DNA from: Hyperoplus lanceolatus
Taxonomy: Eukaryota; Chordata; Actinopteri; Uranoscopiformes; Ammodytidae
Assembly (NCBI GenBank): GCA_026929865.2
Contig: CM049398.1
Coordinates: 17,769,501 to 17,833,500, forward strand
Direction of reading: 5' to 3'
Length of the DNA: 64,000 bases
Part shown: positions 1 to 64,000 of the stretch, in pieces
How the letters are laid out: each line of letters starts with the position of its first letter
How positions within the stretch are numbered: position 1 is the first letter of the stretch
Position numbers and translations under genes: made by a program
The notes under the pieces: generated by a model
Seen by the model: only the letters and a program-made list of their open reading frames with translations
Told to the model about the DNA's origin: nothing
Database searches by the model: none

Positions 1-149
1 ACGTTTTCTACTTAAGTGTTGGAAATCGTACAATCATGTTCCATATGTATAAAGATGAGGTCACACTTCCAGTCAGGCCCCACCTCCACATGCGCGTGCT
101 CACTTGCACTCTCAGACAACACCTCAGCACACACACACACACACACACA

Positions 150-515
150 CACGTAATAATAACAATTGATTGGATTTATATAGTGCTTTATTTCTCTGTG
201 ACTCAAAGCGCTTTACAGGGTTCCAGGTTCAATTCGTTCACACACAGTCATACCGGTGGTGGTAAACTACGAGAGTAGCCACAGCTGCCCTGGGGCAGAC
301 TGACGGAAGCATGGCTGCCATTCAGCGCGAACGGCCCCTCCGACCACCACCTCAAACATACAGCAATCATACACATTCACACAAGGCAAGGTGGGTGAAG
401 TGTCTTGCCCAGGGACACAACAACCATGACACAGGTGGCCGGGTGGGGATCAAACCGCCAACCCTTGGATCGTTGGCCAACCCGCTTAACCACCTGAGCC
501 ACAGTCGCCCCAAAC
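150..515 (-). repeat. tRNA-derived SINE, antisense
   Basis: Read on the minus strand this block has a tRNA-like head. An A-box-like stretch lies in 485-511 and a B box, GGTTTGATCCC, lies at 457-447. Next comes a body with the fish-SINE-like phrase for GGGCAAGACACTTCACCC, and then a tail ending in AAATCCAATCAATTGTTATTATTA. An (AC)n run at 129-153 lies just outside the tail. The split promoter and tail order are seen directly; the family name is not known. Confidence 0.6.
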
Positions 516-616
516 CCCCAACGTCCTCTGTTTTCATCAAGTTTGTTAAACCCCAGATAAACAATTAACAATCAAAGCAAATGGCGCTGCAGTTCGTAAT
601 TACAGATTGAGATTTA

Positions 617-2200
617 CAGTATCTCACAAAAGTGAGTACACCCCTCACATTTCTTCAAATATTTCATTTTATCTTTTCATGGGACAACACTGAAGACATG
701 ACACTTTGATACAATATATATAAAGTAGTCAGTGCACAGCTTATATAACAGTGTAAATGTACTGTCCCCTCAAAATAACTCGACACACAGCCATTAATGT
801 CTAAGTGCTGGCAACAAAAGTGAATACACCCCTAAGTGAAAACGTCCAAATTCGGCCCAAAGTGTCAATATTTTGTGTGGCCACCATTATTCTTCCGCAC
901 TGCCATAACCCTCTTGGGTATGGAGATCACCAGAGCTTCACAGGTTGCCACTGGAATCCTCTTCCACTCATTTATGACAACATCAATTGCTGGTGGATAT
1001 TAGAGACCTTGCGCTACTCCACCTTCCGTTTGAGGATGCCCCACAAATGCTCAATAGGGTTTAAGCCTGGAAACCTGCTTGGACAGGCCATAACCTTTAC
1101 CCTCAGCTTCTTTAGCAATGCAGTGGTCGTCTTGGAGGTGTGTTTGGGATCGTTATCATGTTGGAATGCGGCCCTGCGGCCCAGTTTCCGGAGGGAGGGG
1201 ATCATGCTCTGCTTGAGTGCTGGTAGCACTTATGCAGCCCCAGACCATGACACTCCCACCACCATGCTTGACTATAGGCAAGCCACACTTGTCTTTGTAC
1301 TACTCACCTGGTTGCCACCACACACGCTTGACACCATCTGAACCAAATAAGTTTATCTTGGTCCGATCAGACCACAGAGATGGTTCCAGTGATCCATGTT
1401 TGTAGTCTGCTTGACTTCAGAAAACTATTGGTGGGCTTTCTTGTGCATTATCTTTAGAATAGGTTTCCTTTAGCCATGCAGACCAGTATGATGCAGTGTG
1501 TGGCGTATGGTCTGAGCACTGACAGGCTGACCCCCCCCCACCCTTCAAGCCCTGCAGCAATGCTGGCAGCACTCATAGGCCTATTCTCCAAAGCCAACCT
1601 CTGGATATGACGCTGAGCACATGCACTCAACCTTCGTAAACTGGGCCGCAGGGCAGTATTCCAACATGATAATGACCCCCTTCAAGACGACCACCGCATT
1701 GCTAAAGAAGCTGAGGGTAAAGGTTATGGCCTGTCCAAGCATGTCTCCAGACTTCAACCCTATTGAGCATCTGTGGGGCATCCTCAAATGGAAAATGGAG
1801 GACTTAAGGTCTCTAATATTCACCAGCTCTGTGATGTCGTCATGAATGAGTGGAAAAGGATTCCAGTGGCAACCTTTGAAGCTCTGGTTATCTCCATGCC
1901 CAAGAGGATTAAGGCAGTGCTGGAAAATAATGCTGGCCACACACAATATTGACACTTTGGGCCCAATTTGCCATTGGACATTTTCACTTAACGATGTACT
2001 CACTTTTGCTGCCAGCACTTTGGACATTAATGGCTGTGTGTTGAGGTTTTTTGAGGGGACAGTAAATTTACATTATATAAGCTGTACACTGTCTACTTTA
2101 TATTGTATCAAAGTGTCATTTCTTCAGTGTTGTCCCATGAAAAGATATAATGAAATATTTGAAGAAATGTGAGGCGTGTACTCACTTTTGTGAGATACTT
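617..2200. mobile_element. Tc1/mariner foldback element with 570-bp inverted arms
   Basis: The ends read CAGTATCTCAC and its complement, flanked by TA (615-616, 2201-2202), as for Tc1/mariner. From about 1650 down to 617 on the minus strand lies a decayed Tc1 transposase. It has the N-terminal helix-turn-helix (QRHIQRLALENRPMSAASI, 1630-1545), the central part, the block QHDNDPKHTSKTT and LNPIEHLWGILK (1190-1014). From about 1632 to 2200 the same C-terminal half and terminal repeat recur on the plus strand (FNPIEHLWGILK, 1755-1790). The normal 5' end is therefore replaced by an inverted copy of the 3' half, giving arms 617-1193 and 1632-2200. It cannot encode a transposase. Confidence 0.85.
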
Positions 2201-2243
2201 TATCTCAGTGCTATTCTGAACTTCTCTACGCTTGTTGGTCTAG

Positions 2244-5200
2244 GCAGTGCAGTGTGGGAACCTTTGGTACAAGGAATATGGTCTGGTGCAGTGCTGTGTG
2301 CATAAGCCGACTGTGAATGTCATGGGCCTACAGATGTCTTTGCCGCTGCTGGAGAGACTCAACCAGCTCATGGAAGACAAGCAGCCTGCCAGATTTTCCC
2401 CCAACCCCTGCAATCAGCGCATATCTGGTCAGTTAAGAGACAGGGACACTACATGTTCTCCATGATAGTGGTTCTAACGAGTGGTAGGAGGCCCACATTC
2501 AGATAAATAGCTCATATGGTTGTGGAGACAGCAAAATTCCTTTCTGCTACTAGTCATCAGATCTGCTGGTTTGAAGTGTTTTATATACAATACTTCAGAA
2601 TCCTGTAATGCAGGCCGCAGCGGTAATTCCTGCAAATTCACAGATATAAATTCATTCTGTACACATGTCCGCACACATTATGTTTTTCTGGTTAATGGCC
2701 AGGGTAAGTCTTTTTTCATTCTATATGTTTAATTGTCAAAAAATCAAGAACAAAAAAAGAAACCAAACCCTAAGCTAAGTACAGTCTCTTCAAATATATT
2801 TTTCATTTTTATAAAATGTAGACTAATTTTCTACAAAATGATGGGCACTGTGGATTTTAGCAAACATTACTCAGAGAGGATCCGGAAGAGTGCATTTGTT
2901 TTGTTTCTGGGATTTACTCTAAACAATTTACAGCTGCACCCGTGTGCAATGTAATTAAATATAATATGTAAGACAGTGGGGTTTGTTTGTGCGTTTTTCA
3001 ATAGGTTGAAAAGAAAAAAATCCATGTAGGCTTTACCACTAACTGCACCAACTCAGGGTAAAATTATTATTTTTTTTTCTCATGGGATTGGTTGTATAAG
3101 AAGAATATTGAATATTACCAGGCTTATCCTTTTAAGTTTGATTTCTGAAATGTTTTAGCATTGTCAACAAAGCAAGCATATGGGTTGGAGATCGCCTCTA
3201 GAGTCTGGACTGCTTCTGTGCCTGTGGTGAAAGGTATGTGCTTTTTAAACTGCTCAAAGCCATGTGATAAACTGTCTATCTATAGGACAGAGATAGCACT
3301 GAGAAGGGAAACCAGTCATTGTGTTTGTACAAATTCCCCATGTAGATGTAACCTGGGGTAAGAAATGAATATCTCCACCCTATTGCTCTGCTTCCTTAAT
3401 ATCTCTGGAGAATACATATGGCGTAGAATGAGGTAAGAGGTCAGTTAAGAAACTGAGAAAATAACAATAACATATGGCAGGTATAGGACCACAATGAGAA
3501 AACGTAAACAGTTAATGTTTTCTATCAAGACTAGTCCTCTACAGTAAAACATGCATGACCTCCAAATAAAGTGTCTTGGTTTGTTTAGCAAATGACCTAT
3601 ACGAAACAAAGTCTCAGAGACACTGGAGGAGACAATTTCTATCACATAGCTTTTTTTTAGTGGCTGCAGTGCTTTATCTACGGAAGAGGATTAGTACGGA
3701 AGAGGATTAGGGCCACACATGATAATAATAATAATTTAAAAATAATTAATAACTTTTCTCAGAATTCTGAGATTAAAGTCAGAATTCTGAGAATAAAGTC
3801 AGAACTTTTTTTTTTTCTTTTTTTTTGCTTTCTTTTTTCATGTGTGGCCCTAATCCTCTTCCGTATAATCATCTTCCGTATTTATCTGACAGTTTGTGTT
3901 TCTGAAGGGATCTCCACCCAGTCTTTGAGGGAGCCTGTGAATTTAGCTCCATCCCAGGACACAGGTCTGCAGGCCAGCTCAGAATCGACACACAACTCAC
4001 AAAGAGATATTGAATCGTCTGGCATTCACTCCCAGGGTGAGACCAAGCACAAAACTTGGACAAGTTTATGCAAATTGTCTTTTTATTGCTGGCCTGGACT
4101 TGGCCAGGGACTTCTTGGAGTCTTGTTGGAACAATGAGGTTTGCTAAGTGTCTAGTGGAGACTACAGGGGTAGGATGGATAAAGTGAGGACGATATAACA
4201 AGTCAATTAGTTCATTTACCAAGATGTCATACTATTCCCTTAATTTGTTATGTCCCCTGACAGAGAGCCAGCCGACGAAAGGTTCTGCCCAGCCTTCACA
4301 TGTTTCTGTCCCTACTATTCCAGGTAACTCCATGTAGTCAAATAATACTGTATGTGTTCAGAGCATGTGACAGATGGTATGTCATGTTTACTCTATCCTG
4401 TATCCGTGCTGTATTCCCCAGAGGAGGAGTGGACCAAGCTGCTGCAGATCTCCCCTCTGTTCCAGCTGTTGAAGGGGGTGGAGCTACAGTTGAAGGGCGT
4501 GGCCTGTCGGGAAGGGCTTCTCAGAGGAGGGCTCTCTGGTATGTCTGATGCAGTCGGGAGTGCCTACCTCCTAAACGGAGCTACAGTCGTACAGACACTG
4601 ATTATATGCAAACATGAATGTTTATACAGACAATCTTTTGTTTTTTCACGCTCTTCAGTGCCTTGATGAATGCCAGGTGGTTCAAGCTTTTTCTGAACCT
4701 CAATAGTTCTGACATAACATAAGTGTGTTTGGCTTGAGGGACGCAGCATTTGATTAGAAGCCCTTCATCAGATTGGTCACTAAGGCACTGTCAAATGATG
4801 TCACAAGTAATATATCCGTTTGTAATTATAAAGAAGCAATTTTTTTTTTATGGAATGGAAAATATTTTTTGTAAATCCACCACTTTGGTCCAAGCTGAAA
4901 GGTCAAGACAAATAGGCCTATGGGATTGGATTGCCAGGTGAATTTTGAACAAACTTTGGCATTCCTCAGAGAATGCAGCCCAATGTTGAGTTGATTTTTT
5001 TGAGACTCTCCGTAGAAAACAACAGGTGTGCGATTTTTTCCTTCTTTAGCTCACTGTTGTGTCTGCATCAAGCCCCAACCTCAGCAATTTTTACCAGCAT
5101 CCAATAAGGAAGTGACCACAACTGTAGTAACCAGGAAGTGCCACTGGGGGCTGGGAGCAGAAGACAGCCATCTCTCATTGACTCCAATGTTAAACATGCC

Positions 5201-8200
5201 GTTTTCACAGCATTATTAAACCTATTTACAGCCTGGGCCACGAAACCATTTAAGTCTGTATGTTTAGGTCATATCTCCATGACAAGGGGGGTGAATTTTT
5301 TTGGCCCATGCTAGTTTTTATTCTTTTGGAGGTTAAAATGTATTGGCGCAATCTCTTGAGTGACAGCTCTCCGCCCGTTGTCCCTCACTATGCCTCAGAG
5401 GTATACGTCAGCTATCTCCCTCCCCCTCACAAAATGGCGACGCCCACAAACCAGGATTATTGGATGCCGTGTGAATAACTGAGATCAGCCCGGATACTAC
5501 ATCCATATTATTTACTATCTATGGTCTGCATTCTATCCAGACGGAGGCCAGAGTTTCCTAGACGTCCTTGATGCTCAGTGGGAATGTGAGGGAGAGCTGA
5601 TTCCTTTGGACCCGTCAGTCCTCAACCCAAGAGAGTTCCTGGTCTACCAGCATGGACTGTTCCTGATACACACAATGCATAGTCTAAAACTGGTTGGTGC
5701 CAAGATTGAACTTACAACCTTCATTTTTTATTTGCTTTAACTGTTTGATTTTGAGGTTTTAAGCTGGCCTGAGCCTAAGCTATCTTTGTAAAAAAATTAT
5801 ACTTTAGTATTGGACTCCGTGCAGCCTTATGTACTCAGGCAGGAAAACTTTCTCATAATTCTTGCATCCCCCTTTGCTTTCGTGCGAGAGTTGTTGGGCT
5901 TTAAACTGACCTAAATTTATTTATTCTTAGACTATATTTTATGATTTTTTATATATGTTATTTATCTTTAAATGTTTACTGTGGGCTAAGCTTCAGAAGG
6001 TATAATGTAATAAAAAATGCTTGGCATTTGTTTTCCTTTCCTTTTAATAGACACCGGACCTTTCACTTCAGATAGCAGCTAGTCTCCCAAACAACAACTA
6101 CTTGAACAACGCCTTCAGAAATTCCTTCTTTTACCAGGTAAACCTAGGATTCTTATCGCTGAATGTGGACTTGAAACTTTCTTTAATGTTTTCAGTACCA
6201 GGGGCCTCATTTATAAACGTGGCGTACGCCCAGAAGAGGGCGCACGCCAATTTCTACGCAAACATTGGGATTTATAAAAAGCAAACTTGACGGGAAGATG
6301 TGCGGTCCTCCACGCAAACTCTGACCCATGCATACGCACAGAAAGTGGAGAAAGGAGAAACGGCGACTCCGTCGGCACATGTATGAAGTGCGAGAACGAA
6401 TGTGTTTGTGTAAAATGAATCCAAATATAGGCCTATTATAAACCATGTAGGTCTATCATATAGGGAGTTCCTTTGCAAAACGGATGAAGCCATTCTTACA
6501 ACTAATAAAAAAATGCCTCCACGGATTTTTCCATGGAGTGATACCAACAAAAAACAAAACGAATTAGGATCTTAAATAGCCTACAAACTGAGATATGAGT
6601 GCAAATTAAAAAATAAAAATAAAAAATTTGAATAAGCTCTGCATGTTATTGGATTCATTCTGATAATATTGAGGTGGAATACAACCTATTACTTTTACAC
6701 TGACGCTGTTCTCGATGCCTCAGTCAGGCAGACAGGAGTGCACAGTTTCATGTTCATATCTATGTGTTTTTCTTTGTGTTTAAGCACGTCGTAACTGTGT
6801 TTTGAAAGGGACTGTGAAGTTTATTATCCGCCCGTCACTGCACCGGGATGAATTCTCCCAATCTGTATCTCATGGGGGGTCTCAGTGTCCCCCGCTCGTG
6901 GCACAAACACTGCTGTGTGAGGATATGCACTTTTTTGCGTCCACTTTTATGTCGGATCGCTTCTTTTTATTTCGACCGCAGCGTTCACAGAGATCGCCAC
7001 AGGCTGCACTCTGACACCTTTACCCTCACACTGTGCCACCAAACTAAATTTTCCCTGGTCGCCACTTCTCCAACGGGTACTTCGACGTGACCGCAGTGAT
7101 CCACACCGTGTGGAGTCTATTTTTCCATTTCCCTTTCAGTCGGCGATTGCCACTACCGCCTTCATGCACTCAGTAAATGATATTAATTCGGGCGTGTCAA
7201 TGACTATGTATGGGTAAATATGGGCGTTACGTGAAGCCCACAAACGCTGCGCCACATTTAGATTTGATTGTGATTTATAAAGGGAAACAGGCGTAGGACG
7301 TGAGTGCGCACTGTTTTATAAATCAGAATATTTTTGTTCGCACGTACATCCTACATTTCTTCCGTACGCTAGCTTCCACGTGAATCCCACGCAAAGCTTT
7401 ATAAATGAGGCCCCTGACCAGTGCAATTGCTCAAAATCTTTGGGTGTAATCAACAAGGTAGATATTTGTTCAGTGTTAGTATGAACTTATTGACTATAAT
7501 AAAGTAAAATATGATGCACCTGAAACAAGACCAAGAAAATACACGATGCAGATTATAATTTTTTACTCACTTAAAGTTTATTTGCACTTTTTACCATACA
7601 CAATACAATTAATATACATGTATATTAAAATGAAAACACATAAATATTATATTCATATAAACATACATATACACATCGATGCATTCACATATAGCCTGCA
7701 TACACTTACATATAAATACATATCCATAAATATGCACACATACATGTACATTATGTACATACAGTACACATCTACATACAAACCCGTGCATATCCACGCA
7801 TACATTCATCTGCACCTGCATTTACATATCCATAAACACATATATTAAAGAAAGAAAATAATGATTACAAATAAATTAAACTATGTTAATAGAGCAGAGG
7901 GAATATGTTTATCACATCTAATGAAACTCTGGGAAAGGAAGGTAATCCAACAAAAGTGTCCAGTATAGCTTTCCATAGACTTTGATCCTCAGTTCAAAAG
8001 TCTGAAAGATCTGATACAGCTCCTTCCATGGAAATCATTTTGAGGAACAATGCAGATTGTAAGAAACCTCAAAATACTTTTGGCATGGGTTAAAAAAATA
8101 TTCAATTGTCTCAGAACCTTTCAAGATGACTAACTGCCTGGATGTATGTCCAATTGGTTGTGTAAAAGGGTGATACCACTGTTTGATGGTGGGTCTGTTT

Positions 8201-11200
8201 TTAAACAAAGTCTGGTTCAATGTGACTTTTGGAGCTAAAATAATCCAGACCCCAAATAAGCTGCATAGACTAAAACTGTTTTGGGACACTTTCAAGTCCA
8301 ACCCTGCAATGCCTTTGTGATTGTGTGGTTTGTGTGATTGATTTATTTCGAATTGCGTATCATACAAAGGCCTATTGTCATTTTTTTTTGGGTGGGGGGC
8401 GGAAGTGGCTAAGTGGGCAGGGAGGTCGCCTCTGGAGTGCAGGGTCGGAGGTTCTATCCCCCACGTACCCGCCACATGTCGAAGTGTCCTTAGGCAAGAC
8501 ATTGAACCCCGAATAGCTCCCGATAGTTAGCTTGCACCCTGCTTGTACCCCTTCAAGCCCTGCAGCAATGCTGGCAGCACTCATAGGCCTATTCTCCAAA
8601 GCCAACCTCTGGATATGACGCTGAGCACATGCACTCAACCTTCGTAAACTTTTCTGCAGGGCAGTATTCCAACATGATAACGACCCCAAACACACCTTCA
8701 AGGCGCCTCTGCATTGCTAAAGAAGCTGAGGGTAAAGGTTATGGCCTGTCCAAGCATGTCTCCAGACTTTAACCCTATTGAGCATATGTGGGGCATCCTC
8801 AAATGGAAAATGGAGGACTTAAGGTCTCTAATATCCACCAGCTCCATGATGTCGACATGAATGAGTGGAAGAGGATTCCAGTGGTAACCCGGATGTTCTC
8901 CATGCCCAAGAGGATTAAGGCAGTGCTGGAAAATAATGCTGGCCACATAAAATATTTACACTTTGGGCCCAATTTGGACATTTTCACTTAGGGGTGTACT
9001 GACTTTCTTTGCCAGCACTTTGGACATAAATACATTTACAATGATATATAAGCTGTACACTGACTACTTTATATTGTATCAAAGTATCATTTCTTCAGTG
9101 TTGTCCCATGAAAAGATAAAATGAAATATTTGAAGAAATTTGAGGGGTGTACTCACTTTTGTGAGACATATTTTGATAATTACATCAACATATTTACCAG
9201 AATCATCAAGGCCTAATAATCTGTGAACTTTGTTAAGATTATATTTGTAACCACTGCTGTGATAGTAGGAAGTTACTATCACAGCAGTGGTTACAAATAT
9301 AATAATTCTTCCTTCTTGATCAACACATTGATTGCAAAAACATTGCTAGTAGGACCTCAAAGTAATTTAAATAAAACAAAATATCAATTGATCATGCCAA
9401 AAGAGTTGTGTTTGAGTGAGGGCAAAAAATGTATTCAATTCTGGCATTGGGCTACTGGCAAAAGGATAGTTAGTGAATCAAGCCATGTACACAGTTCTTA
9501 TCTATCAATGTTCCCAATCTCAAAGGAAACTTTTACCCCTCAGTCAATACTCCATGCCACACAGCCAGGTCTATCACGGTGTGGATGGAGGACAACCAGC
9601 CCTATTCCCAAACTGAACCCTATTTAAAACCCTCTGTAATGTAATCAAGAAGTGGATAGTGACAAGAATGCAAACAAAGCCGAATACTTGAATTTTGCAC
9701 AAAGAGTGGCATAATGTCACGTAATAGCAAATTGAAAGCCTTGTGGAGAGCCTGATAGCTGCGATTAAAAATGTGGGTGATTCCATCAAATATTAACTTC
9801 TAATAAAACTATATTATTAATTCACATATTCGTTCCTTAAGAGGAAGAGAGGATGCAAAAATGTTGGAGGAGACGAGGGTAAAAAGTTACAATGGATAGT
9901 TTAATGAAAAAATGATGTCGGCAGGTTACAGCTTATGCAGTAGTCAGATAGACAAAACGAGCAGCAAAAAGAAGTGTCAGTTTCCGGACTGCAGTTGATA
10001 TTTAAACAGTTCAGTTATACGTGTTATTGGATGGTTTAGCTTGTCTTTCATCAACATCATCCAATCTTCTGGCTCCTGGCTGAAGAACCTGCCCTATGCG
10101 GAAGCCCTACGCTATCTTGCCGATGTCCTTGATGCAATAATGTTTCCTATCTGCTGCTAACTTGTTATGGAGTTCTACAGAGGCCCTTTGTGGAGAAAAG
10201 GATACATCTTTGGCCTCAATGTTTTGGGAACTGCATAGAAAATTTCTACAATACTGTGTTCTCTGCTCTTTCCAGCAAACAGGAGTTGTTAACGACGTAT
10301 AGAGTTTTACGACTTTCTACATAACATACTATCTATGTGCTCAATTGTTAGTTAGATTATACAAGTTACAGAAAATGCATTAATGATGGGGGGTATATAC
10401 TTCATTAATTATTGGAAATTATAATTCTAACACTTCTGAACTCTTCCCAAGTTCAAATATTAGTATTAGCATTAGTATTGTCTTGTGTTACAAAACGAGC
10501 ACAGACTTGTTGTCTTTGCATTGCTTTTTGATTATTTTAACCAGTTTGTTGACCCAGGAATTTGGGAGAAATGTTGCCAGTAGTTTATGAAATTCAACAA
10601 ATTGTCCATTTTTTCTCAAAAACATTACTATAAATAGTGAAACAAGAGGAAATAGATGTTGTATTTGTTGGGTTGGGATGAGTCTTTAAGGATGTTGCCT
10701 GTCACATGTTGGAATAGTCACATACAACAATCTCAACCTCTATAGGAAAAAGGTAAAAAAAAGTCACGCTCAAGGGTGTTCAAACAATAAAGGCGAAGAT
10801 TTAATTTACCCTAATTTATTTGTGCATAATAAACAATATTAAAATAACACCGACATAAACATAGCCATACATAAATGAACAGGTGGGACAAAATATAACC
10901 CTGAGAGCTTGTAAGAGGTGCACACCTAAAGTTAAGATTAAAACATCAGCAAAAACACATATCAAAATACATTGTTACAAAGCTTACGACGTCTATAGTT
11001 TATGAAAACACTTCCAAAGGAAATCCTGGAAAGCCACCCTTATGGCTTTGCAGGATTCATTTAACATCCTAAAAACACATAGGCCTACAATGATCCTTAC
11101 AAATATCAGAGCTACATCAATCAATATGACAGAAACTAAATATATCAGTAAACAAACATAACTTTGAGTATAATTCAATATGTTTGCTTCTGTTGTGCCT

Positions 11201-12571
11201 ATACAGAGTGTCTCATTTGAAATGTTGTAATGGGTTAAGACTGATGCTACAGTGCATCCCATGAGACTAAAGTCTAACGCATGTTTACATAAGTTTCTCT
11301 GTAGATGCAACCATCCCAGACCCCTGCGGAGGTCATAAACTCATTTAAGATGTGATAGTCCCTTTTAAAAGGTTGGTTAATCCAACCAGACCTTTGGGGA
11401 CTGATTCTCTGCAAGTTCCACAGGATGAAACTCTATTTGGAAGCTACCATAAAGTTCAAACCAGACATGGCAGGGCCCAGGCACCCTGCTGTGTTTACCT
11501 TATCTCAACTATAAGACACAAGCTTCAAAGCTCTCTTTTCCTAAGGAAGGAAGAGCATTGTATTGGCTGGTTCGAATGTAAACACTGCTTGCTGATTAGG
11601 CAACTAACTTCTGATTGGATGAGAATGCATTTGCCTGAGGCCTAGGATTAGGCAACTCCAAGTCCCAGTCTTTATACTCGCTGGACGAGTTCATGGACTG
11701 CTTGAAACATCTCCTCTGTTTTCCTGGATTCGAGAGAGTTTTCCTACAGAAAACCTCTTCACCAGAGCTGAAGCAGCCACCTCAGCCTCTCCTCAAAACA
11801 GAACGACCCCACACGCGTAAAGCGTGAGCAAAGACGCAGGATCCCTTCATCAAGACGCCTGCACTGCCCGTTCCACGGACCGGAGCCAGCCAAGTGAAGC
11901 TGCCTATCACTTATCCTCTGGGCTGCTCTAGACGCAGCGCCAGCCAAGGACAAGGACCGACGCAGAGGGAGTTCTCCGCTTCCTCCTCTCCTCCTTGCCT
12001 ACGCTGCCCATCGGACCGCAGACTGCCCGCCATTGCCAAGAAGAGCTGCTGATCCCCTGCTTTCCTTCCCTTGGCATGGTGAGGCACGCTGCCCTTATCA
12101 GCTGAGCTGGTTCCACACCACTGTCTTCCACAAGACGCGCTCCATCAGCGCACAAGGCCCGGCGAGCAGCCTTTTTCTTCATCTTCTCCAGCTGCCTTCC
12201 ACAAATCATCGCTGGACCAAGCGGTTCACGTGAGGCTATTGTCTGGGCAAAGATAGTTTTTTTATGTTGTTCATTAACTTGAAGTAAACGTAAGAGCTGA
12301 CGAGCTCACTATTTCCTGATTTAAAGTAATTCTGACTCACTTATGTTTTACATAAGTGTTTTTCGCTCACAGTGTTTTTCTCCCGTTAACCGGGAATGTA
12401 TTGATGTGTTGTTGCTGTCACTCTTATAGCCGGTGAATTTTTTCCTCTTTATCAATTCAACTCAGTGTACGTAAATGCGCATTCGCAGTCACTGTGTGAT
12501 TGGAGGAAACAGTTCACTACGCGCTGGAGCTGCAGCTACTGTCTTTTGTTTTCTCTCCTTCTCATTTCTAA

Positions 12572-12635
<64 letters not shown>

Positions 12636-12972
12636 ACACTCGTGATTTCCCCCTCAAGTATTCTTAATGAATACATGAGCGTTGAATTTCTGTAATTTTA
12701 AAGTTAAGATCGCGTGAAGACAAAACCAAAGTCTCCCCGCATCATCCTTTATAATTATTATGTGTTTGATTGAAGCAGTAGGTCACATACATGCTTTGCA
12801 TGCTACTTCCCCTACTGATTAAAGGTAGAATATTCAACTTTCAGAAGTTGTCCACCACATTGCTTTTAACAAGTGATCTACCCGTGGCTTAAAAGCCATC
12901 TCGCGTGACGTCAAAGTCTCGCGTCTGCCATCTGAATCCATCTAATTTCTAGAGTGACGTTCCTCTGTCACA

Positions 12973-13031
<59 letters not shown>

Positions 13032-16000
13032 CACGTGTGCACTCACCCGCACATAGATAGAAATACATGGCTTTATAATCTAAACTGTTCTTATTATTGC
13101 TTGTGCTATGTCTGCTTTCTTAAATTAGATTAATTCATGGTTATTGACTTATGTGTATCGTTTTAATCAACTTGCCTAAGTAAATAAACCCTTACATTTT
13201 GATTTTAAAAAGCAGTGTCTGTGATATTTGTGTCTTCTATTTCACTAATGGCTGGTAAATAAGGTTTATGCTCGAATATTCAATCCTTCATTATCTTAAA
13301 TGTACATTGTAACCAACTTTGACATTTTCAAGGTAAATCCCTTTAACATTATGAGACTGTTTTCTGATTTGATACAAAGTTCCCTTTTACAAAGGGTGGT
13401 GCTCCGTAGGTATTAATAAGTAATTTGATTAGTAATTTGACTAATTTAACAATTAATTAACAATTTTTCTTAATATTATATGAAATTCCATGAAATTAAT
13501 AATATTCTTGACTTTGACCAAATCTACCCCTTATGAATGCCCAACACTTCTGTTGAAATTTTTTTGAAATTCTGCAATGAATCAGAAATTAAGAAATAGT
13601 TCAACAAACCAGGATTAATAGCTCCCCCTGTACTTTGAAACAAAACAGCTCAGACAACACCATAACAGGAGCTTTCTGTATCCATTTATTTTTTCACATC
13701 CTTTTGGGGCCCTCACTTATTATTCAGGCCCTACAGTGAACACCTTAATAGAACACTCTGTCCAGCCTTGCTGAGGTCTGGGCCTGTGGACACAAAAGGG
13801 TCCATCTCTTCTCACTCCTCTCTGCTCACAGGGGAGAGTGGTCAGACAGAAAGACCTCTCACATCAGTAAATAACTACATCCGTCTGGTTTCCTGGACAC
13901 GCTCAGGGTCATAAAGTTTGTTTTTAGGGTAGGTCTCTGTTTTCCGATACTGTTAAAGGTCAGAGAGGTTTACAAGTCCTAACTCAAGGAGGAATCCAGC
14001 TACAGACATGCAGGAAACCATTTCATCATATGGCCAGGCAGGCTAAAAGACTATATAGAACTAACCCTTTGATTCACTTTCAAATTGCAAGAGGGAGAAT
14101 ATTGTATTGCAGATTTAAATGCAATGGGGTGCCATGCTTGCTTCGAGTAACTAAATTATGCATCTTCTTAATAACTGTAATTTCTATGGATGACTCAGAT
14201 TTATATCAATTACTGCTCTGTTGCCAGGAGGCAGAGGAGATGATCTTTATCCGTCGTCAGAGGCTGCAGTCAGTTGGAGGGTTCTCTCTGCTGCTGCTCC
14301 ACTGTTTGTCCCATGTCAAAATGAAAGACATGAACTCAGACTCCAGTCCTGCCTTCCAGAGGCTTTTCTTCAAGGTACAGACAGACCCTCAAAGTGTGCA
14401 TTGATCATTAGCGATTATAAAAAAATGCAGTCATGAGATTACATTTTGATTTTAAATGTACAAATGGCTTCCAGTAGTTTAAACAAAAAAAGTGTTTACT
14501 GTGGGTTTGATGTCTTTTTACGAATACGACATTTTTCTTGTTTATTATTCTATATAGGTTCTGCAGGCGTGTCTAGGGGAACTGTTTCAGGCCAGATTGG
14601 GCGTGCCTCAGCTTGGACAGGAGCCACAAGTGTGTGTATTGTTTCCAGATCAAGACTTGGCGCTGGGTGACCTAAATGGGACTTACTCAGACTCGCATGC
14701 TGCCTCCCTGCTTTACAGTCTTCACAAACCAAGCAGGGGATTGCTGACTGAAGATGTATGAATACCATATTTGATATTAACTTCCTCCTGCAGAAAGAAG
14801 CATGGTTGTTTTAATTGGTGTTGTTCTCTAGTGGCAGGATTCAGAGCCGGCCCAAGCCTTCAGGGGGCCCTAAGCGAAATATGATTAGGGGGCCCCTCTC
14901 CAATGTTAGCGCTGCTGAAACTATAGATCTTTGTTAAATATCATTCACACACCCAGTGTTTTCCGCTAGTGCCTCCACTGTGCGGCTGTGCGAAAATATT
15001 AGACAGCCGAGATTCAGACCCTCTTAGGGGGGTCCGGGGGTATGCCCCCCCGGAAGATTTTTGTAACCTTTTTAAGTGAAATGCATGAGCATGAATCTGG
15101 TGCACTTTGAGAGGAAAATTAAGAGGCTAAATCTGAGAAATCTTGTGTGAACAAATAATTTGGAGACACTGGGTCAGATGAATTAGAAGCTATTGAAGAA
15201 GGACACATGGATTTTCCATAAAAATATTAATATAAAACTAGAAATCCCGCGGTGATTTTGAAAGTACGGGCCGCCCGCGCAAATCGGGGAAGGGAAAAAA
15301 TCCCGGCCGACCCCCGCGGTCCGAGAGGCGTTACCGTAGAGCGACACGAGCCGTGCACGTCTGACAAATGATGAGTCGATCGGAGTCAGGGGGAAAGGGG
15401 CGTGGCCTGGCAAACATTGCATTGGTGAATGACGTTTTTCGCATTCGTGGCGCCCCCTATGGGTTAACCTCGACAAGCTTAGAGGGCCACGCTACCACAT
15501 GTCTTCTGCACGTATCCTGCAAGTTTCACGACGATAGGACCTACGGTCAACGAGTTATGGCCAATTTGTAATTAAGCCCCGCCCCTGCGTAAACATTTTA
15601 GTCAATAGTGGCCATGTTTTCAAAGCTATCCTAGTAATATTTTTCGGAGACATGCGTCATAGTCCCCCGGGGCTTCGTGAGACATTTGGTGTTGATAGAG
15701 TAAAACTGGAAAAAGTTGTGGTTAAAACCCTGTTTTTCAGTTTATGCTAATTAGCCGAAAATATTTCCAGGTTGACTTTTATGGTCCAAGAGGCTTTTTT
15801 GTAGAGCACCCTATCATACAGCTGTGTGAGAAATTTCAAGTCAATCGGACTTACGGTGTGCGGGGCGTGGCCTCTCAAACTTTCTTCAGTCTGGGTTTAA
15901 TTATAGCGCCCCCTAGCGGAAATTACAGAAAAATTCTATAGGCTATATTGTAGAGCACCATGAGCTGTACAAGTGTAATCAATTTCAAGTCAATCGGAGT

Positions 16001-16876
16001 CGGGTGACATTTGTGGCGTGGGTTAATCTCGATAAGCTCTGAGGGACATGCTACCACATGACTGCTGCACATACCCAGCAAGTTTCATGATGATAGGACC
16101 TATGGTTAAGGAGTTATGGCCAATTTGTTATTAAGCCCCGCCCCTGCGTAAACGTTTTGGGCAATGGCGGGGGAAAAAATAATCATGGCTGACCCCTATT
16201 GTCCGAGAGGCTATATTGTAGAGCACCATGAGCTGTACATGTGTAAGAAATTTGAAGTCAATCAGAGTCAGGGGGCATTTGTGGCGCCCCCTATGGGTTA
16301 ATCTCGATAAGCCCCTATGGACATGGTACCACATGACTTCCGCACATACCCAGCAAGTTTCATGATGATAGGACCTACGGTTAAGGAGTTATGGCCAACG
16401 TGTTATTAAGCCCCGCCCCTGCGTAAACGTTTTGGTCAATGGCGGCCATGTTTTTCAAGTTGTCCTACTAATCTTTTACGGGTATGTTTATTGTAGTCCC
16501 CCGGGGCTTCACAAGAAATTTGGTGTTGATACAGTCAAATTGCAGAAAGTTGTGGATAACACGCTGTTTTTCAGTTTATGCTAATTAGCGGGAAATATTC
16601 CCAGAAGAATTTTTATCGTCCCAGAGGCTTTTTTGTAGAGCACCCTAACATACACCTGTGTGAGAAATTTCAAGTCAATCGGAGTTACGGTGTGCGGGGC
16701 GTGGCCTCTCAAAGTTCTTTCAGTCGGGACTTCATTACAGCGCCCCCTAGCGGAAATTCAAAAAACTGTATAATAGCACACGATTCGGGGTAGGGACGGA
16801 CGTTCTGTGAAATTTTTGCGTTTCTAAGTGAAACGGTGTGGGAGGAGTAGCAGCTCAAACTTTTGCATCAGAATAA

Positions 16877-16912
<36 letters not shown>

Positions 16913-19900
16913 TATAAGGATGGTGGAGAGTAATAATTACGGGTCCCCAGTTGACACTGGGGACCCGTACTTAATAAAATATTATGGGTTGGGCGTGGAG
17001 CTCTTTTTCTTTTACGGGACATATTTCTCTGTAATATAGTGAATGCATTTAAATGCAGTGTGAGGAACGAAGCAGAAGAACTCTGTTATCCAGCTACTCT
17101 ATCTTTTTTTCCACAGACAAGGCTGAAATAGGCTGTAGACTATACACAGTGCATGGGCAACTGAGGGCAGCCCCATTTCCAATTGTTTTTAAATAAACTC
17201 AATACACACTGTGCATGGACGATTTCCTCAGAGATGAACTAATTACATTTTTAGGCTATTAATTATCTAGACCAAAACATTTTATTCCTTTTTTTGTATG
17301 ATAACTCACATTTGCATAGTATGATGTTAATATCAAACACACAAACAAAAAAAAAATTAAATAAAAAAAAATAAAAATTTAGGGGGCCCCCCAGGCAGTC
17401 GGGGGCCCTAAGCGGCCGCTTAGTTCGCTTATGCCTCGGGCCGGCTCTGGCAGGATTTGAGTTGGAGAGTAACCACACATCTTGCTTGTTTTCTTGTGGT
17501 TTGTCTGTTTGTAATTATGGGAGCAGGAAATTGGAGAACTTCAGATGTTCTCTAATCTTGAAGGACTTTTAAGAGAAAAGAGCTCTGAAGCCACACAGAA
17601 AGGCAAAGACCAGATTGGGTAAACAGACGTGGAGATGTTTTATGCAACTACTGTATATTTGTTTGCAATATTAAGGTGTCACAATAAAAATTTATTTAAG
17701 AGGTAGCATTTGTTGGTTGTGTTTTGTAAACTCAGCCTTAAGCCCCCTTTCCACCGCACCCCAAAAATTATGAACCTTTGGAGGAACTCTGTGCGTTTCG
17801 ACCGCAGGAACCAGGGATCCTGGGAAATTGATTTGCCCTCGAAAACAGCTGATGAGGATAAAAAGAAACCAAAACAAAGCAAAATACAGCAAGAGGGTTG
17901 GAATAATCACACCACCACACCTTCTAGTGAGGCATAAGTAATCCTTGAGAGAGATTATTTATATGTGACTTTATACTTTGTTTTTAGGTAAACTTCTACC
18001 TTGTAAGCCTTTAAGAAAATATATACATTTTACAAACTACGAGGCTTTTACGCTATTTGTAATGTTTCGTATTGAGGTAAAATTAATTAGGATTGTTTAA
18101 ACTTTGATTCAGAAGGACACACCCTACCACTCCCATCCTTGCAACTAAACAAAAATGCTCAGCCCCAAGTTTTTGGGGTTTCCTCTTTTTATTTATATTT
18201 TTTAACTTATTATTCCTCTTTTTCCTGTGGCAGATCCTTCCTTTAATTTAGAATGGATGTAGTAAACACAACTGTCAGTAAAAACACCAAGAGACAGCAT
18301 TTGAAACACACATTCAGGTTAGTTTATTTTTGGCAACAAAACAAGCATCCCACATTGAACAAAATAACTGCTTTCCTTTTAGATAAATCTTTTTCACCGT
18401 AAGCAGTACATTAAAGTGTCCGCACACACATAAGACATCTGTTCCTATTTTGTGGTCCTGTGTGTGGAGGAGGGGAAGTACATGGTTACAAAAGCTTTGC
18501 TGCGATTCCAACGCATCTGGCTGGCAAAACAAAAAACAACTTAAATGCAGTCGCTCATTACACTCCAGTGGCTTTGAGAGCAACGATTATGATGATCAAG
18601 ATGATTCCACAGACAAGTCCAACAACGTTTAGGGTCCTGGCTGTCTTTGAAGCATCCATGGCTTTAGCTGAGTCTCCGTAAGCATTGGCATTTTGTGCCT
18701 TTAAAGAGCAAATATCAAAATAAGTTTCAATTTACTGTAGTCGCAATAATATACAAATTGTATTCAGGCAATTGAATTCAAAAGTAGAAAGCAGCAGATG
18801 AAAACAAATATTATGCATTAAATAATTATGAAAACGTTACATACCTTACAGGAACAGACAATAGCAGCAATCCCCAGAGGTAGACAACAGCAAAGAGTGT
18901 TAAAGATGGACCATGCAAGGTAGGATGGAGCTGCAGTACGGGGCTGGCCTCCTTCCATAGTGGCTTTTGGTCTTATTTTCAAGTGGATTAGAGTTATGAT
19001 TTGTTGGTCTGAATGTCTGGATGAGATGGCTGGTCGGTTGTTCAACCCACAACCTTTTATCCTTCATGGGTGTGGTTTAAGAGGACCCATGGGGAAAAAA
19101 AAATTGGATGATACTAAGGGCTGGAAGATAGGGTTGAGCAGGGGTTCAATATGAGGGGTTTAGACCATTCTAAGGGCCCGTGACTGACAGGGAGCATAAA
19201 GCATGATCAGAACATTGGAAGTATTAACATCAAATTAGCAACCTCATTCTACTTCATCATTAATAAAAAAAAAACGCTTAAATTGACAATACACTAATAG
19301 ATCATAGGCTATGGTTTACTTTTTATTTTCCAGAGAGTCTCTGTATTGCCCATCCTTCCCCCTCTATTTACAAGAGTTGGTTCGGCTCACCAGGCAAGAG
19401 GTAATTTGTTGCAGATACTTTAGTGCGAGTGGCTGCATGCCGGACTATCACATTTCAGTTTCCTATGAAATGTCGGCTTCAAAATAAATTAAGAACAATT
19501 ATGAGAGGGAGAGAAAACATGGCAAAAGTTTGTCTCCTATTCTTAATGAAGAAAGGAGGGTGCAGTCTGTGAGAGGTGGAAATTAGGAAATTGACTTGTT
19601 GGCTTTGTCCATAGTGAAGTAGACTAAGGCTGTGTTCGGAACTGTGATGTCTTTTACTGTGACATCACAGTAATATTTACAAAGTACGTTTTTTTTAACC
19701 CTATATTTCTCTTTCTGTGATGTCACAAGAAAGAGAAATATAGGGTTAAAAAAACACTCTTTCTGCCTTTTCTCAGGCTAGGATGAACCGATTTTAATTT
19801 TTTTTGCACATTTATACTACATAGGATCTCAGAATTCAATACACCTTCATATTCAAACCGGTGAAGTAGGCATTTAAGGTAATGACAGTCTATGACAGTC

Positions 19901-21854
19901 TACCCAGCACTGTTGCACCATGTGTTGCACATGCACACCATGTGCATAAATGATTTTCATGATTCTGATTGGTGCGATTTGAGATACAAGTCGTCTTTTT
20001 AAAAAAAAATTCAAGTGAAAGTACAAAAGTATCTGATTTTCAAAGTATTTATCAAGAGCATTTGTGTAAATACAATCCAGAAATGTAGCCTTAAAGCATT
20101 AAAAGTAAGATTGACTGTTCTACCAAAAGATTATTTATCATGTATTACTGTAAATGCTGGAATTGCTGGAAATAAACTGCAGATACATTTTATTTTCATT
20201 ATGGATTGAAGTATTTATTTATTTTATTTATCTTTATTGGTTGTTTGCGTGGTAGAAATATATCTGTTTCAAAGAAAGAGCAGCATTTTACATTAATTAC
20301 ATAAATAACATTTTTATTGGTCAAGTTATCTATTAATCGACTAATGTTTCATATGTGCTTGTTGGCCTATATAATGTTGGGCAGGGCATATACAATATTT
20401 TATAAACTTCATATGTTTCATGTTCAAAAATCTTAATTGGTAAAGTAGCCTAACTGGTAAATAAAATCACAAGATAATGTAGTGGAGTAAAAAGTAGAAT
20501 ATTTCCCACTGAATTGTAGTAGAAGTGGAAAGTAGCATTAAAAGAAAATATTCAGATAAAGTACAAGTGCCTCAAAGCACTGGAGTACATGTAGTTGTTA
20601 ACATTACACCACTGGGAAGTTGCCTGCTTCGCTCACAGACTGCAGGGAAAACACTCCGACAACGTTAATTGATCACTATTTAAAGTGAGGATTTAATTAA
20701 TATCGCTACAACCTAACATTTTGACAACAAGGTCAACGTGATTTGCAAGTGAGTATGCTCAGAAATGAGTCTTTGGAATGTTTGTATCCTCATGTGCTTT
20801 ATATGATTACAATACAGTGCCCCTGACAGAACTCCACAAAGTGGGTTGCCTTTAAGAAGATAGTGAATTACACACATGGACACCTGACATCTTCATAACT
20901 TGCTATGTGAGAAAAACACTGAAAAGGAAAACAAAAAAGGACTAAATCCTTTTCAAGAAAGATGAGCGATTGAATATCAGAGAATTTTTTTTAAGTATAT
21001 CATTGTTGAGCAATTGACATTGGATTACATTTGATGAAATCCAAGGTTTATAAAACCTTAAAGATTGTTGAAAGAAGACTGTGTCCAGGGTATATGTTAG
21101 TTAAACTTTCACATACTGGATAAAACGTTTCATGACAGAATTGCCTAACTATGAACAACATTTTTAGCTGGCAGTGCAGCTTTGAAGTTGGGTTCATCTT
21201 TTAGAGACAGCCTCAAAAAGAAGACTCGAGCCATGAGTTCATACATTGTGCAAAGGCAGACATGATAATAACAAATTAATGAGTGCATTCCGTTGGAGTC
21301 TGGACATAGTGACGCCCTTGTCTGAAAGCCAGCACATAATACAACTTACAGGATATTACAGCACAGCAACTGTTACTATTGCTCAATAACTGATACGCAC
21401 AATGTAGTTCCCAGCTCGGGTATTAATCTGGTACACAATGCATAAATAGCAGCAGGACATTGAGTTTTTTATTTATTTATTTATTTATTATTCTTTCGGA
21501 CAATTCCACACAATACACAATTTTCTCTTGAAAATATTCATACATCATACTTTGTGTTGTCCGAAGGGAGACGGAAGAAGCCAAAGGCTTATCAGGTACC
21601 GCCCCCATTTTCATCAAATTCGAATTCAGATACACAGTTACTGTTACAGAAAATAAAAATAAAACAAAAAACATTTTTTTTTTTTTTTTTTATTAATTTT
21701 TTTTTGCACGCATTTGATGCAAGGTCTCATGGTCATCATGATCCACCACATTGTTAAATGCTCCCTTCAGGTGCCCTTCTGTGATCTCTCTGGTTCCGGA
21801 AAGCTATTTTTAGACTCAAAGAACCCTGACACTATGGTATGTGTCAGGCATTAG
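2244..21854 (+). CDS. Unrecognised protein, 3' part of gene (12 exons, 468 residues seen)
   Basis: Twelve exons with AG/GT borders and continuous phase: 2244-2427, 3159-3233, 3893-4036, 4264-4323, 4422-4538, 5541-5692, 6051-6137, 14228-14374, 14558-14755, 17527-17618, 19334-19400 and 21771-21854. They sum to 1407 bases, ending PDTMVCVRH and stop. I do not recognise the product. The first exon (QCGNLWYKEYGLVQCCVHKP) is compact; exons three and four are Ser/Gln-rich and probably a linker; later exons are helical and leucine-rich (EFLVYQHGLFLIHTMHSLKL; GGFSLLLLHCLSHVK; FPLYLQELVRLTRQE). No signal peptide, clear membrane segment or catalytic motif is visible in this part. The last exon also contains ATG/GTATGT at 21834-21842, a good donor, so it might splice onward, but no further exon was found. 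An AATAAA lies at 22726-22731. The gene starts upstream of the window. Confidence 0.75.
3679..3880. mobile_element. MITE with doubled termini, abutting a splice acceptor
   Basis: A 202-bp element flanked by TTTATC (3673-3678 and 3881-3886). Its ends read TACGGAAGAGGATTAG and, inverted, ATCTTCCGTA; the terminal motif is repeated just inside (from 3695, and ending at 3865), so each end looks doubled. The interior has TCAGAATTCTGAGA direct repeats and long T runs. It ends 12 bases before the exon at 3893, so the pyrimidine tract and probable branch region of that acceptor are made of MITE sequence plus target duplication. The superfamily is uncertain. Confidence 0.7.
5020..5530. repeat. Unclassified interspersed repeat before an acceptor
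   Basis: The stretch from about 5045 (CTCACTGTTGTGTC) through AGGAAGTGCCACTGGGGGC and ending near TACTATCTATGGTC has the look of a dispersed fish repeat rather than unique intron. It stops about 10 bases before the acceptor of the exon at 5541. I see no terminal inverted repeats or tRNA boxes, and the identification rests on memory of similar sequences in other fish. Confidence 0.3.
6199..7416. mobile_element. Non-autonomous DNA transposon, probably hAT-like
   Basis: The terminal inverted repeats are CAGGGGCCTCATTTATAAA and TTTATAAATGAGGCCCCTG, extended inward by imperfect GCGTACGC-rich arms. The flanking octamers TTCAGTAC and ACCAGTGC match at only five of eight positions, so the target duplication is aged or the superfamily is not hAT. 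No transposase reading frame remains. It lies in the 8-kb intron between exons 6051-6137 and 14228-14374. Confidence 0.7.
7607..7850. repeat. Degenerate CATA/CACA microsatellite
   Basis: A run of variable ACATA, ACACA and ATACAT words with many interruptions. The His/Tyr/Ile-rich reading frames across it are low-complexity artefacts. Confidence 0.8.
8393..8545 (+). repeat. tRNA-derived SINE head, truncated
   Basis: The plus strand carries an A-box-like TGGCTAAGTGGG near 8406 and a B box GGTTCTATCCC near 8450. Then comes the SINE body phrase AAGTGTCCTTAGGCAAGACA. The body stops at about 8545, where it is fused without a spacer to a Tc1 half-element, so the SINE tail is missing. Confidence 0.6.
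8546..9166. mobile_element. Tc1 foldback half, same junction as 617-2200
   Basis: It contains the minus-strand transposase N-terminal piece (8546-8638, complement encoding HIQRLALENRPMSAASIA) joined at CCTTCGTAAACT (about 8639-8650) to the plus-strand C-terminal half (NPIEHMWGILKWKME) and the right terminal repeat ending GTACTCACTTTTGTGAGA. This is the same odd join as at 1632, though here the left arm is lost and replaced by SINE sequence. Confidence 0.8.
9238..9303. other. Perfect 30-bp inverted repeat, 6-nt loop
   Basis: The arms 9238-9267 and 9274-9303 are exact reverse complements (core TGTAACCACTGCTGTGATAG) around a GGAAGT loop. It would extrude as a cruciform in DNA or a 30-bp hairpin in RNA. 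It sits between a Tc1 foldback end and a Tc1-like remnant and has no visible coding role. Confidence 0.9.
9540..9800 (+). mobile_element. Decayed Tc1-like transposase C-terminus
   Basis: The plus strand shows broken pieces resembling a Tc1 end domain: LNPI near 9615, then a stretch whose best reading ends SLVESLIAAIKNVGDSIKY just before the stop near 9795. This matches the usual 'LVESMPRRI..VI...GG.TKY' ending. It is a different, older lineage from the foldback elements nearby. Terminal repeats were not located. Confidence 0.5.
9805..11345. other. Intronic stretch, nothing recognised
   Basis: AT-rich intron of the unrecognised gene. I looked for exons, terminal inverted repeats and RNA genes and found none convincing. 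The short reading frames here have no protein-like composition. Confidence 0.5.
12575..12632. repeat. (CA)n microsatellite
   Basis: An uninterrupted ACACAC run of almost 60 bases. Confidence 0.97.
12967..13028. repeat. (CA)n microsatellite, second
   Basis: A CA run of about 60 bases with one early interruption, 335 bases after the first. Both lie in the LTR-like block. Confidence 0.97.
13395..14226. other. Intronic stretch before exon 14228
   Basis: An AT-rich part (13400-13650) and then a more balanced part (13700-14030) with no splice-framed exon or terminal repeats that I can support. The acceptor for the next exon is the CTCTGTTGCCAG ending at 14227. Confidence 0.5.
14842..17449. mobile_element. 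Non-autonomous hAT element, 8-bp TSD, with nested insert
   Basis: The ends are CAGAGCCGGCCC and GGGCCGGCTCTG with a perfect 8-bp target duplication GCAGGATT (14834-14841 and 17450-17457), diagnostic of hAT. Internal signposts include TTTTCCGCTAGTG and a GGGGGCCC run near each end. A second copy lies at 47007-48366. Aligning the two shows that 15238-16974 is a foreign insertion and that about 870 bases are the element itself. No transposase is present. It lies in the intron after exon 14558-14755. Confidence 0.92.
15238..16974 (+). mobile_element. Helitron/Helentron-like non-autonomous element
   Basis: It is inserted between A and T of the hAT element without a target duplication, as the uninterrupted sequence in the second hAT copy (near 47871-47881) shows. 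It starts CTAGAAATCCC and ends with a perfect hairpin (arms 16938-16951 and 16956-16969, loop TGAC) followed by CTTAA. TACGGG, the first bases of the hairpin, also occurs about 30 bases from the 5' end. A (GAA)n run (about 16885-16907) lies near the 3' end. The middle holds repeated blocks with GGCGCCCCCTATGGGTTAA and TGATAGGACCTA at 15.46, 16.02 and 16.30 kb. These features fit the Helentron/HINE class; no Rep/helicase is present. Confidence 0.7.
18323..18328 (-). terminator. Poly(A) signal of the IFITM-like gene
   Basis: AATAAA on the minus strand, 230 bases past the stop codon of the nested IFITM-like gene; the only good candidate before the next exon of the host gene. Confidence 0.6.
18558..18958 (-). 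CDS. IFITM/CD225 (dispanin) family small membrane protein
   Basis: Two exons, 18845-18958 and 18558-18698, with a GT-AG intron of 146 bases, encode 84 residues. The CD225 signature is clear: WSIFNTLCCCLPLGIAA in the first, partly membrane-embedded helix; a conserved loop (GDSAKAMDASKTARTLNV); and a C-terminal hydrophobic helix (VCGIILIIIIVAL). Family members are palmitoylated at cysteines like the CCC cluster here. Several restrict virus entry by stiffening endosomal membranes, but other dispanins have unrelated roles, so antiviral action is only possible. An upstream in-frame ATG at 19045 is unlikely to be used because it lies only 8 bases below the TATA box. The gene sits inside an intron of a plus-strand gene, in antisense. 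Closest in type to fish dispanin A 2b-like proteins. Confidence 0.93.
19053..19075 (-). promoter_or_regulatory. TATA box and CACCC box of the IFITM-like gene
   Basis: On the minus strand CCACACCC (19075-19068) is followed by GATAAAAGG (19061-19053), 95 bases before the ATG at 18958. A start about 30 bases downstream gives a short 5' leader of about 70 bases. No interferon-response element (GAAANNGAAA) was seen nearby. Confidence 0.6.
19690..19754. other. 27-bp perfect inverted repeat
   Basis: The arms 19690-19716 and 19728-19754 (core AACCCTATATTTCTCTTTCT) are exact complements around an 11-base loop containing TGATGTCA. A further short palindrome, GTGATGTC...GACATCAC, lies at about 19642-19668. 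It is in intron sequence and probably a MITE remnant, though outer ends were not found. Confidence 0.85.
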
Positions 21855-21959
21855 CCCTTATACTGGTACAGCTTATTATTTCGACAACAAGATCATAGTG
21901 ATTTGAAAGTGAGAATGCTCTGCATTTAGTCTCTGGAATGTTTTTATCCTCATGTGCTG
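20727..21959. repeat. Pair of diverged direct repeats in the last intron
   Basis: About 75 bases at 20727-20801 (GACAACAAGGTCAACGTGATT ... CCTCATGTGCT) recur with about 20% change at 21891-21959. They flank the terminal exon at 21771, so one copy is in the presumed 3' UTR. The remainder of 19.76-21.77 kb shows only AT-rich intron and a T run at 21669-21691. Confidence 0.55.
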
Positions 21960-23790
21960 TGTGCAAATGAAGATAAAGAGCCTTATTTCCTGTGGCAGTT
22001 GTTGACTGGGAAGTGGATGTGAGCACAATGCCCCCAAAGTGATGAGATCAACATTCAGCACAACTCACTTTCCTTTTAGGACATTTTTTTTAAATGCAGT
22101 TGTACACAAAGACTTCACACATCATCTATTGCATGTCTATTGCTGCTCTTCCTGAGGTTTTTGACTCCCCCCCAAAGTTTTTTCTTCAGTGGAAAGATTT
22201 TTTCTAATCTGGATGGAGGGTCTAAAGACAGAGGAAGTCATGTGCTGTACAGATTGTAAAGCCCCCTAAGGAAAAAACCTATTTGTCAAATTGGGCTATA
22301 TAAATTAAACAGACATAACATGTTTTGCAATAGCCCAATGTGCTAGAGCTGCACTGCACCCATAGATGCCCATACCTCAACAATAATGCCACTAGTTGTT
22401 TTGTTGACAGTCAATTATTTCTGATAATTTAGTTTGAAGAAGGAAATAGAAACTGCATTGCCCCTTCTACAAACAGGAATGAACAGGAATGCCTTGATCC
22501 ATCCGTTTTCTTACCCTTTTTCAAATGATGTATGATCACATATGTAGTTTAATTAATATGAATCTAACAATTGTGCTTTTGCGTCTATATAATGTTTTTT
22601 TTTCCCAATAACATTGCATAAATGATCTGCTAAGCTTTTAGTTTTAAAACAATGACATTTTTTTTTATCAAATTCACCCTTTCTTTATATGGTTATTGCT
22701 GTAATTTTTCGTCACTCTGTGCTTCAATAAAGATAAAGTATGGGGAAATACAGTTACAGGTGTTGAGGACTTACTGCCTAACACATTTGATTTTGCCTTA
22801 AATACAAAATTTGTTTTGCACTCTTCAGCTGATGAGGCGTATCAAAGCCTGTTTCCCCCTCTCCATTCATAATGCTACTGTATTCTATCACTGAAAATAT
22901 TCACAATTGTTTGTTAATAAGTCATCTCTTACTCCTTCCTAAAATGTTCTCAACATCAAATCTTCAACAATTCAAGAGAATCACATGATTTAAAAGAATA
23001 TTCCGGAACATAACTGTGTCCCTTTATGAGTCTTTAACCACATGGAGGCAGTGTTGATTTGTTGCAGAGTAAGGCTGCTCCCACATCAAGATTGTCAATC
23101 TAACAGCAGGTCCATTGAAGCGTTGAGGAGATCAAAATAGGCCTATGTTGCTCCTGAACTCACAGCAAAGTATGGATGCACTTCTTAAAGCACTTTAGAG
23201 TCTAATGAGGAAAATATTAAAAACTTGGAGCCATTAAATTACTTATATTGATTAGTGAAAAAAAATGGATGTGACAGTTCTGTTGTTTTGGATTGAGGCA
23301 TATCTCAAAAACATGACCACTCAGATGTAGGGTGAAAAGTGCAGCATTAAGGGGCTGTGGTAAAGATCACAATCATGAAGTAAAACATGTGTGGACCTTA
23401 CTATATGGTGTATACCTAATAAGCCTACTTCTGTTCTGCGACACACTGCACTATGGCAAAGTAATAATTGAGTGAGGGATTATTATCATTATTATTATTT
23501 TTTATTCACATCAACACATGGTAGTAGGAGGATTAGGGAACATGTTGGCAACAGTCAACAGAATAAGTGACAATGGGATTTGATAGCGTACAGGTCTTGA
23601 TGTTATTGTTTGTTTTGATAATATTTGTAAATCTTTAGCGAGTCTTTGTTCTGCATTTTCAACCCAGGGTAGTTTAATACATCTATTGACTTAAGTTATT
23701 ATTTTATTATTATCTTTTTCGTAATAGCCAACATAACGACGTGCAGTTTTTCAGTTGACTATAGAATTTACGAGGAGTCCTGAAAGCAGC
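21855..23790. other. Presumed 3' UTR and intergenic space
   Basis: It contains AATAAA at 22726-22731, a usable end for the upstream gene. Otherwise it is AT-rich with no exon, RNA gene or element ends that I can support, up to the TTC12 promoter. Confidence 0.4.
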
Positions 23791-23792
23791 AC

Positions 23793-23806
23793 GTCACTAT
23801 GGTTAC
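23793..23806 (+). promoter_or_regulatory. RFX X-box-like site upstream of TTC12
   Basis: GTCACT-AT-GGTTAC matches the X-box consensus GTNRCC-N(0-3)-RGYAAC at 10 of 12 defined positions, 104 bases before the TTC12 ATG. RFX factors drive many motile-cilium genes, so the site makes sense here, but a match this loose can arise by chance. No TATA box is evident. Confidence 0.4.
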
Positions 23807-23909
23807 TCAACACAGAGACTTCTGAAGACAACTTGCTATTCAGCGTTAGCTAAAATAACAGAGATAACCTTAATAAACAACCAAAGAAAGTCTTAAACTT
23901 GAATGCACG

Positions 23910-26900
23910 ATGGACCAACTTGTAGACGTCGAGAGGTTTTTGAAAAATGTTGACAAAATAAGTGAGTATTATTGCTGTGAATCGTTTTAACGCTGCTAAC
24001 TCTAGGTAGCCTAATTGCTATCTGATAGCCTACACAATTATTGAATGTCTATCTTTGTGTCAAGTGAAGTGGAGCAAAAAGCAAACAATAACGTGATTAG
24101 TTTGCGTTAGCTTTCCATACAGACTATGAAAGAATAAATGTGTTAACCTACAACTACAACATTAACGCTCAATGGCTAATCGCTCGCGGTAATTTAAATA
24201 CTAACTCACTCTAAGTATTTACTGACAGTCGAATATTGTCATTACTGACAGTCGACTGGCGCGGTAAAATTGGTTTTATATTCGACATTTGTCTATTTTC
24301 AGGGGTAATAACTGTGATAACGTCACGAAAACCGCACCAATTTCCTCCAGAATGGTATTATTATGTACAGAAGACAGATGGGAACTCCACAGTGAGTTCA
24401 TAAACTCATCAGAGTTGGTTTGGTGTTGATAACTATAAAAACCAGTGAGCTATTGAAAAAAGTATAAAATTATTAAATATGGATTAAATATATGATCTGA
24501 CTCCTTTTGCCTTTAAAAAGAAATTCAAAAGTTTTTCTTTAAAAAAAAAGGGTTGTGGGAACTACAAAATGAGTTAATAAACACAACAGAAGTGGTTTGG
24601 TGTTGATAGGATGAATTTCCAGTGAGTTATTAAGAATAGAAAAAAAAAGACGTTGCACTTTTGCAACGGTCCCTAAGCAGTCTGCTGCCGTATGGCACTA
24701 AAAAGTCTATTCGGCGCGGTTTCTTTGATCTTTCGCGAGACTCGCTGATTTTGGTGAGTTGATCAAGCCTGTGAAATGTCAGTCTTAGTCTTCTGTACAT
24801 AATAATACCATTCTGGAGGAAATTGGTGCGGTTTCCGTGACGCTATTACAATTACAACCCCGGAGAATAGACGAATGTCGAATATAAAACCAATCTCACC
24901 CCGGTCAGTCGACTGTCATCAACTCCAAATTAAAAATAAAAATACATGCACTGTATTCAAAAATACATGCACTGTATTCATGAAGGTGGACTGTTGTCCA
25001 CCTTCATGAAGTTGTAGGAATTTGTATTTTGTAACTTATGGTTATAGTTTAGACTACAATGTAAATTGAAGACATAACAACTTTAATCGGGTCCAGGGCC
25101 AAACAAATAATATGTGTACACGAAGTATACAGAATGTATATTTTATACCTTTTTTCCCCTAAATATTTTATTTATTTATTTTGATAGCCTAAATGATTAA
25201 ATATTCTATTTATTCTTTTCAGGCGAGCTTGTGAAGGATCTAAACTCTTGTGATGTGGAAGTACAACAAAAAGCTATGGCGAAAGCTGATGGTTGTATTG
25301 CTACCTTGGATGAACCCTGCAGGACAAAAGTCAACAAGACTAGAATCAACATAAACCCACCACTGCAGCCTTCCTTGGTAGAGACATGCACAGGGAGTCA
25401 CCCAAGTGTAGCGACGCTCTCTCTCTGTCTGTCTGTCTCAGTCTTTTTCTCTATGTCTGTGCAACTTCCTGTCCGTCTTCCTGTCTTTCTGTCTCTCTTT
25501 TGTCTGCTGTCTCTATCACTCCAACTCAACATGCACATGCACATATTACATGTGATAGGCCTACACAACCAACCATTTCTTGTTGTATTGTTTACTTTGT
25601 ATTTTCTTTCTCCTCTGTACAAAAAATAGTTAACATCCTTTTAATCAGTCTTTTTATCTTTTACAGAGTCTGCAGAATGAAAGTCCAGGTGAGCAGGTTA
25701 TTTGGTTGTTTAGGCAGACAAATATGGGAATACATACCCTACATGTTATAAATACACCAAGAAATGAAGCCTACCGTTAATGAATCTGTTTTTTCCCTTC
25801 TGAAGTCTACGTTTTTTCCAATCATAAACTAGGAAAACAGGATGCAATTTGATTTAATGACTAAAAGTATACAAAGGTTTTTGCTTCTAAACTCCTCTGA
25901 GAATTTTCCAAGATGGTAGCCTGCCTGAACAAACACAGCTTTAGGGATGCTCTCCACTTCAGTTTAGGTGTCAGCAGTTGCTGAGAATATCCATGTTCTT
26001 AACCTTAACTATGACGCATCCCAAGTCTTGCTTTATGTCAGTCAGTCTTATGGATACATCTATGAGTATAACTTGCAGAAAGTTGTATTTCGAGTCCATA
26101 ATTCCTACTCTACATCTGATTGTTGTTCATTGTACTGTTTTTGAGTAAAATGTTGAGCCTATTTTTATGTGGCTAAATGTACGTTTTTGTGCTGAGACAT
26201 TTTCCCTGAAGCGCAATGAAATGTTTTCATTAAAGAGGACCTATGATGCTTTTTGACTTTTATGACCTATAAACGTTGTTATGATGATTCATAGTCATGC
26301 TTAACCATACTAAATTATCAAATAATGACTTACATGCATTTCGACGTATTCCCTGCTGACCGTCTGGGGTGTCTGTGCAGAGCACTAAACACTATTCTAG
26401 CCAGTCGAGAAGTCACGTCTTCAAAGCGGTCTACCCTTTCATAATTCGTGACGTCGCATAAAAATTTGTGACGTGACCACGTGGATGTTTCCATGTATGG
26501 CAATGCTGTCACTTCCCTGTTCGCGTCTGCCTCGCGCCTTTATAGGTCCATGCTCGCGCTTCCCGCCACTGAAAGTGTTCCGGAAGGAAGGTAACCAATC
26601 ACAACGGAGTGGGGTTTGCAAGAGGGGGGGGGGGAGGGTAGCGGAGATGGCCGATGCACAGGCGGAGGGAGCGGAGATTGCCGAAGCACACACACTCAAG
26701 TGTTGACAGGATGTGCTGGATCGCCAAAATAAGAGAAAGAGCTTCCCGAAAATCTACATAGTTTTTTGTGATGTGATTCGTGTCAGGTTGCTCTATAGCA
26801 GTGTAAAACAAGAAATTAAGACCAGAAAAGTAGTATAATAGGTCCTCTTTAACAGTGCCTGTTTGGCAGGTTGGTGACTCACCATGTGTCAACAGAGGAA

Positions 26901-29900
26901 GAGTGGTGTGTCCTCAGCAGTACAGCGGGCCTCTGGAAGTTTTATCTGAAACTAGATAATGTTTTTGGCTATGTGCCACTTGCCTGTTCAGACCAGTTCA
27001 GACGTTCCCACGTTTTGTGCTTTTTTTTTTTTTGTTTGCGGAGGTTAGAAAAGAGTGGATCTTTAAAACTTGTGATACTTTTTTTCATGATACTCCTCTT
27101 GCATACATATCCGTAAGTACCAGCATCTTGAATGTGGAATCCCATAAGAAACAACTTTTAATTAAATCAACACTTATTTTTTGAACCTTCAGGGGTTAAA
27201 CCTCATCAACACTAATAAAGCTGCAAATTGATGTGTGAACCTTTTACATCTCTACGTGTATAACTACTGAGATTGAAGTTGATGTAACATACTTTATTCA
27301 ATTTACATAAAAAAGGAAGAAAGCCATTCTTTGCTTGAGGATCAGTCGACAGAAGCCGTTTTTAAATGAATCTGATTATTATTTATTACTTTATTATGCC
27401 CTTTATTGTATCTTTATTTGGGAGACGATACATATTAATTAAAATAATATGAATAATTGATAATAACAGGAATGAATAATAACACACTGTATGAACTCTG
27501 TGGGATTTTTATATTCACAATAGATGGTTTTCAAAAGCTGGTTAAGAACTGCATTTGTAACATGAATAAAACCTAAGTTTTGATTAGATTGATCTTATAA
27601 TAATAAAGTTGCTTCTAAACATGCGGAACAAAACTCTAACAAAAAAAACTTACATCTAAGCTTAGGTCAAATAGCTTTACAGAAACCTCCTTCTCTGTCG
27701 TAGCCATTTTCTCAAGAGTTTTTTGTTGTTTCGTTTTTTTTAACAGAAAATTTCATGAAGATTATGGAGACCGATGCTGAAGAGAGGAGAGTAAGAAAGA
27801 TTGCAAGAGCTAAAAAGGCAACTGGTGTGTGATTCTCTCTTCTCTATTGGAGTTGAACATTTTGTTCTTATCGCTCTTCTGTTGATTTAGCAATATGTTA
27901 TTTTAAATATTGTAATGTTTGTATCACTGCAGCACTTAAAGACAAGGGGAATGAAGCCTATGCCCAAGAAGACTATGAAACTGCTGTGAAGTATTACAGT
28001 GATGGCTTGGCTGAACTACCGGATATGCAGCAATTGTACACCAACAGAGCACAAGTAAATATCTTCAACCTATGGTTTTCTTCTGATTGATTGATTGATT
28101 GACATTTTTATTTCGAACATGTAAGAGAAAAGCAGAAATTGTCATACAGAAAATAATGATGTTACACACAATAGAAAGCACAATTAGATACATAAATGAC
28201 AAACACTTGCTAATTGGAATTACATGTTTTCCAAAGACGTGGGAAGAAGTTTACGTTTATTTAATACCACCCCTTCTCCTTAACTCATTATAATTAAGCT
28301 TCCCTTGTCATAATTATTATTATTATTATTAACATTTTAATTTGTTATTTTTTATTATACAGTACCTATATATATATTTTTTTTTAACATATCAAAATAC
28401 ATCAATTTCTACACATAAAATGTATTAGTTATATGTTTATTTATATCAAATAAATACTATAATGTCTTGCACATTTCTCAAAAAATAAAATAAATCATTG
28501 TAAACATTCATTAATAAGTTTATATATTATCTCACTATTGATATATTTTAGTATCAACACTATAATTTATTCAGAACCCCCCCCCCAAAAAAAAAAATAC
28601 AAAAAAAGAAACAGATGCACAAAAGAATAAATAACACACTAAATAAATTAACAATTAACACCCAATAATAATCAAATCCTTGTACCATGTGAGAATAATT
28701 TCCTTTAACCTCTTTTTGAATAGTTTTATGTTTGGACATTGCTTGAGTTCTTCTTTCAACCTATACATTGTGCTTTGTAGTAAATGTTTGGTACACAAAT
28801 CTCACAAGTTTATCCCAGATTTAAGGCAGCAGTTACAAATAATTATCCCTTAATTGATGAATATGAAGGCTTACATATGAATATGATGAATATGAAGGCT
28901 TCCAAAGGCTTAAAAGTCCACTGTGGTTGCAGTATAAATACTCAAGCAATGCTACACCACTAATCAAATAATTAACTAGGTGCTGCCAGATTTTCTTTTT
29001 GTCTGTTTTCAATGCCGAATGTTTACCACCTGTCCAATGTTTAAACTCACTCAGACCTTCATCAAGATGGAAAAGTACAAGGAGGCCATCAGTGACTGTG
29101 AATGGGCCTTGAAGGTATGCATGGCTTGGAAGTGGGGACAGTCCTCCTTCATTCGTAATAATGTCATCTGACACATACTCTATTAAACAAATGTTCCAAA
29201 TCTTTTCTGTGAACTACCGAGCATGGTAGTTTACTTGGACGTGACTTTTCTTTAAACCTTGTGCGTGTTTTATAACTCACTCGCACCTCAGTGTTTCTGA
29301 ATTTCAGATTGAACATTTCTTTCTTGATTTGATAGTTTTGTCAATGCAGACACATTTAATAACCGACACGTAGATGTGTTGCTTCTGAAGTGCGTAAACA
29401 AATATACCCATGATCATTTTTTTTCTGTTAGTGTAATGAGAGGTGCATAAAGGCTTATCTTCACATGGGGAAAGCATATCTGGCTTTGAAGAACTATAAT
29501 GGGGTGAGTAAAATTACATTTCATTACACCTAATGACACCTGTTTTTGTTTTTACTCCGTATTCTTGTATACAGATAGCTACACACTTTGCATCTTATCG
29601 CAGAAACGTGGATATTTATATAGTTTTAAAATGGTTGCATGCCTTGAACAGAGAACAACTTTACGTTGAAGCATGAAGCTTATATACAGTTCTAGTGTCA
29701 CAGCAATCTTTTGTCAAATATCTGGTATAGGCATTTAAATCAATCCCTTTGAAGATAGGTATATGTTAAACATTAATATCTGGTTAAAAAACTTTGAATA
29801 CAATGCAGTTTTGGCAAGGTGCATCATAGTTTTCTATATACCAAACCTTTGTACTTAAATACTGTAGTCTTTTGGAGTTCTTTTGCAGGACTATATTGAT

Positions 29901-30212
29901 TTCCATGGGTCTTGGGGAGACCACAGAAGCACATTAAATAACCAGTGATGAACCTAATCCTTCTCCTTTATAGTCCAGAAAATGCTTTGAGAAGATAGAG
30001 GAAATTGAACCTGGGAGGGAGAAGATGGTGAAAGGTAAATCAGGTTTTATTATTTTTTATTATTCACATCTTAGATTGGAACAACTTAATTTTGCCGTTT
30101 GGTTTGGTACATGTTGTGTACAGTACAGTACAGTACATACATACATACATACATACATACATACATACATACATACATACATACATACATACATACATAC
30201 ATACATACATAC

Positions 30213-30243
<31 letters not shown>

Positions 30244-30288
30244 CATACATACATACATACATACTTACATACATACTTACATACATAC

Positions 30289-30319
<31 letters not shown>

Positions 30320-30428
30320 CATACATACATACATACATACATACATACATACATACATACATACATACATAGATACATACTTACATACATACTTACATAC
30401 ATACTTACTTACATACATACATACATAC

Positions 30429-30459
<31 letters not shown>

Positions 30460-33400
30460 CATACTTACATACATACTTACATACATACATACATACGGTA
30501 TATCCCTCAAATTAAAGTGAGATACTTTAATACTTAAGAGCCCATCAAGCCAATAAAAAGCATAGGGGATGCTGTCCATTGTTGTTGAGTTGATTGTCAG
30601 AGTGTGTCTTACCAACTTAAGTCCATTTATTTGCATGTTAAGGTAGGTGGGGTAATCCGTGGATGGCTATTGCATTATATGATGCTTTCACTTTTCCCCC
30701 TGTTCTATGGCTGTGCGACTAAAGGTTACAGTCTGCTTTCCCTTTTTTGATCTCCTTTGTTTTTCTCTACACAGAACATATGACCCAGGTAGATTTGGAA
30801 GAGGAAAGAGAGACACAGGAGATGAATGCAATGCAAGAGTTTGACAAGGGAGATGAGAAGGCCACAAGGGTGCCGCAGCTGCTGGAGAAGCTCTCAAGGC
30901 CTGGTCAGAAGCCCTTCTACTACAGTGGAGGAATGGAGATTCTGTCACAAGCACTAACTGACTGTGAGTTTTTTTTTTGGGGGGGGGAATCTGTACAATT
31001 ATCTTTCTTTATACATTTTTTTCTGTCTACGTTCCCCAATAACCTGTTTTACCGGACCACCTATTTCTCAGTTATAATACTAAAATGGCCTGGGAGATTA
31101 AAGATATTTGAGGAGGAAAAATAGCCTTAAGTACTCACAGTGACCATCTTACATCAAAGCATCAGGTGAAGCAGGGAGGCAAAAACAAATTGTTTGCGGT
31201 CTTGCTCTTTGACAGTGAAAGAGAGGGGAGACCTCATGTTGTCCATCACTGATTTCTCTTCATGCTCCATTTGCTTGTCACGGTGAGCACATTTCCAATA
31301 TAGACTATAGAGCCAGACTGAAAGGGCCAATCCTCAGTGCTCTCTGGTGAGCCACTGTGCAGAGTATAGGTATACATAACATTACACTAATTAACACTAT
31401 AAAATGACACCTTAACAGCTGCATATACATTGCTGTGCAAAACAATTAACTTTGTATTTTAATTTTATTATATCAATAAAAATAACAACCAGTGGTCTAC
31501 TACAATTTTGTGTGCCTGATGATAAGTACAATCTCCAGAGCTAGTATGATTTGGTTTTTGTTATGTTCCTGATCATCTCAATTAAATGTGAACTTGGTGT
31601 ATGAATGGTGATGCAATTTGCTTGCTGAACTGTTGAGTGGGCTGCTGCATCTATTAAGTAATGTAATAAATAATGAACGTAGAAAACGACATGACTAATA
31701 TTAACATATGGTAATAGGCTGTAGTGCAGGTACAGGATTGTGTTTCCCTTGTTAGTTGTATTTGGTGCTGGAAGTAGGTGTAAAGGGGGTTGTTATGGGA
31801 TGACAGCAAACACTAATTAGTCTTCTAGAGATGTCTTGGTTGCAATGTATTGAAACACTTGGGATAGCAGGTGTCAATTGCATAACCTCAGTGGCACACC
31901 TGCTCTCAAGTCTGTCAGATTTAGAGCTGGTAGCTAATGAATGCATGGTGCTTCCTGTCTTTTGGTTTTGTAGAGTTATGACAGCCCAGCCTGAGGTCCT
32001 CTAGATGGGCAGGGGTTCTGGAACATGCCATTGAGTCTCAGGGGCACTTAGCACGACAACACGCAACGGTGCAAACGCAGAAATATTCTCGCGGTTGCAC
32101 TATATCATTTACATGAAAACAGCAAACGCAAGCATGAATCCACAAGTTTTTGAGATCTACTCCCAGGGAGGAATTTTTGGAAAACAACGGTTTTGGTTTC
32201 TTGTAAACACCGAAACCATTTTCCCTGGTAACACTGACGTCACGGCTCCACTTCACGTATGCGTAGTCTATAACATTTGCTGTCAAAATACCCACATGCG
32301 AGTTATAAAGTTAGAAGACAACATAACATGAAATGGTGTCTCCGCGGCACCATCACTGTGATCAGCGGAGAGTGTTGTGCAGGGCTCACAATTTAGTCTA
32401 AGCAATTAGTAAGTTATTGAGACCACCCGACACTTTTTCTGGGGAAAGATTTGTGCTCTGCCGGTTATTCTAGCAAAATAAACGTGTGTAGCTTCTATAT
32501 GCCAGGGACACGGCTCTCTCTACATTAAAAAAACACTATCCATAGTTCAGTGCACAGCGGTTAAGTTACTGTTCAACAAAAGGAGCATTAAGGCTACGGC
32601 TTCACAGTAAAAGCATTTCACTGGACAAACGTGAGTCGACTTTTATTTTGAAGTACGCCTAACAGGAAAGTAGCCGCTCACAAAGCCCCTTCACTATAAG
32701 CATGTCTTCTGTTTTCACGAGTTCAATGCGGTGAAATAAGAGGACAGAAAGCTTGTAATTTACAATACTTACACCAACCACTTTATGAACATTAATGGCA
32801 TTACATTTCGGTTACAGTAAGGTTGTATGCATCAAATTGTACCGGAAGAGCTATCTACTAGGCTGTGTCACCGCTGACTATTGGCTTGGCATGGCTGCTA
32901 CACTGCTACTACAGCGATTTTGTCCCGTTTCCTCTGAAAACATGTGTACGAGTGAAGATGTCAGATAAATTGTCTGAACAAGGGTTTTTTTTTTAAAACC
33001 AAAAACGGGAAAACTGTCACGTTTTCACTGTGTAAAGTGCCCCTCAATGCTTATATATTTCAGGGCACAGCGTGAGCTGTTTTTCTATTTCAGAAGAAAA
33101 AAAAAATGATCTAGCAATATCAAGAAAGATGAAATCATAACACTTCCAACAATGTTGAAAAACAGCATTGACAACTGTTCATAAAACTACCACTTCAAGT
33201 GGTAATGAGGAGATTTCAGTTTGTGTCAATTTTAGCTGCCTCTGGACAAAAGTGGCAGTGTTTTTACGAAGTCAGCTGTTGTTCCTGGGTGAGTTTACCC
33301 AGACAAAGGTATTAAGAAAAACTATATAAGATAGCATTATTTGCACTGATGGTCTCGTCTGCGGTTACATTTAATATATGATCATCAAAGGAATAATTAA

Positions 33401-36400
33401 ACTGTTCCCATACTCCAATATGTAAGGATGAATCATACCATTCTGCTGTAGCTTATAACTGAATGGTGGAAAATTGTTGTACCCAAGGTGTGTCAGTGCA
33501 TGCACCAATTTGATAGTGTTGGCACCAGATTGAAAAAATAACCTCTGATGTTTGAAAAGGGGCCATTGTACACAAACAGAAGTTGCTCTCCACCAGGTTT
33601 TCACCCCTCCTCTGTCAGCTTTTGATTTTTGTTGTGAAGGTTTTGACCCTAGAAATGACTTTGAAACTCCACATTGACCATTATAACTCTTTTTAGCTTT
33701 TGCCAAAAGGCAGGAATTGCAGCTTTTGTATCACATCGTAGCCGTACAATTCACCAAGGTCAACTGCCCTCTCAAGAGTATTTATTTTGTTGTATTCGAG
33801 CTGAGAAATAAGCTGTTGAATGCTACATTCATACAGCCTTTGTAGAACTTCACTTACTTTGAACACACAGCCAAAGCTTGTGTGATTGATGGAGTGAAGC
33901 TTGACACTTGCTGCTCAACAAACCATACAACCTAATAAAAATGAAAAATAATCATATTGTAATGCCTACTCTCTGTTTTTGTTTTAAATATGTATCACTA
34001 TTTGTAGTTCACGATATTCGTTTGCTTTGGCTGTCCACTGCAAAATGACAAACCGTTCTTATCTAATTCTTAATCCTTATCCTTTTTTCTTCATTAAGCC
34101 AAGTGTACTGTCAAATTATACAATGTCTGTCTCATGGTCCCATTCAACAGAAAAGGGCAGAACTTACATAACTCCTGAATGGATCACAACAGGGCTGACA
34201 CAACAAGCTTTATTCCCTAAAAGCACTCCTTTACTGCTCCACCCAACTTTGTGTATACTCCAACTCATTATGAGCAGAAAAAGGACCATCCTTACTGCAC
34301 TTTAATTATTTTCTCTTGTGCCCTTGACTGTCAAACAGTGACTAATACCAGCTAAACCGACAGAGGTATTGTGTTTCTTTCCGTCTTCTTACACTATCTA
34401 CTGTTCTCTCCTAACAGGTACAGGCCAGACCCTTTTCAGATTGAACAATGGCTTTAGTATCATCAGCAGCAATGACATGGTGAGGAGGTAAGGAGACCAG
34501 AGAGAAAGGTAGCTGTCAGCCCTCAGTGGTTTGACAGATGGACTCAGAGACAATGATGGCCTCAACTAGAGAGATCATTCTCAGCCCTCTCTCCCTATTT
34601 CTCTACCTGCCTGTTTGTGTGCTTGCCCAAAGAGCAAACGATGATCACACTGAAGATAGAAATGAGTGCTGGATTGAGCAAAGGCCCATTGTTCTGTCCC
34701 AAAAAGAGTGTTTTGTACATCATACCTATAATGACTCTTGAATGTCGGATCAGCAAGGTTATTATTAACTTAGATAGAACACAGTGTCCGGTGTATAGAG
34801 AGCAAAGAAGTAGCAGTGTGAGTTTGATGACAATAACCAAATAGGATTAGGTTTCCTAGGGGCACTCTGAATTCATGTCCTCAAAATGGAAGTCCAAAGT
34901 GGAAAAAGGGTCTGGTTTACCTACTATGCTCCTTGGCATTGAACCTACATCCCTACAAAAAAAGAAAAACTTTTCTATTCATGATATAAAAAGAGGATTT
35001 GTTAGGTTGGCTATTTATTGTGAAATTCTTGCAAGAATGTAGAAGATAATATGATAAGACTAAGCTATGCGTCAGAAAGTAGCAGCTCACACAAGCCTCC
35101 TGCAGAGACAATATATGTCTATTCCAAAAAGTAGGATAGGAGATGACTTTTCAGCCAAGTGCCAATCAAATATAGATACATGGAAGGGTAAGGTACTTTA
35201 CAATGTTTGAGTAGAATCTATCAGTGCACATTTTGTTTTTACTAACATTGGACCATAAAGGTAATATTGAACAAACTAAATAACACTTCTACCTGACAGT
35301 AATATTTATATGTAATTTGTTTTAAGTCAGGATAATCAAACAAAGATCATTTTACAGTGTATTTCCTCCACAGTTACATGTTGCAAGAAACAAAGGGTCC
35401 AGGCAGCCAGGAGTTCTATGCATCTGTTCTGAAATTATGGAGGGTTGTTTGTCAAGGAAATGGTATGTAGAAAATTAAAGTACCCAAAAATAAATAATTG
35501 AAATACTAATCTTAAATCCTATTATGGAATTGTGTTTTTACCGAACAGCTTGTCAGTGTGGTGCTCAAGCCTTCTTTTGTCTTTGAATAACACAAGTCCT
35601 GTGGGTTTCAGCTTTTCACAGTTTAACACAACAACAAAACGTATTGCCAGTATCAACCCAAGCATAGCAGCTAAATGTGCATGTCATTCACTGACTTTGT
35701 AGTTTTTTGTTGCAATCATAAGAGGGTACTGTGTCCAGTGAAGTGTCTTTGTACATACCCTGTTTTTCCATTGCTTTCAGATCAAAACCAGAAGATGATG
35801 ATGACATGCCCAATGACCAGACAGTGCATTGTTCACTCACTGACATCAGAGAATGTTGCAGTACAGACAGAATGCCTGGCATTACTATGTTTGTACTCAC
35901 AAATGCCACATGGCAGATGTTTGGCCACTGACAACCTGAATGTGCCCATGTAAGACATTTATATAATTTTGTTATCAGATGCAACAGAGAGGGTTGGCTG
36001 AATAAACCAAAATGATTTACAATAGTTTCGCTTTTACCTCCTCCCATCCCATTAAATTATTTGGCATTTCAAATTGTCCCCCTAAATAAGCATAGGGACT
36101 TTCTGTCAGCCTTTGACCACATGTTTTTGTCAGTCGATTTGCCACATCCATTTATGAGATTTCAAGAGATGTTGTCTATCATCAATTGGGGAAATCGTTT
36201 TAAACATGACACTATGGGATTTCTTAATAATATCTGTGTGCCCGATTATATCTTAGCTGCAACTGATTGGATTTTTAGAATATAAGGAGCCATTCCTCTT
36301 TTGCATCATCAAAGTAATTGGTTCAAAGGTGGACACCATCATGATCTGGGTACAACATAATACATATGTAAATATATCTTGAATATATTCATTAGGAACA

Positions 36401-39400
36401 TCATATGTCATTTAGCAAAAATTTTGATTCTCTTTTCTCTTTTTCTATGTTTCTCTCTGTTTCGCCTCCATTTTCCTCTCTCTATTTCTGGCTCTTAATC
36501 TGGCCTTAAAGGTTGGTGAGGAACCTCATGGTGTGCATCACAAAGAAGCAGCAGGAGAACACAGCGGTCAAGATTCTGCAGAACTTTGCAGCATATAACA
36601 AGTATTTCTGAACACAGCCCCAACAGTTATTCTCCAAACACCCTTGAACATTTTTCATTTTACTTCTGAATGTTGACATTTCAAGATTATCTACAGTTCA
36701 AGATACGACCCACAACACTTCCCTATCTGTCATTGTCACATCTTGTGAGGGGGGGATCCCCTGAGAAATGGAATGTATTGCATCTTTAATAATTCAAAAT
36801 GCGCTATTCAAGTGTTAATGTCACTTGAAGGCAAAAGGCTGTTCTCAACCTGTTTTCCTTCCTGGCGCCTCATGATAATAGACATGAAAGGACAAACCAT
36901 GCTCTCGAACACAGCAGGAAATATGACAAGGTGTCAAGCAGTGAAATGAGGAGATCAATTTTCCTTGTTTATAGCTCAAAGAGTTACTCAAAACAAAGTG
37001 TTATATCCACCAGAGGTTTGCTCTTCATTGTAGAAGCTCAATGTTGGGATTCCATGGATATTGTTGTTCCTCTCTGAGGAATTCTTTACAGAATCTATAT
37101 GCATTTTTACACATGCATACACAATGTATGGCATACAGCAAGTTGTATTATTGTTTCTTCTACTGCCTTCCACCAGCTTTTTACTGCCTACGATGTAGAT
37201 AAATGGGAATCTTTGATAACAAAGTTATTTGAGCACTAAATTGAATAGCAATGTATAGGATCCTGTATGAGTTAGACAATAAGTGTTAAACAATAGGGGA
37301 AGTAAACGATAGTGTGGGTATGGTGATGTTCGGTGCACTAAGATCTCTCTTCATCACCTTGGGGAGGGGGGCCCTCAGTTCTTCAGTGACTTGTGTCATT
37401 TTGGGCTGCTAAGAACTTCAAACTGAGGATTAAACTTTGGTCACTCCACTTCGCCCACACATGTTCATTCATTGTAAAACAACAAGAGTGTGATTTTGTA
37501 TATGTGCTGGTCTGTTTAATAGTGGAAGATCATCAACCATTTATATAAATATCTGGCCATAAGCACATTATGTCTGTGTCACATGAACTATATAACTGTT
37601 TGCGTTTTTTATTACAGGTTCTGCATTCAGTTAAGGGATGTGTTGACAAACTCTGTCATTGTGCCATTTACAACAATACTGGTAAGATATGCAGACACAA
37701 AGTTTCACATTGTTATTCAGTATTGCCTGAATATTTGTTTCTGTGTGTGTGTCTTTGAAAATGTATAATCTGTTTGCTTCATTCTTCAGAGGAATATCAG
37801 CATATCCAATCAGCATGTCATTGGATCACTGATACTGGCTGTTGGCCGTCTGGCTCAAGATGACGTCATCCGTCGAAAATTTACGCACGATCCAGAATGT
37901 TGGAAGGCTTTTTTAGTTGCCATTGTTAGTATCAAAAAATACATTTTTCTGGTTGTTGATTTAGTGGAATTCAGATGCATTTCTAGCACTTGCATGCTAG
38001 AAATAAAACATCTTAGTATTACACTGAATGACATAATAAGACATCATAGTTATTATATAGGACATACTTATATAGTCTTTCTTGGATATTATGAACATTT
38101 TATTTTTTTTAAACATTGTATACATTTTAACCAGTCTAGAATTGGTTGTCTGACATTGCAGAAGCAGTGCAGTGCACTTGAATACAAAGAAGTCCTTTAC
38201 CCTATGCTTGGTTTGATCATCAACCTTTCAACAATCACCTCTCCAGTTATTCAGGTAAGACACATGATATTTGAAGTGTGATATTTATTGTGCCTGGTGT
38301 TGTGTTTCAGTTATACATTGGCGAGAACTAAACATTTAGATTTTAAAAATTCAGTGCGCACCACTGTAATTTAATAGATTCAAATTGTATATTCTATTGT
38401 GTAAAAGCCAGTGTGAATGGAGGCAGCAGGAGCATTCGTGTGAACAGTGATTTGTGACCTAATCAGTCACCTAATCAGATGTGAAATGGAAGTGAAAATT
38501 GATTTACCCCCTTTCTGTAGGAACATGCTCTTTCGCTAACTGACTGCTGTCTGGGCCTGCTGGGAGGTAGTGATGGAGGTGTCATAACTGTGAGTAGGCC
38601 TTACTTTAGCACAACAGTACAGTACTCAGGAGAGTTGAAAAAAGATGATCATAGTAGTAGTAGTCTATGAAACCCTCACACAGGGCTGTACGCTTATTTT
38701 TTTTAGGTGGTAGCACTGGTTCTAGCAAGCAAAAATAATCAGTAGCACAAAAATAAATTCAGTAGCACACAAAGTATGATCGAAAACTTGCATAACCTTA
38801 ACCCATGCATTTCGCTCTAATGACATGTTAGCCTGTCATCTTGATTTCATTTGAAATTCTCAATTAATATCATATCCTAGTGTGTGCAGAAATAATTGTA
38901 GAAAAAATGAATAGGGTGCACTGATTGTAATTTAGACAAAAAAATCTAACCTGCCAATTGTAATTTTTTGCTGATTCAGAATAATTTCTCCCCATGAAAT
39001 TAATATCTATATATTTTTTGTACATTTTTGGTAAATGTCTTTCTATTAATTAAAACCAAACTTTAAAACATTAAACATAGCCTATTAAATAAATAAGTAT
39101 ACATATTGGTACAATTTAGGATAAATTAAATAGGTTGTTGTGAATGTGTTGGAAGTTGTTCTTCAGTGGCTTATTTCAAACTTTGTTTTTAGACTACTGT
39201 TGACTTTTCTCTGCAGCTGAATGAGTTGCCTTTCTAGCTAGCGCACTGCAGGGCTGTGAAGCGCTAACTTCCTGTTCTTACCGGCTTCAAAATAAAAGTC
39301 AACTCACGTTTGGCTATTAACAGGCTTTTAATGTGAAGGCGCACAGGAAATGTTTTGTTTGCACACGCGCTAACTTAACTGTGGTAATCTCCTTCCGGTT

Positions 39401-42400
39401 ATTACCATTGGTGAAGTGTATTAGACGCTGGAATCGCCGCACAAGTACAGGTCCGGAGCACACATCTTTCACCAGCCAAAGTGGAGGGTGGACTCAATAA
39501 CTTACTTGCCTTAGACCGCATTTGGAGAGTGTTAATGTCGACTACTGTTGACTTTAGTGTTGCGCAGTGTTGTGCATCTCTCCTCTGTGTCTCAAAGAGA
39601 CAGCATCTGCTCATTAGCAAGCTGTCGCACTAGTGCTAGTGGACTTGTATTCATCATCGCACGTCATCAATTTCAGTAGCAAATGCGATCAAAACTGTCG
39701 CACTGTACAGCCCTGCCCTCACACATCATTTATTTAGTTGCTTAAAACATCTTGTGGCAGTTTTGCTGTCTTTGTGTGACAAAGTACAGTATGCTTTGAG
39801 AAATATTGGTACTTAGACATTTGAAGATGCTTGCACAAATCCTATCAAGCAATAAACAATCCTTTCAGATAACTAAACACAAGTAAAATATAGTTTTCTT
39901 GAGTAATGGGTCTGTTCATGGGAGTAGAGTCCAGCTGCAGCCCCGGAGACAAACACCCTGGCGTGACAACAACACCCAGGTCGTGACGGAAGTACTGTGG
40001 TGTGATGGACGTGATTTTTGACTATTTAGCTTCCAGAGGTGGAAAGAGTACAAAAATATTCTACTCAAGTAAAAGTATGATTACTTGGATGAAATTTTAC
40101 TTAAGTAAAAGTAAAAGTACTGGTCTAAAAATCTACTGAAGTAAAAGTGAAAAAGTAGCTGATTTAAAATGTACTTAAAGTACAAGTTACTAGTTACTTT
40201 TTAACAGTGGGAGGGTGCGGGGGTCTCTTCTGTGTAGGGCATTATATATATAGACAAGGGGATATAAATCTCAAAGTAGTTTTGTTTAATTAATGCAACA
40301 CTTTTACAAATTAAAGTGCACAAATTAAACAAATCATGTTACCACACATGTATGGATGTATACTGTGTCATTATACTTTAGATAAGCAAATATGGAGCAA
40401 ATAGTCTGTTAATGTGGGAATTTAACCGGTCTACAAACCTAAACAGACTGCAGCTGCAGTTCTAATAATGTAATTCTGTATAATTGATCTAAACCATGGA
40501 CATTGCAAGGTTAGGCTGCTCGATTTTGACAAAAATCATAATCATAATTATTTTGATTGACATTGTGTAATCACAATTATTACAGACAATTATTCATTGA
40601 TTTAAGAACTGCAACATGCACTTATGTAACATTTGAAACCATGACTTTGGACTTTAAACATATCCTAATTGAACTGAAAACAAGGAAAATGCAAATAAGT
40701 AAAACATATTTTTTAATATTTAAATAGAATAAGTGTCAAAATCAAAATAAACCGTTGCAAATGTTGTTGATAGGGCATGTCTTTTGCTAGCAGGAATGTG
40801 AGGGCATATTTTATTTATATCTCATAGAGCTGGCTGGATAAGCAAGTTGCATTGTAGGCTACAGTGTTCTTAATTGATGACTGTTGTGGTGGCAAGAGTC
40901 AAGGAGCTTTAAACTTCCTGTGTTTTTTATTCCTTTATTGCTTGGTCATAGACCACTTGGATTCGACTTAAAGTGAGTAAACTAATAGGTCGTGATGTTT
41001 TGAGGTGCAGTTGGGTCGAATATGCCTTTTTTTCTCTCTCTCTCTCTCGGTCGCGCATGTCATCTGACTTGCGTGTCCGCGCGTAACATATCTTGCACAT
41101 TATTTTAGTCTATTAGTTTTACCTTTCTTCTCGACCAAAGCCTGACTTTCTGCCGTCTTCTGGAAGTTTTTCAAAGCTCCCGGCAACACGCACCGTCTCC
41201 ATCCTACTCTCCTGCACTGTTAAGCTGAAAGCTAAACCACAGGTGAGGGAGGGGCCGATCGCATGGCTGGATGAAAGGTTTGCTGCATTTAAAAGCCTTC
41301 ACGTGCGGTACAATGATAGTTAAACTGGGATTATTTTGTTTTAATGATAGAGGGAAGCAATGTTTGTTGTTATCACTTAGTCGCAATGTGTTCTTTATAT
41401 GTCCATGGTTCTCTCCTCCTGTCGATCTTTCAATGTGTTAGTTTCCGGTATTGTGCCGTAAAAATAAAAGCCCCCCGCGATATTTCTTTTCTTTTCTCTC
41501 GTTTCCCTATCTATTTTTTTACTCAGTAACGCAGGTGATATAAAATGTAGCGAAGTACAATACTTCAAAATAAAGATACTCAAAGTAAAAGTAAAAGTAT
41601 AGGTTTTAAAAATCACTTAAAAAATTACAAGTACACAAAAAAACTACTCAATTACAGGAACGCGAGTGAATGTAATTCGCTACTTTACACTTTGATATGA
41701 CATACTCAAGATGGCCGCCGCAGGTGTTCCGTCAACCGAGTGGAGCTCAATAGCGCCGTGGCTAATCTAATGTTCTGTCTATTATATTCTAACCTCTCCC
41801 TGTCCCCTTGCCCTAACCCTAACCACCCAGCTGTGATGCCTGAACCTAATCGCCAAAACAATATAAATAACATAAACTTAGTATCGGTCTGCGGTCTTGT
41901 TATTGTTTGACGTTGTTTACAACTTAGAAGTTTATGACGTGGCAAAAATAAAATCTACAGGTAACGTCCGTCACACCACAGTACTTCCGTCACGCCTGGG
42001 TGTTGTTGTCACATCAGGGTGTTTGTCTCCGGGGCTGCAGCTGGATACTATTGGTTCATGGGCCTCTGAGCTCAATCTGCTCCAAAAGGGGGCACCAGCA
42101 ATCCACAATGTGCAAAGGATCCTGTATATGTGTCATTACATTTGATTAAAACTTCAGCTCCAGGTGCTATAGTCTGTTATATGACCGGTAAAGCACTTTC
42201 ACACTGCTTATGCAATGTCCTTCGAGTCCCACTCACATCATGTGTCCCTTTACTCTCTTCACTCAACTGTGTGGGTGGTGCTATTTTCTCTTTCTCACCT
42301 TGTTTCGACATACTTTTTTTTCACTGTTTTTTTTCTGCTTGTGTTTTTACTTTTCTTGCAATGATTTGACCCTTTCTCTTAAATGCATCGTAACGGTTAC

Positions 42401-45328
42401 ACCAACACCATGAGCCCCAATCCACAGTGTCCCCATCGCCTCAATGATCCATGCTGTCCTGTTATTTACTTCAATTGTGGTCAATTTGCTTAAACCATGA
42501 GGAAAAAATCACTATTGTCACACATTTAGTAAACATTTTAAATATTTAAATGTGATTAAAGCTGGAGTCATCCATTTCCGGTCAATAGGGGGCATAATAA
42601 CTCTGAAACACAGCCTGACATACAGTATTATTACCTGCAAAAAGTATGCCTAGTATTTTGGGAGGCAACTCTACTACTTCATTGGAATTATGTCTCTGGT
42701 GCCTGACAAATTTTAGTTCAGTATTTGGTGGCTACTGAATACAGTAAATGAGAGCAGGAATACTCAACTGAAAGCTGCATTTGTTAAGGAACTCTTATCG
42801 AAAATGTATCAGACGGATGAGTTATTTACATCCATATCCATACCCCCATATTACTTTATATGCGAATTAAGATGAACCAGGCACCCAAATGACTTTAAAT
42901 AATGATGATAACATCTTACAAATCCTACCTGGAAGATAAAGCAAGCACTCATGTATGACCCTTTTCTAATTCTCATGCATTGGTTTGCTTTACGTCTAAT
43001 GCTATTTATCTCATATTTTATTATCCTGTCCTTGAAAGTGTCACTATAATTTTCTGGTCACTCAAACATGTTTTCAGGCAACTCTCACCATTTTAACAAT
43101 GTACTTTTTAGCTGCAAACACATTCCATAACACCTACCGATTTCACATCTTGAAACAGCAATTTTCTTCTTTCAAATTTTACACCACTTCTTTCTTTCTT
43201 TCTTTCTTTCTCCAATAGGAGTTTTGTTTTCTCTCAATTCTCTGCTGTCCTGTTTATTTCTGTGCTGTGTTTTCCAATCTTACTCTGTATATCTCAATAT
43301 TCTACTGTATGTTTCTGTAATCTCCCTTGCTAATGCCAACATCCTTCTTTGTCCTCAGAGAGCCACGGGCGTACTCAGCACTGTCCTCCCTCAGTCGTCT
43401 GAGGCCATTCAGCATGCTATTCAGAGGGATGTGGTCCGGACCATGCGCCGGCTTCTGAAGGTGCATGCAGTAACTGTGAAAACATTATTAAAACTCATTT
43501 GTATCTTACATGTGTCATAATATTCTATTTCTGAATTGTTCTGTAAAGATTTAAATTATTTTAAATGAAAAATACTTAATCATTTAAGGTTATATATTTC
43601 TGGTTGATAGAAATTTGGTGCATGTAATTGCTGGTGTAACGCTCCATACAGTATCTGAAACCTGAGTGTCCGACATTATATTGACACACAACTTAAGTGA
43701 TCACTGATAGAGTCGAAGCTTTGTTCTAAAAAAACACTTTACTCATCATAATTTTATTTTTGATTGGGGTCATCATTTTAATTTAATATGCATGTATTAT
43801 TCATATGTTTACACATTTCACCACAGGTTTACCTTTCTTCATATCAAGTAATTATTAGAATTAATATACTTGTGTTTTGCAGTACATGTTTTATGTCTTT
43901 GTTGTTTTTTGGCTACCCAGGCTACAGGGCAGACTGCCACTAAGTATGCCATTAAGACTCTGACAGTGTGCACTGCGGCCAGTCACTTGGCAAGGGTGGA
44001 GCTGGTGAAGTCTGATAAAAGTGAGAAATTATTGACAATGTCAATATTACTTTAACTGCTATTTCATTAGTCCATGGCTATTGTTTGAAGATTGACAAAA
44101 TAGAAAAATTATGATGTATGGATATGAATACTGTATGTGTGTGAATGTCAGTATAGTTGTGTATTTCCATGCCCTTGTGTGTTTGTTAATGTACTATTTC
44201 AAAGCGTCTCATCCTTTCCTATTTGCCACTGATTTTTCGTTCCACACAGAACTGTTGATTTTACGTCTCTTGTTGGATTCCAGCTGTGATGAGATGGTGT
44301 CAGGAAATGCAGCCCTGTGCTTGGCCCACTGCCTCGAGTTGGATGGAATTGCCAGCAATCTGCTAGGAACGGATATTGTGATGCTGCTACTGCGCCTCGC
44401 TGCAGGGGATGCTAAGAGGACAGCTGTGCAGCAGAATGCAGCCATTGCTCTGGGAAAGCTCTGTCGATCTGAGCCCAGGTGCCCTCTCACCTCACTCTAT
44501 AACCCACATGCTGTTGATTGCATTATACAGCTAGCCTGAAGTAGCATAGAGACACCAGAGGAAATGCCACAATGACGATGAGCTAATGTGATGGCATGAC
44601 TGGTTAAACAAGTTGCTTAAACATAATGTGTGACTTCTGGCTCACACTGACCTGAACTATTCAAATATTTGTTTATTATGTTGTTATTTTAATTTCAAAG
44701 TTAACATTCAAAACCTTTTTTATAATATATAAAATATACAGTATATATATTAGCCTTAATGATTTTCTCATCCACCACATGCACTGCACAGTCTTTAGGG
44801 GGAACAAAATGATTGGATAACTATGCTTATGCTGGTGATAGCTCTTGATAACATTACCACTGTATTGCAAGTTTCTTTACTTCCTTACCATAATAGATAC
44901 GCTCATAGCCAGCAGCCCAACACCATGTCTTTATTGCAGTGGGGGGATTTTTAGGTTGTGTTTCCCACAGTCTAGAAAGAGGGAGAGAAGAAAACAGGAA
45001 ACAGCTTGACACTTAAATAATATTGATCTCAGGTTTTGACTATTGTTTGGGTTATGCTCATAATTACCGTAAAATCGATTTGATTGTTTCATCAAATTTA
45101 ATAATGGAAGCTTGCAGCAAAAAAAAAACACCTATTTATTGTGTCAGTATGCTACAGAGCTCTGCTGTGAACGTGTTGAGGATTTGTTGATCTTAAATTC
45201 CAAGAATTGAATTAGTTGAATGCCAACCCTGTTTTTTGTGTGTTTTTATCATATCCAGACATAAGAACAAACTTCGAGAACTACATGGCCTTGGAATTCT
45301 GCACTCCTGTATGAAGCTCATCACATGA
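23910..45328 (+). CDS. ttc12: Tetratricopeptide repeat protein 12, complete
   Basis: Twenty-one coding exons in perfect phase: 23910-23961, 25223-25377, 25667-25688, 27747-27824, 27933-28054, 29055-29114, 29432-29503, 29974-30034, 30775-30963, 34418-34487, 35374-35462, 35781-35949, 36512-36601, 37618-37681, 37790-37924, 38162-38254, 38521-38589, 43359-43460, 43921-44020, 44250-44478 and 45259-45328. The product has 696 residues, against 705 in human TTC12. TPR repeats span about residues 103-207 (ALKDKGNEAYAQEDYETAV; YTNRAQ; ISDCEWALK; KAYLHMGKAYLALKNY). An armadillo-like helical region follows from about 270 (LFRLNNGFSIISSN; GNAALCLAHCLELD; QQNAAIALGKLCRSEPR). The start codon matches the human start region (FLKNVDKIS vs FLKNVDEIS). 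Human TTC12 acts in the cytoplasm to preassemble axonemal dynein arms, and its loss causes primary ciliary dyskinesia. Exon three is only 22 bases. AATAAA lies at 45611-45616. Confidence 0.96.
24246..24918. mobile_element. Foldback MITE in TTC12 intron 1
   Basis: Imperfect inverted arms of about 130 bases: 24246-24372 and 24788-24918, beginning TGACAGTCGACTG and ending CAGTCGACTGTCA. Both arms contain TTTTATATTCGACAT (or its complement) and CCAATTTCCTCCAGAATGG. The middle has a direct repeat around GGTTTGGTGTTGATA (24418 and 24594). No coding content; superfamily unclear. Confidence 0.8.
26234..26848. mobile_element. TTAA-target non-autonomous element (piggyBac/Kolobok type)
   Basis: The termini are AGAGGACCTAT and ATAGGTCCTCT, flanked on both sides by TTAA (26230-26233 and 26849-26852). 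TTAA duplications are used by piggyBac and Kolobok transposons; which one cannot be told without a transposase, and none is present. It lies in TTC12 intron 3. Confidence 0.8.
28083..28560 (-). repeat. Probable LINE 3' end, antisense
   Basis: On the minus strand the block would end in TTCGAAATAAAAATG followed by (TCAA)n, typical of a LINE 3' tail with its polyadenylation-like motif. Upstream on that strand is AT-rich sequence with AAGGGGTGG. It lies in TTC12 intron 5. Family not assigned. Confidence 0.4.
30124..30496. repeat. (CATA)n microsatellite array, about 370 bp
   Basis: An almost pure TACA/CATA tetramer array with CTTACATA variants that become frequent in the second half. It begins 90 bases after the exon ending at 30034, in TTC12 intron 8. 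Confidence 0.98.
31140..32030. other. TTC12 intron 9, left part, nothing recognised
   Basis: Ordinary AT-rich intron; no exon, RNA gene or element ends that I can support. Confidence 0.5.
32039..33045. mobile_element. Non-autonomous hAT-like element
   Basis: The ends read CAGGGGCACTT and AAGTGCCCCTC, with a terminal base change on the right, and no clear target duplication remains. It shares CGACTTTTATTTTGAAG (about 32638) in inverted form with the hAT element at 38691-39715, so the two are related. It has no transposase and lies in TTC12 intron 9. Confidence 0.6.
33046..34417. other. TTC12 intron 9, right part, nothing recognised
   Basis: Unremarkable intron up to the acceptor TTCTCTCCTAACAG of the exon at 34418. 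Confidence 0.5.
38691..39715. mobile_element. Non-autonomous hAT element with 8-bp TSD
   Basis: Termini CAGGGCTGTACG and GTACAGCCCTG, flanked by a perfect CCCTCACA duplication (38683-38690 and 39716-39723). The interior has CTTCAAAATAAAAGTC shared with the element at 32039-33045. It begins 101 bases after the exon ending at 38589. No transposase. Confidence 0.9.
39929..42046. mobile_element. Foldback element split by a hAT element
   Basis: Inverted arms of about 82 bases: 39929-40011 and 41965-42046 (TCCAGCTGCAGCCCCGGAGA; TGACGGAAGTACTGTGGTGTG). Between them are a separate hAT-like element (40034-41694) and about 270 bases of own sequence (41695-41964). The inner element must be the later arrival. 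TTC12 intron 17. Confidence 0.7.
40034..41694. mobile_element. Non-autonomous hAT-like element, nested
   Basis: The left end CAGAGGTGGAAAGAGTAC with the AAGTAAAAGTA repeats typical of a fish hAT family. The right end carries the complementary pattern (CTCAAAGTAAAAGTAAAAGTA, then ACTTTACACTTTG) but with several changes, and the target duplication is not recognisable. Confidence 0.65.
42050..43358. other. Rest of TTC12 intron 17
   Basis: Plain intron with a (TTTC)n run at 43190-43212 ahead of the acceptor CTTTGTCCTCAG; nothing else recognised. Confidence 0.5.
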
Positions 45329-45329
45329 A

Positions 45330-46998
45330 CCCATGACAGCTTGTTTTATTATAACTTTGCTTGTCACCTGTCTTGTTATATTTTTTGGGCTTCGATGCCT
45401 TAAACAAAAATTGAGCCCCCAAAAATCCCAGTCCTGGTACTCAAATAACTTTTAACCTTTTTGAAATTCTCATGATTAGTTATTGCTCCTATTTATATCT
45501 ATACTTTCTTTAAAATAATATGGAAGTTTAATCTGTCTAGAGAAAAATCAAAGATTTGTTACATTTGAATGAGGTTTTGATCCTAATTGCGTACTCTACA
45601 TAAAAAAGGTAATAAACATTAGCAACACATCTTGCTGTCCTTTTTTTTCCCACCCATGTGAATGTACACCTTTGATTACCATAAATGCATGTGATTCGAG
45701 TTGCAATTGCAGTTAGTTTTTCCATTGTTATATGTCTGTTATTAGATTAATAATCGTTAACATTTTATAGGAAAAACACAATTTTAGACCTTAATACTGC
45801 AGTACACTGCATTTAACTAACATTGCTGTTAATCTGGTCAGCCATACCCTCACAAGTTCTTTCAACGTTTGAGTTCTGAAGGTTTTTGTTAGTTTGTGAC
45901 AGCCTTTGGCATTTCTATAATCATTCAGTTTCTTAGATGTGTAGTTGCTTTGTTTATTTAAAAAAAAAATATTTACAGAAAGCTGCAGTTGATAACTGAT
46001 AAAGAAATCATACTTTTTATCTGTGGTGGGATTCTCTGGATGGTTCTTCATGCATCAGCAATTATTGGATGGATTGCCATTGAATTTAGTTTAGACATTC
46101 GTTTCAACCTCAGAATGACTAGCTTAAGTCATCCCTCTAAGTCTCAATTTTGCATCATCGTCTTAATTTGTTTTTGATATTATTAATGATGTCCACATCA
46201 TCCTCAGCTATACTCTATGTTTAGGTCAAATGTTAGAGTACTAACAGGCAGAACTAAAATGGTTAACATGTTGACATCCGGCTAAACCTTCTAAACATCA
46301 GCCTGTTAGCATGGTTATTGCGAGTAGGTTTGACCAGAGAACTTAGAGCCCCACTGAACTGTTAACATGACTCTAGACTTTTGCTTTATGCTTGTTTTCT
46401 TATCAGAGATTAAGACACTTCTACACCTACTGTACACCAATACATATTTACTGTGTAAAAAGATAAATTTAAGTAATTCTTAAACTGTCACGTTTTAAGT
46501 ACACAGGTGCAAATGAGAGAATAAAGTGATATTTCATAGCAACTCACTTGGCAGATGAATGGCAGGTTTGTCATATAAAGTTTCACGTCCATGTACAAGA
46601 CTGCTGGAATCACTGAGAAGATGAAAAGGTGTATCCTTATTCATTTGGAATTCTCTTTCGAGGGTTAGTAGTTAGTAGTACTAATCTGTGCCACAGTCGG
46701 TACTCAGTTTAATCATATCATAGTTTTTTAACACAAGTGAAAAATTAAAACACATCATAAATGAATTTGAGATGTCATTTTGAGAGTGCATTTTCTAATC
46801 TCACATCTTTTGCAGACCAATTGGCTACGTAATACCTGCAGAGACCATAAAAGGAACCGTTGTGCAGAAATGTAATCCATGTATAAATGAACTGCAGAGG
46901 AGAAAAGCTCCCTGTGAGGGATGGCACCATCTGTGTATGTCAACAAACAACCAATGCCGTCTGCTCCGTTGGATTAAATAGTAATAAGAATACCTATC
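45330..46998. other. TTC12 3' UTR and intergenic space
   Basis: Contains the probable TTC12 poly(A) signal (45611-45616). At 45979-46177 a 60-codon open stretch has a strongly hydrophobic segment (EIILFICGGILWMVLHASAI) after TTTACAG, but with a poor pyrimidine tract and no partner exon. Nothing else recognised. Confidence 0.4.
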
Positions 46999-47006
46999 CA
47001 CTGGGG

Positions 47007-48366
47007 CAGAGCCGGCCCAAGCCTTCAGGGGGCCCTAAGCAAAATATGATTAGGGGGCCCCTCTCCAATGTTAGCGCTGCTGAAATTATAGATCTTTGTT
47101 AAATATCATTCACACATGTATGTTGGCAAAAAAATTTCACATGTGTTCTGATCATGTTAAAATATGTCTCTTTAGAGCATATTGCACTCCCCTGTATACT
47201 GCCCTCTTGTGGGGTAAATTCAAAAAATCTAGTATGCACCGACTACAGGTTGCTTACAACGATTGTTTTAGGATCTTGCTTAAAAGACCAAGGTGGAGCA
47301 GTGCAAGTGAGCTATTTGTGAATGCAGGAGTTAACACCCTACAAGCTTTATTGAGGAACCTTATGTATCGTTTTATCTGTCGCTTGAATGGCTCTAATAA
47401 TGAAATCATAATGCTGCTGTCGAACCCAAGTTATAGCGCAGTACGCTACAAGTCATACCTTTGGAGGCATTGGCATAAGTGCCTTTTATAATTGGTCGGT
47501 ATGTTTTTATTATTATTTATGTGTGTGTTGTCTATTTCTTGTATTGTATGTTTTTTTAAATGGACCTTGAGTCTAATAATAAAAGTTGATGATGATGACA
47601 CACCCAGTGTTTTCCGCTAGTGTGCAGCTGTGCGAAATTATTAGACAGCCGAGATTCAGACCCTCCTAGGGGGGGTCTGGGGGTATGCCCCCCCAGGAGA
47701 TTTTTTTTAACCTTTTTAAAGTGAAATGCATGAATCTGGTGCACTTTGAAAGGAAAATTAAGAGGCTAAATCTGAGAAATTTTGTGTGAACAAATAATTT
47801 GGAGACACTGGGTCAGATGAATTAGAAGCTATTGAAGAAGGACACATGGATTTTCCATAAAAATATTAATATAAAATAAAATATTACGGAGGGTCCTGTG
47901 GGTTGGGCTTGGAGCTCTTTGTCTTTTACGGGACACATTTCTATGTAATATAATGAATGCATTTAAATGCAGTGAGAGGAACGAAGCAGAAGAACTCTTG
48001 TCCAGCTATCTTTTTTTCCACAGACGAGGCTGAAATAGGCTATAGACCCTACACAGTGCATGGGAAACTGAGGGCAGCCCCATTTCCAATTGTTTTTAAA
48101 TAAACTCAATACACACTGTGCATGAATGTGAACGTGACATGATCAGATAATTTCGGATTACCTCACATATTTTTAGGCTATTAATTATCTAGACCAAAAC
48201 ATTGTATTCCTTTTTTTTGTATAACTCACATTTGCATAATATGATGTTAATATCAAACACACAAACTAAAAAAAAAAAAAAGAATTTTATTTTTTTGTGG
48301 GGGCCCCCCTGGCGGTCGGGGGCCCTAAGCGACCGCTTAGTTCGCTTATGCCTCGGGCCGGCTCTG
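47007..48366. mobile_element. Non-autonomous hAT element, second copy, 8-bp TSD
   Basis: Same family as 14842-17449: CAGAGCCGGCCC to GGGCCGGCTCTG, with a perfect CACTGGGG duplication (46999-47006 and 48367-48374). It lacks the Helitron-like insert of the first copy but carries a LINE fragment at 47116-47597. With that removed the two cores are closely similar, implying recent spread of the family. Confidence 0.93.
47116..47597 (+). mobile_element. LINE 3' end (reverse transcriptase C-terminus)
   Basis: The plus strand encodes a typical LINE ORF2 tail (LQVAYNDCFRILLKRPRWSS; SASELFVNAGVN; LMYRFICRL; SYLWRHWHKCLL then stop at 47491). This is followed by a 100-base 3' UTR and the tail AATAAAAGTTGATGATGATGA. 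It is 5'-truncated as usual for LINEs and flanked by ACAC. Inserted in the hAT element, whose first copy shows the empty site near 14955. Confidence 0.85.
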
Positions 48367-48474
48367 CACTGGGGCTTGAGTTGTTAAGAAACAAGACTGA
48401 GCAGAAATGAGAAGGCTTTACTGTTTCATGTTTGGATTTTTTCTGCTCATGGGTTTGTATTACTGGTAACACTT

Positions 48475-49460
48475 TACAATAAGGTACACAAAATTGTAGT
48501 AGCTACTACATACCTACTACATAGTTTTTTTTTTTTTGCGCTACCTATGTGTTAGGTAGCACAAAAAAAAACCCTATGTGTTACCTACTACATAGTTTTT
48601 TTTTTTTGCGCTACCTATGTGTTAGGTAGCACAAAAAAAAACCCCTATGTGTTACCTACTACATAGTTTTTTTTTTTTGCGCTACCTATGTGTTAGGTAG
48701 CACAAAAAAAAAACCCTATGTGTTACCTACTACATAGTTTTTTTTTTTTTGCGCTACCTATGTGTTAGGTAGCACAAAAAAAAAACCCTATGTGTTACCT
48801 ACTACATAGTTTTTTTTTTTTGCGCTACCTATGTGTTAGGTAGCACAAAAAAAAAACCCCTATGTGTTACCTACTACATAGTTTTTTTTTTGCGCTACCT
48901 ATGTGTTAGGTAGCACAAAAAAAAAAACCCTATGTGTTACCTACTACATAGTTTTTTTTTTTGCGCTACCTATGTGTTAGGTAGCACAAAAAAAAACCCT
49001 ATGTGTTACCTACTACATAGTTTTTTTTTTTTGCGCTACCTATGTGTTAGGTAGCACAAAAAAAAAACCCCTATGTGTTACCTACTACATAGTTATTTTT
49101 TTTTTGTGCTACCTAACACATAGGTAGCGCAAAAAAAAAAAAACTATATAGTACCTAACACATAGGTAGCACAAAAAAAAAACTCTATGTGCTACCTAAC
49201 ACATAGGGTTTTTTTTTTGTGCTACCTAACACATAGGTAGCGCAAAAAAAAAAAAACTATGTAGTAGGTAACACATAGGGTTTTTTTTGTGCTACCTAAC
49301 ACATAGGTAGCGCAAAAAAAAAAAAACTATGTAGTAGGTAACACATAGGGTTTTTTTTTTTTGTGCTACCTAACACATAGGTAGCGCAAAAACAAACAAA
49401 CTATGTAGTAGGTATGTAGTAGCTACTACAATTTTGTGTACCTTATTGTAAAGTGTTACC
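48475..49460. mobile_element. MITE built of hairpin units with an orientation switch
   Basis: Termini GGTAACACTTTACAATAAGG and its exact complement, with a perfect 8-bp duplication GTATTACT (48467-48474 and 49461-49468), a hAT-type target. The interior is a tandem array of about 70-base units, each with T(9-12)GCGCTACCTA, a TGTGT loop and TAGGTAGCACA(9-11), that is, a self-contained hairpin. Eight units run one way (about 48530-49090), then about four or five run as reverse complements (about 49095-49400). The whole element is thus a long inverted repeat of tandem hairpins. No coding content. Confidence 0.92.
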
Positions 49461-49469
49461 GTATTACTT

Positions 49470-51587
49470 TTAGAATTATCTTTTTTAGGTGTTGTACACC
49501 GGTTTTATGTTACAGCTCATTTGAGTCACTACTTGTAAATATTTGATTGAATCTATATAAACATTAATTTTTGAATGTCTATACTTTTAACAGTTTTCAG
49601 TTTTGAACATACAGCTCTGATGAGAAATGTTGCAAAAGTGTATCCCATGAATTATTATATGTGGTTCAAAGTCTTCATTCAGTCTAATTTCCTAATGTTC
49701 TTTGAAAGTAGAGACAACATTTCTACCAAATAGCGTCTGGACCAAATTTCATATTAGTCATGTTTTGTGCACTTCCCTACTGTGTTTTGGAAAATTTCCA
49801 ATGCATTTCTGATGCTAAGACTTAGGAGAAGCAATTTCAAGAGCCAAAACAATTCAACAGGATGACTAAAGGTTCTTCTTTCACACAAATTTCCAGGTTT
49901 TTCAAAAATCGCAATTCATTTTTTAAGCATTTAAGCCAATTATTTATATGCACAATGGTCTAGGACATAAGTAGACCTCAGAAAACAAAGGCCTAATGTG
50001 TTCTGAACATTTCCATATAAGACACTTTGGTATAATTTATCTTCTTGCACATTTAAAATAGGTATTAATAGTAGTATGTTAAATCCGAGAAAATACCTCT
50101 CGACCCCAGAGGGAGTATGGCACTCGAAACATTTGTAAAAATATATTTACTGTTAATGTTATAGTGGAATGCTAAAAGAACAAACATACTATCAACATCT
50201 ACAGAGTGAAAAACTCGGTAGGTCTGCATCCCACTTTAGCTGACATGACCTGCATATGTATTCCCAGCTAATACTGTGAAGAGAAAAAAAACATTCAGCA
50301 GTGTTAATATAATTAGATTATGTTGCTTCCCTCAGTATTTGATTATTTCCTTTATCTTTTAAATAGTATCTTATAGGTGTTTGCCTTCAATATTGAAAAC
50401 TGACATGATGTGCCCTGTAATTTGCCACACACATTCATTTAAATGGAAAACAGGGCGATATTAGTGCTTGAATAAACAGTAAAACTCAAAATTGTATATC
50501 TTAGCAAATAGTCTCACTCCAAGGGTTGTAAACATCATTCACTTTTTCCTCCTTTGAATCTGCTACGACGACAGGGTTCAGATTATTGAGGGTATTTTGT
50601 AGAGGTGTGAATGTAAACCATTAGTTTTGCTTGCATTTAACAAGCTGTAAAACACATTTCCTACAGCAGGGAACATTTGTTCATAGATTTGTATGAAATG
50701 GTTGCCCATTACCTCCACCAGCAGTCTGCATCTGAAATTGCTTGAACTTGCTTGAAAATAGAGATACAGTAGGTCATTTTGAGCTGCTAAATTTTGTTTT
50801 TTACAGGTTCTTTTGCGAGACAAATATCTTGTGGTATTTTGCTACTCACGCCAATCAACTGGTGAAATCCTGCTCTAAACTATAAATGATTCCAATACTG
50901 GATGTAGCTCTATGTTGAGATCACTAGCACACATGAATGGACAGGCATCAAGCCACCTTATATCTACCATGTCCATTGTGTGGCCATTACAGCCCTCTGC
51001 AGATGGCCACAATGTCAACCCCATTTGCATTGCTTAGATGTAGGGCACCACAAGGGAAGTTTGGATCACATTAGGCCACACCACCACAAGCCCCACCAAC
51101 CCTGCAGTATTATTCCGCTGTCACTTTTAAGTTGTAATCCATCAAATTTGTAGCTGCAATGATTGATACTGATGCAGACATCTAAAAATACTGCCTAATT
51201 GGCAGCAATCCTAATCAATGCATTGCAGAGATTGAAACAGTAATATACATATAAACAACATCTACAAAAATAGCTATTTGTTATTGGTGTAACGTAACCT
51301 GACTTTTATGGGTTGAATATCAATGGACCTTGTGATTTTCTGTTAATTACCAATATCATTTTCACATCAACTCTCACTGTTAATTATTGTCTGGTGAATA
51401 TATCATGCAACCCCTGTTGACTCTCAGTGGGATTTTAAAACCAGTGATTAAATGTTAATGTCTAAATCATTGTTTCTTCTAACATTAATATTCAATTGAA
51501 TTCATTATTATTAGAAGGAAATACATGTGACCGTTCTGCATGGATCTGCAAGAAATTTGAGTGACACATTTTTCCTTTTCTTTGTAG
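49470..51587. other. Region before the giant exon, no exon found
   Basis: AT-rich sequence in which the upstream exons (start codon, any signal peptide) of the next gene might be expected, but I found none with convincing splice sites. The acceptor of the giant exon (TTTTTCCTTTTCTTTGTAG) ends at 51587. Confidence 0.4.
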
Positions 51588-52618
51588 TCAGGGCAGAAAA
51601 AGAAGATTTCCAAGGTAACCACACAGAAAAAACAAAAGGCACAACCATCAAAAAAGATCTGCTTTTGAAAGAGGAAAACACTATTGGTCATGGAACCGAA
51701 GCACATCGACACACTGCGACGGCGATGAAGGCCAAGTTTCCTGTGGTGGTTTTGTTTGACACCAGACCAACAGCCCTCCATGAGACTACACAAATCACAA
51801 AAGCCTTAGCTAGAATTGCCTCAGCGAGCAGAGAGTCATTTGTTTCCAGAAATGGTCAAAACTCTCTCAGATCAATAGAACACAGTTCATCAGCTGTGAG
51901 GATGCACACGGAATCCGATGTCCCTTTGATCTCGAAATATAAGAAGATTCCTTTCTCTTCTACACAAGCTGCATATGAATCAATGATGAATGGCACCTCC
52001 AAGCCACGGGTCCATTTGTCTGTAGCTGCAGTGAAAGCATTTCTTTGGCCTCACACTTTGCTTGATAACAGGAATCAGAGAAACAGTGACTCTATTTCTG
52101 TCACATCTGCTGACGGAGGGCTGGGAGTTTCAATTTTGTCTGCATCATATCCTCGTGTAATTGATAACCCGGCTGTGCTGCGTGATGACAACCGATCTCA
52201 AGGCAAGGGAGAAAAGGGAATTTCAAGCCTTGGAAGAAAAGGGTATCTGTTTGGTACGATGCAATCCATCCTACAAAGTCATACAGCAGGAGAGTCAGTG
52301 ACAGGAAAAACTGTGGCAAACTTGTGTTTGACCTGCCCAAAAGATCGACGGGCCATGTCCGCTGAGAAATCTGTAACTCTGCCTGCAGGGTCACCTAATG
52401 ACGTCACAGACTCTCTTAATACAGATGGGCTTTCTTTAGATTTCAATCAATTTGCAACCCCATCACCCAGTTCAACTCCACAAGAAGCTAGATATCAAGA
52501 AGAAATACTGAACAAGGACAAAAGTTACCAAAACACCCAGCATTATAGTTTCGGTGTGAGGGAACAACTCTTTTATAATGTGAAATTTCCTCCTTTCTAT
52601 CCTTTGCTAAAACTGTGA
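51588..52618 (+). CDS. First open segment of the giant exon
   Basis: It follows a strong acceptor (TTTTTCCTTTTCTTTGTAG), with two bases completing a codon begun in an unseen upstream exon. About 342 codons stay open (EDFQGNHTEKTKGTT; SRESFVSRNGQNSLRS; VRDNRSQ-like sequons). The end at 52616-52618 is probably not the true end, because protein-like sequence of the same composition continues in another frame (TETSITQKPSSTTAPLHRS from 52764) up to the hAT insertion at 53043. Confidence 0.55.
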
Positions 52619-53043
52619 GTGGTAGTCATATCATGTTGAATAATTCCCAAGTCGAACATTTTCTCTCTGATGCAGGAACAAATGCTGCTGAAACAGTCTT
52701 TTGCTGAGTTGTCGTCAGTAACACAAAAAGACACACAAGAAACAATCGAGGCACACAATCCCTACTGAGACTTCTATCACACAGAAACCCAGTTCAACAA
52801 CTGCACCGCTTCATCGCTCGTCTGAAAAAACTGTAAAACAGAAGATCAGCACTTTGGGGGACCCACAGTCCAAACTGATCGATATAAGTAAGATTAACAA
52901 AAGCATTTCCCACAGTCTCTTAACAAACTTGAAAAATGTATTTTTCCAAAACCAACCTTCGGACTTCAGCAATGGGTCAGAAAGCAATACATCTTTAATT
53001 GCCGCAGCTCACCACAGCATGCAGAAAAGTGGTCTTCCAGAAG

Positions 53044-55552
53044 CAGTGTTGGGAGTAACGCGTTACAGGAAGTAATACATTACTGTAATGCATTACGTTT
53101 TGCTGTAACGCGGTAATGTAAGGCATTACAGCAAAAAAATGGTAATATGTAACGCGGTACATAGCTCAGAAACGAGCATTACAATGCATTTTAAACCCGA
53201 AATTGACTTCTTTGTTGTTTTTATACAAATTGGCCAACACCGCGAGTTTCGCAGAGTAGAAAAAAACCCACGCTAATGTTACTGCTAGAGGAGAAGAAAA
53301 CTCGATTTGCTGCTACAATTGATTCCAAAGATGCGCTAGCCTGCTGGCTTCCGTTTCACTGCCCAAGTTATTGAAAACTTTTGTGGTGTTTGGAGACTCT
53401 GACGTGAAAGCACGTATCACTTAACGAGCAGCGGGTGCTGCCGCGAGCCCCTCCCCGTCTAAGAGCACTCGGAGGCGGTCAGTCTCGGAGCAGCCCCTCG
53501 GAGCGAGTCCCTGCCTGCTGTCAGAGCAGAGAGGTGACACACCTCCGCGTCCAGGCTGCAAATGAATCGCGCTGTTGTTAGGTGCGAAATCGGAGATAGT
53601 GTGCCACTAAGCTATTTATGCTGAAGCGGTATTGCTGGATTTAGGAGTTATTTAAAGATATGGCAAGCAAAAAGTTGACGAGTAGGGAGTTGGTGTTCAC
53701 TCGTTCTACGGCCCCGGTCACGGTGCGTCCATGCAACGCAGCATTATATATATATTAATATTATCATATTATAATGATGATAATAGTAATAATGCAGAAT
53801 AGAAGAAAAAAGGAAATAAAAATGGTAGTGGGTAAAAAAAAAATCATAAAAAACACCTACTGTTTACATGAGTTTTGTGGTGTAGTTCTAGTTCTAGTTT
53901 GCAACTGTTGGCTTACAACAAAGTGGACATCATTACAAATGGATGGAGGGGTGAATCTGATTAAATAAGTTCAACTCTCTTTCAAAATATCAGGTATTTC
54001 ATGGAAATTACATAATAGCCTACAACATGGCCGCCACCATATGACGTCATAATATGCTAATTAGATGGGAAAATTTACTCCCCAGATACACTTTAGGTCA
54101 TTCTCAATATTTGTCTCATTTACACTTTGTCTCTATCTCAAACCACTTTCAATCCAGAGCCTTCTGAAATTTAAGTGTCAAAATCTAGTATTTTTAAAAA
54201 TAAAACCCGGCGCCTAAAGGGTTTGCTTTGATGCAAATTATGAAATCTTAACATAACGGCGGCAATGATGGTGCGTAAAGGACAGCGCAGTTGGCAAGCT
54301 CTCCTCGGCACTACAAGTGCTGCAGCAAAAAAGTCACAATAAGAGTTGATCGCTTTGTCGATTCATGCCTCTGACACACACGTCGACTCCCAACATAATG
54401 AGTGGATGCTTTGAATTAGCAAAGGAGATATATTAAGGCTACTATTGTTATTATAAAATGTCACGCAAGAGAGACGATAAACAAACATAATGGGCTGTTA
54501 TCATTTAGATTAGATGGCAAGATGATAAGGCAGATTCTTTGGAACAACTAAAAAAGGCAAAAGTTGATGATGATGTGAACAACTTGTTTGTGCTTTTAAG
54601 TCGCCAGAACGCAAGAAACAAATCTTTGAGGCTCAATTTACTTTTTCAATCTACAGTAGTAGGCTCTAGCTCTATTGATATTAATATAGGCTAAATAAAT
54701 ACCTGAAGATACAGTATTTCTATCATAAAATGTATTGCACCATGAGTCATAACCTTTGTTCCCAAGGCTGTTCACCTCCTCAACTCCTCCTAAACCCCCC
54801 CCCCCCCCTCCCCCCCCCCATGGACTGTGAAGCCGTGAACTCTGTTTTGCCCTCTCACTCCCATTAACTGTTACAACACAAGTACCTCGCTTCAATTCAT
54901 CTCAACAATTGTATTATGACCAGCATGGTATTTTATTTATTTATTTATTTAATTGATTGCACTTTATATTTCTGTCATATTTGACACATTTTACACTGTT
55001 GAGAGTCAGTTCTCCATTTATAAACATGCACTTTGCATATTTTATACATATTTACATATATTTGTGTATTTGTAGACACCTGTGCTTGTGTGTATTGTCT
55101 GCCAGGTAGCAACGCTGTGTTTTTGTTTGTTTTTGTTTGTTTGTTTGGACATGGCCTTGTCCTTTGTAATGCTGCTGCTCTATGTGCCTTCAATTGCCCC
55201 CTGGGGACAAATAAAGTTTTTTTGAATTTGAATTTGAATTTGAATAACTGTGACCATTATATTATATAGCATAGGCCTACTTGTGTTAGCCTTAAGCCTA
55301 GCTCAGTCATTATGCCATACCATGTCACCTCCTGCTGTGTAATGAGCTGCATTGAATACAAGAAGATCTATTGAGAACACCAAATCCATATTTCATGTTA
55401 TTTTGGTGAAAGTAATGCAAAAGTAATGTAAAAGTAGTGTAATGCCTTACAATTCAAAGACAGTAATATTGTAATGTAACTAACTACTTTGAAATGCCAG
55501 TAATAAGTAATAAATACCACATTACGCTTTTGAAGTAACTTGCCCAACACTG
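53044..55552. mobile_element. hAT element 1 in the giant exon
   Basis: Termini CAGTGTTGGGAGTAACGCG and AACTTGCCCAACACTG, with a perfect TCCAGAAG duplication (53036-53043 and 55553-55560). It closely matches element 2, so both come from one young family. A short open stretch (MASKKLTSRELVFTRSTAPV near 53660) may be a relic of a transposase start, but no complete transposase is present. It carries a LINE 3' end at 54754-55243 that element 2 lacks. Confidence 0.93.
54754..55243 (+). mobile_element. LINE 3' end (L2-like tail) in hAT element 1
   Basis: A 3' UTR-like block with C runs at 54796-54820, ending GGGGACAAATAAAGTTTTT and (TTGAAT)n. It is flanked by ATAAC on both sides (54749-54753 and 55244-55248). 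The same position in hAT element 2 (near 58880) is empty. Confidence 0.75.
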
Positions 55553-55571
55553 TCCAGAAGTTAGTGATCAC

Positions 55572-58500
55572 CAGTGTTGGGAGTAACGCGTTACAGGAAG
55601 TAATGCATTACTGTAATGCATTACGTTTTGCTGTAACGCGGTAATGTAAGGCATTACAGCAAAAAAAATGGTAATATGTAACGCGGTACATAGCTCAGAA
55701 ACGTGCGTTACAATGCATTTTAAACCCGAAATTGACTGGTCTGTTGTTTTTATACAAATTGGCCAACACCGCGAGTTTCGCAGAGGAGAAAAAAAACCAC
55801 GCTAATGTTACTGCTAGAGGAGAAGAAAACTCGATTTGCTGCTACAATTGATTACAAAGATGCGCTAGCCTACTGGCTTCCGTCTCACTGCCCAAGTTAT
55901 TGAAAACTTTTGTGGTGTTTGGAGACTGACGTGAAAGCACGTATCACTCTGTGCTCAACGAGCAGCGGGTGCTGCCGCGAGCCCCTTCCCGTCTAAGAGG
56001 ACTCGGAGGCGGTCAGTCTCGGAGCAGCCCCTCGGAGCGAGTCCCTGCCTGCTGTCAGAGCAGAGAGGAGAAACACCTCCGCGTCCAGGCTGCAAATGAA
56101 TCGCGCTGTTGTTTGGTGCGAAATCGGAGATAGTGTGCCACTAAGCTATTTATGCTGAAGCGGTATTGCTGGATTTAGGAGTTATTTAGAGATATGGCAA
56201 GCAAAAAGTTGACGAGTAGGGAGTTGGTGTTCACCCGTTCTACGGCCCCGGTCACGGTGCGTCCATGCGCAGCAGTGGTGCAGCCATGCGACGCAGCATT
56301 ATATATATATTAATATTATCATATCATAATGATAACTAGAAAATGCATTTCCTGCTGAAAATGCGTGTGAATGCTGAAACAGCTTACGCTAAACTGGATA
56401 GCTGAGTATGAAGATTTGAAAAAGGTTTATAAAGTTGTTGAAGTTTATAAAGGGCATAATTGTGTAAAATAAGTTTAAAAGGAGTTGAAAAGTTGAATAT
56501 ATAGAGGGTTGAATAACATTTCTTGCTGAAATTATGAAGAAGTTGAAAGACATGGATAAAAATCTTAAAACTATGAAATAGTAATTCAATAGACTTGGAG
56601 CTAAACTACCTTGATGTCTTGAATGTATATGAATCGGCTAAAGGAGTATGAAGATGTGGAAAAGTAAGAAACAGTCTTAAATATGAACAATAGTGAATTG
56701 TTTAACTCTTATAGGAATGATGTTGAATATTTAAAAATGTCTAGATAAAATTATAATTGAAAGACATGAAAAAAAAAATATGTGTGAAATAGGCCTTCAA
56801 AGAGCAGAGTATTTGCCCCATTTCAACTTTGCCTCTCCTAACTGTCTAATAAAGCGGAAAAAATAAAAAAATAATCAAGAAAAAAAAGTGAAATTGCCCT
56901 TTAATGGGCAGAGTGAGTCACCAAGGTGAGTGTATGTCTTATTGAGGGTCTGTGATCAGGCAGAAATCCCACCTTTTCGAGGCCTCAGAGAGGTAATTTC
57001 ATCCAAAACGTCACCTCAAACCGCTGCCTAACTGACGGACCGTGAGTCTAACTGACAAAATTATTTTATTGTTAGAACCAGAAGAATCTGATGAAGACAC
57101 AGTGTGAAGATTATGTCTGTAATGTGAAGAATATGAGAACCAGACTATTTTAAATGTGTGGTACAGTCTGCCTTTCTCCAGAAATGTCATGTCTCAGTTA
57201 TCGAGGAGGCAGTTGGGTGAACACCATTTAGCTTGGAAGCCCAGACCTCCCATTGTGTAGGTCCGATTGCTTCAGTAGTCACATCTATGCGACCGGCAGA
57301 ATATGTCCTACATTTTGATGTAAAAATTATCCACGTAGGGTTTAATTTGTGGGAGTGAGAGGCAGTTATGTGGAAGGTTTTGGTGTATTTTTACAACAAT
57401 TCTACACTGTAACAGTTGGTTCCCCCACTCTGCCTCTGAACATTCCGTCCCATCCGGATCCCATTATAAATTTAGAAAGAGGTTAAAAAAAGCTTAAAAC
57501 TAAAACTGTGTTTGTTCAAAGACAGTTGAAGATTTTAAAAAGTTGTCAAAGAATTTAATAGCTGAAATTAATGTGAATTGTTTAAAGTTTGAATGGAGGT
57601 TGTAGCTGAAAAAATGCGGGAGGAGATAGGTTTCAAAGAGGATGAAGTTTTAGCGGTTTGGAATGCTGCTCCCATCCGCGTCAATGTTAAAATAATTTGT
57701 TAAAAGCTGAATATTTGAAATATTTGAAAAGGTAGAAACATTTTAAAAGAGGTCCAAACATGTCCTTAAAGAGCTGAACATTTTGGTATTTGTATGGTTA
57801 AAATAGCTGAAGATTTGAAGGAGTTGAAGAGAGCCAAAAAACGTACGGAAGCGGAAAAATAAGTTTAATAAAGATTTGGATAACAATAGTGTGAATGCTG
57901 GAAGCTCCAGCATTCACACTAATAATGATGATAATAGTATTAATGCAGAATAGAAGAAAAAAGGAAACAAAAATGGTGGTGGGTAAAAAAAAATCATAAA
58001 AAACGCCTACTGTTTACATGAGTTTTGTGGTGTAGTTCTAGTTCTAGTTTACAACTGTTGGCTTACAACAAAGTGGACATCCTTACAAATGGATGGAGGG
58101 GTGAATCTGATTAAATAAGTTCAACTCTCTTTCAAAATATCAGGTATTTCATGGAAATTACATAATAGCCTACAACATGGCCGCCACCATATGACGTCAT
58201 AATATGCTAATTAGATGGGAAAATTTACTATTCTCAATATTTGTCTCATTTACACTTTGTCTCTATCTCAAACCACTTTCAATCCAGAGCCTTCTGAAAT
58301 TTAAGTGTCAAAATCTAGTATTTTTAAAAATAAAACCCGGCGCCTAAAGGGTTTGCTTTGATGCAAATTATGAAATCTTAACATAACGGCGGCAATGATG
58401 GTGCGTAAAGGACAGCGCAGTTGGCAAGCTCTCCTCAGCACTAAAAGTGCTGCAGCAAAAAAGTCACAATAAGAGTTGATCGCTTTGTCGATTCATGCCT

Positions 58501-59187
58501 CTGAAACACACGTCGACTCCCAACATAATGAGTGGATGCTTTGAATTAGAAAAGGAGATATATTAAGGCTACTATTGTTATTATAAAATGTCACGCAAGA
58601 GAGACGATAAACAAACATAATGGGCTGTTATCATTTAGATTAGATGGCAAGATGATAAGGCAGATTCTTTGGAACAACTAAAAAAGGCAAAAGTTGATGA
58701 TGATGTGAACAACTTGTTTGTGCTTTTAAGTCGCCAGAACGCAAGAAACAAATCTTTGAGGCTCAATTTACTTTTTCAATCTACAGTAGTAGGCTCTAGC
58801 TCTATTGATATTAATATAGGCTAAATAAATACCTAAAGATACAGTATTTCTATTATAAAATGTATTGCACCATGAGCCATAACTGTGGCCATTATATTAT
58901 ATAGCATAGGCCTACTTGTGTTAGCCTTAAGCCTAGCTCAGTCATTATGCCATACCATGTCACCTCCTGCTGTGTAATGAGCTGCATTGAACACAAGAAG
59001 ATCTATTGAGAACACCAAATCCATATTTCATGTTATTTTGGTGAAAGTAATGCAAAAGTAATGTAAAAGTAGTGTAATGCCTTACAATTCAAAGACAGTA
59101 ATATTGTAATGTAACTAACTACTTTGAAATTCCAGTAATAAGTAATAAATACCGCATTACGCTTTTGAAGTAACTTGCCCAACACTG
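55572..59187. mobile_element. hAT element 2 in the giant exon
   Basis: Same family and ends as element 1, with its own perfect duplication GTGATCAC (55564-55571 and 59188-59195), itself a palindrome. Only 11 host bases (55561-55571) separate it from the duplication of element 1. It contains a Helitron-like insert at 56336-57922; without it the element is about 2.0 kb. Confidence 0.93.
56336..57922 (+). mobile_element. Helitron/Helentron-like element in hAT element 2
   Basis: It starts CTAGAAAATGCATTTCCTG and ends with a 16-bp hairpin (arms 57887-57902 and 57906-57921, core GTGTGAATGCTGGA) finishing CTAA before T. TGTGAATGCTG from the hairpin also occurs about 33 bases from the 5' end. Element 1 shows the uninterrupted AT-rich site near 53765-53785, though TGATAA repeats blur the exact border. 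The interior has many GTTGAAAAG-like words and no long reading frame. Confidence 0.7.
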
Positions 59188-59195
59188 GTGATCAC

Positions 59196-60650
59196 AGCTT
59201 TGAATCAGAGCCAACTGCAAAAATGAGGTTGACTGGAGCTCACAGCGCAATGACACTCTTTCGCCTTAGTAGGCCAACCAATTATGCAGTCAAAAATTCT
59301 GCGTCTTCCTCTCTGACAGGAACAGCTGATTCTTTGTTCTCCCCATTAAAGAGCCAAACGCCAGCTAAACTAAGCTCTCAGACCAAAGAACCTGTGTTGA
59401 CTTCTTTACTAAAAGATACTGTCATCAAGTTGGCATCCACAACAACAAAGAGGCACCTGGCAGATAAGGAATATTTTCAGACATCTAACATTGTCAACAG
59501 CCTTGTTAAAAATGTGGGTCCCTCTGGCCCAGCAAATAAACCATTTATGAAAGAACCACTTACTCCAACTTTTACAAGAAGGAACATTGTCGTGCCTGGG
59601 AAGTTGTTTCTTTCAGAAACAAGACAGAACTTTGATGATAATGTGTCCACAATCACTCAAACACTATCAAGCATGTCATTCTCTGAGAGACTGACAGCAT
59701 GCCGAATTTTAGTGCGTCAATCAAAGATCACCCAGGCAAGGATGTTTGACGTTATCAATCATATCCAGGTGGCACAAACACGCCAGTCATTTTCTAAATA
59801 TAACAGGGATTTAAACAGTGAGTCACCAATACTCCAAAACATCAAGCTTGGAAATGAAAATGAGCAGGTTTCGACTGTTGTTGCCGAACATAAAGAAATT
59901 ATTAAGACAGAGGGCAAGCAGGGCAAAGAAAATCAAGTGACAAAACAGATACTAAGGCTGCAAGACAAGGAAGAGAGCAGGGAGAATGAAAAGATGGGAA
60001 ACAAAAGTGACAAATTATCAGATAAATCAGATAAAATAGAAAGCGGGGAGCCAGAAGCAATAATTACTAGTGGAGTTGAGACAAATAAAAATGCAGACTG
60101 GGAGATGGATAGCATTGACGAGCATGAGGCCAACACAAATAAAGAGGAAGGTGAAGGGACTTTAGGAGAAGAGCATGTTAATCTGAGACGAAACAAAGAT
60201 CCAAGACAAGGGGAAGTGAGGGACATAGAATGTGCTCAGAGAAAAGGTGTGACTAAAATAAATACAAGGAATCCAACCAGTAATAAAGCTGAAAAGCAAA
60301 CAGAGTATTTGACAAAAGAAGGAGCAGAGGCTAGGCAAGTAGAAACATCAGGCAAAGAAGGCATTACATATAACAAGAACATTGGGAGAGAGGACATGAC
60401 GAATGTTCCCCTTGGACCGACTACTAATTCTAAAAAACTTTGCGGCGACAAAGGGCACCCCGTTACAAACATATCTTCCTGCCACAGTTTGAATAAACAG
60501 TTGGGAATGACTGAAACCAATGGCATTCATCTGGGTGATAATATTGCACAAATTGTGGAAATGAAAAATAAGCAATTTTCCTACAAAGTGACAAGCAATC
60601 CCAGACCACGCCACTCAACTGTGATATCTAGACTTCAGAACTACCAATAA
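59196..60650 (+). CDS. Middle open segment of the giant exon
   Basis: After removal of both hAT elements the frame runs on as GLPEVSDHSFESEPTAKMR without a break. About 484 codons are open. The central part is highly charged (KEEGEGTLGEEHVNLRRNKD; KTEGKQGKENQ) and probably unstructured; one short helical-looking block is SMSFSERLTACRILVRQSK. An opposite-strand open stretch (59933-60226) is only a shadow. The stop at 60648-60650 is followed by protein-like sequence in a shifted frame (YKPTKHGATSSVAKENTPNK). Confidence 0.55.
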   Translation, partial: SFESEPTAKMRLTGAHSAMTLFRLSRPTNYAVKNSASSSLTGTADSLFSPLKSQTPAKLSSQTKEPVLTSLLKDTVIKLASTTTKRHLADKEYFQTSNIVNSLVKNVGPSGPANKPFMKEPLTPTFTRRNIVVPGKLFLSETRQNFDDNVSTITQTLSSMSFSERLTACRILVRQSKITQARMFDVINHIQVAQTRQSFSKYNRDLNSESPILQNIKLGNENEQVSTVVAEHKEIIKTEGKQGKENQVTKQILRLQDKEESRENEKMGNKSDKLSDKSDKIESGEPEAIITSGVETNKNADWEMDSIDEHEANTNKEEGEGTLGEEHVNLRRNKDPRQGEVRDIECAQRKGVTKINTRNPTSNKAEKQTEYLTKEGAEARQVETSGKEGITYNKNIGREDMTNVPLGPTTNSKKLCGDKGHPVTNISSCHSLNKQLGMTETNGIHLGDNIAQIVEMKNKQFSYKVTSNPRPRHSTVISRLQNYQ

Positions 60651-60654
60651 TAAC

Positions 60655-63601
60655 ATATTTTCCCAAAGAGCCATACACACAGATTACACCTCGTCATCAG
60701 TCTAGCCACAGGTATAAGCCTACAAAGCATGGAGCTACGTCTTCAGTTGCTAAAGAAAATACCCCGAACAAAGTTGTTGAGGCTACGTTTTCTTTGACTG
60801 CCATATCAGAAATGGTCCCAAAACTCAACCAAACATTTGGAGTTATAAGTTCAAAAATGAGTGATGTGGTGAAGCCAACAATTTTTCATCACAGCAGCTC
60901 AACTAAATCAGCTTACCCTGTATTAAACGGGAGGAGGAATATGTTGTCACTCACAACCGCAGGGTTGGCAGTCACAACTGGGTTCCTGAGAGCTAAGCCC
61001 TACTTTACAGTAAATACTACTGCTCACAGTTTATCAATTATTCACAGCCTCTCAGGTAGAAATACATTTAGTGCTCCGAGTTTGAAGGCAAATTCCCTCC
61101 TTCAGACTACCAGTGAGAGGGAGCAATCAGAACACTTTTTACCTGCACATATATTTAAGTCCAGTGTCAAGGGCCACTTAACCTCTAACATGACTGAAGA
61201 ATTGAATGTATCTAATTCAGTGCATGCTGCTTTACATATGTTTAATAAGTCATATACCAGAACACCTCTAGCCTTGAAATCTGATGGCCACATATCCTTT
61301 GGCCAGTTGCAGTCTCACCAAGGGCAATTTGCCCCTCAGATAAGTCACTCCTCCTCCTCTCTCTCTGGTATGACTGCAGGCCAGCCATTTCCATTCAAAC
61401 TGTCAGCCCATTCAGATGCTCCATATGCTTCTGTTGATGATAACGAGAACAGATCTGTACGGACCCCAATGGCATCAATGAGCCCTAAAGCAAAAAATGA
61501 TCAATCTACTTTCAGCAGCGTGTCACCACTTCTAAATCTTTCACTGTTAGGAGGTGACAGTTTACCTAGCACCTATAGCCTGACGGGGTTAACCAGATCA
61601 GCCTCAAAAAAGGATATATTGCAGGCCTACTCTGGTGCTGAATATGTAAATGGAGGAAGTGGCCAAGCTGAGGCCTTGTTAGGGACTGCTGATGAAACAA
61701 ATCAAACTGATGAGAATGACAGTGTGCAAAAGATGGTGAGCTTGGTGCGTAAAAATCCAGGTGTATTCACCAAGCAGATGGCAGAAAATAGAGATGAAAA
61801 GAACACGTCCCCTTCTATAGCACAAACAATTGGCATGGCTAAACACAATGGTAGTAAAACTGATGAATTCAAATCTTTGTCTGTACAACTGACCCAGAAA
61901 CTAGCATTAAAAAACACAAATAAGAACCACAATGACTTGCTGAATGTTGATGGAAACAATGAAGTAAACAACGCAGAGAGAACTACCCCGGAAAATAATC
62001 TTATTGACGGTCATAATGTGACAAGTTATGAGCCCATCATATTTGCAATACAGACTACCCACAGGATTGAGCCGGAAATACATGAGGAGTTTGTGATTGT
62101 TAGAAATTATTTAGCTAGACTTGTGCTTGACACAGATGATCGAATTGGCACCACTGCATTTGTTGAGTCAGATAGGGTCTCCAAACTACTGAAAATACAG
62201 GCTAACAATGTGACTAACAATGCTACTTCTTATATGGAACGTAATGCAGCTAAAACAACTGAAAAACAAGACGATCCCCATGCACTTCCAGAAACCATGG
62301 GCGACTATACTCTCTTTGTTCCACATATTGATTTTAGAAGTGACCTTAAGGTCCCAAATGCACCAACACAGCGGATCGCTGGCCGGATAATGAATGTTAC
62401 TTCTGAATTTCAGACAACCACTGCAAAAACCAATGATTTTGTGTCTCTGACATCAACTAAAAGCAGCCTTATTGTGTACACAGCAGCTCATGAATCGAGA
62501 CTGGCCACTAACACAAGTGTTATAACTGATAAAGAACAAAGCCAGCATGCCTCCGCTGATATGTTCTCAGTAACACACCATTTCAGTGACCCTGTGCAGG
62601 GTGTCCGAGTAGATTTGTTGAACAGAGCTGGAGGAGCACTTAGTACAACACCTACCATGGTTAAAAGATTGAAATATTCACCATTTCAAGACTATACAAC
62701 TTTTGTAACAACAAATAGCGCTTCTGAACATCAACCACACGAGAGGAATCCAAATACACCTGACAAAGGTGACCAACATAAGAAGCACGTTATACCTGAA
62801 AAGACCTCATTAGGTCAAGTAATACTTGGAGCTGTGTTTGATTCTGTACAACCTACAGAGATCTCACGTACAGAGATTCATAATCAAATCAGCTGTAGGT
62901 CAATTGGCTGTGCTAAGTCAAACAAGAATACTGAAACAACATCCGGAACAGGTGAGATTGATCATAAAGCTACAAAGGCTGGGCACACTGGAAGAAATAA
63001 TTTTAATGCAGCGCACACTCCTGGCACAAAACAAGGAAATGGCAAATGTAGCACTGACTGTCCTGTACCTGGAAAAGCTACGCCACAGGCCACCAACTTC
63101 GACAATGCAGTTCTTTCAACATCAACCAGTAAATCTGATAATGACCATGCCAAAGTTGAGGAGACTGTGACAAAAATTGACAACAGTATTGCCTTTGAAA
63201 CTTCAACAAAAACATGGAGAGCCATTTCTGAAACGGATCATTTGGAGAGGCTTGGGACACCTACGCAGGCCCAGGTTTTAGGAAAAACAACACAAAGGCT
63301 CTCTCACAGAGAAGCCTCCGAAGCCCCGGAAGATTTTGCAACAGAGGTCACTTTATCTGAACTTGAAGCAACTACTGGGCAGACCACTGAACAGACTATA
63401 GAGCTCGCCCTCCTCACTCAAAAAAATATGAAAACACAATTAAAGAGAGGAGCATCCAAAGATGAGATATTTGAGGCACACAATGCCACCAGGTCAGTTG
63501 ATGCAGCATTAAAAGAGTCTGGGAGCAAGCTTTTACTGCTGTCTGAATCAGAGCTGACAAGGAGGAGTAAGACCTCACCTCAACTGTATCTCTCTGGGTG
63601 A
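60655..63601 (+). CDS. Last open segment of the giant exon, mucin-like
   Basis: About 980 codons open to the stop at 63599-63601. Ser/Thr-rich with many sequons (SNMTEELNVSNSV; NNVTNNATSY; TNTSVIT) and few cysteines, two of which are paired closely (KCSTDCP). The composition fits a heavily glycosylated extracellular stalk. The final residues (LLLLSESELTRRSKTSPQLY) are not a membrane anchor, so either the gene ends here or further exons lie beyond the window. Confidence 0.55.
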
Positions 63602-64000
63602 TAGTGTGCTTCCTTTTATTCTGGCATTATCTATTAATCACTGTTAACAAATTAAAAAACAATATTTTCCGGGAGTCATGCTGCTAAGTAGATAATCCAT
63701 CACAGTGAACAGCTTTATTTTTCCACTAAATTAATATTGTCACATGGAGTCACGGACAGTTCAGTTCTGAAAACACTTCCTGATGATGCATTAAGGCCAC
63801 TTCTTAATCCAATATGTCTGCTGCCTAAAATAATTGCCCACATGATGAGCTATGGTCTTGGAAGCAAACCAAGAGGTTCACAGTGGAATCATGGGGACAT
63901 GTCTTACAGCTTTGTAATGAGCGCTGTGGTTATGATCAAATCCCTTACATCAGCCTCATCTACTTTGTAGATTCTAGAAGGCTAACATGGTAAACACCAA
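63602..64000. other. Downstream of the giant exon
   Basis: A further open stretch (63737-63970) lacks a matching acceptor that I trust, and its composition differs from the exon before it. It may be 3' UTR. The gene's true end cannot be set from this window. Confidence 0.3.

Follow-up and report, generated by a model that had tools for sequence, protein, structure and literature searches.

Two young hAT-type elements eleven bases apart in one exon of a probably disabled gene of Hyperoplus lanceolatus

Disruption of exons by transposons is a well-known kind of event, and unitary pseudogenes that arise through transposon insertion form a recognised class. Elements of the hAT type are known by a CAG...CTG terminal consensus. 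For Hermes, PMC2803484 gives a target consensus of nTnnnnAn. Introner families range in median length from 30 to 654 nt according to PMC9860276, which reports no evidence for a pattern of such intron gain in groups such as vertebrates. A literature search on hAT elements and introners, on hAT target preference, on hAT elements in teleost exons or pseudogenes, and on ttc12 synteny found no description of the locus reported below among the titles and abstract openings that it covered, and nothing wider is claimed. The window (the whole stretch of 64,000 nucleotides analysed here) contains two hAT-type elements, E1 and E2, whose ends and duplications are read directly in the assembly:

53036-53043, + strand: left copy of the first target-site duplication, TCCAGAAG
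53044-55552, + strand: E1 (element 1), non-autonomous hAT-type, 2509 bp
54749-55243, + strand: 495-bp insert within E1, the tail of a presumably L2-like LINE, ending in (TTTGAA)n and absent from E2
55553-55560, + strand: right copy of the first duplication, TCCAGAAG
55561-55571, + strand: 11 host bases separating E1 from E2, TTAGTGATCAC (TTA plus GTGATCAC)
55564-55571, + strand: left copy of the second target-site duplication, GTGATCAC, inside the 11 host bases
55572-59187, + strand: E2 (element 2), non-autonomous hAT-type, 3616 bp
56326-57921, + strand: 1596-bp insert within E2, with an 8-bp duplication, ATAATGAT, on either side, absent from E1
59188-59195, + strand: right copy of the second duplication, GTGATCAC

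E1 starts with CAGTGTTGGG and ends with CCCAACACTG, and E2 has the same ends in the same orientation. The two 8-bp target-site duplications are perfect and of different sequence, and 11 host bases separate the elements when one copy of each duplication is counted; the original prediction of two hAT insertions at this spacing, each between perfect 8-bp duplications, holds to the base. For the insert of E1 and for that of E2, the left junction matches exactly at a single place in the genome, in a search that base-changed copies would escape. The E2 insert also bears a terminal hairpin of two perfect 16-bp arms. No transposase domain (BED or hAT dimerisation) was detected in six-frame translations of E1 or E2, the search of E2 giving just two sub-threshold, unrelated matches, and the elements are accordingly classed as non-autonomous only.

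Both elements have the 8-bp duplication of hAT elements and short terminal inverted repeats of the CAG...CTG type (CAGTGTTGGG / CCCAACACTG). The Hermes target consensus is seen as a bias only: among 19 left flanks, 11 have T at position 2 and 12 have A at position 7. GTGATCAC agrees with it at both of these positions and TCCAGAAG at one. The 33-base left end has 247 exact copies across the genome (807 Mb), and among 20 left ends (L013-L029) the duplication was exact at 12, carried one mismatch at two, and was not found in the examined stretch at six. The first look in genome searches with the two element bodies yielded 1507 and 1389 candidates. Forty were scored in each search, and among these scored candidates six and nine places, besides the window's own copy, had a rounded identity of 100%. 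Three relatives picked from the top of the body-search lists (L040, L041 and L042), all at other loci, have an exact 8-bp duplication in every case. A literature search for CAGTGTTGGG together with hAT returned unrelated matter only.

Between E1 and E2 there are 38 differences over 1991 aligned sites, whereas the 2014-bp core of E1 differs from L041 (C6:8466600-8469300) at five sites of 2014 and from L042 at seven, and the 2020-bp core of E2 differs from L040 (C4:15107545) at five of 2020; distances between the E1 and E2 groups amount to 34-39 per 1991-1992 sites. The gap between 38 differences and five shows that the two have separate ancestry in two young subfamilies and arrived separately. 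The predicted involvement of a single young family is borne out as to youth and family, and is to be amended to two subfamilies of that family which, on these distances, landed independently. Three-way subtraction (with L024 as the third row for E2) leaves about two private substitutions in E1 and about four in E2 per roughly 2-kb core. In fish, roughly 3e-9 to 1e-8 substitutions accumulate per site and year, and at these rates the private substitutions would put the age of the elements, very roughly, on the order of 0.1-0.7 million years. The relatives L040-L042 are 2015-2030 bp long and carry neither the 495-bp nor the 1596-bp insert; the inserts either postdate the landing of the elements or were already part of them at donor sites that have since been vacated or lie outside this assembly. 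By this count, the exon may have received up to four recent insertions.

For 1500 randomly placed copies, about 0.1 pairs within 35 bp are expected. Two facing CAGTGTTG ends 8-19 bases apart occur at 17 places in the genome, against five for the reversed control. Ten of the 17 were read, and at three of these ten both sides carry CCCAACACTG and CAGTGTTGGG ends: L035 (this locus), L036, and L037, where one side is a copy of the E1/E2 family. Ends of this kind are thus seldom found so closely paired, but this locus is not the only case. Further close pairs of the same left end were seen among the places listed for it: a copy beginning inside a longer copy (L013), two copies in opposite orientations (L014), and an inverted second left end within one element (L015).

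The host sequence around the insertions was resolved into the following segments:

51588-52555, + strand: host block A, an open frame with a good 3' splice-site match at 51587, its end approximate
52556-52784, + strand: small intron, probably an ordinary one, separating block A from block B and scoring highest (4.4) among 56 GT-AG pairs that keep the frame
52785-53043, + strand: host block B upstream of the insertions, by open frame and codon usage
59196-60626, + strand: host block B downstream of the insertions, by open frame and codon usage
60627-60676, + strand: break in the host frame, with no good intron and with coding-like bases preceding it
60677-63598, + strand: host block C, 989-aa, by open frame and codon usage

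A coding-path model places the coding stretch of block A at 51518-52591. The interval 52556-52784 has a low coding score and stops in all three frames, and an ordinary intron there is probably the better explanation for the interruption that separates block A from block B. When the flanks of the insertions are joined with one copy of each duplication, an open frame results (...GLPEVSDHSFESEP...). With an off-frame stop rate of 8.2%, the chance of 575 open codons is about 3e-22, and on the strength of that rate (0.082) the opening is not fortuitous. A codon model trained on two blocks and scored on the third (block B being covered over 59196-60600) gave +0.19 to +0.23 in the open frame, against -0.07 to -0.13 in the strand's two remaining frames. 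One reverse frame per block was positive as well (0.11 to 0.17) but contained 9, 11 and 34 stops, and the strand call therefore rests on stops and codon score together. The 97 codons closest to the insertions were kept apart from the training set; they contain no stop and score 0.142 (0.090 for the upstream part, 0.186 for the downstream part), against a 99th percentile of 0.088 in 2000 overlapping draws from intergenic sequence at 49.5-51.4 kb. Judged by open frame and codon usage, the sequence flanking the insertions is coding and belongs to one long exon of a host gene, as had been predicted. The exact rejoining of the frame, also predicted, does restore an open frame, but this is automatic for any target-duplicating element: since removal of the element and one duplication restores the old sequence, it adds only that the site was coding.

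The blocks contain 19-27% serine plus threonine and little cysteine, with 10 cysteines and 26 N-glycosylation motifs in 1858 residues. Pfam searches with four host blocks and with the three forward frames of 45.3-51.6 kb gave nothing above cut-off; two host blocks queried against solved structures gave one weak match for one and none for the other; viral contigs, prokaryote contigs and phage records gave no matches, nor did Rfam over 48-64 kb. Upstream, four exons (43359-45328) splice into a single open frame, which we take to be the end of TTC12, an open reading frame in this region giving HEAT matches only, all sub-threshold. Downstream, outside the window and on the same strand (C4:17843501-17853500), a kinase domain (E 3e-18) is followed by ankyrin repeats (E 3e-16), presumably the order expected for ANKK1. 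ANKK1 and TTC12 are given in PMC5900934 as upstream neighbours of DRD2 across jawed vertebrates. With TTC12-like exons on one side and ANKK1-like domains on the other, the host gene, apparently one for a long Ser/Thr-rich protein, lies between a TTC12-like and an ANKK1-like gene. A search with block C alone found this block at one place in the genome (one match, two candidates scored). Also downstream on the same strand, L010:5692-5886 (C4:17839192-17839386) holds an open reading frame with a transmembrane-like stretch, then basic residues and a stop; it could be the last exon of the host gene, its splice phase as read not fitting block C directly. Two repeats of the region deserve mention: a (TACA)n array of about 94 copies at window positions 30119-30496, and a 71-bp minisatellite of 8.9 copies at 48511-49140, with related repeats on to 49414, flanked by inverted ends that match at 68 of 70 bases, the outer 63 perfectly. 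The interval 48465-49460 has the look of an inverted-repeat element with a tandem array inside it.

Read into E1, the host frame meets a stop after 10 codons (53073-53075), and it contains 63 in-frame stops in E1 and 85 in E2, which also hold 6 and 7 polyadenylation-signal words (AATAAA/ATTAAA), respectively. Downstream, the frame is broken at 60627-60676, where an intron was considered and rejected, the best of 73 frame-keeping pairs scoring 0.3 and the content being coding-like; this break could be an assembly error. No other small lesion was seen in the coding sequence, which spans about 5.6 kb; this density is consistent with a death of about the same age as the insertions, or with an assembly error. 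With so few lesions the gene would be either very recently dead or still partly used. Stops within the elements, a separate frame break, and a block C at one place in the genome are together what a unitary pseudogene would show in its own genome. We infer that the host gene has most likely been disabled recently by two separate hAT-type insertions, in a course of ordinary gene decay rather than intron birth. Between the gene death and the new introns that the original prediction had offered as alternatives, the stop in E1, the polyadenylation-signal words and the frame break favour the former, and the weak splice pairs near the element ends leave the latter unsupported. In the course we propose, two non-autonomous hAT-type elements would have inserted separately by cut-and-paste, each making an 8-bp duplication, with transposase supplied from elsewhere. 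Selection on the exon probably ceased with one of the two insertions, and the other element, the L2-like tail in E1, the 1.6-kb element in E2 and the frame break could then have accumulated freely.

A competitor to this reading is intronization, in which splicing would take out the two elements together with part of the host sequence and leave a shortened in-frame protein. Splice scores are rough because the weights were textbook values; on this scale three introns of the TTC12-like neighbour score 3.8, 5.6 and 7.2, whereas the best frame-keeping pair reaches -2.7 near E1, 2.8 near E2 (where the donor scores -4.0 and the acceptor lies 124 bases past the duplication), and 3.9 for a single nearby pair over both elements, a value attained by 46% of 300 random pairs of a smaller geometry. 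Adequate frame-keeping splice sites of the kind expected of an introner were thus not found at or near the element ends. Under wider limits, the pairs 52888-59319 (8.8) and 52888-59616 (7.8), the best of 575 candidates, exceed all three scored neighbour-gene introns. The former would remove 97 codons along with both elements, and its strong acceptor at 59319 combines with block A donors at scores up to 6.8 (best of 1783 candidates). Against this, of 400 random window pairs similar in size, 17% also reach 8.8, the random-pair nulls being lenient because stop-free content was not required (length in threes was kept in the 8.8 null); moreover, the stretch to be dropped is coding-like, and the frame break at 60627-60676 would persist. 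Intronization is improbable on this evidence, and we give little credence to the specific version in which the double insertion is tolerated through a cryptic intron of about 52888-59319 that excises both elements and 97 codons in frame. Were that version true, two young transposons would between them have given a vertebrate gene that is still alive a large new intron. The good splice-site scores at 52888 and 59319 could instead mark an ordinary old intron (291 bp without the elements) that by chance reads open in the frame of the host and in which E1 and E2 came to sit. This was rejected and is judged very unlikely, since the held-out codons lie above the intergenic null and lack a stop, the upstream part less clearly than the whole.

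Disablement by two separate insertions, the preferred reading, embraces the sub-case of a polymorphic null allele, in which the insertions segregate and the gene is alive in the species; the probabilities of the two overlap. The handful of private substitutions in each element and the solitary further lesion speak for this sub-case, while the further insert that each element carries and the separate frame break fit a longer-lived dead allele. The assembly contains no exact empty site, though it may represent one haplotype only, and we regard a segregating allele as possible but doubtful. As everything rests on one assembly, E1 and E2 might belong to different haplotypes joined in error, or the frame break might be a base-calling error. 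Such a join would have to fall within the 19 bp between the elements, and the last four TTC12-like exons next door, which serve as a short control against frequent indel errors, splice in one open frame; an artefact of assembly is accordingly a slim prospect. That one element derives from its neighbour by local duplication or a local hop might be suggested by their common family, their shared orientation and the 11 bases between them. Their target duplications differ, however, and each is much closer to distant copies, on other contigs for E1 and 2.7 Mb off for E2, than to the other, so that a local origin was rejected and is scarcely credible.

With each element about 0.25% from a relative elsewhere, the locus offers a clean, datable exon disruption. 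The likely gene loss lies between two conserved neighbours, and the locus suits measurement of the rate at which insertions accumulate in a gene freed from selection.

Among described systems, introners, as presented in PMC9860276, resemble this locus in that a DNA transposon lies in an exon with a target duplication, and E1 and E2 differ from them in having no adequate splice pair at the element ends. The elements themselves resemble non-autonomous animal hAT DNA transposons (class II) in their 8-bp duplications, CAG...CTG inverted ends, T2/A7 target bias and lack of a detected transposase domain; they are set as hAT-type by these features. The host locus as a whole is most like unitary pseudogenes formed by transposon insertion, with which it shares a gene at one place in the genome, a broken coding exon and a further lesion. 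It differs from these in being very recent and in having gathered what may be up to four insertions in one exon.
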